The notes below the pieces were generated by a model that did not search any database, had not been told where the DNA came from, and was given only the letters and a program-made list of their open reading frames with translations. The position numbers and the translations under genes were made by a program. Below, in pieces: positions 1-43,722 of a stretch of 43,722 bases of DNA (position 1 is its first letter; each line of letters begins with the position of its first letter). Location of the stretch: positions 1-43,722 of the forward strand of contig JACDEL010000016.1 of assembly GCA_013816405.1 (NCBI GenBank), written 5' to 3'. Source of the stretch: Chloroflexota bacterium (GTDB taxonomy: Bacteria; Chloroflexota; Limnocylindria; QHBO01).

Positions 1-1
1 G

Positions 2-115
2 CAGGACGATCAATTTATCGACTTGCGCGGCGTTTGCACTGGCACAGCACAAGACCCAGGTGAGCCGGAGCAAGGGGAGTGGCCCCAAATCGCTGGTCTG
101 AGGGACCCGGAATAG
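2..115 (+). CDS. possible C-terminal end of an upstream gene (partial)
   Basis: One frame is open from the window edge and ends at a TAG at 113-115, giving 37 residues rich in D, E, Q and G. No start is visible inside the window. It may be the tail of a gene beginning upstream or a chance open frame. No family is recognised. About 70 bases without a feature separate it from the next gene. Confidence 0.2.
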   Translation, partial: QDDQFIDLRGVCTGTAQDPGEPEQGEWPQIAGLRDPE

Positions 116-184
116 CCGATCCGTATCCGCAATCCGCGTCCGGGGAATCAGGGTTTCCGAGAGCGAAACGTCGGAGGTGACACC

Positions 185-460
185 GTGGCGACTACATTCA
201 CTCTTCCCAGGCACCTGTTCACCGGCGAGTCGCGCCAGCAGCTCATCGACGGGCTGGAGGAGGTCACCGGCCTCTCGTGCCCGCTCACGCTGCACTACGC
301 GCTCGGCGACGAGGATCGCCGCTGGGACGAACTCGTGAACCGCGCTGTTCAGCGCGTGCTGCCCGAAGTAGCGGCCCTGCTCGACGCCGCCGCGGCTGAG
401 TGGGAGCGGGCACCGATCGAGATCGAGTGGCGTCGAGTGGCGAAGGCCGTTCCCGCGTGA
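185..460 (+). CDS. small hypothetical protein (91 aa)
   Basis: Starts at GTG 185 behind a strong Shine-Dalgarno GGAGGTGA (173-180). The product is acidic and soluble with no signal peptide or membrane segment. It has an N-terminal phrase FTLPRHLFTGESRQQLIDGL, a W-containing centre (RRWDELVNRAVQRVLPEV) and an Ala-rich helix (about residues 60-75). I do not recognise the family. A second short ORF begins 7 bases after its stop, so the two are probably co-transcribed. The ribosome site and typical codon use support a real gene; function is unknown. Confidence 0.6.
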   Translation: MATTFTLPRHLFTGESRQQLIDGLEEVTGLSCPLTLHYALGDEDRRWDELVNRAVQRVLPEVAALLDAAAAEWERAPIEIEWRRVAKAVPA

Positions 461-467
461 CCGGCTG

Positions 468-635
468 ATGGTTCGGGGCGGCCTGAGCTTTACGATCGAC
501 CTTGAAGCGGAACGAGCTGCCAAGGACGCCCGCCTCCAGCAGCGGCCGCAGCTCACGCGCCGCGACCGTGTCGAACAGGCGGCCGAAGTTACCGGCGCGA
601 AGAGCTTGAGCGGCGACGGCCGTGGCGATCGGTAG
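468..635 (+). CDS. 55-aa small protein with SGDGRGDR tail
   Basis: ATG at 468, seven bases after the preceding gene's stop, runs to TAG at 633. The product is a short charged protein that begins with MVRGGLSFTIDLEAER and ends AKSLSGDGRGDR. The same ending (AKSSSGDGRGDR) closes an otherwise unrelated 37-aa ORF at 12898-13011, and the nucleotide similarity runs on past the stop codon. The tail may therefore have been donated by a dispersed repeat. Function unknown. The shine-dalgarno is weak, so translational coupling to the upstream gene is the likeliest way it is read. Confidence 0.4.
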   Translation: MVRGGLSFTIDLEAERAAKDARLQQRPQLTRRDRVEQAAEVTGAKSLSGDGRGDR

Positions 636-650
636 CGTGCAGGCGACCCC
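624..650 (+). repeat. 27-bp dispersed repeat, copy 1
   Basis: Begins GGCGATCGGTAGCG and ends GCAGGCGACCCC. Close copies lie at 1723-1749 and 2263-2289, with weaker ones near 13000-13024 and 14631-14657. It overlaps the stop codon of the 55-aa ORF. All copies sit at or just after the end of a small gene. Confidence 0.6.
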
Positions 651-824
651 GACCTAAGCGGTAGCGTCGGGTGAAGGTGGCCGGCTGTCTAGTGCTAACG
701 CCTCATTACGACCGCTTTGACGTGGTGGGTTCGAGGCGCGAGACTTCATACGTCCGGAACGCTCCAGCGGGGATTCGACATTTCGACCAACGGATTCGCG
801 AGAGGCTGCGAAGGGAGACGCAAG

Positions 825-1718
825 ATGAAGACACGGGCCCACGGTGCGCGGTTGCCCCTTTCGGTGAGCATCGCAATCACACTCACAGTCGGCATCCTTG
901 CCGTCGCGCCGCTGGCCTATGCGGCTGGCCCATCCCCGGTCGGGCTTGGCACCGCCGCGCCGTTCGCGGTCCTGGCCGGCACGCCGGCGGTCACCAACAC
1001 CGGGGCGACCAAGATCACCGGCAACCTGGGCATCTCCCCGGCGAGTGCCGTGACCGGATTCCCACCCGGAACGGTTAGTGGAGCCATCCACAAGGCTGAT
1101 GCGGTCGCGCTGCGGGCCCAGACCGACCTGACCACCGCATACACCGACGCCGCGGGGCGACCGGTGACGGCCACCCACGGCACGCTCGGTGGGTTGACCC
1201 TCGTCGCCGGCGTCTACAACGCCGGGGGCGTCGTTCTGGATCTGACCGGCACCCTCACGCTCGATGGCCAGAACGACCCGAATTCGGTCTGGATCTTCCA
1301 AGCCACCTCGTCGCTCACCACCGCGTCATCCAGTACCGTGAAGCTCATTAACGGCGCGAGCCCGTGCAACGTCTTCTGGCAGATCACCAGCTCGGCAGCG
1401 CTCGGATCGGGGTCCACGTTCGTCGGCACGATCATGGCGCTGACCTCCATCACCATGGCCAACGGCGTCACGGTGAACGGTCGCGCATTGGCCCGCAACG
1501 GCGAGGTGACCTTGGCCAACGACACGATCAACAACAGCTGCTCGGCTTCGAGCGCCGCCTCGCCAACCCCTGCCAGCAGCGGGGTGCCGAATGCGGCTAT
1601 GGGTGGTGCTCCTCGGCAGGGCGGAAGTTCTCCTTGGCTCCTCGTGCTGGTCGCCTTGGTCGTCGGCTGCCTGGCGTTGGGCTTCGGTGCCCGAGGGTAC
1701 CAAGGCCGCAGGCAGTAG
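825..1718 (+). CDS. DUF3494 ice-binding-like secreted protein, C-terminal membrane anchor
   Basis: I choose ATG 825 because AAGGGAG lies at 811-817 and a signal peptide follows at once (positive residues, hydrophobic stretch, AYA-A near residue 33). The mature part has the hallmarks of the DUF3494 (ice-binding-like adhesin) fold: LGTAAPFAVLAG near its start, a central GVYNAGGVVLDLTGTLTLDG, NSVWIFQATSSLTT, and CNVFWQITSSAALGSGSTF. A Ser/Pro/Ala-rich linker and a hydrophobic segment (about residues 268-290) ending in RRQ then anchor it in the membrane or wall. Family members bind ice or act as surface adhesins. The function here is inferred from the fold; confidence in the family is high. It stands alone between small genes. 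Confidence 0.85.
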   Translation: MKTRAHGARLPLSVSIAITLTVGILAVAPLAYAAGPSPVGLGTAAPFAVLAGTPAVTNTGATKITGNLGISPASAVTGFPPGTVSGAIHKADAVALRAQTDLTTAYTDAAGRPVTATHGTLGGLTLVAGVYNAGGVVLDLTGTLTLDGQNDPNSVWIFQATSSLTTASSSTVKLINGASPCNVFWQITSSAALGSGSTFVGTIMALTSITMANGVTVNGRALARNGEVTLANDTINNSCSASSAASPTPASSGVPNAAMGGAPRQGGSSPWLLVLVALVVGCLALGFGARGYQGRRQ

Positions 1719-1722
1719 GCGA

Positions 1723-1749
1723 GGCGATCGGTAGCGGGCAGGCGACCCG
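1723..1749 (+). repeat. 27-bp dispersed repeat, copy 2
   Basis: Begins GGCGATCGGTAGCG, five bases after the stop of the DUF3494 gene. It differs from copy 1 at two positions. The promoter of the next lipoprotein gene follows it immediately. Confidence 0.6.
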
Positions 1750-1752
1750 GCC

Positions 1753-1764
1753 TACACTTCGACG
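1753..1764 (+). promoter_or_regulatory. leaderless -10 box
   Basis: TACACT at 1753-1758 stands six bases before GTG 1765, the same geometry as several other starts in this window. It decides the start of the frameshifted lipoprotein gene. Confidence 0.4.
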
Positions 1765-2233
1765 GTGCGCCGATCTCATCCTGACGGCGACCTTCGCGCT
1801 CGCACTCGGCGCTTGCGCGACTCCTACCAACACGCCTTCCACGGGCGGCTCTGCCGCCACCTGGCCCGTCGCGCCCGAGTTGCTGCTGCCCGCCACCTCG
1901 CAGATCCCCGCCGTGTTCGGGCGGGCGACCTGGGCGCTCGACCCTGCCTCAGCAGCTCCGACGGCCGGATCGACCGAACTGCGCATCCTCGTCTGGGAGA
2001 TCGAATGTTCGAGCGGCTCACCCGCCACCGGTCGCATGTCGGCCCCGGTGATCGAGTACACGCCTCAGACCGTGACCATCACGATTGGGGTCCGCGGACT
2101 GGGCGGGATTCAAGCGTGTCCTCTACCTCGTGGCACGCCCGCCATCGTGCGACTGCCACAGCCGCTTGGCGACCGACCCCTCCTGGATGGAGGACACGAG
2201 CCGCCGATCCCGCCGACGCCTGCTCTCCTTTGA
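1765..2233 (+). pseudogene. lipoprotein gene with a frameshift just after its start
   Basis: The frame that ends at TGA 2231-2233 encodes a lipoprotein: hydrophobic LILTATFALALGAC (lipobox LGAC), then a Thr/Ser/Pro linker and a C-terminal domain with RILVWEIECSSG, YTPQTVTITIGVRGLG and two further Cys. No ATG, GTG or TTG opens this frame near the signal peptide. The GTG at 1765, placed six bases after TACACT, is off by one frame; removing one base within GTGCGCC restores MR-DLILTATF. Either a real frameshift or a sequencing indel explains it. If real, the lipoprotein is not made. Family unknown. Confidence 0.45.
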
Positions 2234-2262
2234 ACGGTGGGCTAGACCCCACCGGCGACCGC

Positions 2263-2289
2263 GGCGATCGGTTACCGGGCAAGCGACCC
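2263..2289 (+). repeat. 27-bp dispersed repeat, copy 3
   Basis: Begins GGCGATCGGTTACCGGGC, 29 bases after the lipoprotein frame's stop. It runs directly into the 42-bp repeat at 2285-2326. Confidence 0.5.
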
Positions 2290-2326
2290 AGCCCCGGCCC
2301 CTAGTGCGCTAATCAGACTCTCCCAC
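2285..2326 (+). repeat. about 40-bp direct repeat, copy 1
   Basis: Core CTAGTGCGCTAATC then GACTCTCCCACA is shared with 2608-2645 (CTAGTGGGCTAATC...GACTCTCCCACA). It lies between two small genes; a role as a gene-end or recombination site is unproven. Confidence 0.55.
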
Positions 2327-2387
2327 ACGCCGCATTCCTGACCCCCGAGGTCTTGTGGCACATCGCGCGGAGTGGCACGATCGACGC

Positions 2388-2600
2388 ATGCGGTCCCCAC
2401 CACGTCAGGATCAACTGGCCGGCCACTGCAGGCTGGTCGACGGGATTGAGCACTTGTTCCTCAACGGCGAGGCCGGTCCCGCCCCGGTGCGCGGTGCGGC
2501 CTACAACCTGGCCGAGCTGATACCGCCTCACGGCAACAAGGAGGCTTGCGGGGCCTGCCAAGCCTACTTCTACGAGTTCTACTTGCCCCAGATTGGCTGA
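2388..2600 (+). CDS. possible small hypothetical protein (70 aa)
   Basis: An open frame with ATG at 2388 (a GTG at 2355 is an alternative) ends at TGA 2598. The product has a C-terminal NKEACGACQAYFYEFYLPQ with a CxxC, and no signal peptide. No convincing ribosome site is seen and no family is recognised. The ORF lies exactly between the two copies of the 40-bp repeat. The amino-acid pattern looks protein-like, but support is weak. Confidence 0.3.
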   Translation: MRSPPRQDQLAGHCRLVDGIEHLFLNGEAGPAPVRGAAYNLAELIPPHGNKEACGACQAYFYEFYLPQIG

Positions 2601-2607
2601 GCCGTTC

Positions 2608-2645
2608 GACCCCAGGCCCTAGTGGGCTAATCCGACTCTCCCACA
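2608..2645 (+). repeat. about 40-bp direct repeat, copy 2
   Basis: Matches 2285-2326 apart from a 3-base gap and a few substitutions. It ends about ten bases before the stop codon of the minus-strand lipoprotein gene that follows. Confidence 0.55.
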
Positions 2646-2656
2646 TCGCGGGCTCA

Positions 2657-3007
2657 TTACCCCGGCGGCAGAATGAGCCGCGGGCTATCGTCGTTGCCGA
2701 CTACGCAGCCGCCTTCGATTGTGTCGCCTGCCCGATAGACCATCTTTCCGGACGCGTCGAGCACGGCAAGATCGGGGTCGAAGCGCGCGCTATAGCCCTG
2801 TGGCCAAACGATCTCCTGTCGTCCACCGTTTGCGATAGCCAGCCATGCTACCCGAGGATCGGTAGGACTTCCCGCCAGCGTCCCACCGAGGTGGACGCCC
2901 CCGCAAACCTGGATGTCTGAATCGAGCGTCGGGAGCGAGGGACTGGGCGTCGCGCCACACGCTGCGAGCAAGACTGCGACGCTCCCGACGAGTAGTCCAC
3001 GCTTCAT
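2657..3007 (-). CDS. small lipoprotein (116 aa)
   Basis: I choose the ATG at 3007 because GGGAG lies 8 bases upstream and a lipoprotein signal begins there: MKRG, a hydrophobic run, and lipobox LLAAC with Cys at residue 17. The mature domain of about 100 residues contains VCGGVHLGGTLAG, VAWLAIANGGRQEIVWPQGY and FDPDLAVLDASGKMVYRAGD. That pattern suits a small extracellular beta-sandwich such as the BsuPI or DUF4232 type. The export signal is clear; the ligand or role is unknown. Confidence 0.7.
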   Translation of the reverse strand: MKRGLLVGSVAVLLAACGATPSPSLPTLDSDIQVCGGVHLGGTLAGSPTDPRVAWLAIANGGRQEIVWPQGYSARFDPDLAVLDASGKMVYRAGDTIEGGCVVGNDDSPRLILPPG

Positions 3008-3056
3008 CACTACGGCTCCCGCGGACGGTTCACCGCTAACTGTTGTGCAGGGCTGA

Positions 3057-3254
3057 CGGATTAGCAACACTGGCAAGTGGCCGGGGCGGGACCTGGAGTG
3101 CCTCCGCAAGTGGGTAGAGGCGGAGCGCGCCATCAACCGAAACCCCAACGTCGGCGAATGGTGGCAGTGGTTGTACGAGCGGCTCGAAGCTGATCCCGAT
3201 CCCGGGAAGCCGCAGGCTGCGTACATCGCCTACCGAGGGAAGCGGGGTCGGTAG
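3057..3254 (+). pseudogene. start-less coding fragment (65 codons)
   Basis: From the codon after a TGA at 3054 to TAG 3252 the frame is open and strongly protein-like: GRDLECLRKWVEAERAIN, GEWWQWLYERLEADPDPG, then YIAYRGKRGR. There is no start codon in it. The Trp-rich composition and the absence of a start suggest the C-terminal remnant of a decayed gene. No family is recognised. Confidence 0.35.
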
Positions 3255-3334
3255 GCGGTTGCTCGCATCGAGCGGGCGATCCGTTGACGATGCGGTGTGA
3301 GTCGGGGCGAGAGTGAAGGCCGCGGAGTGCGTGT

Positions 3335-3835
3335 CTAGAACTTCAGTCCGTGCCGCTCGACGATCGGGAAGGTGCGCTCGAAGTCGACCTGCGCGCCATA
3401 GCGGGCCGCGAGGGTCGCCATCGTCTCGGGGTCGAGCGCGTCGCCGAGCGCGCCGAGTTCGCGGAACAGCTCGTCGAGGCCGGCCGGCGAGATGATCTCG
3501 AGGACGCGTGCGGGTTCGTCGCCGGCGTTCCAGAAGGTGTGCCACTGGCCGCGCGGCTTGAAGATCAGGTGTCCCGCTTCGGCCACGAGCTCGTCCTCAC
3601 CGAGCAGTGCACCGACACGGCCCGCGAGCACGTAGCTGTACTCGTCCTCGCGCGTGTGGATGTGGAGTGGCGCGGCGAGGGCCCGCGGCGCCATGAGGTG
3701 TTCGACGAGCGCGAAGCCGCCACCCGAGTCGCCGCGACCGACCATGAACCGATCGCGCACACCGTCGGGCGCCCCCATGATGTCGCCGTCGTTCGGGCCG
3801 AGGACTCGCGCGGCCGTCGTACCTGTCTCGTTCAT
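3335..3835 (-). CDS. cupin-domain protein
   Basis: ATG 3835 (MNETGTTAARVLGPNDG) is chosen because it follows the upstream gene's stop by 5 bases; the longer frame has no supporting site. The 166-aa product carries a cupin barrel: LHIHTREDEYSYVLAGRVG is cupin motif 1 (metal ligands His, His, Glu) and GHLIFKPRGQWHTFWNAG holds motif 2 with its His. Single-domain cupins of this type bind metal and act as small-molecule oxygenases, isomerases or binding proteins, so no substrate can be named. It is the second gene of an operon with a SnoaL-like gene, and both are divergent from a LuxR-type regulator. Confidence 0.8.
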   Translation of the reverse strand: MNETGTTAARVLGPNDGDIMGAPDGVRDRFMVGRGDSGGGFALVEHLMAPRALAAPLHIHTREDEYSYVLAGRVGALLGEDELVAEAGHLIFKPRGQWHTFWNAGDEPARVLEIISPAGLDELFRELGALGDALDPETMATLAARYGAQVDFERTFPIVERHGLKF

Positions 3836-3840
3836 CGTCG

Positions 3841-4188
3841 CTACTTCATCGCTTCCAGTCGCCCAGGTTCGATCAATGCGATCGCGAAGCGCCATGCGCC
3901 ATCCGGGCCGCGCCGCACCACGTTGATCCCCCCGCCGAGGCTAAGGGCCGTATCTCCGGCCTGCAGCACGCGCCGCGGCTCGGCAAGGTAGGTACGCTCG
4001 TGATCCCACATCGCCGTGGCAGCCCGTTCGATGTCCGCCCTCCCGCGCACCTCCCACAGCGCTCTGCCGGGGTCAAGCACGGCCCCATCCTCGAAGAGCA
4101 GCCCCAGCGCGGTCGTGTCACGTACGATGAAAGCGTCCTCGAGCAGACTCTCGAGCTCCTCGGGCGTCCGTGCTCCTGACTTGATCAC
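3841..4188 (-). CDS. SnoaL/NTF2-like protein (115 aa)
   Basis: GTG at 4188 is preceded by TAGTGT (minus strand, 4200-4195) at six bases, so the mRNA is probably leaderless. The sequence EELESLLEDAFIVRDTTALG...LFEDGAVLDPG...VRGRADIERAATAMW, followed by a strand-rich end, is typical of the SnoaL-like/NTF2 fold, where a cone-shaped sheet covers a pocket. Such proteins are isomerases, hydrolases or binding proteins. It is the first gene of the pair with the cupin. Its promoter region is shared with the divergent LuxR-type gene, which may control it. Confidence 0.7.
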   Translation of the reverse strand: MIKSGARTPEELESLLEDAFIVRDTTALGLLFEDGAVLDPGRALWEVRGRADIERAATAMWDHERTYLAEPRRVLQAGDTALSLGGGINVVRRGPDGAWRFAIALIEPGRLEAMK

Positions 4189-4194
4189 GGTGCC

Positions 4195-4269
4195 ACACTA
4201 CGGTCCGCTCAAGCAGCCGACCATTCCACAAAGCTGGTACTTCCGCGGGCTCGGGACCGAGCGTAGGAT
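4195..4269. promoter_or_regulatory. divergent promoter region with two leaderless -10 boxes
   Basis: ACACTA at 4195-4200 reads TAGTGT on the minus strand, six bases before GTG 4188. TAGGAT at 4264-4269 lies six bases before ATG 4276 on the plus strand. Only 87 bases separate the two starts, so a regulator bound here could affect both. Confidence 0.45.
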
Positions 4270-4275
4270 TCGGCC

Positions 4276-5493
4276 ATGGGCTGGTACGCAAAGGAGCGCG
4301 CGCAGGAGCGAATCGCGCGGCTGGCCGGGCAGGGCCTCGATCTCGTGACCTTCTGGCGCGAGTGCTCCGCGGCGATCGCCCCGGCGGTGCCGCACTACAT
4401 GGCGCCGTGCTGGTTCACGCTCGACCCGGCCTCGCTGCTCGTGACGAGCCACTTCCAGGAGGGGCTGCCGGAGATCCCCGCCGAGTGGCTGGCCCACGAA
4501 TATTTCGAGGACGACGTCAACAAGATGGCCGACGTCGCCCGCTCCGAGCGCGGCGTGGCGACGCTCCACGAGGCGACCGACGGCGACCCGCGACGGAGCC
4601 CTCGGTACGAGCGGGACATCGAGGCATACGGCGGCGACCAGGAGATGCTCGCAGGCCTGCGGACCGCGTCGGGCGAGATCTGGGGGGCGGTCGGGCTCTA
4701 TCGCGAAAAGGGTCGGCCGATGTTCGATGCCGACGACATCGACTTCATGCGCGCCGTCGCGCCGTCACTAGCGGAGGGCGCCCGGCGTGGCCTGCTCCTC
4801 GGGGACGCGACGGATCCCGATGGTCCGAACGTGCCCGGTCTCGTCGTCCTGCGGCGCGACTGGAGCGTCGAGTCGGTGACGCCGGGCACCGAGCGCTGGC
4901 TCGCCGAGCTGCCGGACGGCGACTGGGAGCGGGGCGACCTGCCCTCGTCGGTCTACGCCGTGGCCGGGCAGGCGATGCGCTCCGCCGAGGGCGCGGACGA
5001 GCCCGGAGCGATCGCGGTCGCCCGAGTCCTGTCGCGCGCGGGACGCTGGATCGTGCTCCACGGGGCCTCCCTCGTGGCCGATGGCTCCCGGCGCGTTGCG
5101 GTGATCGTCGAGGTGGCACACCCCGCACGGATCTCCGCGCTGCTCATGGCGGCCTACCAGCTCACCCACCGCGAGCAGGAGGTCACGCGGCTCGTCCTCC
5201 AGGGCAGCTCGACCGCTCAGATCGCACACGCCCTGTCCATCTCGGCCGGCACGGTCCAGCAGCACCTCAAAAACGTCTTCCAGAAGACGGGCGTCCGGAG
5301 TCGGCGCGACCTCGTCGGCAAGGTCTTCTTCGCCCACTACGAGCCGCGCGTTCGCGACAACGAGCGACGCGTGGCGCAGGGACAGCCGGTCCGGGGCGGC
5401 CCGGCTGCTGGCATGCAGGGGCGACGGCTTCGAAGCGACGGGGACGCCCTTGGGGCCACGGCGTTGGTCGACCTCGCCGCTCGTCCCCTGTAG
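4276..5493 (+). CDS. LuxR-family transcriptional regulator
   Basis: ATG 4276 follows TAGGAT by six bases. The 405-aa protein has a C-terminal LuxR helix-turn-helix at about residues 294-352 (LTHREQEVTRLVLQGSSTAQ, then ISAGTVQQHLKNVFQKTG). The N-terminal 280 residues look like a GAF/PAS-type sensory region, including GEIWGAVGLYREKGRPMFD. A tail of about 50 residues, rich in Arg and Gly, follows the HTH and is unusual, since LuxR proteins normally end soon after it. The divergent cupin/SnoaL operon is the obvious candidate target. The signal it senses is unknown. Confidence 0.85.
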   Translation: MGWYAKERAQERIARLAGQGLDLVTFWRECSAAIAPAVPHYMAPCWFTLDPASLLVTSHFQEGLPEIPAEWLAHEYFEDDVNKMADVARSERGVATLHEATDGDPRRSPRYERDIEAYGGDQEMLAGLRTASGEIWGAVGLYREKGRPMFDADDIDFMRAVAPSLAEGARRGLLLGDATDPDGPNVPGLVVLRRDWSVESVTPGTERWLAELPDGDWERGDLPSSVYAVAGQAMRSAEGADEPGAIAVARVLSRAGRWIVLHGASLVADGSRRVAVIVEVAHPARISALLMAAYQLTHREQEVTRLVLQGSSTAQIAHALSISAGTVQQHLKNVFQKTGVRSRRDLVGKVFFAHYEPRVRDNERRVAQGQPVRGGPAAGMQGRRLRSDGDALGATALVDLAARPL

Positions 5494-5501
5494 GACCGCG
5501 T

Positions 5502-5518
5502 CCGGCGTCATACGCCGG
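5502..5518. terminator. perfect 7-bp hairpin after the LuxR-type gene
   Basis: CCGGCGT-CAT-ACGCCGG begins 8 bases past the stop. No T tract follows, so intrinsic termination is uncertain. Confidence 0.35.
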
Positions 5519-5620
5519 GTGCCAGCGTCAGGTTGTAGCAGCCGATGACGTCGGGGGCGTTACCCATCCCTTCATCTACTCCCATGGACGGGTCCGCATC
5601 CGGGCAGACGACGCTCGGTG

Positions 5621-5660
5621 CACCCGTCAATCGCTCGGCGCACGCGTCAATCGCTCGGCG
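5621..5660 (+). repeat. 20-bp tandem repeat, two units
   Basis: Units CAC(C/G)CGTCAATCGCTCGGCG at 5621-5640 and 5641-5660 differ at one base. Confidence 0.8.
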
Positions 5661-5912
5661 CCACTCACGGACGATAGGGGTTCAGATAAGGGTTCAGCCG
5701 GACCATTGGGAGCCCGATTCGTGCTCAGAATCGGGGCTCTCGATGCGTGGTACCGCATACCGGATTCGCCTGCACTGATAACAGGCGTCGCATCCGTGCT
5801 CCCCTGTCTCGTGCGGGGCGGGTGGTGAGCGTGGGTCCGGCGCAGCGTGAAGGTGTACCTAGTGTGACTTCTGCCGCTGCGGGGCAGTCGCATGCCGGAT
5901 TCTGGTTGGATC

Positions 5913-5964
5913 GTCCCATGCGTCCCAAGCTGGTTCAGAAACGACTCGCTGGGACGCATGGGAC
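5913..5964. repeat. perfect 15-bp inverted repeat
   Basis: Arms GTCCCATGCGTCCCA (5913-5927) and TGGGACGCATGGGAC (5950-5964) enclose 22 bases. With one bulge the stem grows by three pairs (AGC/GCT). A further ACATGGGAC follows. A related CGTCCCAT(G/A)TGTCC occurs inside both copies of the 125-bp repeat. Confidence 0.75.
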
Positions 5965-6052
5965 ACATGGGACAGCTCGCATAAGGGCTCAGCTAGGGGT
6001 TCAGGCGACCCCCTTTCGGGGTACCCCGCGGTGGGCGTTTCAGGTCTCGGCG

Positions 6053-6177
6053 TTGGTAGCGCAGGGCGGATTCGCGCCGAGATGCGTCAGGCGTCCCATG
6101 TGTCCGTCGTTTCCCACGCTGAGCCCGGATCAGCACCGGCGACAACCGAGTCTCAAGGGGGTACGGTCGGGGTACGG
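6053..6177 (+). repeat. 125-bp direct repeat R1, left copy
   Basis: Aligns along its whole length with 8966-9089, sharing blocks such as AGGGCGGATTCGCGCC, TCCGTCGTTTCCCACG and GAGCACCGGCGACAAC-type sequence. The two copies bracket the methyltransferase, FAD-oxidoreductase and TetR genes. Confidence 0.8.
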
Positions 6178-6231
6178 TAGTCGGACCCGTCGGCTCGGAA
6201 CTAGTCCACACGTGGAGAGGAACTTCGTCGG

Positions 6232-6921
6232 TCAGGGAACTTGCGCAACCCGCTCATAGACCGCGATATGCCAGAGGCGCTGCCGGTCGCGGTGACGAAG
6301 CCGGAAGCCGGCCATGACGAGGCGATCCTCGATTAGGTCCAGGTCGTGCACGTAGCCAGGACACGGCTGGCCGCGGAGGGTGTTCCAGGCATTGTCCAAC
6401 CAATCCTCCAGCCGAGCCACGACGCCTCGCCAGCCCCGTGAGGTTGGGACGGCGAAGGCGTAGATGTGCTTCGCTGCCGGCAGCGTGTTCGCTAACAGCC
6501 CCTCCACATCCGGATAACAGCACAGGACGCGGTCAAGGATGACCCAGTCATGTGGCTCGAGGGGGACACGCGCTGCGTCACCCACCGAGAAATGTGCACG
6601 TTGCGCGAGCTGGGCTTGTTCGAACCGGCTGCGTGCCACATCGATGCTCGCGGGCGAGAGGTCCACGCCCGTGGCACGCGCTACACCGGCCCGGACCAGC
6701 AACAGCAGCAGACCGCCACGCCCACAACCGAGCTCGAGCACCGTCCTGCCCACTGCGTCGAGGGAGAGGAGCGCGTCTCTCAGACGTTGCGAGGCAGGGA
6801 CGAGGCTTGGATCCTCGCATTTCGCCAAGGGCTCGGCCACCTTGGCGTCGAAGTGTCGCGCGATCCGAGCATCGCTCGGATGGGCGCCGTCTGGCCCGTT
6901 CGGGTTGGGCTTCAGATCCAT
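6232..6921 (-). CDS. class I SAM-dependent methyltransferase
   Basis: The 229-aa product has SAM motif I VLELGCGRGGLLLLLV (about residues 61-76), the acidic end of beta-2 ATGVDLSPASIDVAR, motif II/III GDAARVPLEPHDWVILDRVL, and a typical C-terminal half. Such Rossmann enzymes transfer a methyl group from S-adenosylmethionine to a small molecule or lipid; the substrate cannot be read from sequence. Its ATG lies nine bases after the stop of the FAD oxidoreductase, so the two form an operon. The block is bracketed by direct repeats, a hint of acquisition as a unit. Confidence 0.85.
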   Translation of the reverse strand: MDLKPNPNGPDGAHPSDARIARHFDAKVAEPLAKCEDPSLVPASQRLRDALLSLDAVGRTVLELGCGRGGLLLLLVRAGVARATGVDLSPASIDVARSRFEQAQLAQRAHFSVGDAARVPLEPHDWVILDRVLCCYPDVEGLLANTLPAAKHIYAFAVPTSRGWRGVVARLEDWLDNAWNTLRGQPCPGYVHDLDLIEDRLVMAGFRLRHRDRQRLWHIAVYERVAQVP

Positions 6922-6930
6922 CGGGTTGCC

Positions 6931-8016
6931 CTAGGCAATCTGCGCAGATCTCGACCGCAGGTAGCGCCGCTCGCCGACGGACCTGATCAGCAAGGGAAGG
7001 CGGCCGCGAAGGACGAGCCGCTGGTCCCGAACGAGCAGGGCGACTCCTGCCAGGTCCGGCCCCATCATGTCGGGCTGGCCGAGTCTGAGAACGGCTTGTG
7101 GTACGGCGCCACGCAGGGCGCCGGTCACATTCCGGGCGATCCCCGCAGCGGTCGCCTGGATGGAGCGCAGCGCAGGTGGCAGGCGATAGCCATCCGGCAC
7201 GGCCACCACGTCGCCGATCCCGAAGACGCCCGCTCCAGCGGCCATTGCATTGTCCACGCGCAACATGCCACGCTGGTCCAGAAGGGCCTTGGGCAGCCAT
7301 TCGGTGCTGCCTCGCAGGGGCGCGACGATGGCAATCAGGTCGGCCTCGAACGCGCTTCCTTGAAGTTCAACGGTTCCGTCGCTAATCCGTTCGACCGTGC
7401 CTTCGGTGACCAGCTGGGCTCCCCGCTTTTCCAATACTGCTCGGACCCAGGCCGCGGCCTTGCCGCCGAAGCGACGCCCCATGGTGTCGTCGCCATCGAT
7501 GGCAGTGACTCGCACTCCGGGACGGCGAGCGGCGATCCATGCGGCATATTCCAGCCCCGGTCCGGGCCGCTCCCAGCCGAAGACGACCGCCACGCGTGTC
7601 GCCCCCGCGGAGACCCGCATCGCAAACTCGGCGGCATCGGGGAGGTCACAAGGAAAGACCGCGTGTTCACGCGCGCCGGGGACTCGTTCACGGTCGGCGA
7701 CGGCCCCGCTCGCCACAACCAGCTGGTCGTATTCGATCTGCGCACCAGTATCCAGACGCACGTGGCGCCTTTCGAGATCGACGGCCATCACGCGGCCCGA
7801 GACGACGTCTGCGCCCGCTTCCGTAAGTAGGCGGGCGAGCGGGATTACAGGTGGGTGGAGACCACCGGCTGGGACGCGGATCAGCCACGGCCGGTAGACG
7901 ATCTCGGTCTCACCAGTGACCACGGTCACCGGAATGCCCTGGTTCTGCTTCCGCAGGGTCAGGGCGATCTCGAGGGCAGCGAATCCGCTTCCGACGACGA
8001 CGATTCTATCTGTCAT
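6931..8016 (-). CDS. FAD-dependent pyridine nucleotide oxidoreductase (NDH-2/SQR-like)
   Basis: The 361-aa protein opens with a dinucleotide-binding fold, RIVVVGSGFAALEIALTLRK, and has the second FAD motif GVFGIGDVVAVPDGYRLPPA near the C-terminus. DQLVVASGAVADRERVPGA is the usual hinge after the first half. There is no redox CxxC, which argues against a disulfide reductase and favours the NDH-2, sulfide:quinone or apoptosis-inducing-factor-like group. The central GVRVTAIDGDDTMGRRFGGK is the nucleotide region of the second domain. It heads an operon with a methyltransferase and is divergent from a TetR-type gene, the likely regulator. Confidence 0.8.
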   Translation of the reverse strand: MTDRIVVVGSGFAALEIALTLRKQNQGIPVTVVTGETEIVYRPWLIRVPAGGLHPPVIPLARLLTEAGADVVSGRVMAVDLERRHVRLDTGAQIEYDQLVVASGAVADRERVPGAREHAVFPCDLPDAAEFAMRVSAGATRVAVVFGWERPGPGLEYAAWIAARRPGVRVTAIDGDDTMGRRFGGKAAAWVRAVLEKRGAQLVTEGTVERISDGTVELQGSAFEADLIAIVAPLRGSTEWLPKALLDQRGMLRVDNAMAAGAGVFGIGDVVAVPDGYRLPPALRSIQATAAGIARNVTGALRGAVPQAVLRLGQPDMMGPDLAGVALLVRDQRLVLRGRLPLLIRSVGERRYLRSRSAQIA

Positions 8017-8069
8017 GCCATCACGCCAGCGACCGCGTGTCGACAGTCGGTGATCGAGTTGTCAGTCGG

Positions 8070-8089
8070 GTCAACCGCCGGTGGTTGAC
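8070..8089. promoter_or_regulatory. near-perfect 20-bp palindrome, candidate TetR operator
   Basis: GTCAACC-GCCGGT-GGTTGAC is symmetric except for one central pair. It lies 54 bases upstream of the oxidoreductase start and contains TTGACC on the minus strand, which could serve as a -35. A looser pair with the same half-sites, TCAACC...GGTTGA, lies at 8182-8204. Confidence 0.45.
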
Positions 8090-8255
8090 GATTGCCCACG
8101 TCGACTGCGGCCTCCCGGCGCGTTTCCTGGTACGCCGCCATCAACCTCGGGTCCAGACAGACGAGGGCGATGAGCAGGCGCTCAACCGCGCGCCCAATGG
8201 TTGACTCCGTCCGATCGCGCGCTCACCCACATTGCCTCCCTATATTCACTAGAGT

Positions 8256-8283
8256 TGCTATCTGTTGGATAGGATGCTAATCT
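8256..8283 (+). promoter_or_regulatory. promoter of the TetR-type gene with 15-bp palindrome
   Basis: TTGCTA (8256-8261), 16 bases, TAATCT (8278-8283), then 7 bases to the ATG. The spacer holds CTATC-TGTTG-GATAG (8258-8272), placed where a repressor would block the promoter. Confidence 0.45.
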
Positions 8284-8290
8284 AGACGCC

Positions 8291-8956
8291 ATGGTCAAGG
8301 TTGTCAACAGGGAGAACAAGCGCCCGTACAACACCGCCCTGCGCCGTGAGCTGGCGCAGGTGACGCGACAACGCATCGTCGATGCGGCCCGCCGGCTGCT
8401 TCTGAACGGGACCTACAGCAGCGTGACGATGGATGACATCGCCAGCCAGGCGGGCGTCGCCTACCAAACGGTCTATTCGGTGTTCAGCACCAAGCTGCGC
8501 TTGGCAGAGGCAATGATTGGCTCCGGACTCCACGTCGAGGGCGTGGACGAACTGATCCGGCAGGCGCGCCAGGCGCCCGATCCCGAGGTCGCGCTCCGCA
8601 CTGGGGCGCGGATCGCTCGCCGCATCAACGAAACATGCGCCGATCTCGTCCGCTTCATGCGCGAGTCCGGCGATCCCGACCTGCTGAAGAGCCATCATGA
8701 ACAGCAGGCCAGACGACTCGTCGAACTGGGCTATGTGCCGGAGAAGCTGGACAGCAGCGGACGACTGAGACCTAGCCTTTCGGCGGCGGAGGTGCACGAC
8801 GTGATTTGGGCGATGGCAGACGCCCATTGGTACATCCAGCTCGTCTTTGAAAGAGGCTGGACTCCATCGCGCTACGAGCAGTGGCTCGGAGATGCGCTGA
8901 TCAACATGCTTCTTGAACCGAACATAGCCGACCGATCGACGCGACGAGCTGGATAG
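8291..8956 (+). CDS. TetR-family transcriptional regulator
   Basis: The 221-aa protein has a classic TetR DNA-binding domain: RQRIVDAARRLLLNGTYSSV, TMDDIASQAGVAYQTVYSVF, STKLRLAEAM (about residues 27-77). The all-helical C-terminal part is the ligand and dimer domain. It is divergent from the FAD-oxidoreductase/methyltransferase operon, with two palindromes between them, so control of that operon and of itself is likely. The ATG is only 7 bases after a -10 box, so the mRNA is probably leaderless. The ligand is unknown. Confidence 0.88.
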   Translation: MVKVVNRENKRPYNTALRRELAQVTRQRIVDAARRLLLNGTYSSVTMDDIASQAGVAYQTVYSVFSTKLRLAEAMIGSGLHVEGVDELIRQARQAPDPEVALRTGARIARRINETCADLVRFMRESGDPDLLKSHHEQQARRLVELGYVPEKLDSSGRLRPSLSAAEVHDVIWAMADAHWYIQLVFERGWTPSRYEQWLGDALINMLLEPNIADRSTRRAG

Positions 8957-8965
8957 TCCTGGGGA

Positions 8966-9089
8966 TTGGTAGCGGAGGGCGGATTCGCGCCGGGCGAATC
9001 AGGCGTCCCATATGTCCGTCGTTTCCCACGGTGAGCCGGGATGAGCACCGGCGACAACGGAGTCTCAAGGGGTACGAACGGGGGTACGG
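8966..9089 (+). repeat. 125-bp direct repeat R1, right copy
   Basis: Begins ten bases after the TetR-type gene's stop. This copy contains a clean hairpin GATTCGC-GCCGG-GCGAATC that is degraded in the left copy. Confidence 0.8.
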
Positions 9090-9140
9090 CGCTCAGGGTC
9101 GGTCACATCGTCCCGAGGGAAGGGTGATGGTCGTTGTTCC

Positions 9141-12100
9141 CTAGCCCAGCTCTCCGACCCACTCCCCGACGAGCTTCCGGGTGCGCTCGACCAGGAAGGT
9201 GGCCCCCTTGCGGCCATAGAACTCGGCCGCCTCGCCAGCAGCTGTCAGCGCCTCGTCGACCTTGCCGCCCGCGTGCAGAACCTTGCCGAGATGGACGAGC
9301 GCATCCCCGTGCATCTCCAGGTAATCGGTGCGCCCCATGATCGCCACTGCCTCGCGCGCCAGGGCCTCGGCCTCGGCATGCTGACCGCGGGCGGAGAGGA
9401 CGCGCGCCTGGATCCGCCGACCGCCGGCCTGGGAGGCAATATCGTCACTGGCCGAGGTATCGCGGGCGATGCCGGCGTACTGCCAGGCCTCGTCCAGCTC
9501 CTGGGCTTCCAGGTACGCTTCGGCCACGAAGCCGGCCGTGGTGGATGCGTAGGAGCGGTCGCCCAAGGCAATCTGCTCGTCGTAGGAGAGCTGCAGGTTG
9601 CGAACGGCCTCACCGATATCGCCCGCCAGGAGCGCGGCGGACCCGACCAAGTCATGGCAGAGGGAGAGCCCCAACCGATTCCCCAGTTCCGCAAACCTCT
9701 GGCTCGAGTCCGCCAGCATCACCTGGGCCTCGGCAAACCGTCCCTGAATGGCCCGCATGCGGCTCGCTCCCAACCCGGCTCCCGGCAGTTGAGTCCCGCG
9801 TGCGTCCTCATCCTCGATGAGCTGGATCACCTCGTCTGCCGGCATAGGTCCATACACAGCTGCTACGTCACGCTGGAATCGGGCCTGGCTGTCGAGGGAG
9901 CCGGAACCGGGGACGGCGTCCAGCACCGCCTGTGCCCGAGCACCACTCTCGCCCACCCTGCCAACCTGGAAGAGGCCCCAGGCTGCGACCAGCTCGGCCT
10001 GCTGGGCGCCTTCGACGTCGCCCAGCTCCATCAGCCGATCCCGCAACTTCTCCGCCACGCGCGCATCGTCCGACGCCTCGGTCGACTGGGTCGAGCTCTG
10101 GACGGACAACAAGCCGAGTCGCGCCCAGGCCACGGCACGCTCGTCGCCCGCCGCCTCCGATTCGGCGACAACCTCCTGGAGCAGGCTCTCTGCCCGCGGA
10201 CCGTCACCGGCGTCCAGCAGTTTCGGAGCCACTTGTGCCAGCAGCAGGCGGCGATCCGCGTCGCGCGGCAGAAGATCGGCGGCTCGGTCCATGAGGTCGA
10301 CGGTAGCGGCTAGATCACCACGCGCCTCCGCCCGCCGTGAAGCCTGCGCCAGCAGGATGCCGGCCCGCTTGGCCAGCTCGGACGCCGCGGCATCGGGCGG
10401 TCCCAGCTCGGCCCGGTAGCGATAGGCCTGTTCGAGGTGGTAGGCGATGATCTCCTCATATTCGATCAGGCGGTCGGCGGCGATGTGCTCCAGCCAAGCC
10501 GCGAAGCGTTCGTGCAGCTCGGCGCGGGTCTGCTTCGCGATGGCCCCATAGGCGGCGTCGCGGATCAGCAGGTGCCGGAAGCGGTAGGCCTCCTCGCCGA
10601 TGAAGGCGGACTGCTCGGGGCGCACCAGCTCCGTGCGCACCAGGCTGGCCAGCCGGTCACGGACTCCGTCGCGCGACGTCTCTGCCGCCAGCGCGGTGAC
10701 CGCGCCGCGGTGGAAGACCTTGCCCTCCACCGCTCCGCTCTCGATCACCGACCGCTCCTCGGCGCCCAGCCCATCCAGGCGCGCGGCCAGCAGCGCCTGG
10801 ATCGAGGAGGGTATGGCCAGTTCACGCAGGTCGCCGCGAGAGACCCAGCCGTCGCCGGCGCGCTGAAGGAAGCCGTCATCGATCAGCTTGGCCAGCAGCT
10901 CCTCCACGAACAGAGGGTTGCCCTCGGCTGCTGAGCTGACCCGCGCCCGGAAGGCGCCTGTCAGGTCCGCCTGACCCAGCAGGCTGCCCACCAGCTCCTC
11001 TGACTCGACCTCCGACAGCGGCTCGAGCTGTACCGTCGTCGCCGATCGCTTGCCGCCGCCCCAGGCCGGGCGCTTCTCGAGCAGCTCGGAGCGGGCCATG
11101 ACGATCAGCAGGATGGGTGCGTCGCGCGTCCAATCGGCGATGTGCTCCACCAGGTCGAGGAAGGTGGGCTCGCCCCAGTGAGTGTCGTCCAGCACTAACA
11201 CCAGCGGCCGGCCACGGGCGAGGGCCTCGAAGGTCTTGCGCACCGCCCAGAACAGCTCCTCCTGGTCGTGCGGGTCGGCGTTCAGACCGATCAGGCTGCC
11301 GGTCGCCGCCGCAATGCGCTCGGCCTCGGGCTCCCCAATCAGGACCGTAGACAGGGCGGCCGCAGCCTGCTCCGCAGTGGCTGCCTCAGCAATCCCGACC
11401 CCGCTGCGCAGCGCCTCGGCCACCGGCCAGTAGGTGATGCCGCTGCCATAGGCCAGGCAGCGGCCGGATGCCACGCTGGCCCGGTCACCGAGGCCGGCCA
11501 GGAACTCCTCCACCAGGCGTGACTTGCCGACCCCTGCCACCCCTAGCACCGTGAACAGGTGGCAGACCCGCTCCTCGACCGCTTCCTGGAAAGCGCCCTG
11601 CAGGAGCTGCAGCGGACGTCGCCGCCCGACCAGCGGCGCCTCATGCGGGCGCGCATGCCGGCCGGGCGCTTCCTTTGCTCCGTCGAGACGCCAAGCGGGC
11701 ACCGGCTCGCTCTTGCCTTTCAGGCTCAATGCCGCAAGCGGCTCCGCGCTGACCGCATCGTGGACGAGGGCATGGGTTTCGGCCCCCATCAGAATCTCGC
11801 CCGGAGCGGCAGCGGCCTCGAGGCGAGCCGCCACGTTGACCGCATCGCCGGTCACCATCCGCTGTCCGGCGGCCACGTCGCCGGCCACCACCGGCCCGGT
11901 GTTGATCCCCATCCGCCACTCGATGGCCACCCCCCGGTCGGCGCGGATCTGCGGCTCCAACTCGGTCAGCCGCTGGCGGATCTCGACCGCGGCGCGACAG
12001 GCTCGCAGCGCATCGTCCTCGTGCAGCGTCGGCACCCCGAAGATGGCCATCACCGCGTCACCAATGAACTTCTCGACGGCGCCGCCGTGGCCTTCGATCG

Positions 12101-12320
12101 TCTCGCGCATGGCGTCGAAGTAGCGAGTCATTACCGCCCGCATTGACTCGGGGTCCATCTGCTCACCGAGAGCCGTAGATGACACGGCGTCGATGAACAG
12201 CACGGTGACGGTCTTGCGCGTTTCGTGGGTTGCGGCCGCCGCCACGATCTGCGCGCCGCACGATTTGCAGAACCGTGAGTCCGCCGTGTTCTCCGCCCCG
12301 CACGTTGCGCAGGTGCTCAC
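9141..12320 (-). CDS. adenylate/guanylate cyclase-AAA ATPase-TPR signalling protein
   Basis: I favour GTG 12320 (MSTCATCGAEN), although a TTG at 12404 would add 28 residues. Order of domains: a zinc ribbon (Cys 4, 7, 18, 21); a class III nucleotide cyclase (about 33-220) with metal-binding Asp in VLFIDAVSST and KFIGDAVMAIFG; an AAA/STAND ATPase with Walker A GVAGVGKSR and Walker B PLVLVLDDTHWGE; and a long helical TPR-like C-terminal half. This architecture is common in Actinobacteria and Chloroflexota and is thought to couple nucleotide binding and protein interaction to cAMP production. A cNMP-binding protein is encoded at 31952. About 1059 aa; no membrane segment. Confidence 0.9.
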   Translation of the reverse strand: MSTCATCGAENTADSRFCKSCGAQIVAAAATHETRKTVTVLFIDAVSSTALGEQMDPESMRAVMTRYFDAMRETIEGHGGAVEKFIGDAVMAIFGVPTLHEDDALRACRAAVEIRQRLTELEPQIRADRGVAIEWRMGINTGPVVAGDVAAGQRMVTGDAVNVAARLEAAAAPGEILMGAETHALVHDAVSAEPLAALSLKGKSEPVPAWRLDGAKEAPGRHARPHEAPLVGRRRPLQLLQGAFQEAVEERVCHLFTVLGVAGVGKSRLVEEFLAGLGDRASVASGRCLAYGSGITYWPVAEALRSGVGIAEAATAEQAAAALSTVLIGEPEAERIAAATGSLIGLNADPHDQEELFWAVRKTFEALARGRPLVLVLDDTHWGEPTFLDLVEHIADWTRDAPILLIVMARSELLEKRPAWGGGKRSATTVQLEPLSEVESEELVGSLLGQADLTGAFRARVSSAAEGNPLFVEELLAKLIDDGFLQRAGDGWVSRGDLRELAIPSSIQALLAARLDGLGAEERSVIESGAVEGKVFHRGAVTALAAETSRDGVRDRLASLVRTELVRPEQSAFIGEEAYRFRHLLIRDAAYGAIAKQTRAELHERFAAWLEHIAADRLIEYEEIIAYHLEQAYRYRAELGPPDAAASELAKRAGILLAQASRRAEARGDLAATVDLMDRAADLLPRDADRRLLLAQVAPKLLDAGDGPRAESLLQEVVAESEAAGDERAVAWARLGLLSVQSSTQSTEASDDARVAEKLRDRLMELGDVEGAQQAELVAAWGLFQVGRVGESGARAQAVLDAVPGSGSLDSQARFQRDVAAVYGPMPADEVIQLIEDEDARGTQLPGAGLGASRMRAIQGRFAEAQVMLADSSQRFAELGNRLGLSLCHDLVGSAALLAGDIGEAVRNLQLSYDEQIALGDRSYASTTAGFVAEAYLEAQELDEAWQYAGIARDTSASDDIASQAGGRRIQARVLSARGQHAEAEALAREAVAIMGRTDYLEMHGDALVHLGKVLHAGGKVDEALTAAGEAAEFYGRKGATFLVERTRKLVGEWVGELG

Positions 12321-12404
12321 TTCGGCAACGAGACCTCTTTCATCGGTGGCTCCCCGTGGATGGGCTGTAGCGCCCTCTCGTTCGAGGTCATCCAAGCGAG
12401 GCAA

Positions 12405-12897
12405 CGTTATCCGTCGCCCTTTAGCGCAGACTGCGCCAAGCCCCTCGGGCCGTCAATGTCGTCCCGGCCTATCCAATGCTAGGCCGTGCCACTTCATCCG
12501 CCTGTCTTTGTGGGCGGTCACAACCGGAATGGAGATCTGTAGCGGCCGGGGCAGCGACGTTGTCGGATGGAGCGCATCACACTAATACCCCCTTAGTGGC
12601 ATGGGCGAGCTAGCGCGGAAGCCTGAAGTCGGGCCTGGGCGCGCCGCACATCCCAACCGGCACACCGTGCGCCTTCGTCGGCGTCCTGGGATGCTTGGGA
12701 CGCTCACCCGAAGGACGTCGATAAACCTGGAGCATTGCTGCGCTGGCCACCTCGGACCCCGTGCTCATTCCAGTACTTGGCGCTCTGCTGTAGCACCGCC
12801 CGATAGACGCGTCAACACGGACCGGGGGTATAGGGAGAGGGGGTCCACTGAACACCTGGACGGGAGTGGCAACGCGAGTGAGTGCTAGGCTCGCGAC
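12405..12897. other. intergenic region with R2 repeat
   Basis: About 490 bases hold no convincing gene. They contain the left copy of the 84-bp R2 repeat (12575-12658) and, at the end, the promoter of the 37-aa ORF. Confidence 0.5.
12575..12658 (+). repeat. 84-bp direct repeat R2, left copy
   Basis: Shares about nine tenths of its bases with 14489-14571, with the identical core ATGGGCGAGCTAGCGCGGAA. It opens with a perfect inverted repeat CACTAA-TACCCCC-TTAGTG. The two copies bracket three genes. Confidence 0.85.
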
Positions 12898-13011
12898 ATG
12901 CGGGTCAAGCTCGGCTCGGTGGCGTTCCTGAAGACGGCCGGTAGCGGGTACGGCATCGGGCTCGATGACGATGCGAAGAGCTCAAGCGGCGACGGCCGGG
13001 GTGACCGGTAG
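12898..13011 (+). CDS. 37-aa ORF with SGDGRGDR tail
   Basis: ATG 12898 stands six bases after TAGGCT (12886-12891) and the frame ends at TAG 13009. The start, MRVKLGSVAFLKTAGSGYGI, then GLDDD, looks like the beginning of a real protein. The end, AKSSSGDGRGDR, is nearly identical to the end of the 55-aa ORF at 468-635. The two proteins otherwise share nothing, so a repeat may have replaced the original 3' end and truncated a longer gene. Function unknown. Confidence 0.4.
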   Translation: MRVKLGSVAFLKTAGSGYGIGLDDDAKSSSGDGRGDR

Positions 13012-13024
13012 CGTCCCAGGCGAG
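13000..13024 (+). repeat. diverged copy of the 27-bp repeat
   Basis: GGTGACCGGTAGCGTCCCAGGCGAG matches copies 1-3 with several changes. The upstream similarity to copy 1 extends about 24 more bases (GCGAAGAGCT...GACGGCC). Confidence 0.45.
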
Positions 13025-13197
13025 TGGGGTCCGCGGTCGATCTGGCGCAAGGGGCTCGCCTCAGAGCCATTGTGGTGTACCACCGCACCGCTGCGGGCCT
13101 TGCCCTCTAGTACTTTGCTTCAGATGAGCGTAGAACAGGGCACAGGGGCAGAACCGTGGGCACCCGCCCAGCCGAGTCCCCTGGCACGAGGCATTTC

Positions 13198-13704
13198 ATG
13201 AGAAACCGAGCACTTGGCGCAGTTTTTGGTTCGTTCCTGGCGCTACTGGCGAGTTCTGCTCTGGCCGGCGCGTCGCCGGCGGCCGCGAGCGCGGTCACCA
13301 TGGTCAGCGGCAGCTACACGACAGAGGCCCTCGCGCTGGATGCAGTCACCGCGCATGGCATGACGCTCCACCTCAGCGCACACGCCACCTCGGCTTGGTC
13401 CGGTGACCTGACCGGCACCACGACCTACACCTTTGTCGGCATCGTCAACCTCGTCAACGGGACGACCGTCGGGACGCTCGACGAGACGTTCACCGGGACA
13501 GCGGCAGGCATCGGTTTCGGAACGCTGGTATTCCGCGAGTCGGTGTTCGTCAGCGGCAGTGGTGCGCTGCACCTCGAGGCCGTCATTCGTGGTGGGACCG
13601 GGGCCTTCAGTGGTGCGCGCGGCATGATCGTGTTCAAGGGTATCTCGGCGCTAGATGGTTCCGGAGGCGGAACGTACTTCGGGAGAATCGTCCTCGGCCC
13701 GTGA
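13198..13704 (+). CDS. secreted beta-rich protein (DUF3224-like?)
   Basis: ATG 13198 is chosen because the signal peptide starts there (MRNR, then GAVFGSFLALLASSALAGAS, cleavage near residue 32) and CGAGG lies 7 bases upstream. The mature 135 residues are almost all beta-strand with Gly/Thr turns: TTTYTFVGIVNLVNGTTVGT, GTLVFRESVFVSGSG, HLEAVIRGGTGAFSGARGMI. That resembles small avidin-like or allene-oxide-cyclase-like barrels such as DUF3224. The family call is tentative; secretion is clear. It lies inside the block bracketed by the R2 repeats. Confidence 0.65.
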   Translation: MRNRALGAVFGSFLALLASSALAGASPAAASAVTMVSGSYTTEALALDAVTAHGMTLHLSAHATSAWSGDLTGTTTYTFVGIVNLVNGTTVGTLDETFTGTAAGIGFGTLVFRESVFVSGSGALHLEAVIRGGTGAFSGARGMIVFKGISALDGSGGGTYFGRIVLGP

Positions 13705-13912
13705 GAGGCTGCGCCGTTCCTTGCGTGGTGGGCCAACATGAGACACCACCGAATAGTCAGGAACCTAGCACCTGGCGCGGGGCGGGTGCTAGCCTCGCGA
13801 GATGCCGTGGGGGCTCGGGGTCGCCCACACGCTACGATCGCCCGCCGAGGCGTCCCTGAGGCTGCAGCGTCCCCTGGTCGGGCCGTTCAGTCTGAGTCGC
13901 CGAACCCTTGAC

Positions 13913-14356
13913 CTACTCCGCGACGCCTGCGGGCTGGCCAGGAGCCTCTGCGAACCCGAGCTGCTGGAGCATGCTGAGCGTATCGGTCACGGCCCAGTGC
14001 TCGACATATTTGCCGTCCGCGAACCGAAGGATGTGGATCGCCTCCCAGGTCGCCTCTTTGCCCGACGCTGGCATGCCCTGGAAGTCGCCCTTCATCGTTC
14101 CGTGGGCGGTGGTGCGCTGGACAACCCGGTCGCCCTCGGCGATCTGATCGTCGATCGTGGCGTGCAGGTCGGGAAACGCCTCTCGCAACATCGCGAAGAA
14201 GGCCTTGGCCCCTTCGGTGGTCGCCGGCACGCCGGGCGGGGCCGAGTGATCGACGAAGTTCGGTCCCATCAGCTCGTCGATGACGCCGAAGTTTCCCTCG
14301 TTCGCGACCTCGTCGACGAACCGACGGGCGTTGGCCTTGTTCGCTTCCGTTGTCAT
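13913..14356 (-). CDS. SnoaL-like ester cyclase-type protein
   Basis: ATG 14356 has a strong AAGGAGG a few bases upstream. The 147-aa product is a typical SnoaL-like polyketide-cyclase-family protein: NKANARRFVDEVANEGNFGV, ELMGPNFVDHSAPPG, GAKAFFAMLREAFPDLHATI, GDRVVQRTTAHGTMKGDFQG and ILRFADGKYVEHWAVTD. Conserved His and Asp in these phrases line the pocket in characterised relatives. Many members are stand-alone proteins of unknown substrate. The overlapping plus-strand frame is a shadow. It lies within the R2-bracketed block. Confidence 0.85.
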   Translation of the reverse strand: MTTEANKANARRFVDEVANEGNFGVIDELMGPNFVDHSAPPGVPATTEGAKAFFAMLREAFPDLHATIDDQIAEGDRVVQRTTAHGTMKGDFQGMPASGKEATWEAIHILRFADGKYVEHWAVTDTLSMLQQLGFAEAPGQPAGVAE

Positions 14357-14488
14357 GACTGGCCCTCCTTGGGCTGCTCTCCGTATCGGGACTTCCGTCT
14401 ACTCCGTTTTGGACAACAGCGCAAGTAAGTTATCCACAAGCCATTCATCGATGCCTTCAGCCGCGCTTTCGGGGATAGGCTGTGTGGG

Positions 14489-14571
14489 CATCACACAAAT
14501 ACCCCTTAGTGGTATGGGCGAGCTAGCGCGGAAGCCTGAAGTCTGGCCTGGGCGCACCGCACCTCCCGACC
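14489..14571 (+). repeat. 84-bp direct repeat R2, right copy
   Basis: Matches 12575-12658 with one single-base gap and about eight substitutions. The hairpin at the start of the left copy is imperfect here. Confidence 0.85.
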
Positions 14572-14646
14572 TGCAGACGATGAGTGTTCTCGGCCTGGGT
14601 ACTCCTTCCAGTCATGCGGCGGTTGGCCGCGGCGATCGGTCGCGTG

Positions 14647-14681
14647 CCATTGCGACGGGTTACTGATCCCCGTCGCAATGG
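14647..14681. terminator. 13-bp perfect inverted repeat
   Basis: CCATTGCGACGGG (14647-14659), nine-base loop, CCCGTCGCAATGG (14669-14681). No T tract follows. It could be a bidirectional terminator-like hairpin or a recombination remnant; the 27-bp repeat overlaps its left arm. Confidence 0.4.
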
Positions 14682-14848
14682 GCTCCACCCTTTGGCGCCG
14701 TGAGATAATCTCCGCAACGCGCAGTCAACAGCGCCCCCTATCCAGAGTGGCCCGAGAGCCCTGGCTCGATGACGGTCCGGCAACCGATCCGCAGCTCCCT
14801 CGAAGGCGAACACGGTGCTCCTGCCAGGAACGATAGGAGGTCGAGACC

Positions 14849-15091
14849 GTGGAACCGTGCAACCCCATCAGCCGAGCGCCCGCGCCCTCTGTGGCCATCT
14901 ACGGCCTCGCCGAAGGGGCCTTTATCAACGTCGACAATCCCGACGAGACGTTCACGATGACCTGCCGCTGCCATTACAACGCCGGCATGGGCGGACGCTC
15001 GCCGCTGCACCCTCACGTCCCCATCGGCCAGTGGCACTGGTGCCAGGGCGCCGTCGTCAACACGCCCGGGTGCGTCGAGCATCACCAGTGA
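14849..15091 (+). CDS. small Cys/His-rich protein (80 aa)
   Basis: GTG 14849 has AGGAGGT seven bases upstream, one of the best ribosome sites here. The product has a hydrophobic core (SVAIYGLAEGAFINVDNPDE) and clustered potential metal ligands: TCRCHYNAG, LHPHVP, WHWCQGAVV and CVEHHQ at the C-terminus. The pattern suggests metal binding, perhaps an Fe-S or zinc site. No family is recognised and there is no signal peptide. It is monocistronic as far as can be seen. Confidence 0.65.
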   Translation: MEPCNPISRAPAPSVAIYGLAEGAFINVDNPDETFTMTCRCHYNAGMGGRSPLHPHVPIGQWHWCQGAVVNTPGCVEHHQ

Positions 15092-15490
15092 AGCGGGCAG
15101 GCCGCAGGTCGTGGCTAAACCTTGGCTCTCGTCTGGGGCCCGTCGGGCGGGGATGAGCCCGGGCCTTGAGGCCATCACTTGGCCACGGCTTGCCACTCGC
15201 CGGCTTGTCCTGATCGAGCCACACGCCGACGATGGTCCATCCGAGCGGCCGCGCTGCCTCAGCCGATACCCAAAGCCCATCGTGGGGGCGCCGAGCATCA
15301 TGGGGACATCGTAGGCACCTGTCCCACGGCCGGTGATGGCTTGTTGTACGCCCTCCGCGTTTCGTGGGACCGCGGCTCATCGACGCTCAGGGCCGTAACC
15401 CTGGCCTAATCCAAAGCGGGAGTAGACTCATGCTATCTGGCTAGATCCGGACTCCACCGGAAGCCCGAACAGGGGAAAGGACAGAAGGTC
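15092..15490. other. 400-bp region without a supported gene
   Basis: Open frames exist on both strands but none has a ribosome site or protein-like composition that I trust. Nothing else was recognised. Confidence 0.5.
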
Positions 15491-15745
15491 ATGCTTCCAA
15501 GGGACGATCCGAAGCCCGAAGGTGACATGCCCAAGCCGGACGCTCAGCCGGGTGGTGACATGCCTAAGCCCGACGCCCAGCCCGAAGGTGACATGCCCAA
15601 GCCGGACGCTCAGCCGGGTGGTGACATGCCTAAGCCCGACGCCCAGCCCGAACGCGACATGCCCAAGCCCGACGCTCAGCCGGGTGGCGGCACCGGTGGT
15701 GACCTGGACGTGCCAATGGACCCCGATGATCCGGGCCGCATGTAG
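15491..15745 (+). CDS. repeat protein of 11-residue DMPKPDAQP units
   Basis: ATG 15491 is preceded by GAAGGT (one base away) and AAAGGA further up. The 84-aa product is a short lead, five tandem units of the form (E/G)(G/R)DMPKPDAQP, then GGGTGGDLDVPMDPDDPGRM. It is acidic, Pro-rich and must be disordered. There is no signal peptide or membrane segment. Units 1 and 3, and units 2 and 4, are identical in DNA, so a 66-bp pair was duplicated recently. Function unknown; repeats like this are often linkers or divalent-cation-binding tails. Confidence 0.6.
   Translation: MLPRDDPKPEGDMPKPDAQPGGDMPKPDAQPEGDMPKPDAQPGGDMPKPDAQPERDMPKPDAQPGGGTGGDLDVPMDPDDPGRM
15518..15682 (+). repeat. five tandem 33-bp repeats
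   Basis: Units start with GAAGGTGACATG or GGTGGTGACATG alternately. The alternation gives a 66-bp higher-order period. Confidence 0.9.
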
Positions 15746-15974
15746 GTCGAGCATCGGGTAAGACGGGCCCCTGGCCTTCTCCAAGCACGGTAGCGCCGGG
15801 CTCGCCTGCACACGTCCGATCGCCGCGGCCGTCGCCACGCGGGCCTGCCAAGAATCGCGCGAACCGAGGCATAGCACCATCCCGTACCTCCGCTTCATCG
15901 GAGATCGGGGCATCCTGGCCCATACGCCCGGCTTCCCGCGCCGCATCGACGCCGCGCGCGGTGCGTCCCCCGAG

Positions 15975-16145
15975 CTATGGCTCCCGGCGGGCGATCCCGA
16001 TGCGGGCAATGATCAGGAACTCAAGGAGAGTCCAACCGACGATGGCGACCAGGGCGGCCAGATCGAAGATGGAGGCGCCCGAGTGCACCGCGTTGGTGTG
16101 CAGGACCCCTTCAAATGGGGCCACGAACGCCCCACTCAGGGCCCG
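15975..16145 (-). pseudogene. C-terminal fragment of a YggT-like membrane protein
   Basis: The minus-strand frame ends with VAPFEGVLHTNAVHSGASIF, then DLAALVAIVGWTLLEFLIIA and RIGIARREP. This is the pattern at the end of YggT-family or similar two-helix membrane proteins, which have a phrase like PFxGIL-TNAVD-GG before the last helix. The codons upstream do not encode the expected first helix, and the region is entered by the next plus-strand gene. I read it as a truncated remnant. Confidence 0.4.
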
Positions 16146-16187
16146 CCTACGGCCGTCGGCGCGACGGCAGGCGAGAGACGGTCGGGT

Positions 16188-16193
16188 TAGGAT
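16188..16193 (+). promoter_or_regulatory. -10 box of the 16203 gene
   Basis: TAGGAT lies nine bases before ATG 16203. No ribosome site is seen, so the mRNA is probably leaderless. Confidence 0.4.
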
Positions 16194-16202
16194 CACCGGG
16201 CG

Positions 16203-16574
16203 ATGGACTCCAACGTCGTCACCTACTCGCCCATCCGGCTTGGCGTAGAGCCATCGCTCGCCCCGCGGCTGTCTGAGCTGGCGCACGGACGGTCGATCGT
16301 CGTCGACTACTTCGCCAGTCGCACTCGACGCGGCGTAACCGTTGGAGACCTGCGCGCTAGGTTCAGCTCCGCGCCGCCCGGATCAGACTACGCGGAGCTC
16401 GAGCCCCTCGGCGATGTCAGGGTGCTCGCCGAGCGACACCTGCTGCAGCTATTGGCTGCGCGCACGGAACTCCGACTCGGGGGACCGGCCTTCGCCCGCC
16501 ACCTGATGGTCGTGATCGAACGACCAGAGCGCTGGCTTGAGTTCCTAGAGGCTCATCCGGGCAACCGCCGCTAG
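16203..16574 (+). CDS. hypothetical protein (123 aa)
   Basis: ATG 16203 follows a TAGGAT box. The protein begins MDSNVVTYSPIRLGVEPSLA and contains RSIVVDYFASRTRRGVTVGD, a phrase LRARFSSAPPGSDYAEL, and an amphipathic C-terminal half with HLLQLLAARTELRLGG. It is soluble, with no signal peptide. Residues 36-50 have a beta-strand/nucleotide-fold look, but no motif is diagnostic. Function unknown; coding status is supported by composition and promoter position. Confidence 0.6.
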   Translation: MDSNVVTYSPIRLGVEPSLAPRLSELAHGRSIVVDYFASRTRRGVTVGDLRARFSSAPPGSDYAELEPLGDVRVLAERHLLQLLAARTELRLGGPAFARHLMVVIERPERWLEFLEAHPGNRR

Positions 16575-16970
16575 AAGCCCGGGCCGGCGCAGATAGCACA
16601 CGGGCTTTCAGCCGGTTGGCCAGTGCGAGCTGCCGCTCCATAGGGGTCAGCGTCAACCTACACCTGTACGTCGCCTGCTGCTGCTGGCCAGCTACCTGGT
16701 GGTGATCGGCATCGCGCTCTTCACCTAGCACACACCCCCGGCAGGATGGGCAAGACCTATCTCCTTTTCCGCCGCGGAGGGGACAGTGGCCGCAGCGGCG
16801 TCCCGAGAGGTGCGCGCTGACCACTACGATCGGTCGATTGCAGCACTTCCGAGGTCCGCCGCGATAGCCGCGAACTGGTCCAGCGCGGGTAGGTTTATCG
16901 CACGCGAAGCGCTACAAGACTCCTCGCCAACGCTACTGTCCAGGTGCCGAGTGACGGAGACGACCCCGGC
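16575..16970. other. intergenic region, 396 bp
   Basis: No supported gene. A short hydrophobic frame, RRLLLLASYLVVIGIALFT, ends at TAG 16726-16728 but lacks a start codon and may be a remnant. Confidence 0.4.
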
Positions 16971-17426
16971 TCACGGCTCGACAGTGAGGAGCGTATGCAT
17001 CCCTTGCTGGTAGTGCCCGGGCAGGTTGCACACGAGGACGTACGACCCTGCTTTCAGTGGCAGACTGATCTCCGCCGTCGCGCCTGGCTCGACGTCGATC
17101 TGCCCGATTTTCTCGACCCCAGCGCTGGTCACGATCTGGGCATTGGCGACCGGCAGCTTGTCGGGAGCGAGATCTGTCTTGAAGACCACGAAGTTGTGCG
17201 CCAGGTTTCCGGCGTTGGTAACTCGAAACGTGACGCTGCCCGCTTTGGCCGACGCCGGAGCGGCCTCCACGGACCATTCCTTCAGCGTAACCACCACGGG
17301 TCCCGGCGCGGCAGATCCGGGTGCCCCCGTCGGGGTTTGGTTCGTGGAGCCGCCCGAGCAGGCGGCGATTAGGACGACAAGCACCAGCACGAGGGATGCC
17401 AGCGTTGTAAGGCGAATCGGGCGCAT
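16971..17426 (-). CDS. cupredoxin-like copper lipoprotein
   Basis: ATG 17426 has AGGAAG just upstream. A lipoprotein signal ends at LIAAC (Cys 23), followed by a Ser/Pro/Gly linker. The mature domain has the type I copper ligand set: His 77 in NLAHNFVVF, then Cys 133, His 138 and Met 143 in LVCNLPGHYQQGMH. This is a plastocyanin/amicyanin-like fold, here anchored outside the membrane, where it would carry electrons or bind copper. It is the last gene in a same-strand series with the DUF4395-thioredoxin protein, 90 bases downstream of it; co-transcription is possible. Confidence 0.88.
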   Translation of the reverse strand: MRPIRLTTLASLVLVLVVLIAACSGGSTNQTPTGAPGSAAPGPVVVTLKEWSVEAAPASAKAGSVTFRVTNAGNLAHNFVVFKTDLAPDKLPVANAQIVTSAGVEKIGQIDVEPGATAEISLPLKAGSYVLVCNLPGHYQQGMHTLLTVEP

Positions 17427-17516
17427 GGTCTTCCTTTCAGCAACGACGCGGTTGTAGGTGGATCGTAAGAGGGCGGATGCACCGTTTGACCGCTGGGACG
17501 AACTGCTGGATCACGG

Positions 17517-18227
17517 TTAGGCAGCGACCCGCCCGACCACGGCGCCGGTCGCGCCGACCTCGACCACGGTGGGCACGAGCGCGATGCCGTACTTCCGCGC
17601 CAGGTCGGGGCGGTCCCGGACGTCGATCGTCACGTAGCGGCGTCCTGCGGCGCGCAGCGCCGCCTCGATCTTGAGGCAGTCGGTGCAGAGCGGATGGCTG
17701 AAGGCGACGACCACGCCACCGCCGACCTCGATCGGACCGATGTCGCCGAGTTCAACGCGATCGAGGCGTCTCCCGGTAATCCCGCGCAAGCGTGCACCCA
17801 ACCGATAAAGCTGGCAACCGACACAGAAGCCGGTGGAGGCGCCAAGGAGCGCCAGCGCAGCGACTAGCCCTCCCAAGGCCCCGCCAATGGGGGCCAACGA
17901 CAGGGCATAGGCGACTGAGGAGGCGCCGAGGAACACGAAGCCGATCTGGTTGGCGAAGCGCGGTGGCCGGGCGTCTTCGATCGGACCCTCGCCGATGATC
18001 GGCTGAAGGAACTCGAAATAGACCACGCACGGCAGGCAGTAACGCCGGCCGAAGCGCAGCCCGATCCCCAGCTGGACGGCGAGGAGCGCGAGGATCGGCC
18101 ACCAGCCGGTGAGAACGGCCGCGAGCGAGAGGAGGCCGACAGTGGCCTGGTTGAACCTGGGCGCGCGAGCGTCGATGACGTCGAGGTCGCGATACGGGTC
18201 GGCAGTGCGGGAGACTGTGTGAGGCAT
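17517..18227 (-). CDS. DUF4395 membrane protein fused to a thioredoxin-like domain
   Basis: ATG 18227 is preferred over GTG 18236 because AGGTGG lies five bases before it. The 236-aa protein starts with the DUF4395 signature DVIDARAPRFNQ, has about four membrane segments (30-58, 94-115, 117-133) and two CxxC motifs near membrane ends (Cys 64/67, Cys 135/138). A C-terminal thioredoxin-like domain follows, with SHPLCTDCLKIEAAL (Cys 181/184) and an ALVPTVV cis-Pro-like turn. DUF4395 proteins are often linked to sulfur or thiol metabolism. The upstream poly-Cys ORF and hairpins suggest cysteine-dependent expression. Confidence 0.8.
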   Translation of the reverse strand: MPHTVSRTADPYRDLDVIDARAPRFNQATVGLLSLAAVLTGWWPILALLAVQLGIGLRFGRRYCLPCVVYFEFLQPIIGEGPIEDARPPRFANQIGFVFLGASSVAYALSLAPIGGALGGLVAALALLGASTGFCVGCQLYRLGARLRGITGRRLDRVELGDIGPIEVGGGVVVAFSHPLCTDCLKIEAALRAAGRRYVTIDVRDRPDLARKYGIALVPTVVEVGATGAVVGRVAA

Positions 18228-18282
18228 GGGATCCACCTAAAGGGAGCGCCGGCGGGCGCGTGGAACGGAGGAGAGGAGACCG

Positions 18283-18344
18283 GACGGAAGGAGGTGCCGA
18301 GCACGGACGAGAGCCGGACTGGACGGAGGGAAGCCCCTTCCGTC
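18283..18344 (-). promoter_or_regulatory. candidate attenuator with mutually exclusive hairpins
   Basis: On the minus strand, segment 1 GACGGAAGGG begins at the last base of the poly-Cys ORF's stop codon (18344-18335). It can pair with segment 2 CCCTCCGTC (18330-18322, one bulge) or with segment 3 CCTTCCGTC (18291-18283, nine perfect pairs). The stretch up to the DUF4395 gene is C-rich and G-poor, suitable for Rho. There is no T tract. Confidence 0.5.
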
Positions 18345-18415
18345 TAGCGACAGGTGCAGCAGGTGGTGGTGCGGGGTTGCTCGAGCACGATCGCGTAGCA
18401 GCGTAGCACGCTCAT
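18344..18415 (-). CDS. 23-aa poly-cysteine leader ORF
   Basis: ATG 18415 to TAG 18344. The peptide has four Cys: residue 6, and three in the closing [12 protein letters not shown] lies seven bases upstream, and the ATG overlaps the stop of the preceding ORF as ATGA. Short poly-Cys ORFs of this kind act as cysteine-responsive attenuators in mycobacteria: ribosomes pause at the Cys codons when cysteine is low. Here the ORF sits 116 bases upstream of the DUF4395-thioredoxin gene and its stop codon runs directly into an alternative-hairpin region. Role by inference. Confidence 0.6.
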
Positions 18416-18651
18416 GACCGAGCCTCGGCGGCGGCATAGGTCCGCGCGTCCGCCACCCGGCCGGCGATCGCCGAGGCGGCGGCGGTCGCCGGGGAGGCCA
18501 GGAACGTGCGGCCACCGGGTCCCTGGCGCCCTTCGAAGTTCCGATTCGGCCATAGGACTTGCCGTTCAGTGTGGGGCGGCTTGCGCATCGTGCCGCTCAT
18601 CGGGGCACCGGGCCGTGGAGGCGGGCGACGAGGCGCAGGATCATCGCTCAT
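18412..18651 (-). CDS. 79-aa ORF carrying the C-terminal tail of a LeuC/aconitase-type protein
   Basis: ATG 18651 overlaps the previous ORF's end (ATGAGCGATGA), so coupling is likely. After 35 Pro/Arg-rich residues comes [20 protein letters not shown] then [15 protein letters not shown], the unmistakable closing segment of 3-isopropylmalate dehydratase large subunit/aconitase. Everything that makes such an enzyme (Fe-S cysteines, most domains) is missing, so it cannot be catalytic. It is either a deletion remnant still read in an operon or a tail reused for another role. It leads directly into the poly-Cys ORF. Confidence 0.55.
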
Positions 18652-18871
18652 GCCTCATGCTGGCCGGACGGGCCCCCGCCCGCTGTACCTCCAGCTCGAG
18701 CCATGCCGCGAAGTCAGCGGCGCTCGTCAGCTCGTCGGACAGGCCATCGTACTCGGCCGCCGCATCCACGATGATCCAGGTCAGATCATTCAGGCGTACC
18801 ATTTGGGTCGGCTCGGGGTAGATCGGGTGGGCGCTGGTGGCGAGGTGTCCGCAGGAGAGGCGACGGCTCAT
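18641..18871 (-). CDS. small hypothetical protein downstream of sufB (76 aa)
   Basis: ATG 18871 lies 27 bases after the sufB stop. The product begins [20 protein letters not shown], contains [20 protein letters not shown], and ends in a charged Arg-rich tail. No signal peptide or membrane segment. The composition is protein-like and the position argues for an operon with sufB, but I do not recognise the family. It overlaps the start of the next ORF by 11 bases. Confidence 0.55.
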
Positions 18872-18898
18872 CAGATGATCTTCACGCCCGACATTGCG

Positions 18899-20311
18899 CT
18901 AGCCGACCGCGCCTTCCATCTGGAGCTGGATCAGGCGGTTCATCTCGACCGCGTACTCCATGGGCAGCTCCTTCACGATCGGCTCGATGAAGCCGTTGAC
19001 GATCATGGCGCTCGCCTCGGCCTCGTTCATGCCGCGGCTCATCAGGTAGAAGAGCTGCTCTGCGCCTACCTTCGAGACGCTCGCCTCATGGCCGATGGTG
19101 ACGTCGTCCTCGTCGATCTCCATGTACGGGTACGTGTCCGAGCGGGCCTCGTCGGAGAGGATCAGGGCATCGCAGCGCACGGTCGACTTCGACCCATCGC
19201 AGCCGGGATAGACCTTGATCAGGCCACGATACGAGGTGCGGCCGGTCCCCTGCGAGATGGACTTCGAGGTGATCAGGCTGGTCGTGTTGGGAGCCGCGTG
19301 GATCACCTTCCCGCCGGCATCCTGGTGCTGGTCGCTGCCGGCAAAGGCGATGCTCAGCACCTCGCCGTGGGCTCGTTCGCCGAGCAGGTAGATGGAGGGG
19401 TACTTCATGGTCAGCTTCGATCCGAGGTTGCCATCGACCCACTCCATGACCGAGTCCTCGTACGCGACCGCGCGCTTGGTGACCAGGTTGTAGACGTTGT
19501 GGCTCCAGTTCTGAATCGTCGTGTAGCGCACCCGCGCGCCCTTCTTGACGATGATCTCGACCACGGCGCTGTGCAGGCTGGCTGTGGTGTACGCAGGGGC
19601 GGTGCAGCCCTCGACGTAGTGGACGCTGCTCCCCTCGTCGGCAATGATCAGGGTCCGCTCGAACTGGCCCATGTTCTCGGTGTTGATCCGGAAGTAGGCC
19701 TGCAGGGGCAGCTCGACATGGACCCCTTTCGGCACGTAGATGAAGCTGCCGCCGCTCCACACCGCAGTGTTCAGCGCGGCGAGCTTGTTGTCGTTCGCCG
19801 GAATGACGGTCCCGAAGTACTCCCTGAACATCTCCGGGTACTTGACAAGCGCCTCATCGGTCCCGAGGAAGATCACGCCCAGCTTCTCGAGGTCGGCGCG
19901 GATGTTGTGGTAGACGACCTCGGAGTCGTACTGCCCGCCGACGCCGGCGAGGTACTTCTTCTCGGCCTCGGGGATCCCCAGCCGGTCGTAGGTGCGGCGG
20001 ATGTAGTCCGGCACGTCGTCCCACGACTGGACCGCCTTATCGGTGGCGGTGACGTAGTAGAAGATGTCCTGGAAGTCGATCTGGCTCATGTCGCCGCCCC
20101 AGGTCGGCATCGGCCGGGCCTCGAAGTGGCGGTAGGCCTTGAGGCGCAGGTCGGTCATCCACTGCGGCTCGCCCTTGATGCGGCTGATCTCCTCCACCAC
20201 CTCGCGAGAGAGCCCCTTCTTCATGACGTACAGGGGCTTCATCTCCGGGTCGTGCCAGCCGTACTTGTAGCCAGTCGGAACCTTGTCGACGGCAGGATTG
20301 GGGACGGCCAT
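18899..20311 (-). CDS. sufB: Fe-S cluster assembly protein SufB
   Basis: The 470-aa product matches SufB throughout: [20 protein letters not shown] near the start, [80 protein letters not shown], and the C-terminal [20 protein letters not shown]. SufB is the scaffold subunit of the SufBCD complex that builds Fe-S clusters with SufS-derived sulfur. Length is normal. AGGAG precedes the ATG by four bases. Unusually, sufC, sufD and sufS are not beside it: the signal peptidase operon lies upstream and small ORFs follow. Confidence 0.95.
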
Positions 20312-20382
20312 GGATCTCCTAGTCTGAATCCCGACTCAGGCAGTCGGTGTTAGACCGATGATGATCCCTTTCCCCCGCATGG

Positions 20383-20901
20383 TCAACCGACGAGGCGTTG
20401 CCTCACACGGCCGTTGCTGCTCCGCGGCCGCGGGGGACGGGCAAGGAAGACCGTGACCACGAATGCACTGGCCAGCCCGGCCAGGATCACTGGCTGCCGC
20501 ACGAGGGCGATCAGGCGGCCGGCGTTCGGCAGCCGCCACCTCGCCAGGCCGACCATGTCAGCTCGCTTGGGATGCCAGGGGTCAGGCGCGGTGTTGTGGT
20601 CGCCCTGGAGCGTGAAGCCCTCCGTCGCACCGCCGCCGATGACGCGGTGGATCACGATCTTGCCTGCGCCGATGTGTCCGGCCGGGACACGGTAGGCAAC
20701 CACCTCGCCCACGCGGTACGCGGCGGCCGATTGCACGACCACCAGGTCCCCATGCTCGTATGTCGGTAGCATCGAGGATCCGCGGACGGCGACGAACATC
20801 GCAGGGCCACCGAGGGCCTGAGGGCGCAGTGTGAACGCCCACACCACGATCACAGCGGCGGCGAACGCCAGGCTGACGACCCTCCCGACCCCGCGGCTCA
20901 C
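20383..20901 (-). CDS. SipW/ER-type signal peptidase I
   Basis: The 172-aa protein has an N-terminal membrane helix (8-24), the catalytic Ser 43 in VRGSSMLPTYEHGDLVVV, and His 85 in KIVIHRVIGG where bacterial-type enzymes have Lys. Ser/His marks the archaeal, ER and SipW subgroup of S26 peptidases. A second helix near 132-153 and an Arg-rich tail follow. The GTG start overlaps the stop of the upstream DNRLRE-type gene (GTGA). In Bacillus, SipW processes TasA-like matrix proteins encoded beside it; the three upstream secreted proteins here are the natural substrates. Confidence 0.88.
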   Translation of the reverse strand: MSRGVGRVVSLAFAAAVIVVWAFTLRPQALGGPAMFVAVRGSSMLPTYEHGDLVVVQSAAAYRVGEVVAYRVPAGHIGAGKIVIHRVIGGGATEGFTLQGDHNTAPDPWHPKRADMVGLARWRLPNAGRLIALVRQPVILAGLASAFVVTVFLARPPRPRSSNGRVRQRLVG

Positions 20902-21614
20902 GGCACCCTCACATAGGTGATCACCAGTTGGGGCTCCTGGGCGACGGTCCCCAGCTCCTTCGCCGTGAAGGTGGCCGTCCGGGTGGTCGCCGAGCCCTCG
21001 GTGTCGTCGCGAATCATCCAGCCAAAGTTGGTCGCCGTCCCTGCCACGAAGTTCGCAATGTCAGCCGTCACCGTTCCGCCCGCCACGTAGCCAGCGGCCT
21101 GGTTCTGGCATCCCACCGGGGTGCCAACATTGAAGGTGCCCGTCCGCGATCCAGTGGGTGGATTGTTCAACGTCGTGCCAAATGGTTGGTTGTTCCAGGT
21201 CAGGGTCGTCTCAACCCAGGCTGCGGTGACGGGGAAGAGATTGAGAGTCCGGCAAGCGGCCGGGACCGCGGACATATACAACCGCAACGTCGCCAATCGG
21301 ACGATCGCCGATGCGGGAATCGCCGGGCTGCAGACGGTCAGGTCGAACCTCAGGTAGACGCGCTGGTTCACCGCGTTACCCGACGAAACGGTGAGGGTCG
21401 TCAACGCCCCGAAGTTGGTCGTCGGCGTCCCTTGGCGTGCGGTGGTATCGCTGACAGCCGTGGTCGTGGCCGGTGTGGCGGTGATCGTGCAGGTCCGATA
21501 CGGCGTGAAGTTCTGCGATGTGAGGCTGAGGTTCGCGGCTGACCCTGTGACGACCCCGACCCCAAGCAGAATCCCCGCGGCCGCCGTCAGGGCGCGCAGC
21601 AACTGCCTGCTCAT
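20898..21614 (-). CDS. secreted DNRLRE/CBM96-like domain protein
   Basis: ATG 21614 overlaps the preceding gene's stop (ATGA) and starts a signal peptide (MSRQLLRALTAAAGILLGVG). After it comes AANLSLTSQNFTPYRTC, similar to the region after the signal in the two upstream proteins. The 238-aa product has the DNRLRE-type pattern: DTTARQGTPTTNFGALTTLT, RVYLRFDLTV, LATLRLYMSAVP, TLTWNNQPFG and a closing PQLVITYV. Such beta-sandwich domains occur in extracellular fibres and carbohydrate-binding proteins. Likely processed by the co-encoded signal peptidase. Confidence 0.8.
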   Translation of the reverse strand: MSRQLLRALTAAAGILLGVGVVTGSAANLSLTSQNFTPYRTCTITATPATTTAVSDTTARQGTPTTNFGALTTLTVSSGNAVNQRVYLRFDLTVCSPAIPASAIVRLATLRLYMSAVPAACRTLNLFPVTAAWVETTLTWNNQPFGTTLNNPPTGSRTGTFNVGTPVGCQNQAAGYVAGGTVTADIANFVAGTATNFGWMIRDDTEGSATTRTATFTAKELGTVAQEPQLVITYVRVP

Positions 21615-21994
21615 GGACCCACCAGGACGAGGTCCGTCTGCTCGGCGGCGGTCACGGCTTGGGCGACGGCAAGGGTCACCGTCACCGAGCCACCTCCGCC
21701 CGGCACCGCTGCAGACCCGCTGCTGTTGGTGACGCCGTTGTTCACTGTGACCTGCAGGGTTGCCCCACCGCAGGCCGCCGGCAGGGCACCGACGGTCACG
21801 CTGGCCACGGTGCCGGCGGTCAGGTTCTGGAGGACGGAGAGGCCAGCGGTCGTGCAACGCGGCGTCGCTGTCGTTGCCGCACCCAAGGAGCCCGATGCGA
21901 AGTTGAGCGACGCCGCAGCGCCGACGACTGCGCCCGCGGCCGTAATCAGGATCACGACCACGATCCTGCGCAGGGTGCTCATTGGGCTGTCCAT
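21611..21994 (-). CDS. secreted surface protein, SipW-substrate-like
   Basis: Starts at ATG 21994 (MDSPM) or ATG 21982 (MSTLRR). A hydrophobic signal (RIVVVILITAAGAVVGAA) is followed by ASLNFASGSLGAATT, then a Cys-containing beta-rich domain with RCTTAGLSVLQNL and LPAACGGATLQVTVNNG. The segment after the signal resembles that of TasA/camelysin-type proteins (LNVTSGSLG-like). It is the second of three secreted proteins preceding a SipW-type peptidase. Probably a small matrix or fibre subunit; inference from context. Confidence 0.7.
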   Translation of the reverse strand: MDSPMSTLRRIVVVILITAAGAVVGAAASLNFASGSLGAATTATPRCTTAGLSVLQNLTAGTVASVTVGALPAACGGATLQVTVNNGVTNSSGSAAVPGGGGSVTVTLAVAQAVTAAEQTDLVLVGP

Positions 21995-22047
21995 GGCGGT
22001 AAGCCGGGACAGGCGGCCTCGTGGCACGCCTGCCCCGTCACATCGCA

Positions 22048-22443
22048 CTAGCCGCTGATCACCACATTGACGGCTGTCACCGAGGCCGCCGATACGACCG
22101 GAGCGAATGTCACGACGATCGTCGTGCCCGCACCCGGGGTGGTCCCAGTCGCTTCGCCGAGCGACGCACCCGCGGCGGTCGACAGCGTGACCTTGTAAGG
22201 CTTGCTGTAACAGGTCGCTGCCAGGCCGGTGATGGTGACTGTGCCGACCGTGTACCCCGGCCCTGGGGCGGCCGCCGTGTAGGTCGACGTGTACGTGGCG
22301 TTCATCGCGCCAGCCTGGCAAGCGGCAACGACAGTCGTCGCCGATCCGAGGCTGTCACTGGTGAGGTTCAAGCTCGCGGCCATACCGAATACGAGCCCGA
22401 AGGTCATGAGACCTGCGAGGACTGCGCCCAATATGCGTTTCAT
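22048..22443 (-). CDS. secreted surface protein, SipW-substrate-like, first gene of the cassette
   Basis: ATG 22443 starts MKRILGAVLAGLMTFGLVFG, then AASLNLTSDSLGSATTVVAA. The 131-aa product is Thr/Ala/Gly-rich with two Cys (ACQAGAMNATYTSTY, GLAATCYSKPYKVTLS) and a strand-rich end VVTFAPVVSAASVTAVNVVI. Layout and length parallel the next gene, 53 bases downstream, suggesting paralogous subunits. GGAG lies 11 bases upstream. It heads the four-gene cassette that ends with the signal peptidase. Confidence 0.7.
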   Translation of the reverse strand: MKRILGAVLAGLMTFGLVFGMAASLNLTSDSLGSATTVVAACQAGAMNATYTSTYTAAAPGPGYTVGTVTITGLAATCYSKPYKVTLSTAAGASLGEATGTTPGAGTTIVVTFAPVVSAASVTAVNVVISG

Positions 22444-22570
22444 CTGAAATTGGCTCCGGATGAGGTAATCGCCCCCGACCACGGCATTTGATCCCTGGAA
22501 CAAGTCCCGCGACATTACCCAATAGGACCAGCGCTCGGCAGTACTCGCGGATGGAGTCCGACGACGGTTG

Positions 22571-23776
22571 CTAGGTCGGATTGAGCTCGGATCGCAGCGC
22601 ATGCGGGGTCTGCTGCTCTGACAGCAGCCGGTTGAAGCCACGGGTCTGGCCATGCACCTCCAGCCATTCCAAGACAAGGCGCCGGCCCTCGATATGCGCG
22701 AACGGCTGGGTGCGCAGGACGGGATCTCGCAGCCGGGAGATCGTCTCATCCAGGCGCTCATCGCTGACCAGCCCCACGTCCGCGAGGTAGGAACGCACCT
22801 CGTCGACCGGCTCGCCATCGCGGTGCAGGGCCACCGCCGCATTGCCCAGGGCGGGGGCCAGCAGGCGCCGGGCGCGCTGCACCATTAGCCCCGATGCGAC
22901 GTCCAGCCGTCGGTCGACGGAGCGAGCCAGCCGCTGCAGCTCTGAGCCCAGCTCGTCGTCGCTCATCACGACCTCGCGGCCGATCCCGGCCATCCCCTCG
23001 CTGACCAGCCCCTGCGGAGAGAGCGTCGTGGACAGGCTGAGCTCCTCGTGCCCGACCGAGGCCAGGAGGTCGTCCTTGACCGACGCCTCGGCGTGGTGCC
23101 CCGGATAGCCCTCGTGAGCGACGAGCTCCGCGAGCGTTCCGAACGTCAGCGGCCGGTCGATGTTGATGCGGACGACGGAGCGGCCTGCGCCTAGAAATTG
23201 AGCGTCAATCGTCCACCCGACGTCACGCGCCGCTTCGATGCGCAGCGATTCGCGCTCGGGAAGCCAAAGCTGTGTGCGCGCCCTCGTGCGCAGCCGAGCC
23301 GAAAGCTCCGAGGCGAGGGCGATGATTCGCTCGGGTGGGACGCGACCGCGGGAGTCGTGGTCGGCGAGCCGCTCTCGCAGCGAGCCGCTGCCCCGAAGCG
23401 CGGAGTCGAGCATGCGGCGCGCCGTGTCGAAGGTCGCGTCGGGCTCGAGCTGGACCTCGATGTCGTACAGGTCCTCGACGAGGTCGACGTAACCGATCTC
23501 CTCTCCGCCGGCCAGGCGTGCCAGTGCTCCCATCGCCCCGACCTGGGCGATGAGCCAACTGACGCGGCGACGGCGGGTGGCCGTATCGGCGGGGAGCTCG
23601 GCGGCCATTCCCGCCAGCTGCATGGCTTCGTCGTGCAGCTCGGCAGCCGGCGTGAGGGGCTCGCCGTCGACCGCCTCCGACAGCTCGGCAGGGCCGTGGT
23701 ACGAGTCGACCAGCCGCGGCAGGTGTCGTCCCAGGCGCAGCCCCAGCAGCAGGTAGCGGAGCGCGATATCGTCCAC
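22571..23776 (-). CDS. DUF885-like zinc metallopeptidase
   Basis: I start at GTG 23776 (MDDIALRYLLLGLRLGRHLP) because TAGCAT lies seven bases upstream; the open frame extends further but without support. The 401-aa protein is soluble and mostly helical. It has the HExxPGHH-type motif LVAHEGYPGHHAEASVKDD, whose His and Glu would bind zinc, followed by LSPQGLVSEGMAGIGREVV with the third ligand Glu. These are the features of the DUF885 family of metallopeptidases. The substrate is unknown. It is divergent from rsgA. Confidence 0.75.
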   Translation of the reverse strand: MDDIALRYLLLGLRLGRHLPRLVDSYHGPAELSEAVDGEPLTPAAELHDEAMQLAGMAAELPADTATRRRRVSWLIAQVGAMGALARLAGGEEIGYVDLVEDLYDIEVQLEPDATFDTARRMLDSALRGSGSLRERLADHDSRGRVPPERIIALASELSARLRTRARTQLWLPERESLRIEAARDVGWTIDAQFLGAGRSVVRINIDRPLTFGTLAELVAHEGYPGHHAEASVKDDLLASVGHEELSLSTTLSPQGLVSEGMAGIGREVVMSDDELGSELQRLARSVDRRLDVASGLMVQRARRLLAPALGNAAVALHRDGEPVDEVRSYLADVGLVSDERLDETISRLRDPVLRTQPFAHIEGRRLVLEWLEVHGQTRGFNRLLSEQQTPHALRSELNPT

Positions 23777-23867
23777 GACCCAGATGCTAGCGTCGTTGAC
23801 AGGGTTCGCTGCCGTCGGTACCTTCGCGAGACACGCCAGCAGGCACGCAGACGAAAGGAGACGCCCG

Positions 23868-23992
23868 ATGACCACCGTTGCCGTTGCGCGCCCTCGCCTG
23901 CACAGGATCGCCTCGCGGCCCTGATCACGCGCTGGGAGCGCTCCACCGCCCACCTGCGACTCGATCGAGTGGAGAACAACCCGTGCCTCTGA
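23868..23992 (+). pseudogene. possible frameshifted small gene before rsgA
   Basis: ATG 23868 has an excellent site (AAAGGAG, seven bases upstream) but stops after 18 codons at 23922. A different frame continues QDRLAALITRWERSTAHLRL then DRVENNPCL and ends at TGA 23990, overlapping the rsgA start. A single indel in the GCGCGCCCTCGCC stretch would join them into one 41-42-aa protein. Either a frameshift or a short leader plus chance frame. Confidence 0.3.
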
Positions 23993-24942
23993 CGTCCCTG
24001 CCCACGCCTGTCCGTGCTGCGGCCGAAGCCGCCCTGACCGGAATCGTGCTGCGCGCACGCAGCGGCTTCTACACCGTCCGCCTCGACGACGGAACCCTGC
24101 TGGAATGCCGCCTGCGCGGGCGGGTCAAGCAGGAACGAGGGAACTCCGACCTTGTCGTCATCGGCGACCACGTGGCAGTCACGTCGCTCGCCGACGGCGA
24201 TTCGATGATCGAGTCCGTGGAACCGCGTCGAACGCGCTTCTCGCGCCGGCAGCCCGGTCCACGCGGCAGCTGGAAGGAGGACATGATCGTCGCCAACCTC
24301 GACCAGGTGCTGGTCGTCTTCGCCTGCGCCGATCCGATGCCGCACCTGCGCATGGTCGACCGCTTCCTGGTCGTGGCCGAGCACAACCAGGTCGAGGCGG
24401 TGCTCGTGGCCAACAAGGCCGACCTGGTCGGGCTATCCGCGGCTCGGGGCCTCTTCGCCGCCTACGAGGGGATTGGCTACCCAGTCCACTACGTCTCAGC
24501 GCGCGAGGGGATCGGGGTCGAGGAGCTGGCCGATCGGCTGGTCGGTCGCGTCAGTGTCGTCACCGGGCCATCCGGGGTCGGCAAGTCGACCCTCCTCAAC
24601 GCCATCCAGCCCGGCCTCCGGATCGAGACCGGCGCCGTGAGCGAGACGGTGCACAAGGGCCGCCATACCACGACCTCGGCCGAGCTCCACCCGCTGACCG
24701 CGCCAGGTGGGGGGTACGTCGCCGACACGCCCGGCCTCCGCGAGCTTGGCCTCTGGCAGGTCCCGCCCGAGGAGCTGGCTTGGTGCTTCCCTGAGATGCG
24801 GGACTACCTGGGTCAGTGCGCCTTCAATGACTGCCGTCACATCAGCGAGCCACGTTGCGCCGTGCTGGCCGCCGTCGAAGCCGGGCGGATCAGCGCGGCG
24901 CGTCACGACTCATACCGGCGCCTGCTCCTCAACGAGGACTAG
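23983..24942 (+). CDS. rsgA: ribosome small subunit-dependent GTPase RsgA
   Basis: GTG 23983 has GGAG eight bases upstream. The 319-aa product has an N-terminal OB domain (GIVLRARSGFYTVRLDDGT), then a circularly permuted GTPase: G4 VLVANKADLVG precedes G1 VVTGPSGVGKSTLLNAIQP and G3 ADTPGLRELG. The C-terminal zinc-binding segment is QCAFNDCRHISEPRCAVLAA. This order is diagnostic for RsgA (YjeQ), which checks late 30S subunit assembly. It precedes an MBL hydrolase by 27 bases. Confidence 0.95.
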   Translation: MPLTSLPTPVRAAAEAALTGIVLRARSGFYTVRLDDGTLLECRLRGRVKQERGNSDLVVIGDHVAVTSLADGDSMIESVEPRRTRFSRRQPGPRGSWKEDMIVANLDQVLVVFACADPMPHLRMVDRFLVVAEHNQVEAVLVANKADLVGLSAARGLFAAYEGIGYPVHYVSAREGIGVEELADRLVGRVSVVTGPSGVGKSTLLNAIQPGLRIETGAVSETVHKGRHTTTSAELHPLTAPGGGYVADTPGLRELGLWQVPPEELAWCFPEMRDYLGQCAFNDCRHISEPRCAVLAAVEAGRISAARHDSYRRLLLNED

Positions 24943-24955
24943 GCCAGGGCGGCCC

Positions 24956-24961
24956 TATGAT
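24956..24961 (+). promoter_or_regulatory. -10 box of the MBL hydrolase gene
   Basis: TATGAT lies eight bases before ATG 24970 in the short gap after rsgA, suggesting the hydrolase can be transcribed on its own. Confidence 0.35.
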
Positions 24962-24969
24962 GGCCGCCC

Positions 24970-25671
24970 ATGGAGATCGCGCCGGGCGTCCACGCCGTCA
25001 GGCTGTTGAACGTCTACGCATTCCTCGTCGACGAGCCGCAGCTGACCCTGATCGACGCCGGCCTGATTGGCTCGGCGGGCCGGGTACAGCGGCAGGTCGA
25101 GCGGATCGGACGTTCGCTGGACGACCTAGCTCGCATCATCTGCACGCACGCCCATCCCGACCACATCGGCGGCGTTCGAGAGCTGGCCGGCGAGCGAGAG
25201 GTCGAGGTGCTGATGCACCCCGCCGACCTGGATGGGCTGAGCGTCGGGCTGCGTGACGTAGTCGCGAACCGCAACCGCGGACAGCTGATCGCCTACTTCA
25301 CGAGGCACCCGGGCGAGGCGACACCGATCGAAGATGGCCAGGTGCTGCCGATCCTCGGAGGGCTGCGGGTGGTGCATACGCCCGGCCACACGCCGGGGAG
25401 CATCTGCCTGTACGCAAAGCGCCACAAGCTCCTGTTCGTGGGCGACACCCTGCAGGTGATCCGGGGGAAGGTCACCTTCGCCAGCCGTGTCTTCAGCGAG
25501 GACCTCGCGCTGGCTCGCGCCAGCGTCGCTCGCATGGCGGAGCTGGACGTCGAGACGATCGCCTTCAGCCACTATCCGCCGTTGCGCGATGGGGCGAACG
25601 AGGTGCTTCGCGGGCTCGCAGACCGGGCAACGGCCATGTCCGAGAGCAGGCGGCGAGCCGCAAGCCTCTAG
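24970..25671 (+). CDS. metallo-beta-lactamase-fold hydrolase
   Basis: The 233-aa protein has the MBL metal motif CTHAHPDHIGG (His 60, 62, Asp 64, His 65), a second ligand in VVHTPGHTPGSICLY, and the bridging Asp in KLLFVGDTLQV. Such enzymes hydrolyse thioesters, lactones or phosphodiesters, glyoxalase II being the best-known relative. With an acyl-ligase next in line, a thioesterase-like role is possible but unproven. Confidence 0.88.
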   Translation: MEIAPGVHAVRLLNVYAFLVDEPQLTLIDAGLIGSAGRVQRQVERIGRSLDDLARIICTHAHPDHIGGVRELAGEREVEVLMHPADLDGLSVGLRDVVANRNRGQLIAYFTRHPGEATPIEDGQVLPILGGLRVVHTPGHTPGSICLYAKRHKLLFVGDTLQVIRGKVTFASRVFSEDLALARASVARMAELDVETIAFSHYPPLRDGANEVLRGLADRATAMSESRRRAASL

Positions 25672-25718
25672 CCACCGCGAGGCGCCGGTCGTAAGGTAGG
25701 CGGCGAGGGAGAGGTTCC

Positions 25719-28307
25719 ATCGCCACGCTCACGCCGATCGCACCCGCCACGCCCGAGCCAAGCCCGCCAACCGCGGGCCTCGCCGCCGGCGCGGCGCCCA
25801 GTGCACCCACTCTCATCGGCCTGCTGCGCGATGCCGGACGGAACTACGCGGATCGCCCGGCCCTCCTCATCAAGCCAGGCTTTCGCACGCGCGTCTGGAC
25901 GTATCGGGACCTTGTCGACCTCGCGCCGCGCGTGGCGCGCGTGCTGACCGACCTGGGGCTGGAGCGGGGTGACCGGGTCCTGATCTGGGGAGTCAACCGG
26001 CCGGAATGGTCGCTCGGCTTCTTCGGGGCGCTCTTCGCGGGACTGGTGCTGGTGCCGCTCGACGTCCGCAGCCAGCCGGAATTCGTCGCCAAGGTTGCGC
26101 AGCGTACTCGCGCCAGGCTGGTCCTGGCCTCGATCCAGACCGCGCCATTGGCCGGAGGCCTGGACCTGCCGATGGTCCTCATCGAGTCGCTCCCGGACCG
26201 TGCTCGCAACGCCACGCCGCTGCCGACGCCCGAGCTTGCCGCGAGCGACCTTGCCGAGGTGGTCTTCACCTCTGGCACCACCGGTGAGCCGAAGGGGGCC
26301 ATGCTGACGCACGGCAACCTTGTCGCCAACGCAACCGCCCTGCGCGCGGTCTTCCCGTTCAAGCCGGACGAGCGACTCCTTTCGATCCTGCCCCTCTCGC
26401 ACATGTTCGAGCAGACCTGCGGGCTGATCGCGCCGTTCCTGGTCGGAGCGTCGATCGTCTATCCCGTCAGTCGCCAGCCGGCGGTGCTGATCCGCACCTT
26501 CCGCGAGTTCCGGGTGACAATGCTGCTGATCGTGCCAGCGGGCCTCAAGCTGCTGGACTCGGCCATCCAGCGCAAGGTCGATGCGTCCGGCAGGCACGAC
26601 ACCTTCGAGCGGCTGCACCGCATCGCCCGCCGCCTGCCGCGATTCGCGAAGCGGCTCCTGTTCCGTCCAGTCATCGGGCAGTTCGGTGGGCGCTTCCGGA
26701 CCCTGGCGATCGGGGCGGCGGCACTCGAGGAGGATCTCGCCCAGCGCTGGACCGACATGGGCTTCGACGTCCTGCAGGGCTACGGCGCCACCGAGCTGTC
26801 TCCGGCCGTCGCCTTCACGCGGCCCTCGCGCAATCGAAGCGGGACGGTCGGCGAGGCGGTGCCCGGGGTCGAGATCCGGATCGCGGCGGACGGCGAGATC
26901 CAGGTCCGCGGCCCGAACGTCTTCGCCGGGTACTGGGAGGACCCCGACGCGACGAAGGCGGTGCTCGACGGGGAGGGCTTCTACCACACGGGAGACATCG
27001 GCATGCTCGACGGCGAGGGCTTCCTGACGCTGCGCGGCAGGAAGAAGGACATGCTGGCCATGCCCGACGGGACCAAGGTCTACCCCGAGGACATCGAGGC
27101 CGTGCTGGCGCGTGACCCGCGCCTGCGCGACGCGACCGTTGTCGGCTGGCAGCCTCCCCGCGGCGAGCTGCGGGTCCAGGCCGTGCTCCTTCTCGACGAT
27201 CCGGTCGTGGCGGATGCCGTGGTCCGCGATGCCAACGCACAGCTCGGCGCCCACCAGCAGATCCGCGGATTCACCATCTGGCCTGATGAGGACCTTCCCC
27301 GAACCCACACCCTGAAGGTCAAGAAGCGGCTCGTGCTCGATCGCCTGGCGGAGCTCGAGAGCGGCGCGACGACGACCCACAGCGCAACCGGGCCCGCGGC
27401 GCCTCCGGTTTCAAGCCTCGAGGGCCTCGTGGCATCGGTTGCGAGCGTGCCGCTCGCGTCGGTCCAGCCAGACTCCCGCCTGTCGAGCGACCTCAACATG
27501 GACTCCCTGGCGCGAATCGAGCTGCTGAGCGTCATCGAAGAGGAGCTGGGCACCTTCGTCGATGACGGCGACCTCGATCCCGACACGAGCGTGCAGCAGC
27601 TGTCCAGCCTTATCGACGCTGCAAAGGACCAGAAACACGAGAGCGGCATCTTCGGCTGGCCGCTGAGCCCCATCGCTCGGGCCGCCGGGATCTTGATCCA
27701 GACCCTGATCCTCGTTCCGCTCTTCTTCAGCCTGTATCGGGTCCGCGTTACTGGCCTCGAGCGACTCCGCGGCTTGAAGGGACCGGCCCTCTTCACCCCG
27801 AACCACTGCCTCCACAACGACGTGGGGATCATCCTCACCCGCATCCCGCTTGCCTGGCGCTGGCACCTGTCGGTCGCCGCCGCGGCCGACGACATCTTCG
27901 GCAACCCGGTGCGGGGCTTCGGGTCGGCGCTCATCGGCAATGCGTTCCCGTTGGCACGGGAGGGGGCGGTGCGACGTTCCCTCGAGCTGCTCGGCGCCAG
28001 ACTCGACCGCGGCTTCTCGATCCTGATCTTTCCGGAGGGGAAGCTGACCGTCGGCGGCCCCACCCAGCCCTTCAAGTCGGGGACCGGCCTGGTCGCCGTC
28101 GAGGGGGCCACCCCGGTGGTGCCGATGAAGCTGAAGGTGACCCGCATGTCGCGCCTCGACGCCCGCCGCGAGCCCGCTTTTGCGGGCGAGCGCTTGCCCT
28201 GGCGGGGAGAGGTCGAGCTCGTCTTTGGCGATCCCATCCAGTTCGCCTGGGACACTGACCACCTGGCAGCCACGCAGCAGCTGGAGGCCGCCGTTGCCGC
28301 GCTCTGA
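25719..28307 (+). CDS. acyl-AMP ligase - acyl carrier - acyltransferase fusion
   Basis: One open frame encodes three domains. AMP-forming ligase: VVFTSGTTGEPKGAMLTHGN (about residue 183), GYGATELSPAV, FYHTGDIGMLDGEGFLTLRG. Carrier: SSDLNMDSLARIELLSVIEE (about 590), whose Ser would take phosphopantetheine. PlsC-type acyltransferase: HX4D box NHCLHND (about 695) and FPEGK (about 770). It probably activates a fatty acid, loads it on its own carrier and transfers it to an acceptor lipid. No ATG, GTG or TTG opens the frame before the ligase N-terminus. The best candidate is ATC 25719, four bases after GGGAGAGG; GTG 25932 would cut off a needed strand. An indel or mutated ATG is possible. Confidence 0.85.
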   Translation: MATLTPIAPATPEPSPPTAGLAAGAAPSAPTLIGLLRDAGRNYADRPALLIKPGFRTRVWTYRDLVDLAPRVARVLTDLGLERGDRVLIWGVNRPEWSLGFFGALFAGLVLVPLDVRSQPEFVAKVAQRTRARLVLASIQTAPLAGGLDLPMVLIESLPDRARNATPLPTPELAASDLAEVVFTSGTTGEPKGAMLTHGNLVANATALRAVFPFKPDERLLSILPLSHMFEQTCGLIAPFLVGASIVYPVSRQPAVLIRTFREFRVTMLLIVPAGLKLLDSAIQRKVDASGRHDTFERLHRIARRLPRFAKRLLFRPVIGQFGGRFRTLAIGAAALEEDLAQRWTDMGFDVLQGYGATELSPAVAFTRPSRNRSGTVGEAVPGVEIRIAADGEIQVRGPNVFAGYWEDPDATKAVLDGEGFYHTGDIGMLDGEGFLTLRGRKKDMLAMPDGTKVYPEDIEAVLARDPRLRDATVVGWQPPRGELRVQAVLLLDDPVVADAVVRDANAQLGAHQQIRGFTIWPDEDLPRTHTLKVKKRLVLDRLAELESGATTTHSATGPAAPPVSSLEGLVASVASVPLASVQPDSRLSSDLNMDSLARIELLSVIEEELGTFVDDGDLDPDTSVQQLSSLIDAAKDQKHESGIFGWPLSPIARAAGILIQTLILVPLFFSLYRVRVTGLERLRGLKGPALFTPNHCLHNDVGIILTRIPLAWRWHLSVAAAADDIFGNPVRGFGSALIGNAFPLAREGAVRRSLELLGARLDRGFSILIFPEGKLTVGGPTQPFKSGTGLVAVEGATPVVPMKLKVTRMSRLDARREPAFAGERLPWRGEVELVFGDPIQFAWDTDHLAATQQLEAAVAAL

Positions 28308-28335
28308 CGCGCCCTCCGCGCTGTCCTGACTGGAG

Positions 28336-29136
28336 ATGCTTCCCGTGCTGGCCCGATTCGGGCCATTCACCATCGAGACGCACGATTTCTTCACGATCAT
28401 CGGCCTGCTGGCCGGGTTCGGGCTCTATTACCGCGCGCTGCGACGCGACGGGATCCTGGGCGCGCCGATCGCCCTGATCAGCGTGGCCGCGATCCTCGGC
28501 GGCGCCCTGGGTGCGCGGCTCATCACGTCATGGGAGGTCCTCGGCGACGTCCAGACCGCGGGGCTGCCCCTGACCTACGTCCTGACCCACGGTCCCAGGA
28601 GCATCATCGGTGGCCTGGCCGGCGGCTACCTGGCCATCGTCCTGAGCAAGCGAGCTCTCGGATACACGCTGTCGACGGGCGACTACTACGCCGCTGCGAT
28701 TCCGCTGGCGCTGGCCATCGGACGGGTCGGCTGCTTCCTCTCCGAGCTGCCGCTCGGGACGCCGACCAGCCTGCCATGGGGCATGACCGTGTCGCCGGAG
28801 TCAGCGGCCGCATTCCTCCGCTGCCCAGGCTGCGGTGGACCGATGCACCCCAGCATGCTTTATGAGATCGGCTTCCACGTCGGCGCATTCGCGCTGATCG
28901 CGACGCGCAGCCCCCTCTTTCCCGTTCGCGGCGACACGCTCAAGGCCTATCTATTGGCCTACGGCGTCTTTCGCTTCGGGATCGAGTTCATTCGCGGCAA
29001 CGAGGTCCAGTGGCTTGGCCTGACCGGCCCGCAACTGGTGCTGATCCCGCTGGTTGCGTGGCTCGCGCTTCACTTCGTTCGCCAATTGCGCAACGGTGTC
29101 TACCGTATGCCGCTGCCCCAGCCCGCAATTGCGTAG
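28336..29136 (+). CDS. lgt: prolipoprotein diacylglyceryl transferase
   Basis: The 266-aa protein has about seven membrane segments and the Lgt hallmarks: GPFTIETHDFFTIIGLLAGF, GPRSIIGGLAGGYLA, and the signature AIGRVGCFLSELPLG with its essential Arg, then HPSMLYEIGFHVGAF. It attaches diacylglycerol to lipobox cysteines, as needed by the several lipoproteins in this window. A CPGCG insertion before HPSMLYE adds a CxxC pair not typical of E. coli Lgt. It lies 28 bases after the ligase/acyltransferase fusion and nine before a membrane protein. Confidence 0.92.
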   Translation: MLPVLARFGPFTIETHDFFTIIGLLAGFGLYYRALRRDGILGAPIALISVAAILGGALGARLITSWEVLGDVQTAGLPLTYVLTHGPRSIIGGLAGGYLAIVLSKRALGYTLSTGDYYAAAIPLALAIGRVGCFLSELPLGTPTSLPWGMTVSPESAAAFLRCPGCGGPMHPSMLYEIGFHVGAFALIATRSPLFPVRGDTLKAYLLAYGVFRFGIEFIRGNEVQWLGLTGPQLVLIPLVAWLALHFVRQLRNGVYRMPLPQPAIA

Positions 29137-29145
29137 GAGGGACCG

Positions 29146-30015
29146 ATGGATCCGGCAATCAAGCGCTACCTGGACGAACACGGCGCCACGTACAGCCGCG
29201 AGGCCCTGCGGCAGAGCCTCGTCGATGCCGGCCACGATTCCGATGCGGTGGACGCGGCCATTGCCGAGTGGGAGGCCCAGCGCACCGGGACGAATGTGGA
29301 TCCAGAGAAGAGACGGACCTTCGGCCGATGGGCCATCGGCCTGCACGTTGCCGCCCTGGTGGCCGTCTTCCTCCTGCTTGTTGTCCTGAAGGGATCCACC
29401 GCCATCGGCCTTGCGCTCCTGGGTTGCGCCGCCCTGGGCGTCGCCATGCTCATCGGCTGGGCGATCTCTACGCTGGTCGGTCGCGCTCTGCTGCCGCGGG
29501 CAGGGGTAATCGTGGCACTCGTCGTCCCGGCCATCTCAGCCTTCCTCTTGGCCGGCACCTGTTTCGCGCTGCTGAACACCTCCGTGAGCACGCCTCCCCG
29601 CCCGGGGTCGGTCCAACTCGAAATCCTCGCTCCGCGAGCGTTCGAGGGATCTGGCGCCGCATCCTGCTACGTCGGCGGCGGGAGCGTGGGGGTACAGGTC
29701 AATTCAGGGCCGCTCGGTACGCTCGGGGGAAAACCCCTCAGCGTTTCCCTGAGCTGGTACGGCGACGATCCCAACAACCCGGCTCCCGCTTCGGGCACGA
29801 GCCTGTCCGTGTTCCTGGACGCGACTGGAGAAGGCGAAGCAGGGCCAACGTCCTTTAGCGTGATCTTCAGCACCAAATTGGTCGTCGACGCGGCACCGGA
29901 CGGACTGACCGGGACGATCGGGTTCGAGGGGCTGGCCTCGGAGCCTAGCGGGGCGCCGGGCCAGCCGACGACGCCCGAGGTCATATCCGGATCCGTCAAC
30001 TGGAACTGCGAATGA
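29146..30015 (+). CDS. membrane protein with extracytoplasmic C-terminal domain
   Basis: AGGAGGG closely precedes the ATG. An N-terminal helical part resembling a short UBA/CUE-like bundle (KRYLDEHGATYSREALRQSL) is followed by three membrane segments (about 64-82, 85-109, 117-142) and a 140-residue beta-rich domain ending GSVNWNCE. Cys 174 and the penultimate Cys could form a disulfide outside. Family not recognised. Its stop overlaps the start of the radical SAM gene by four bases, so the two are translationally coupled. Confidence 0.7.
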   Translation: MDPAIKRYLDEHGATYSREALRQSLVDAGHDSDAVDAAIAEWEAQRTGTNVDPEKRRTFGRWAIGLHVAALVAVFLLLVVLKGSTAIGLALLGCAALGVAMLIGWAISTLVGRALLPRAGVIVALVVPAISAFLLAGTCFALLNTSVSTPPRPGSVQLEILAPRAFEGSGAASCYVGGGSVGVQVNSGPLGTLGGKPLSVSLSWYGDDPNNPAPASGTSLSVFLDATGEGEAGPTSFSVIFSTKLVVDAAPDGLTGTIGFEGLASEPSGAPGQPTTPEVISGSVNWNCE

Positions 30016-31568
30016 CGACCGCGCTGCCGCTGCGCGCCTACACACCGCTGCGGATGGTGCTGACCGTCTGCGGTCATTGCTTCACCGAGGATCCCGACCG
30101 CGAGGTCGACTACGCGATGGACATTCTGCAGGGCAACCTCGTCGCCCAAGACGGATCCGTCTACCTGCGACGGCATTGCCGGAGAGGTCATGGCGAGGTC
30201 GTGAGCCTGTACGACGAGGACCATGGCCTGTGGGAGTACCTCCAGCAGTGGCGCGTGCCGACCCGCGAGATCATCCCCGACACGCCTGACAACGTGATGC
30301 CGATCCCGATGGGCTACGCCAACGGGCTCGGCCGCCTCCAGACGCAGCACTCCTGCATCCTCCTGCTCGACGTCACGGAGCACTGCAACCTCAACTGTCC
30401 GACATGCTTCGCCGCGTCGGGCACGAATGTGGGCCGGTACGCTCGCCTGCCGCACATCCTGCGGACCCTGGACGCCTCAATCGAGCGCGAGGGCGGCAAG
30501 ATCGACGTGCTGATGCTGTCCGGGGGCGAGCCGACCGTGCACCCGGAGATCGTCGAGATCATCCAGGCCGCCGTGGAGCGCAACGTCACCCGGGTGCTCC
30601 TCAACACCAACGGGATTCGCATCACCAAGGACGACCGCTTCCTGGAGGCCATGCATAAGCTGCGCGATCGGGTCGAGGTCTACCTCCAGTTCGACGGCTT
30701 CGACCTCGAGACGCACCTTTTCCACCGTGGCGAGGATCTTCGCGCCATGAAGGCGGAGGCGATCAAGCGCCTGACCGATGCGCGGATCTTCACAACGCTC
30801 GCCATGGTGGTAGCCCAGGGCGTCAACGACCACGAGATCGGGGCGGTGGCGGACTTCGCCTTCGACACCGATTATGTGGCCGGCGTCGCCTACCAGCCGG
30901 TCTTCGGCTCCGGTCGGGCCAACCCGATCGATCCGATGCAGCGCATGACGACGACCGGCGTGCTCAAGCGCCTGGGTCCCCAAACCGGTGGTCGAGCCGA
31001 TGCCTCCGACTTCATCGCCCTGCCGTGCAGCCACCCGGACTGCTGTGCCATCACCTATTTCGTGAAGGAGGACAACGGTGTCCATCGGTCTATCCCGAAG
31101 CTTGTGGGCATCGAGCGTCTCAAGGACAACCTCTCCATCGTCGGCAATCGCATCGCAGCCGACGACCAGCTGTGGGACGCGCTGATCGGGATGATGAGCG
31201 AGACGACGACGATCAGCCGCCCCGAGCTGATCGATTACATCATCAACATCTGCGAGGCCTGCGACATCGGCGTTGGCGGGTTCATGAAGGACATCGGTCG
31301 TTACCTCGTGAAGGGCGAACGGGCGGCGGAGCTCGTGGCACTGCGCACCAAACGGCTCTCGGTCAAGTCGTTCATGGACGCCTGGACGATGAACATCGAG
31401 CGCCTGCAACAATGCTGCGTCCACGTCGGCTCGACCGATGGCGAGGACCCGGTGCGCATCCCGTTCTGCGCTCGTCAGCTCTTCGGCAACTTGCGGCGAC
31501 GCACCTCCGCCGGGCAGGTGCCTGCCCGCCAGCTTGTGGAGCTTGACCGGCTGATGGCTGGACCGTGA
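30012..31568 (+). CDS. radical SAM enzyme, tetraether-lipid-synthase (Tes)-like
   Basis: The 518-aa protein has an N-terminal metal-binding segment (Cys 20/23, Cys 56, His 60), then the radical SAM cluster motif CNLNCPTC (Cys 125, 129, 132), the SAM-binding LMLSGGEPTVHPEIVEII, and C-terminal cysteines in LPCSHPDCCAITYF, NICEACDIG, and QQCCVHVGSTDGEDPVRIPF followed by C. From memory, this architecture and the FMDAWTMNIERLQQCCVH-type ending resemble the MJ0619/Tes group, which couples lipid tails into membrane-spanning tetraethers; homologs occur in bacteria. Other uncharacterised members exist, so the subfamily call is moderate. Its neighbours are lipid and membrane genes. Confidence 0.8.
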   Translation: MTTALPLRAYTPLRMVLTVCGHCFTEDPDREVDYAMDILQGNLVAQDGSVYLRRHCRRGHGEVVSLYDEDHGLWEYLQQWRVPTREIIPDTPDNVMPIPMGYANGLGRLQTQHSCILLLDVTEHCNLNCPTCFAASGTNVGRYARLPHILRTLDASIEREGGKIDVLMLSGGEPTVHPEIVEIIQAAVERNVTRVLLNTNGIRITKDDRFLEAMHKLRDRVEVYLQFDGFDLETHLFHRGEDLRAMKAEAIKRLTDARIFTTLAMVVAQGVNDHEIGAVADFAFDTDYVAGVAYQPVFGSGRANPIDPMQRMTTTGVLKRLGPQTGGRADASDFIALPCSHPDCCAITYFVKEDNGVHRSIPKLVGIERLKDNLSIVGNRIAADDQLWDALIGMMSETTTISRPELIDYIINICEACDIGVGGFMKDIGRYLVKGERAAELVALRTKRLSVKSFMDAWTMNIERLQQCCVHVGSTDGEDPVRIPFCARQLFGNLRRRTSAGQVPARQLVELDRLMAGP

Positions 31569-31879
31569 GCGCCGAGACCCCGACCCTCGATCCGATCAAG
31601 GCCTGGCTAGCCGCCCGCCCGCCGCTGACTCGCGCCCAGAAGTACGACCGCCTGGCATTCACATTCTGCAAGATGGGGACGGTCGGGCTGATCGCCTGGC
31701 TGCTGACCCCGGCCATCTTCGTGCTGGGGGTGGCGCTGGTCGCCATCGGCCTCTATGGGAAGGCGGTCGCCCTCGGCATCACGCGAAGCCAGTGCATCCT
31801 GCGTCGGCCGCTGTTGATCATGGGCTTCTGGGCCGCGGTCGCCGCCGCCGACGCCACGTGGCTGCTCCTCCTGCGCTGA
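31565..31879 (+). CDS. small membrane protein (104 aa)
   Basis: GTG 31565 overlaps the radical SAM stop (GTGA). The product has a soluble start (LDPIKAWLAARPPLTRAQKY) and three hydrophobic stretches (about 48-57, 61-77, 85-103), with Cys in the loop TRSQCILRRPLL. No family recognised. Tight coupling to the radical SAM gene suggests a membrane partner for it, by context only. Confidence 0.65.
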   Translation: MSAETPTLDPIKAWLAARPPLTRAQKYDRLAFTFCKMGTVGLIAWLLTPAIFVLGVALVAIGLYGKAVALGITRSQCILRRPLLIMGFWAAVAAADATWLLLLR

Positions 31880-31918
31880 TCGGGTGACGCGGGTCTTCGC
31901 AACCGGCGCCGCAGGCCG

Positions 31919-31924
31919 TATGCT
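31919..31924 (+). promoter_or_regulatory. -10 box of the cNMP-binding gene
   Basis: TATGCT 28 bases before GTG 31952, with GGAGGAGG between them, so this gene has a normal leader. Confidence 0.35.
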
Positions 31925-31951
31925 CCGCCCCTAGCGACGGAGGAGGCGCCA

Positions 31952-32374
31952 GTGGCTCGCGACGAGAAGCTCGACCTGCTGCACAGCATCCCGCTCTTCG
32001 ACCGGTTCGATCGAAAGCACCTCGAGCGGCTCGGCATGCTGACCGAGGAGGTTGACGTGCCTGCCGGCAAGGTCCTCATCCGGCAGGGGGAGCTCGGCGA
32101 CGACCTGATGGTGATCGTCTCCGGAACGGTCGATGTGGAGCGCGACGGCGCCCAGGTGAACGCGCTCGGGACCGGCGACTTCTTCGGCGAGATCGCGCTC
32201 ATCGATCGTGGGCCGCGCTCGGCCACCGTCACGGCCACGACGCCAAGCCGGCTGCTCGTCATCAATCACCGCGACTTCCATGCGCTGATGGATGAGTTCC
32301 CCGAGGTTGCCGCCCAGGTGCTGGTGACCCTCGCCCACCGCCTGCGCAGCCTGGATCCGGCCGCCGTCCACTAG
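31952..32374 (+). CDS. cyclic nucleotide-binding domain protein
   Basis: GTG 31952 follows GGAGGAGG. The 140-aa product is one cNMP-binding domain: LLHSIPLFDRFDRKHLERLG, VLIRQGELGDDLMVIVSGTV, and the phosphate-binding cassette GDFFGEIALIDRGPRSATVT with the conserved Glu and Arg. There is no DNA-binding or channel domain, so it is a stand-alone sensor. The giant cyclase at 9141-12320 could supply the ligand; the link is inference. Confidence 0.9.
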   Translation: MARDEKLDLLHSIPLFDRFDRKHLERLGMLTEEVDVPAGKVLIRQGELGDDLMVIVSGTVDVERDGAQVNALGTGDFFGEIALIDRGPRSATVTATTPSRLLVINHRDFHALMDEFPEVAAQVLVTLAHRLRSLDPAAVH

Positions 32375-32510
32375 GCCACGGGGCCCTGCGGCACTTTGGA
32401 GTCTGTCATGGGGATGTGACATCAGCGCGACAGCTCGGCGGCTTGCCCGCAACACGTTGGCGGCCATTGTCCCGATGTCCAACATCGCCATCAAGACAAG
32501 GAGAGCCACG

Positions 32511-32729
32511 ATGGACGACGCAAAGCGAGCCGGCCGCGAGGTCGAGACCGAGACGAAGAAGGGGATTCGTGAGCTGGACGGCCACGATCTCGGCGACGAC
32601 ATCGGGAATGCCGGCGATGAGGTCAAGAAGGACCTCGGCAACTTCGGCGACGATCTGCGCCGGGGCGGCCGCGAAGTCGGCCGCGAGATCGACGATCAAG
32701 TCCACGACAAGGACGACACCCCCCGCTGA
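32511..32729 (+). CDS. small charged, disordered stress-type protein (72 aa)
   Basis: ATG 32511 has AAGGAG at a good distance. The sequence is very hydrophilic, with repeated G-(D/N)-D-(L/V/I) and R-E-V/E-I elements (GIRELDGHDLGDDIGNAGDE, RRGGREVGREIDDQVHDKDD). It resembles LEA-like or CsbD-like stress proteins in composition, without a clear family match. A terminator follows directly. Confidence 0.6.
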   Translation: MDDAKRAGREVETETKKGIRELDGHDLGDDIGNAGDEVKKDLGNFGDDLRRGGREVGREIDDQVHDKDDTPR

Positions 32730-32744
32730 GGCGGTACACCAGGG

Positions 32745-32777
32745 AAGGCCCTCGAGGCGACGGCTCGGGGGCCTTTT
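32745..32777 (+). terminator. rho-independent terminator
   Basis: AAGGCCCTCGAG, short loop, CTCGGGGGCCTTTT: a 10-12-bp stem with one mismatch and a T tract, 15 bases after the stop of the charged small protein. Confidence 0.8.
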
Positions 32778-32929
32778 CGTTGCCAGCACGGGGCAACACG
32801 GGGATGCAACGCCGTTGATAGCCCCCAGATGGTCTGTGGCAGGCCTTTCGAGAGAGTCCGATTCGTATGGTTTGAGTCGATGGCGGCCCAGCATCGGGCC
32901 GCACGCTCAACTCGCAGAGGTATCAGATC

Positions 32930-33076
32930 ATGCTGTGGACGATTTTGGTCATCGTGCTCGTGCTCTGGCTACTCGGTCTCATTGGATCAGTTGGCGGGGG
33001 CCTCATCCACCTGCTCCTGCTGGTGGCCGCCGTGATTCTCGTTGTCCAGCTCCTATCTGGCCGCCGCGCGGTCTAA
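32930..33076 (+). CDS. lmo0937-family small membrane protein (48 aa)
   Basis: ATG 32930 with AGAGG upstream encodes MLWTILVIVLVLWLLGLIGS, VGGGLIHLLLLVAAVILVVQ and LLSGRRAV: two hydrophobic helices joined by GSVGGG. This is the typical pattern of lmo0937-family proteins, widespread tiny inner-membrane proteins of unknown function, often near stress genes. It is complete and of normal length. It lies between other small stress-type genes. Confidence 0.85.
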   Translation: MLWTILVIVLVLWLLGLIGSVGGGLIHLLLLVAAVILVVQLLSGRRAV

Positions 33077-33089
33077 CAGAGCCGGACGG

Positions 33090-33127
33090 GGCCAGGGGGG
33101 ATTGGCCAGTCAGGGGGGATTGGCCAA
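33090..33127 (+). repeat. 18-bp tandem duplication
   Basis: CAGGGGGGATTGGCCA occurs twice, with two-base spacers (GT, AC), in the gap between two small genes. Confidence 0.7.
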
Positions 33128-33173
33128 CAAACGCCGGCAGAGCAGCTGGCCCACGTCCGAACGGAGGTTCCGG

Positions 33174-33368
33174 ATGCCACAGGGAGCGTGGTCGCCGAAG
33201 CGCGAACGACAGTACAAGCACATCAAGGAGAGCGAGCGCGAGGCAGGCCGATCCAACGATAAGGCCGAGGAGATCGCTGCTCGCACGGTCAACAAACAAC
33301 GGTCCGAGGCGGGAGAGACCAGGTCCTCACGTCGCGGAAGAAGTAACGGAGCAGCGCAATGTGCCTGA
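33174..33368 (+). CDS. small basic protein of the type often annotated as plasmid stabilization
   Basis: ATG 33174 has GGAGG six bases upstream. The 64-aa product starts MPQGAWSPKRERQYKHIKES and has AEEIAARTVNKQRSEAG, a pattern seen in short proteins commonly labelled plasmid stabilization protein, although a biochemical role is not established. The tail is Arg/Ser-rich. Its 3' end overlaps the next gene's start by ten bases. Confidence 0.6.
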   Translation: MPQGAWSPKRERQYKHIKESEREAGRSNDKAEEIAARTVNKQRSEAGETRSSRRGRSNGAAQCA

Positions 33369-33556
33369 CCTGCGGCTGCGGCGACGCTCACAAGCCCATG
33401 GGTCGCAACGTGACATACGAGGACATCCGCGACATCGCCGTCGAGAACGAGAAGACCGTGGACGAGACGCTCAGCATCCTGGCGACGACGGCCTCGGCGG
33501 ATCGCAGCGACCATCAGCAGGAATACGACCGGCCCTGGGACACCGGCAAGCGCTAG
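33359..33556 (+). CDS. small CxxCxC protein (65 aa)
   Basis: ATG 33359 lies inside the end of the previous gene, with CGGAG upstream. The protein starts MCLTCGCGDAHKPMG, three Cys and a His that could bind zinc or a cluster, then NVTYEDIRDIAVENEKTVDE. Short proteins with this MCLTCGCG start occur in high-GC bacteria, function unknown. Last of the small-protein cluster. Confidence 0.65.
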   Translation: MCLTCGCGDAHKPMGRNVTYEDIRDIAVENEKTVDETLSILATTASADRSDHQQEYDRPWDTGKR

Positions 33557-33630
33557 GCCCACCGGGACTCGACCCGGACCCCGTCGACTGCTAATCTCCT
33601 GCTCGCCGGAGCCACGATCCCGGTCAGCGA

Positions 33631-33672
33631 GCGGGAGTAACTCAGTTGGCAGAGTGTCTGCTTCCCAAGCGG
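33631..33672 (+). pseudogene. 5' half of tRNA-Gly(CCC), truncated after the anticodon
   Basis: GCGGGAG (acceptor 5' strand), TA, a perfect D-arm ACTC...GAGT, then TCTGC-TTCCCAA-GC with anticodon CCC in a standard loop. The 3' anticodon strand, T-arm and acceptor 3' strand are missing; unrelated sequence follows. Tyrosine integrases often recombine in anticodon loops, and an integrase gene lies 1.5 kb further on. I read this as an attachment-site remnant. Confidence 0.65.
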
Positions 33673-34081
33673 TCTGTCGCTGGCCTCCTCTCCCTCCTTC
33701 TCAACTCACGACTCCAACACGTTCTTGCGTTGTCAGCGAGCGCCGTCGGGCCGACTTGGACCCAACCGTTCTGAGAGTTTCGAGAGCCGGTCGAGCACGA
33801 TGCAGAACCGTGCCTGTTCGAGGAGCAACCCGAGGTGGGGTAGTCGGCTGCGCCTCCCGGTGTTAGGCTGATGCTGAGGAGAGGCGTCTCCCACGAGGGG
33901 ACGCCCGAAGCCTCGACCCTGTACCGACCATCGAGCCGGCCCAGAGGTCCTATGCGAGCCCAGCCGCTCGCGATCTGGACCCAGGCCGGCCTCGTGATTC
34001 ATGGACCGGCCGATTGCAGAGGGACGGTCATGACCAAGCTCACGAAGGTTGCCAGTCGGGCTGGGCGTGGAGGACGTTGAC
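33673..34081 (+). other. element left end without a clear gene
   Basis: A short frame ending at TGA 34078 (peptide end MTKLTKVASRAGRGGR) and a hairpin around GGCGTCTCCC...GGGGACGCC (near 33886-33908) are present. Neither is convincing as a gene. Confidence 0.4.
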
Positions 34082-34729
34082 GTGGCGCGCCCGACGAAAC
34101 TCACGCCCGAAATCAGCGCCAAGATCCTCATGGCGCTGAAGGCCGGGAACTACCTGAATGTCGCGGCCGCGGCGGCCGGTATCAGCCAGGCGACGCTGCA
34201 CCGCTGGAAGCAAGACAAGCGTCCCGCCTACCGGGAATTCCGAGAGGACGTCGATCGGTCGATCGCCGAGGGCGAAGTGCTCTTGGTCGCCTCCGCCGCC
34301 CGCGCGGCTCTACAGAAGCCGATCGCCACGATGCGGTTCCTCGAACGCCGACATCCGGAGAAATGGGGCCGCGCCCGAGCCGACGCGGCCTACTCTGCAC
34401 CAGACGAGACCATCCACCTGGCGCTCATCGATGAGGCTCCCCGGAAGCCCGAGGGCCTCATGGGCGACATGGTGAACCTGCCACCGGAGTGGGCTTACCC
34501 GATCTATAAGCTGATCGCCGCCGCGGCGCGCGGCCGCACGCCAGAGCAGTTCTTCGAGGGCCACGATCGCTTAGCCGGACTTCGAGAGGGTGATTCGCCG
34601 TCGCCTCAATGGTGGAAGCTCGATGGCGTGCCCGTGGACTTGGTCGCAAGCACAGCGCCGGACGAGACCAAATCCTCTCCCGGCGAGCGCACTCGCCTGT
34701 CAACAGAAGCGACGCCTATCGACGACTAG
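34082..34729 (+). CDS. HTH protein, phage terminase small-subunit-like N-terminus
   Basis: GTG 34082 has GGAGG eight bases upstream. The N-terminal ARPTKLTPEISAKILMALKA then AAAAAGISQATLHRWKQDKR is a homeodomain-like HTH of the kind found in phage terminase small subunits, followed by TMRFLERRHPEKWGRA, also typical of that family. The C-terminal half has a Trp-containing segment and a charged tail. It may recognise element DNA. It is convergent with the XRE-type gene, overlapping by four bases. Confidence 0.7.
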   Translation: MARPTKLTPEISAKILMALKAGNYLNVAAAAAGISQATLHRWKQDKRPAYREFREDVDRSIAEGEVLLVASAARAALQKPIATMRFLERRHPEKWGRARADAAYSAPDETIHLALIDEAPRKPEGLMGDMVNLPPEWAYPIYKLIAAAARGRTPEQFFEGHDRLAGLREGDSPSPQWWKLDGVPVDLVASTAPDETKSSPGERTRLSTEATPIDD

Positions 34730-35124
34730 CCGTCGCGGGCTGCACCTCGGTCTCGTTGCCCGTGACGGGCCGCCAAGTATGCCGCGTAATCCGCGACGCT
34801 CGTCCGCTCCGCTGGGGTCAGGTCCCCGAACGGCTCAGCGGACGTTCCGCCAATCCCGAGGCGACTGAGCTCGGTCGCGAGCCGCCCGGGCCCAATCCCC
34901 CAGAGCGCCTCGAGGAGTTCGACGAGGGGGATGCCGGTCGCATCGGACGCTCGAGCAAGATCGGCCGGAGTCGGTCGCGCCCGTGATGGGCGAGATGCAT
35001 CGAGCAGCGCCGCGATATAGCCGGGGTCGCGGTCCATCACCGCGCTGAGGGCGCGCATCGAGCGGCCGGATCGGGCCAGTACGTCGCGAAGGGCCGCACG
35101 GAACACCTCGTCGGTCGGCTCCAT
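34726..35124 (-). CDS. XRE-like helix-turn-helix regulator
   Basis: The 132-aa product has an HTH_3-type fold: LRDVLARSGRSMRALSAVMD, RDPGYIAALLDASRPSRARP, PADLARASDATGIPLVELLE. The C-terminal part (TPAERTSVADYAAYLAARHG) probably dimerises. It is divergent from the integrase gene, with a set of inverted repeats between them, so it is the likely repressor of integrase and of itself. Confidence 0.75.
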   Translation of the reverse strand: MEPTDEVFRAALRDVLARSGRSMRALSAVMDRDPGYIAALLDASRPSRARPTPADLARASDATGIPLVELLEALWGIGPGRLATELSRLGIGGTSAEPFGDLTPAERTSVADYAAYLAARHGQRDRGAARDG

Positions 35125-35173
35125 CGTTCCTCCGAGTGGGGACGCCCAGGGCGGGCGCCATTCTCTTGATGAT

Positions 35174-35208
35174 TGCTTACCACGTCATTCTGACGTAATG
35201 TAACGTCA
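35174..35208 (+). promoter_or_regulatory. integrase promoter with triple operator half-sites
   Basis: TTGCTT (35174-35179), 16 bases, TAATGT (35196-35201), then six bases to the ATG. ACGTCA (35182), TGACGT (35191) and ACGTCA (35203) make two nested inverted repeats with 3- and 6-base spacers that cover the -10 box and the start codon. Confidence 0.6.
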
Positions 35209-36446
35209 TGTCAACCAGCCTCGGGACCATCGACGCGGGGACCGTCCGCGCGGAGCGTCCCGGGCAACAGACTGCGTTCGACGGATGGGGCGCCCGACGC
35301 GACGATCCCTTGCCGGCCGCGCCGAGCAGGCCGCTCCGGCCGCTTATCGCGGAGTTCACAGCCACCTTCGGGAGCATGTGGCGCCCAGTGACGCAGCGGA
35401 AGCACGCCGACGACTTCGCGCGCTTCATCGCCTGGCTCGAGACGAACCAGCTGCCGGTCACCACGGCCGCGCTGGCCTTCCCCACCCTGCTCGCGTACGT
35501 CGACGACTTGCGGGTGCGACCGAAGGTGACCGGGGTCTGGCGCGGCGCGCCCGACGCACTGACCCGCGCGCCTGCACGCGGATCCGCCTCGACGCTCAGC
35601 GTGAACACCGTCAACGCCTATGTCCGGCCGATCCGGAGCCTCGCGATCTGGCTCGCCGATGAGGGCATCCTGGCGGTCAACCCGTTCCGTCGGTCGCGCC
35701 GCAGAGCCGCGCTCAATCCCCTCCTCCCGTCCGAGGAGATCCCGACCAAGGGCGCCACGCTGGACGATCTGCGCATGCTCGAAGCTGGCTGCGCCGGGAA
35801 CCGGCCGATCGATCTGCGAGACCGAGCGATCACCTCGATCCTGGTGACGACCGCCGCCCGCAACTCGAGCGTCCGGCTCCTCCGCCTGGACGACGTCGAC
35901 TTCGCGCGCTCGGTCATCCGGTTCCGGCGGGCGAAGGGCGGCAAGACTCTTGAGCTCGCGCTCCAGCCCGCAACCCGAGCCGCGCTGACGGGCTATCTCG
36001 AGCGTGGCCGCCCGGCGCTCGTGGGACGTGCTGGGCCGGGCGCCGTGGCGACAGATGACCCCGGCTGGCTCTTCCCCTCGGCCCGCTCGGGGCCAGTGCA
36101 ACCGCTGACCATGAATGCCCTCTCCCTTATGGTGACCCGTCGCTACCGCGCGGGTGGTGGGACGCTGCGGTACTTCGGCTCGCACCGCATCCGCCATGCG
36201 ACCGCCACGCTGTTGGTCAACCACGGCATGCCGCTGGAGGAGGTAAGCCGCTACCTCGGTCATTCCTCGACCGACGTCACCCGCCGCTACGCCCAGCAGA
36301 CCCCCGAATCACTTGGTCGACGGGCGGCCGACGCGCTCGCCCAGGCCGGCCTCGTCGAGGCGCCGGGCCGCGGCGACCTCCTGATGATTCGCGTCAACGG
36401 TCGAGTTGTGGACGAGCTATCGGCCACACATAGATCGGGCGGGTAA
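35208..36446 (+). CDS. tyrosine recombinase/integrase
   Basis: The 412-aa protein has an N-terminal SAM-like core-binding domain (about 46-160) and a catalytic domain with the full active site: Arg 218 (TTAARNSSVRLL), Lys 243 or 246 (RRAKGGKTLEL), His 326 and Arg 329 (GSHRIRHATATLL), His 352 (YLGHSSTDVT) and Tyr 361 (RRYAQQ). It looks functional. It probably mobilises this element, with tRNA-Gly(CCC) as target. Transcription starts next to the ATG (leaderless geometry). Confidence 0.92.
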   Translation: MSTSLGTIDAGTVRAERPGQQTAFDGWGARRDDPLPAAPSRPLRPLIAEFTATFGSMWRPVTQRKHADDFARFIAWLETNQLPVTTAALAFPTLLAYVDDLRVRPKVTGVWRGAPDALTRAPARGSASTLSVNTVNAYVRPIRSLAIWLADEGILAVNPFRRSRRRAALNPLLPSEEIPTKGATLDDLRMLEAGCAGNRPIDLRDRAITSILVTTAARNSSVRLLRLDDVDFARSVIRFRRAKGGKTLELALQPATRAALTGYLERGRPALVGRAGPGAVATDDPGWLFPSARSGPVQPLTMNALSLMVTRRYRAGGGTLRYFGSHRIRHATATLLVNHGMPLEEVSRYLGHSSTDVTRRYAQQTPESLGRRAADALAQAGLVEAPGRGDLLMIRVNGRVVDELSATHRSGG

Positions 36447-36454
36447 CACGCGTA

Positions 36455-36727
36455 ATGATCGAGCACGACGACCCCGTCTTGGCCCTGTTGCCGGCCGTTG
36501 ACGACCTTCCAATTTCGTACCGTGAGCTGCCTACCAGAGAACGGGCTTGGCGCGGCAGGCTGATGCTGATGACCTGGATCCTGACGGGCAACGAGACCTA
36601 TGCCTGGTCGGTGGCGTTAGCTGACGGCGAGCCCCATAACACCGAGTCGCAACAGCTGGTCGCATCCGTACCCGACGACCGGCTACTTGATGAGCTGCGC
36701 CGGCGCCCGCTTAGGGGCCAGGCGTAG
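36455..36727 (+). CDS. hypothetical protein after the integrase (90 aa)
   Basis: ATG 36455 lies eight bases after the integrase stop. The product is soluble with LPISYRELPTRERAWRGRLM and MTWILTGNETYAWSVALADG, and an Arg-rich tail. No ribosome site of note and no family recognised. Position suggests co-transcription with the integrase. Confidence 0.5.
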   Translation: MIEHDDPVLALLPAVDDLPISYRELPTRERAWRGRLMLMTWILTGNETYAWSVALADGEPHNTESQQLVASVPDDRLLDELRRRPLRGQA

Positions 36728-36917
36728 GTCCAGCCGATCGGCCAGGTCGAGGCACCGTGGAGGCGCTCGCTAGGGCAACTCGGACGCGACTCCTGTCCTC
36801 GGTCGTCGGGGCGTGCGGAACTGCCCCGGCCATGGTCTTTCAACGACCCGTGTCACGCCGTGGGCGGTTGACGGAATGCCAGTCCACTCCGGCTCGCGTT
36901 CTGTTCGCGGCTGCGCG

Positions 36918-37907
36918 TCAGCGGACGACCACGTCCTCGCCGGCGAAGTCCACCCCGGACACGCGCTCGCGGTCGCCGTAGACGACGAAGGCGACCTCGG
37001 CCGTGTGGGTCTCGCCGGGCGCCAGGTGGCGCGCGGTGCCGGCGGCCAGCGCCTCCTCCAGCTGCATGGGGTGGCCGGTCCAGGGCTCGAGCGCCAGGTG
37101 GTAATGGCCGCGCCACCCGCCATACACCTGCCACAGCCAGACCGATGTGAAGACGTCCCGCGGGAACGCAATGGCGACCCCACGGCGGGTTTCGGTGTCG
37201 GTCAGCGCCACCCAGCCCTCACGGAGCTCGGTGGCCCAGTGGCCGGCGAAGGCGAGGGTCGATGGCAGCGGGACCAGGCTAACGTCGCGCGTGCCCAGCT
37301 GCGGCCAGGTGTACGTGTCGCCCGGGGCGCCGAACAGGGGGTGGTCGGACGACACGCCGACCAGCATCCGCTCCGCCAGGAGGTCGATACGATGCACCGG
37401 CGAGATGGCGAACGCTGGGTGAATCCCCCACAGGTACGGAAGCGGGCGCAGGTCGAGGTTCGTCAGCCGGTAGCTGACCCGCAGGACCGGCTCGTCGCCG
37501 CGCAGCTCGAGGCGGCGCTCCATGCGTGCCGGCGCGATCGTCCCGTGGCCGGTCGCGACCATGGCCACGGCGCCGTCTGGAGCGGGGTCCTCGCGGGCCT
37601 CCCACGGCACGGACCACAGCTCGCCCATGTACGGCAACCGCTCGCCGGCGAGCTGCGCCACGTCCCCGGTCGGGAAGATCTCGTCCCAGCCGCCGGACCA
37701 CCAGTCGTCGAAGTTGGCGCCGAATGGCGCCCGACGCGGCTCGATCCGCCGGTTGTGCCAGAGCAGATCCCGGTCCCCCACTTTGTCGACCAGCGCGAAC
37801 ACCTTGCCGCCGAGCTCCGGCACAACCACCACGCGGAGGGAGCGGTTCTCGAGGATCCAGGCCTCGAAGCCGTGGACGGACCAGCCGCGGACGAGGCGAG
37901 CACTCAT
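36918..37907 (-). CDS. galactose-mutarotase-fold protein (aldose epimerase-like/DUF5107-like)
   Basis: The 329-aa product is almost entirely beta-strand with the mutarotase superfamily pattern: LRVVVVPELGGKVFALVDKV near the start, DDWWSGGWDEIFPTGD, YLWGIHPAFAISPVHRIDLL (His at the catalytic position) and a closing beta region. Such proteins interconvert sugar anomers or bind sugars. Its start overlaps the stop of the DeoR gene, placing it last in the minus-strand sugar operon. Confidence 0.8.
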   Translation of the reverse strand: MSARLVRGWSVHGFEAWILENRSLRVVVVPELGGKVFALVDKVGDRDLLWHNRRIEPRRAPFGANFDDWWSGGWDEIFPTGDVAQLAGERLPYMGELWSVPWEAREDPAPDGAVAMVATGHGTIAPARMERRLELRGDEPVLRVSYRLTNLDLRPLPYLWGIHPAFAISPVHRIDLLAERMLVGVSSDHPLFGAPGDTYTWPQLGTRDVSLVPLPSTLAFAGHWATELREGWVALTDTETRRGVAIAFPRDVFTSVWLWQVYGGWRGHYHLALEPWTGHPMQLEEALAAGTARHLAPGETHTAEVAFVVYGDRERVSGVDFAGEDVVVR

Positions 37908-38713
37908 CGGTCTGCGAGGACCACCTCGACGCCGAGCTGTCGCGCCCGATCGAGCTGGGCAGGATCCGCGGAGGAGTCGGTGATCAAGACGTGGACCGCG
38001 TCGAGCGGGACGATGGGCGTTAGGCCGCGCCGCCCCACCTTCGAGCCGTCCGCGACAGCCACGATCCGGCGGGCGCGCTCAGCGATCGTGGCGCCCACTT
38101 CCGCCACGAGGACGTGCGGCGTCGTGAGGCCGGTCTCCGCCGTCAGCCCGTCGCACCCGATGAAGGCGATGTCCGCGGACAGCTCGGCCATGTCGTGGAC
38201 CGCCTGTGGCCCGACCGTCGCCTGGTACTCGGGCAGATACAGGCCGCCCAGGCAGATGAGGTGCGGGTTGTCCCACGCCCCCACCTCGTCGATGGTCGGC
38301 AGCGAGTTCGTGATGACGGTGATTCCGCTCGGACGCCGGAGGGCGACCGGAACGTGCACGGCCACCTGGGCCACCGTCGTACCCGAGTCGAGCACCACCA
38401 CGTCGCCGGCCGAGATCATCCCCGCCGCGACTGACCCGATCCGCTCCTTCGCATCGCGGTGCTCCCGCAGCCGCATCCGGTAGCCGAAGTCGCTCCGCCC
38501 GCGGGCAGCGGTCACCGCTCCCCCGTGGACGCGCCGCAGCTGCCCGTTCTCCTCGAGGAGGCTGAGGTCGCGGCGGATCGAGACATCGGTCACGCCGAAG
38601 CGTGTCGCCAGCTCCACCACCGAGACGCGGCCGGAATCCCCGAGCAGCCGCGCGATGAGCTCTCGCCGCTCGCTGGCGGACGTCGGGGGCGTGTCGCCAT
38701 CGGTCAGTGTCAT
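37904..38713 (-). CDS. DeoR/GlpR-family sugar regulator
   Basis: ATG 38713 overlaps the upstream permease stop. The 269-aa product has the DeoR HTH (RRELIARLLGDSGRVSVVEL, GVTDVSIRRDLSLLEENGQL, RRVHGG) and the sugar-phosphate-binding domain: VVLDSGTTVAQVA, ITVITNSLPTIDEV, FIGCDGLTAETGLTTP, VAVADGSKVGRRG. DeoR proteins release DNA when a phosphorylated sugar binds. The FGGY kinase across the divergent promoter would make such a ligand. Confidence 0.92.
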   Translation of the reverse strand: MTLTDGDTPPTSASERRELIARLLGDSGRVSVVELATRFGVTDVSIRRDLSLLEENGQLRRVHGGAVTAARGRSDFGYRMRLREHRDAKERIGSVAAGMISAGDVVVLDSGTTVAQVAVHVPVALRRPSGITVITNSLPTIDEVGAWDNPHLICLGGLYLPEYQATVGPQAVHDMAELSADIAFIGCDGLTAETGLTTPHVLVAEVGATIAERARRIVAVADGSKVGRRGLTPIVPLDAVHVLITDSSADPAQLDRARQLGVEVVLADR

Positions 38714-39525
38714 TTCCGCATCCCCATGGTGAGTCCCGCTATCAGGTAACGCTGGAAGATCAAGTAGACGATCACGGCGGGCAGGGCGCTCACCAGCGAG
38801 CCAGCCATGAGGACCGGGATGTTGATGACGCGCGAGCTCTGCAAGGTGGCCAGCCCGACGGTGATCGTACGCACGTCGGGGTACTGGAGGAACAGCAGAC
38901 CGATGAGCAGGTCGTCCCAGATCTGGATGAACTGGAGCACGGCCACGGTCACGATCGCCGGCTTGGCGAGCGGCAGCATGACGCGCCGGAAGACCTGGAA
39001 GTAGGAGGCGCCGTCGATGATCGACGCCTCGATGAGCTCGGAGGGCACGCCGCGGAAATAGGTCGTCATGAGGAACGTCGCGAACGGGGCGCCCAGCGCG
39101 GCGTAGACCAGGATCGCGCCCTCGAACTTGTTCACCAGCCCGGCCTGGGCGATGTTCACGTACTCCGGGATGATGATCGACTGGAGCGGGATCATCATGC
39201 CGCCGACGATCGCCAGCAGGACGAAGGTGCGGCCCGAGTAGCGCAGCTTGGCAAAGGCGAAGCCGCCCATGGTGCTGACCACCAGGATGATCGCCAGCGC
39301 GCTCAGCGTGACAATGGTCGAGTTCAGCAGCTGCTGGCCGACCGGAAGAACGTCGAACAGGCCCGCCCAGCTGTCGAGGCTGAACCCCGACTTCGTCACG
39401 TACTGGCTTTGCGAGCGCAGGGACACTTGGAGCATGAAGTAGAACGGGTACAGCATCACCACCGCGACGACGGACAGGATCGCGAAGGTGAGGCCGCGGC
39501 CGAAGCGCCGGCGCAGATTCGCCAT
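38710..39525 (-). CDS. sugar ABC transporter permease (MalG-type)
   Basis: The 271-aa protein has six membrane segments and the EAA loop EASIIDGASYFQVFRRVMLP that docks the ATPase. GMMIPLQSIIIPEYVNIAQA is typical of carbohydrate uptake (CUT1) permeases. It pairs with the permease gene two bases upstream. No ATPase gene is in the window; CUT1 systems often share one encoded elsewhere. Confidence 0.92.
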   Translation of the reverse strand: MANLRRRFGRGLTFAILSVVAVVMLYPFYFMLQVSLRSQSQYVTKSGFSLDSWAGLFDVLPVGQQLLNSTIVTLSALAIILVVSTMGGFAFAKLRYSGRTFVLLAIVGGMMIPLQSIIIPEYVNIAQAGLVNKFEGAILVYAALGAPFATFLMTTYFRGVPSELIEASIIDGASYFQVFRRVMLPLAKPAIVTVAVLQFIQIWDDLLIGLLFLQYPDVRTITVGLATLQSSRVINIPVLMAGSLVSALPAVIVYLIFQRYLIAGLTMGMRK

Positions 39526-39527
39526 TC

Positions 39528-40466
39528 TCAGTCCTCGCGGCTGCGCAGGACGCGCTGTTGGAGGAGGCTGATGACGAAGACGACCGCGAAGAGCACGACA
39601 CCGATGGCGGCGGCATAGCCGAACGCGCCCTGCGCGAAGGCCTTCTGGTAGACGAAGAACTCGAGGGTGGTGGTGCCGTAGCCCGGGCCGCCGGTGGTCA
39701 TCACGAAGATGAGGCTGAAAAGGGCGGTGAAGCCGGTGATCAGCGTCAGGATGAAGGCGAACTGGATGAACCGCATCAGCAGCGGGATGGTGATGAAGCG
39801 GAAGATCGCGATGGTCCCCGCGCCGTCCATGCGCGCGGCGTCGTAGACGTCCTGGTCGAGCGTGGCCATGCCGGTGATGAAGATGATCGTGTTCGTGCCG
39901 AAGACCGACCAGATGAACGTCAGGCTGACGGCCAGCATGGCGGTGTACTCGTTCGTCAGCGCATCGGTCCGGACGCCCGGCCCGAAGACGGCCAGCAGGT
40001 CGTTGAGGATCCCGCGGCCGGCGAAGAAGCGGGCCGCCACCATCCCGATCACGACCCACGAGACAGCCGTTGGCAGGAAGTAGATCGAGCGGAAGACGCG
40101 CCAGCCCAGCACGTGCTGGTGGAGCAGGAACGCGACGGCCAGCGGGATGAGGATTGCGAATGGGATCGCAAGCAAGAGCAGCAGGTTGTTCAGGACGACA
40201 CGCCAGAAAACCGGGTCGCTGACGAGCGACCGGTAGTTCCCCAGACCGACGAACGTCGAGGTGATGCCGTTCCACTTCGTGAGGCTGTAGTAGACGGTCT
40301 GGGCGATCGGCAGGAAGATGAGCGCGCCGGTCAGCACGATGACGGGCAGGCTGAACAGGATGCCGGCACGGCGTTCCGCCGCCTTCAGCGGGCCGGGCCC
40401 CCGGGAAACACCGTTCACCTTGCGGAAACGGGGCCACCGAACGAGAGCCCGGCTCAACATGGCCAT
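39528..40466 (-). CDS. sugar ABC transporter permease (MalF-type)
   Basis: The 312-aa protein has six membrane helices and the EAA-type loop DAARMDGAGTIAIFRFITIP. The SLTKWNGITSTFVGLGNYRS stretch after helix 1 is standard for CUT1 MalF-like subunits. The N-terminal 35 residues are basic. It partners the MalG-type permease and the binding lipoprotein. Confidence 0.92.
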   Translation of the reverse strand: MAMLSRALVRWPRFRKVNGVSRGPGPLKAAERRAGILFSLPVIVLTGALIFLPIAQTVYYSLTKWNGITSTFVGLGNYRSLVSDPVFWRVVLNNLLLLLAIPFAILIPLAVAFLLHQHVLGWRVFRSIYFLPTAVSWVVIGMVAARFFAGRGILNDLLAVFGPGVRTDALTNEYTAMLAVSLTFIWSVFGTNTIIFITGMATLDQDVYDAARMDGAGTIAIFRFITIPLLMRFIQFAFILTLITGFTALFSLIFVMTTGGPGYGTTTLEFFVYQKAFAQGAFGYAAAIGVVLFAVVFVISLLQQRVLRSRED

Positions 40467-40529
40467 GACGGTTACGGACCGCGAGCTGGGCCGCCGCGCC
40501 AGCTGCCCGACCCGCGTTCTTGGCTGCCC

Positions 40530-41852
40530 TTACTGGTACGAGTTACCGCGACGGTCGTCAGGCAGCTCCATCAGCGTGTCGTGCATGTTCTTCATCGCGT
40601 CCTCGACCGACATCGACCCGCCGAACGCGGCGTTCAGCACCTGCGTGCCGGCGTCGCTCACCTCGGGCTGGATCACGTTGTCGATCATCGGGTAGCGGGT
40701 GAAGCTCTGCTCCGCCGCGAAGCTCAGGAGCTTCTTGGCCATCCGCTCATCCGTTGAGAAGCCGTCCTTTGCCGGGATCAGGCCGGCAGCCGCAACGATC
40801 GGCTGTGCCTCATCCGAGGCGAGGAACGCGAGGAAGGCGGCCGCCTGCTCCTTGTGCTGGGAGTAGGTCGTCATGGAGAAGCCGTCGCCGCCGTACTCGA
40901 CGACGCCCTTCACCGGCTCCGGGCTGAACGGCGGCACGAAGACGTCGACCTTGTCGCCCATCTCCTGCTGGAACTGGGCGATCGACCAGGTGCCTTCCAT
41001 CGTCATGGCGGCATCGCCGGCGATGAACTGCGCCACCGAATCCTGGTTGGTGAGGACGTCCTGGTTCGTGCATCCCTTAGTGAACAGCGAGGCCCACTTC
41101 GAAACCTGGTCGAGGATGGCCGGATCGGTCCAGCTCGTCTCACCGGTGTACAGCTTCTTCCAGTCCTCCGGGGAGTAGATCATCATCAGGTAGCTGAAGT
41201 CGTACCACGGGTAGAAGCCGCCGCCGAGCGCCTGCCCGCCGGTGCCGTACACGAACGGCGTGATGTTCTTGGCCTTCAGCTTGGTGCAGGCGTCGAACAG
41301 CTCGTCCCAGGTGGTCGGGAACTTGTCCGGGTCGAGCCCGGCCTGGGTGAACAGCTCCTTGTTGTAGAAGCCGTTGTAGAACTGGACTTCCAGCGGCACG
41401 ACCAGCACCCCGTCGTCCGGGTTGAAGTTCAGGGAGCTGTACTCGATGCCCTTGAGCTTCTTCAGTTCGTCAACCGGGATGTAGCTGTTCAGCGGCTCGA
41501 GGTAGTCCTTGTACTTCAGGTCGAAGAGGCCGGTCCACTGCACGGCGATGTCAGGACCGGTCTTCGGGATGGCAGCCGCCTGGAGCAGGTCGAAGTAGTT
41601 GTCCGCCGGCTGGCTGACGACATTGATCTTGATCTGCGGGTACTTCGCCTCGAAGGCCTTCACCAGGTTCTGCGTGGCGACGGCATTTGCCTCGGTCCCG
41701 TAGTTGTGCCAGAGCGTGAGCTCGGCCGCTGCGAGCCCGCCGGATCCGGATGCTGACGCGGACGCGCTGGACCCCGGGCTCGAGGTGGTCCCACCGCATC
41801 CCACCACCACAACCATGAGGACCGCGATGACGGCACCTAGCTTGCGGTTCAA
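40530..41852 (-). CDS. sugar ABC transporter substrate-binding lipoprotein
   Basis: TTG 41852 has AGGAG seven bases upstream and begins the lipoprotein signal (VVVVGC, Cys 19); the longer open frame has no such support. After a Ser/Ala/Gly linker the 440-aa product is a type I sugar-binding protein: LTLWHNYGTEANAVATQNLV, FEAKYPQIKINVVSQPADNY, GPDIAVQWTGLFDLKYKDYL, TTWDELFDACTKLKAKNITP and GDAAMTMEGTWSIAQFQQEM. The sugar cannot be named. First gene of the minus-strand operon. Confidence 0.93.
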   Translation of the reverse strand: MNRKLGAVIAVLMVVVVGCGGTTSSPGSSASASASGSGGLAAAELTLWHNYGTEANAVATQNLVKAFEAKYPQIKINVVSQPADNYFDLLQAAAIPKTGPDIAVQWTGLFDLKYKDYLEPLNSYIPVDELKKLKGIEYSSLNFNPDDGVLVVPLEVQFYNGFYNKELFTQAGLDPDKFPTTWDELFDACTKLKAKNITPFVYGTGGQALGGGFYPWYDFSYLMMIYSPEDWKKLYTGETSWTDPAILDQVSKWASLFTKGCTNQDVLTNQDSVAQFIAGDAAMTMEGTWSIAQFQQEMGDKVDVFVPPFSPEPVKGVVEYGGDGFSMTTYSQHKEQAAAFLAFLASDEAQPIVAAAGLIPAKDGFSTDERMAKKLLSFAAEQSFTRYPMIDNVIQPEVSDAGTQVLNAAFGGSMSVEDAMKNMHDTLMELPDDRRGNSYQ

Positions 41853-42057
41853 CCCCTGACTCCTTTCCTGCGGACCGCCGGCGTCCATCGGACGGTTCGC
41901 CCAGAGCGACCCAGCTTCCGGGTCGCTCTCCTCCGTCGCCCCCCGCCCAACCTGTCCGCCCCGCTCCACGAGGCTCTCCCGCGCGTCCCGTTGACCGAGC
42001 CGGCGGACGCAGCCGGGCGCGGCGCGGGACGTTGCGATACTACGCCGCGCTCAGGCC

Positions 42058-42084
42058 GAAACGCAAGCCTTTCGTGCAGAAACG
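42058..42084. promoter_or_regulatory. candidate DeoR operator
   Basis: GAAACG occurs at 42058 and 42079, 21 bases apart (two helical turns), with CTTTCG, its near-complement, at 42069 between them. It lies in the divergent gap just upstream of the aldolase promoter. Confidence 0.4.
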
Positions 42085-42095
42085 TGCTGTGTTGC

Positions 42096-42125
42096 TTGAC
42101 CGAACGATCATGAAGTGGATAGGAT
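42096..42125 (+). promoter_or_regulatory. promoter of the aldolase-kinase operon
   Basis: TTGACC (42096-42101), 18 bases, TAGGAT (42120-42125). About 80 bases of leader precede the GTG at 42206. Confidence 0.5.
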
Positions 42126-42205
42126 TCGAACAGCGTTCAGAACACCGCGCGGTGCCGCGAGTGCAGCCGCCCGGCGAGCAAGCACAGGAATGGGAGGCGA
42201 ACGCC

Positions 42206-43018
42206 GTGGCCACCGGCGAAGAGATCCGTCTGGCGCGCCTGTTCGACGGCTCGACTGCCGTCGTGGTCGCCGTGGACCACGGGCTGTACAACGGGCCGCG
42301 GCCCGGCTTCAATGACCTGCCGGCCGTGACCATGCGCCTGAGCGGGGCGGATGCAATCCTGCTCAGCCCCGGCATGGCCGCGCACGTCGGGAATGCCTTC
42401 AAGCGGCGCGGCGCACCGGCCATGATGGTCCGGCTGAATTGGGGCACGCAGTACGCGACCCAGTGGGGCTACCACGAGAGCCGCAGCGTCCCGGTCATCT
42501 CCGCGGCGGACGCGGTGGCGCTCGGGGCGGATATCGTGCTCGTGGGGATGTCGATCAAGACCGGATCTGAGGCGGTCGATGCCGAGAACGTGGAAGTCGT
42601 TGCGCGAGCCGTCGCCGAGAAGCGACGTGCCGGCGTCCCGATCATCGGTGAGGTGTACCCCGCCGGACACGAGGATCTCTCACCGGAGGAGCGTCACGAG
42701 CAGATCGCCATCGGCTGTCGGATCGTCGCGGAGCTGGGCGTCGACGTGGTCAAGACCTTCTTCACCGGGGAGCGCTTCGCCGAGATCGCGGCGGCGACAC
42801 CCGTCCCCGTCCTTGCCCTGGGCTCGAAGAAGCTCCCCGAGGAGCGCGACGCGCTGCGGCTTGCGGCGGAGGCCATCGGCACCGGAGCGCGCGGCGTGGT
42901 CTTCGGGCGCAACGTCATCCAGGCCCGTGACCCCGAGTCCTTCCTCCAGGCGCTGCGCGCCGTCGTCAAGGAGAGCGTCGATCCCGACGAGGCGGCCGAA
43001 CGGTTCGGGATCTCCTAG
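42206..43018 (+). CDS. class I aldolase, DhnA/LsrF-type
   Basis: GTG 42206 has GGAGG eight bases upstream; the longer frame would include promoter sequence. The 270-aa TIM-barrel protein has VVAVDHGLYNGPRPGFNDLP, GADIVLVGMSIKTGSEAVDA, IIGEVYPAGHEDLSPEERHE and the probable Schiff-base Lys 183 in VDVVKTFFTGERFAEIAA, then a phosphate-binding ARGVVFGRNVIQ. DhnA-type enzymes cleave fructose-bisphosphate or, as LsrF, act on phosphorylated AI-2 products. A kinase 15 bases downstream would supply a phosphorylated substrate. Confidence 0.85.
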   Translation: MATGEEIRLARLFDGSTAVVVAVDHGLYNGPRPGFNDLPAVTMRLSGADAILLSPGMAAHVGNAFKRRGAPAMMVRLNWGTQYATQWGYHESRSVPVISAADAVALGADIVLVGMSIKTGSEAVDAENVEVVARAVAEKRRAGVPIIGEVYPAGHEDLSPEERHEQIAIGCRIVAELGVDVVKTFFTGERFAEIAAATPVPVLALGSKKLPEERDALRLAAEAIGTGARGVVFGRNVIQARDPESFLQALRAVVKESVDPDEAAERFGIS

Positions 43019-43033
43019 GAGGCTGGCGGGCCG

Positions 43034-43722
43034 ATGACCTACGTGATCGGCGTCGACGCCGGCACCACCGCGCTGAAGGCCGGCGTCTTCGGTCCTGACG
43101 GCTCTACGCTCGCCGTCGCCGGCGAGGGGTACCAGCTCGCCACGCCCGCACCCGACCGCGCGGAGCTCGACCCGGAGCGCTTTTGGCGGGCACTCGTCAA
43201 CGCCTGCCGTCACGCGCTAGACGACGCGGGCGTTCCGCGCAGCGAGGTCGACGCCATTGCCGTGTCGAGCCAGGGCGAGACGGTGACGCCGGTCGACGCG
43301 GACGGGCAGCCCATCGGTCCATCCGTCATCTGGCTCGACAACCGGGCGCGCGCCGAGGCGCGCGAGCTCGCAGCGCGGTTCGATGCCGCCACGGTGTACG
43401 CCACGACCGGCGTGCCGGATGTGAACCCGACGTGGACCGCCAGCAAGATCCTGTGGTGGCGACGTCATGAGCCGGAGCTGTTCGCGCGGGCCGCGAAGTT
43501 CCTGCTCGTCGAGGATCTGCTCCTCCACCGCCTGACGGGTCGCTTCGTGACCGAGGGCGGCATCCAGTGCACGACACTCCTCTACGACATCCGGGCGCAC
43601 ACCTGGTGGCAGCCGATGCTCGACGCCCTCGAGATCGACGCCGGACGGCTCGGGGAGATCGCCGCGCCGGGCGCCGTGGTGGGCACGCTGCGGGCGGAAG
43701 CGGCCGAGGCGCTTGACCTGCC
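43034..43722 (+). CDS. FGGY-family carbohydrate kinase (partial, runs off the window)
   Basis: ATG 43034, with AGGAGG upstream, opens a frame still open at the window end (about 229 residues). It has the phosphate-1 motif VIGVDAGTTALKAGVFGPDG, then IAVSSQGETVTPVDADGQPI and SVIWLDNRARAEARELAARF, all typical of the FGGY N-terminal half (xylulokinase, gluconokinase, LsrK). VPDVNPTWTASKILWWRRHE and ITS-like KFLLVEDLLLHRLTGRFVTE follow. It phosphorylates a sugar or polyol before the aldolase acts. Confidence 0.9.
   Translation, partial: MTYVIGVDAGTTALKAGVFGPDGSTLAVAGEGYQLATPAPDRAELDPERFWRALVNACRHALDDAGVPRSEVDAIAVSSQGETVTPVDADGQPIGPSVIWLDNRARAEARELAARFDAATVYATTGVPDVNPTWTASKILWWRRHEPELFARAAKFLLVEDLLLHRLTGRFVTEGGIQCTTLLYDIRAHTWWQPMLDALEIDAGRLGEIAAPGAVVGTLRAEAAEALDL

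Follow-up and report, generated by a model that had tools for sequence, protein, structure and literature searches.

Candidate cysteine-responsive leader ORFs with a stop-codon stem upstream of DUF4395-thioredoxin and other sulfur genes in a Chloroflexota class

Background

Leader peptides with runs of Cys codons were predicted in 2005 upstream of cys operons in Mycobacterium, Propionibacterium acnes and Bifidobacterium (PMC1262725). In the accessible text of that report, these actinobacterial leaders are described as being without conserved hairpins, Rho is suggested to be involved and tnaC-type Rho-dependent attenuation is mentioned. Leaderless Cys-rich uORFs of mycobacteria, one of them located before cysA2, were described by Shell 2015 (PMC4633059), and the accessible text of a third report describes a cysS uORF motif of Rhodobacterales, uORFC-8-2, that is accompanied by a terminator (PMC8632094).

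A literature search, with most subscription journals outside its reach, returned no description of such leaders in Chloroflexota. Based on this result, the Chloroflexota leaders characterized here are taken to be new, while the mycobacterial kind was already known. In 2020, Canestrari reportedly characterized the mycobacterial polycysteine sORFs as cysteine-responsive attenuators. We take these sORFs to have a long Cys run, whereas the Chloroflexota leaders have a short C-x-C tail and 2-5 Cys; in M. tuberculosis, the DUF4395 and thioredoxin genes presumably adjoin cysA2. In tnaC, whether a C-rich stretch is accessible depends on a ribosome at the stop codon of the leader, and free tryptophan is sensed by nascent-peptide arrest.

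The leader ORF and its genomic context

The leader studied here lies in a 43,722 nt stretch of Chloroflexota DNA (the window), on the minus strand and upstream of a DUF4395-thioredoxin gene. The features of this region are as follows:

17517 to 18227, minus strand: DUF4395 and thioredoxin/glutaredoxin-like gene, start ATG 18227 (PF14340, E-value: 1.7e-28)
18228 to 18343, minus strand: spacer from leader stop to gene start, 116 nt, C-rich and G-poor (C minus G skew 0.20)
18344 to 18388, minus strand: Cys leader ORF, GTG start at 18388, 14 codons, stop codon TAG at 18344
18400 to 18405, minus strand: -10-like element TACGCT, made an extended -10 by a preceding TGC and separated by 11 nt from the leader start codon
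18412 to 18651, minus strand: upstream ORF between sufB and the leader, in which all that is left of LeuC is its C-terminal ~45 residues
18899 to 20311, minus strand: sufB, further upstream of the leader

The thioredoxin/glutaredoxin-like part of the DUF4395 protein is C-terminal, and its Glutaredoxin and Thioredoxin matches are below cut-off. The longest ORF of this gene begins at GTG 18236 (17517-18236, 239 aa); the start was set at ATG 18227 because this position fits the alignment of orthologue starts. Judging by its sequence, the LeuC-tail ORF looks like a gene relic that lies outside the switch proposed below.

The original prediction described the leader as a 23-codon ORF with four Cys codons, a GAGG site upstream and ATGA coupling to the preceding ORF. 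These elements are all in the sequence: the 23-codon ORF is present at 18414-18344 (minus strand), preceded by GAGG, and its ATG at 18414 overlaps the end of the ORF at 18651-18412. However, both the GAGG site and the overlap are absent from the paralogue in the same genome and from the six other aligned leaders, and the conserved start is GTG 18388, which leaves 14 codons. A start at ATG 18414 with ATGA coupling was rejected for this reason. No NCBIfam family was found for the 23-residue peptide, and the only Rfam 15 match within window positions 18100-18600 was on the opposite strand, with an E-value of 1.5 and a score below the gathering threshold.

The peptide of the window copy ends in C-C-T-C-R, and at this locus a sulfur/redox gene is preceded by a short ORF whose Cys codons lie close to its stop codon. 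As far as the accessible text of PMC4633059 describes them, the mycobacterial polycysteine sORFs are similar in their C-terminal Cys codons and in the sulfur genes downstream, and probably also in that they start at the transcript start; there too several operons of one lineage carry such an sORF. The uORFC-8-2 motif likewise combines a structured leader with tandem Cys codons in its uORF, but according to the accessible text of PMC8632094 it is associated with cysS, occurs in another phylum and ends in a U-tailed intrinsic terminator. At the locus described here, the downstream gene is DUF4395-thioredoxin and no U-tailed terminator was found.

Conservation with the DUF4395-thioredoxin gene

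The window belongs to a family designated f1, while f2, f3 and f4 are other families of the same class. When 101 genomes were searched, the DUF4395-thioredoxin gene was found at an E-value of 3e-43 or better in 29 genomes and 30 places. The leader is present in all seven f1 places with the gene (six genomes) and in the single f3 place, where it reads MIARRRIDCLCP. The f1 leaders besides the window copy are MLEHRRKRCCICR, MTSSRTHATCSCACR, MTNGRCTSTWTCSCR, MIDVRRCTPDSCAFCCICR, MTDIRRSICTDTCICR and MIRKHLSTLELRLPASRCSCR. The first of these precedes a second copy of the gene in the window's own genome (contig C97), which is 88% identical and has a redoxin (thioredoxin-like) gene before it instead of sufB or leuC; the two copies share all 23 bases that run from the stop-codon G through the local hairpin. 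The C97 copy (L002) lies beside both the redoxin gene and an ORF that, by eye, looks like an IscA/NifU-type protein. As the window copy is beside sufB, both gene copies are near Fe-S genes.

None of the 22 f2 loci shows a leader by an sORF filter that was not itself run on the known leaders (a similar filter recovers 14 of 16); in f2, the gene usually lies behind an ATP-grasp-like gene, as judged by eye. The expectation that relatives with the DUF4395 gene would keep the leader was thus borne out in f1 (7/7) and f3 (1/1) and failed in f2 (0/22). The filter used for f2 found no leader in an 'Archangium' MAG (L004), and L033, one of the matches to DUF4395 only, has no CxC-tail leader; the leader counts leave out the other DUF4395-only matches (E-value above 1e-20).

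A pattern derived from the leaders was also used to search all 177 genomes of the class. It gave eight sites in seven genomes, compared to none for a reversed-pattern control. Six of these genomes had already been found via the gene, and the seventh, G002, is of the same genus. G002 carries an orphan leader, MTTPSTHTACSCACR, together with its stem (L042, 1863-1935), which is not followed by a DUF4395-thioredoxin gene; the rest of this genome has no close match either. DNA cytosine methyltransferase-like and Vsr-like ORFs were noted by eye near this orphan leader. The pattern missed G049, in which the tail is CLCP.

The ORF preceding the window leader is a leuC relic, and a chance ORF beside a decayed gene might be expected at such a place. 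This explanation is extremely improbable given that the leader is conserved in the paralogue, where the upstream sequence is unrelated, as well as in further genomes. Furthermore, a filter for sORFs with a Cys-rich end and a start behind a -10-like element (which recovers 14 of the 16 known leaders, missing G009 and G050) gave only one other match in 87,444 window positions on both strands. Based on this low yield and on the recurrence of the leader before the same gene in relatives, the leader is more than a chance ORF.

Codon usage was counted in the eight leaders located via the neighbouring DUF4395 gene. Cys accounts for 24 of 117 in-frame codons after the start, compared to 0/117 and 0/117 in the other two frames, and for 8 of 85 in-frame codons when the conserved last four codons are removed. 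The Cys tail is kept in 8/8 of these leaders. They are 12-21 residues in length, and their N-terminal parts differ in length and sequence, while the C-x-C tail and the TAG stop codon are invariant. A functional Cys-rich micropeptide that binds metal or takes part in redox chemistry, with the stem being incidental, would account for the conserved C-x-C tail. We consider such a role very unlikely for three reasons. First, the sORFs encode only 11-23 residues, and their sequence outside the tail is unconserved. Second, they are found with a single class of partner, sulfur/redox genes. Third, a stem is fixed at the stop codon.

Promoter-like elements

The window copy has no visible -35 element, and a consensus promoter scan of 18150-18500 found none. 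The paralogue is similar to the window copy in that it shows only TGC-TACGCT 11 nt from the leader start. Near the same place, the other f1/f3 leaders have TACGCT or TAGGCT (5/6) or TAGACT (one leader). Across the 16 leaders, eight have a TTGNNN-17-TANNNN pair ending 7-9 nt before the start codon, while such a pair precedes 1 of 3,159 window start codons (a background counted with gaps of 8-10); in G009, the pair is 13 nt from the leader start. Because these promoter-like elements are so close to the start codons, the leader mRNAs are probably leaderless, or close to it. In several f2/f4 leaders (described below) the would-be start codon is TTG, which is unusual.

Additional sequences were noticed at some of the f2/f4 leaders. 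The leader starts of L082, L084, L085 and L086 share a TTGACY..CARGTCGGAWTT-like sequence, and TAGGAATTCC is found upstream of the leaders of L087/L088. These upstream sequences strike us as reminiscent of Rrf2/CymR-type operators, and because of this likeness a second layer of control is possible at these leaders.

RNA strands and competing pairings

Three strands of the leader RNA are relevant to its predicted folding:

18334 to 18344, minus strand: strand 1, shared (GACGGAAGGGG), whose first base is the G of the leader stop codon
18322 to 18330, minus strand: strand 2, 3' arm of the local hairpin (CCCTCCGTC), identical in the paralogue
18283 to 18293, minus strand: strand 3, distal complement (CTCCTTCCGTC), 11/11 with strand 1 (shuffle p 0.038)

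As originally noted, TAG runs into GACGGAAGGG, and its two proposed partners are in place at 18330-18322 and, as CCTTCCGTC, at 18291-18283. The local pairing of GACGGAAGGG exists, but it needs one bulged A and by itself is no stabler than shuffled sequences (z -1.0); the same is true of the local hairpins of the DUF4395 leaders (z +0.9 to -1.6). The distal pairing, predicted over nine bases, extends to 11/11 (18344-18334 with 18293-18283) and includes one G-U pair. That strand 1 has two competing partners proved correct in the relatives as well, where both pairings are kept. Predicted minimum-energy folds use the local partner in some DUF4395 leaders and the distal partner in others.

The stem that begins at the leader stop codon is GC-rich. 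Over 15 leaders (one duplicate being left out), the first 8 nt from the stop-codon G have a mean unpaired probability of 0.07, compared to 0.44 (sd 7%) in shuffled spacers, and 0/60 shuffle sets were as low. A distal complement of strand 1 matching 10-11 of 11 positions is found in 8/8 DUF4395 leaders and ends 38-84 nt before the gene. The shuffle p-values for this complement are 0.038, 0.018, 0.006, 0.174, 0.042, 0.052, 0.046 and 0.000; they are thus at or below 0.052 in seven of the eight, and the complement in G019 (p 0.174) is within chance. Strand 1 pairs with its own strand 3 at 10.75 of 11 positions and with those of other species at 10.46. Covariation in the distal helix is slight, with only columns 2 and 6 varying on both sides, and these changes are too few to stand alone.

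A palindrome-like sequence that is identical in both copies of one genome might instead be a DNA operator for a regulator, with the ORF as a by-product. We consider this very unlikely, as the stem in f2/f4 has a different sequence but still begins at the stop codon, and as the in-frame Cys bias would be left unaccounted for. The stem also sets the Chloroflexota leaders apart from the mycobacterial ones: its position is tied to the stop codon, and the DUF4395 leaders have a second partner strand in addition, while the mycobacterial regions are reported to be without conserved hairpins in the accessible text of PMC1262725.

Proposed mechanism

From sequence comparison, these leaders are probably cysteine-responsive, ribosome-operated attenuators that represent a Chloroflexota form of those described for the polycysteine sORFs of mycobacteria. 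The original prediction that an attenuator of the mycobacterial kind operates in another lineage is in agreement with the comparative evidence from f1 (7/7) and f3 (1/1), the Cys codon count (24/117) and the preserved pairings; the f2 loci with the DUF4395 gene run against it (0/22 by the filter). Within this model we infer that the transcript is leaderless and that ribosomes stall, and we also infer which way the response goes and what the expression platform is. Transcription would begin at GTG 18388 or no more than a few bases from it, and the 14-codon peptide would be translated first. When Cys-tRNA is ample, the ribosome would reach the stop codon and its footprint would cover strand 1, leaving the C-rich strands 2 and 3 single-stranded. 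Expression of the DUF4395-thioredoxin gene would then be lowered, either by Rho loading or by blocked initiation of translation. When cysteine is short, the ribosome would stall at the Cys codons, strand 1 would be free to pair with strand 2 or strand 3, the C-rich strands would be masked and the gene would be expressed.

We favour this direction (gene down when cysteine is plentiful and up when it is short) on the basis of mycobacterial precedent and stall geometry, as a ribosome at the stop codon would remove the stem while an earlier stall at Cys would leave it. The last Cys codon is in the A site two codons before the stop codon. It had been proposed that a ribosome at the stop codon covers the shared strand and that one stalled at Cys does not. 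When folding was constrained by a ribosome at the stop codon, the stem was lost, and when the ribosome was placed at the Cys codon four codons before the stop, the stem was kept; however, a ribosome stalled at the last Cys codon already overlaps strand 1 in part, and for this codon the proposal holds only partially. The leaders would resemble tnaC in that a ribosome at the leader stop is proposed to control access to a C-rich stretch, but differ from it in that nothing in the Chloroflexota leaders points to an arrest peptide.

An intrinsic terminator before the gene, as in a trp-type attenuator, was looked for in window positions 18150-18500 and not found. A tentative alternative as the expression platform is Rho-dependent attenuation of transcription, in which the untranslated C-rich spacer would load Rho unless strand 1 masks strands 2 and 3. 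The absence of an intrinsic terminator is consistent with this platform, as is the presence of a rho gene in 5/5 genomes checked. The C-rich, G-poor stretch that had been noted before the DUF4395-thioredoxin gene is confirmed, with Rho itself being a candidate: the skew of 0.20 is reached by only 0.5% of same-length window stretches, and in all eight DUF4395 leaders the spacer skew is in the top 1.3-4.1% of same-length stretches of their own loci. Leaders of f2/f4, in contrast, are mostly without such a skew (fraction 0.048-0.839). In the accessible text of PMC1262725, Rho is proposed for the mycobacterial cys leaders; the 2005 Actinobacteria leaders are also similar in having Cys codons near the stop and no intrinsic terminator, and differ in phylum and in that a conserved stem is not described for them there.

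Attenuation of translation is a possible but rather doubtful platform. The C-rich strands would act as anti-Shine-Dalgarno sequences for the site of the gene, and strand 1, which contains GGAG, would occupy them during a stall. CTCC is present in strands 2 and 3, and most of the gene sites contain GGAG or GAGG. On the other hand, constrained folding of the 16 leaders showed that a ribosome on strand 1 hardly alters how often, on average, the site is unpaired in most of them. Translation attenuation is described for M. smegmatis cysteine genes in the accessible text of a citing paper (PMC13236596).

Leaders upstream of other sulfur genes

Similar sORFs are located before sulfurtransferase, carbonic anhydrase-sulfurtransferase or sulfonate-transporter genes in nine f2/f4 genomes. 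Weaker matches of a sequence-only model and the pattern TGYRYCTGTCNSTAGRC led to them, except for the sORF of G036, which came from a check described below. These sORFs end in TCVCP, ACVCL and similar tails; a further one, in G146 (MSAALPSTGCHCTCR), is at a contig end. In these leaders, as in the DUF4395 ones, the stem begins at the stop codon, but its sequence is different. The genes downstream of the leaders are as follows:

G026 (f4), G028 and G046 (f2): sulfurtransferase
G076 and G040: carbonic anhydrase, then sulfurtransferase
G056, G058 (near identical) and G050: SsuA-family sulfonate-binding protein

The pattern TGYRYCTGTCNSTAGRC gave 16 matches in 15/177 genomes and six matches in the reversed-pattern control, and for this reason the pattern alone is not proof of a leader. 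Based on context, 15 of the 16 matches were retained; the match in L089 (G060) was dropped as a chance match inside coding sequence. As a check independent of the Cys pattern, the sulfurtransferase and the SsuA protein were searched for over the class and the regions upstream were scanned. Among 30 sulfurtransferase loci, the leader is directly before the gene in four (G046, G028, G026 and, newly, G036 with MTAKLPSSRLTCVCP) and before the carbonic anhydrase gene in two. The rest comprise a weak candidate without a -10 element (L141), a chance-like match 442 nt away (L132), a locus with no upstream sequence (L118) and 21 loci with no leader. The SsuA loci have a leader in 3/8 cases and none in 5/8. 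With so few sulfurtransferase and SsuA loci carrying a leader, the device is patchy even inside the class. The sORF filter, applied to 30 further loci, matched only two of the leaders already described, and no leader-like match was found at the 15 rhodanese loci scanned out of 18 in five genomes, three of these genomes being f1 (L102, L103 and L109 were left out).

The phylum-wide search with the sequence-only model gave matches at an E-value of 0.01 or less in 13/400 genomes. Five of these hold the source sequences of the model, one has a weak match within the class and seven are outside the class. The nine strong class matches of the model are the very sequences from which it was built and are thus not independent evidence; the weaker matches are all that is new from the model in the class. 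No leader was seen by eye at L073, L074 and L078 of the seven outside matches (L075, L076, L077 and L079 were left out). The pattern TGYRYCTGTCNSTAGGC matched 8/400 genomes, six in the class and two outside (L115 and L116); the latter two matches were rejected because, by eye, they are within the coding sequence of other genes.

These leaders may together form a cysteine 'ribulon' of the Chloroflexota class, a reading for and against which we find the case evenly balanced. Leaderless Cys sORFs would precede different sulfur genes in each family, with a stop-codon strand that chooses between two partners; the gene sets would be DUF4395-thioredoxin in f1/f3, sulfurtransferase with or without carbonic anhydrase in f2/f4 and the sulfonate transporter in f2. 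Such a 'ribulon' could have arisen independently of the mycobacterial scheme, or both could go back to a very old common origin. If this reading is correct, cysteine sensing by leaderless sORFs is not an actinobacterial peculiarity, and the conserved RNA stem makes the mechanism testable. The uncharacterised DUF4395-thioredoxin protein would be tied to cysteine/sulfur supply, and the Cys tail with the stop-codon stem would be a simple handle for finding sulfur operons in uncultured Chloroflexota.

Two further observations were made in the window. An ORF on the plus strand (15491-15745) is built of repeated DMPKPDAQPGG-like units. On the minus strand (20383-22842), a signal-peptidase-like ORF (Peptidase_S24/S26) adjoins several small ORFs that resemble one another in their hydrophobic N-termini and contain ASLNLTS-like motifs, a group that we take to resemble a SipW/TasA-type set.

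Follow-up and report, generated by a model that had tools for sequence, protein, structure and literature searches.

The archaeal radical SAM enzyme Tes, or GDGT-MAS, represented by MJ0619, couples the tails of two glycerolipids and contains two lipid pockets (PMC9433317). A bacterial membrane-spanning lipid synthase, Mss, has been reported to have the catalytic architecture of Tes (PMC13274423), and bacterial Tes homologues, those of Chloroflexota included, have been surveyed (PMC8941075, PMC11868695) and discussed, without proof, as brGDGT enzymes (PMC8941075, PMC11868695, PMC10087280). As for the diacylglyceryl transferase Lgt, residues R143 and R239 are essential for the transfer (PMC4728403, PMC13251419), and the change N146C has been seen in distant Lgt proteins, the second Lgt of M. 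smegmatis being presumably a weak enzyme (PMC13251419). The locus described here belongs to a bacterial module that is widespread and horizontally mobile. Its conserved unit comprises a divergent Lgt-like paralog, proteins with three transmembrane (TM) helices and a radical SAM enzyme, often together with a membrane protein of ~100 residues. We know of no radical SAM partner for Lgt, and a search of the open-access literature found no report of an Lgt/radical SAM pair.

The window, that is, the whole stretch of 43,722 nucleotides analysed, comes from a soil Chloroflexota. It carries five plus-strand genes (25719-31879) separated by short gaps or four-base overlaps. All five genes listed by the initial annotation are open, and the four-base overlaps it had noticed around the radical SAM gene are exact (30012-30015 and 31565-31568). 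The first gene (25719-28307) encodes an acyl-AMP ligase, carrier and PlsC acyltransferase fusion, with AMP-binding (PF00501, 252 bits), PP-binding (PF00550, 30 bits) and Acyltransferase (PF01553, 44 bits) domains. Its first codon, ATC at 25719, is no usual start; a genome of the same genus (G002) has TTG at the matching position, and a GAGAGG motif lies upstream in both, which makes a start at ATC plausible. The fusion had been proposed to supply acyl chains to the cluster, but a tblastn search of relatives with the window genes found it missing near relatives outside the host's family. As its range is limited to the host's genus and one further genus of that family, it was rejected as part of the core of the module; the host's family may have added this accessory gene, perhaps to feed acyl chains into the pathway. 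The metallo-beta-lactamase-fold hydrolase gene upstream (24970-25671, plus strand) is likewise local by the same search, being syntenic within the genus only, and a plus-strand gene downstream, for a cyclic-nucleotide-binding domain protein (31952-32374), is syntenic within the genus.

The radical SAM protein (30012-31568, plus strand, 518 aa) matched PF04055 in the family scan, together with a weak HMPTM zinc ribbon. With phmmer, MJ0619 (7tol, E 2e-37) came first among PDB entries and is its sole full-length solved relative. An AlphaFold2 model built from 31 relatives (pLDDT 87, pTM 0.90) also retrieved Tes first with Foldseek (7tom, E 2e-37, TM 0.75), the following matches covering the core only, so a full-length Tes fold is borne out by sequence and by predicted structure. 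Membership in the Tes family did not stand up in the same way. The protein scored 192 bits with the Tes model NF045702, below its 450-bit cut-off, and its highest NCBIfam match was TrsS (NF045646), with 228 bits against a cut-off of 490; being under both curated cut-offs, it belongs to neither equivalog. In the tree, the protein fell in a clade of its own with full support (100/100) and without Tes, and constraining this clade with Tes cost 14 lnL (p-AU 0.07), which disfavours such a grouping but does not reject it, the Tes side being one archaeal sequence, residues 38-492 of MJ0619 as taken from the PDB alignment. By the sequence tests applied, then, the enzyme is a member of the Tes/TrsS superfamily and not a Tes ortholog.

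The ligands of MJ0619 (PMC9433317) were mapped on 37 relatives, 18 from the enzyme's own clade and 19 others. The rubredoxin-type site C20xxC23...C56x3H60 (30069-30191) is invariant in all four residues among the 37, its last spacing in the window protein being one residue longer than in the CX2C...CX2H of Tes. The radical SAM motif C125x3C129x2C132 (30384-30407) is also invariant, and the C-terminal auxiliary cluster cysteines C344, C468, C469 and C486 (31041-31469), aligned with Tes C338, C455, C456 and C470, are kept in 18/18 members of the own clade; they are absent from a group of Patescibacteria and Omnitrophota and from two other Lgt-linked relatives (L150 and L157). The cysteine layout given by the initial annotation, including C468C469xH...PFC486, was correct for these three sites. 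In the place of the N-terminal auxiliary [4Fe-4S] cluster of Tes (30303-30341), on the other hand, the alignment puts I98, N104, G107 and Q110 where Tes has C73, C77, C80 and a histidine; these cysteines occur in 0/18 own-clade members and in 18/19 of the other relatives. Two further positions, Met439 and Tyr459, show complete conservation in 1,000 archaeal homologues (PMC9433317). The window enzyme has K452 and V472 there, and its clade has K at the first position and V, A, S or T at the second. It also has H113, C115 and C339, which are nearly invariant in the family and not found in MJ0619.

These comparisons bear on whether the enzyme could be a membrane-spanning-lipid synthase that, as Tes does, couples the tails of two glycerolipids, here with iso-branched or linear acyl chains, while the lipid substrate would be produced or transported by the Lgt-like protein. 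Tes binds ester-linked E. coli phospholipids, and its Met439 and Tyr459, replaced in the window enzyme, proved dispensable in MJ0619 variants (PMC9433317). The complete Tes fold, with Tes as the closest solved relative, and the intact radical SAM and C-terminal auxiliary cysteines (18/18) would also fit such an activity, yet the protein scores below the Tes cut-off, forms its own clade, has lost the N-terminal ligands and carries the three family-specific residues. The host genome gave no match for the PlsA/Ger-type domains PF09989 and PF01869, and an anaerobic ether-lipid route was rejected for the same reason; furthermore, to our knowledge neither Tes nor Mss is constantly accompanied by an Lgt paralog. 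Since membership in Tes is not supported, the fusion is local and the PlsA/Ger-type domains are absent, tail linking seems only possible, and we regard it as rather unlikely.

The gene that accompanies the radical SAM enzyme (28336-29136, plus strand) encodes an Lgt-like paralog of 266 aa, in agreement with the Lgt-family neighbour reported initially. It scores 102 bits with PF01790 (gathering threshold 24.9) and 60 bits with TIGR00544, under the cut-off of 118.9 (119 when rounded), and Foldseek returned E. coli Lgt (5azb) as the sole significant match (E 1e-7, probability 1.00). The host holds three Lgt-family copies, the canonical lgt (G000:C80) with 202 bits, the window copy with 102 and a third with 72. 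The window protein shares the Lgt fold and has R130, R213, E217 and R220 as equivalents of R143, R239, E243 and R246, the first two arginines being kept in 30/30 Lgt-like sequences; because these are invariant, it likely binds a phospholipid donor. In contrast to canonical Lgt, the signature GRxGNFxNxE reads GRVGCFLSE in the window, with N146 replaced by C133, a cysteine found in that column in 24/30 Lgt-like sequences, and E151 is not kept. The His103 position, for which Y, W or F have been reported (PMC13251419), was dropped as a discriminator of the paralog, as this histidine is absent from the host's canonical Lgt too.

Depending on the locus, the Lgt-like and radical SAM genes are separated by genes for one to five proteins. 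Their N-termini are unrelated (UBA-like YTREAI helices, proline-rich stretches or a zinc ribbon), but they have a common three-helix plan, in which basic residues precede the last helix and a cysteine, in G-x-C or a similar context, ends it. Such a helix-end cysteine was present in 25/25 readable intervening proteins and in 1/43 control ORFs, these controls being called ORFs and the counts being inflated by near-copies. The window protein (29146-30015, plus strand, without family match) starts with a helical domain, which is followed by three TM helices that close with ...AFLLAGTC139 and by an outer domain; C139 (29560-29562), which ends the last of these helices on its outer side, is a candidate lipid acceptor. 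The positive-inside rule puts the helix-end cysteine of the intervening proteins at the outer face, like lipobox cysteines. The family is multicopy in relatives, with 3-5 members in G002, in the Chloroheliaceae locus L019 and in G316, and these copies have a conserved N-terminal domain and a variable rest, as might be expected if the radical SAM enzyme matured the small membrane proteins themselves, recognizing the N-terminal helical domain as a tag, while the Lgt-like enzyme lipidated them too. We consider this peptide maturation quite improbable, given that the N-terminal parts differ wholly between lineages and that neither a SPASM domain was detected nor a core peptide is evident. The last gene of the window cluster (31565-31879, plus strand) encodes a second small membrane protein of 104 aa without family match, with invariant FTFC and RxxC cysteines, and a membrane protein of about 100 residues adjoins the radical SAM or the Lgt-like gene in most clade members. 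A remote relationship of the 104-residue protein to DUF4395 was unsupported, as hhalign aligned 13 columns with 17.5% probability.

The pairing of the two enzymes extends well beyond the host. Wherever an own-clade locus offers enough sequence, the Lgt-like gene adjoins the radical SAM gene, on either side, the pairs being found in Chloroflexota, Actinomycetota, Planctomycetota and UBP7; by tblastn, the pair is kept in Chloroflexota, Acidimicrobiaceae, Nitriliruptoraceae, Planctomycetales and UBP7. Related radical SAM genes linked to Lgt occur also in Bacteroidota, Omnitrophota and Patescibacteria, which makes about seven phyla in all, with examples in Anaerolineales, Persicobacter (Bacteroidota), Nonomuraea gerenzanensis and, on plasmids, Mycobacterium avium and M. 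branderi; the Lgt-like gene of these plasmids is annotated as "prolipoprotein diacylglyceryl transferase family protein". Among 61 related genomes, eight scored above 300 bits with the Lgt-like model, the next score being 163 bits, and seven of the eight carry an adjoining full-length radical SAM gene, these seven being all the genomes of the set with a full-length relative of the radical SAM enzyme; in the eighth (G010), a 3.1-kb contig with the fusion end, small membrane proteins and the Lgt-like gene stops before the radical SAM position. Pairwise distances of the Lgt-like and radical SAM proteins correlated across 27 loci (r = 0.75, reached in 0/5000 permutations), a value to which shared descent contributes. 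A single clade of all Lgt-linked radical SAM genes was rejected (p 2.7e-53), so the pairing was kept or regained on several branches. That these genes are ordinary neighbours without joint function is extremely improbable: clusters on mobile elements can be co-inherited, but here the two genes stay together in about seven phyla and on a number of separate branches despite changes in gene order, with the one-clade tree excluded by the above test.

In the superfamily as a whole, neighbour families were searched with HMMs on the stop-to-stop frames of all loci, and nearly every well-flanked radical SAM gene was found to have one of two same-strand neighbours, an Lgt-like gene or a DVU_1556/ArsM-like methyltransferase. 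The sister radical SAM genes have a DVU_1556-type methyltransferase in the place of the Lgt-like gene, and the Lgt-linked relatives of Patescibacteria and Omnitrophota have an ICMT-like methyltransferase and DUF4395 instead of the GxC protein. TrsS and the other enzymes linked to DVU_1556-type methyltransferases are those with which the window enzyme reaches its best HMM score, C115 being common to them and QH and C339 present in most, whereas it differs from them in remaining under the TrsS cut-off, in its Lgt-like partner and in missing the N-terminal auxiliary cysteines. This single slot filled by varying alkyl transferases (Lgt-like, DVU_1556/ArsM-like or ICMT/MddA-like), together with the CcdA, redoxin, MauE and DUF4395 genes near sister enzymes, might reflect a chemistry of thiols or small molecules, in which the radical SAM enzyme would make a modified thiol, selenol or cofactor to be alkylated by the adjoining transferase; TrsS itself can be a selenoprotein (PMC13188914). 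Beside the own-clade genes, however, no thiol-redox gene was seen and the lipid-type neighbour is constant, and the Tes fold itself is organised around pockets for lipids, so we hold this explanation to be unlikely.

The module looks like an undescribed bacterial lipid-modification system. Our tentative reading, held with somewhat less than even confidence, is a dedicated lipidation or lipid-modification pathway in which one membrane substrate would be lipidated at a cysteine by the Lgt-like enzyme and also be acted on by the radical enzyme. The Lgt-like enzyme would transfer diacylglyceryl from a phosphatidylglycerol-type lipid to the helix-end cysteine, the acceptor forming an embedded lipobox, K/R - TM - GxC. 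The radical SAM and C-terminal clusters would then abstract hydrogen from an alkyl chain, either of the lipid anchor on the cysteine or of neighbouring lipids, and modify it at the cytosolic side; in this clade the N-terminal cluster known from Tes has presumably been dropped. The gene association, the co-occurrence, the correlated distances, the kept donor-binding arginines, the kept radical SAM and C-terminal cysteines and the helix-end cysteine count in favour of this pathway, as do the separate canonical lgt in the host genome and the Tes fold with the two lipid pockets of MJ0619 (PMC9433317), whereas the altered N146 and E151 count against it, a paralog with N146C being presumed a weak Lgt (PMC13251419). 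Against it also stand the Lgt-linked relatives of Patescibacteria and Omnitrophota, without the GxC protein and the C-terminal auxiliary cysteines, and the sister radical SAM clades, which pair with a methyltransferase and not with Lgt. The GxC motif, moreover, is no canonical lipobox. With Lgt working on the outer face and Tes-type enzymes in the cytosol, a substrate shared by both needs explaining.

A variant of the lipid pathway would give the C-terminal cluster another role, as the radical SAM enzyme might go no further than the sulfur step of Tes and put a sulfur of this cluster on an unactivated carbon of a lipid tail, to which the Lgt-like enzyme would add diacylglyceryl, resulting in thioether-bridged, possibly membrane-spanning, lipids. 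The yield of sulfur-containing S-AG by Tes under limiting SAM (PMC9433317) offers a precedent, and every partner enzyme is a potential thiol-alkylating enzyme; if this were true, the matching thiol of the sister enzymes would be methylated. As the cysteines of the C-terminal cluster are missing from some of the Lgt-linked relatives, which speaks against a general rule, we judge this sulfur step very improbable.

A last question concerns what has been counted as bacterial Tes. In a survey-type comparison that took MJ0619 as query, the published surveys having used MA_1486, the methyltransferase-linked proteins and the Lgt-linked proteins of Anaerolineales matched it with E values of 1e-73 to 1e-86 and 32-35% identity, whereas the window's clade (26%, E 6e-37) fails survey-type limits. 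Since the former groups pass these limits, the counts of bacterial "Tes homologues" used for branched tetraether makers are probably mixed, including families with other partners. The present case defines a pair, a Tes-fold radical enzyme and an Lgt paralog, that is conserved in about seven phyla of bacteria. The occurrence of this pairing in Nonomuraea gerenzanensis and Mycobacterium branderi opens it to direct tests, and the function of these enzymes matters for where bacterial membrane-spanning lipids come from and for the climate proxies built on them.

The fusion gene (acyl-AMP ligase, carrier and PlsC) appears to start with ATC at window position 25719, the equivalent place in the sister genome being occupied by TTG. 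Downstream of the cluster, recognisable genes are sparse between window positions 32416 and 36813, a stretch that contains a recombinase of the phage integrase family (35208-36446). The host genome also holds a third LGT-family gene (locus L161, G000:C1:6158-6808, GRLGCFFTGCCAG; 425-aa frame, 72 bits), which does not adjoin any gene of the radical SAM family of the window. Within the same genus, the sister genome carries the small membrane protein family in four to five tandem copies (L126:6677-9654), flanked by Lgt-like and radical SAM genes, and the radical SAM gene of a second genome, G003 (L021 / L129), is divided into two reading frames covering residues 3-216 and 234-516, a split that may reflect a frameshift, either in the gene or in the assembly.

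In Omnitrophota and Patescibacteria (loci L029, L030 and L052), the operon order is radical SAM, ICMT-like methyltransferase, DUF4395 and Lgt-like, and the radical SAM proteins of these operons have lost the C-terminal cluster cysteines. Streptomyces, Pseudonocardia, Mycolicibacterium and many Chloroflexota (L027, L061, L105-L119, L158 and others) also have radical SAM genes of a TrsS-like type, with a DVU_1556/ArsM-like methyltransferase encoded after them; these TrsS-like genes score below the TrsS cut-off, and some of the loci include MauE, CcdA or redoxin genes.

Finally, the unit of Lgt-like, small membrane protein and radical SAM genes is present on the M. avium plasmid pS2b (L154), on an M. 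branderi plasmid (L155) and in the cultivable actinomycete Nonomuraea gerenzanensis (L153), and therefore the Lgt-like/radical SAM unit moves between phyla.
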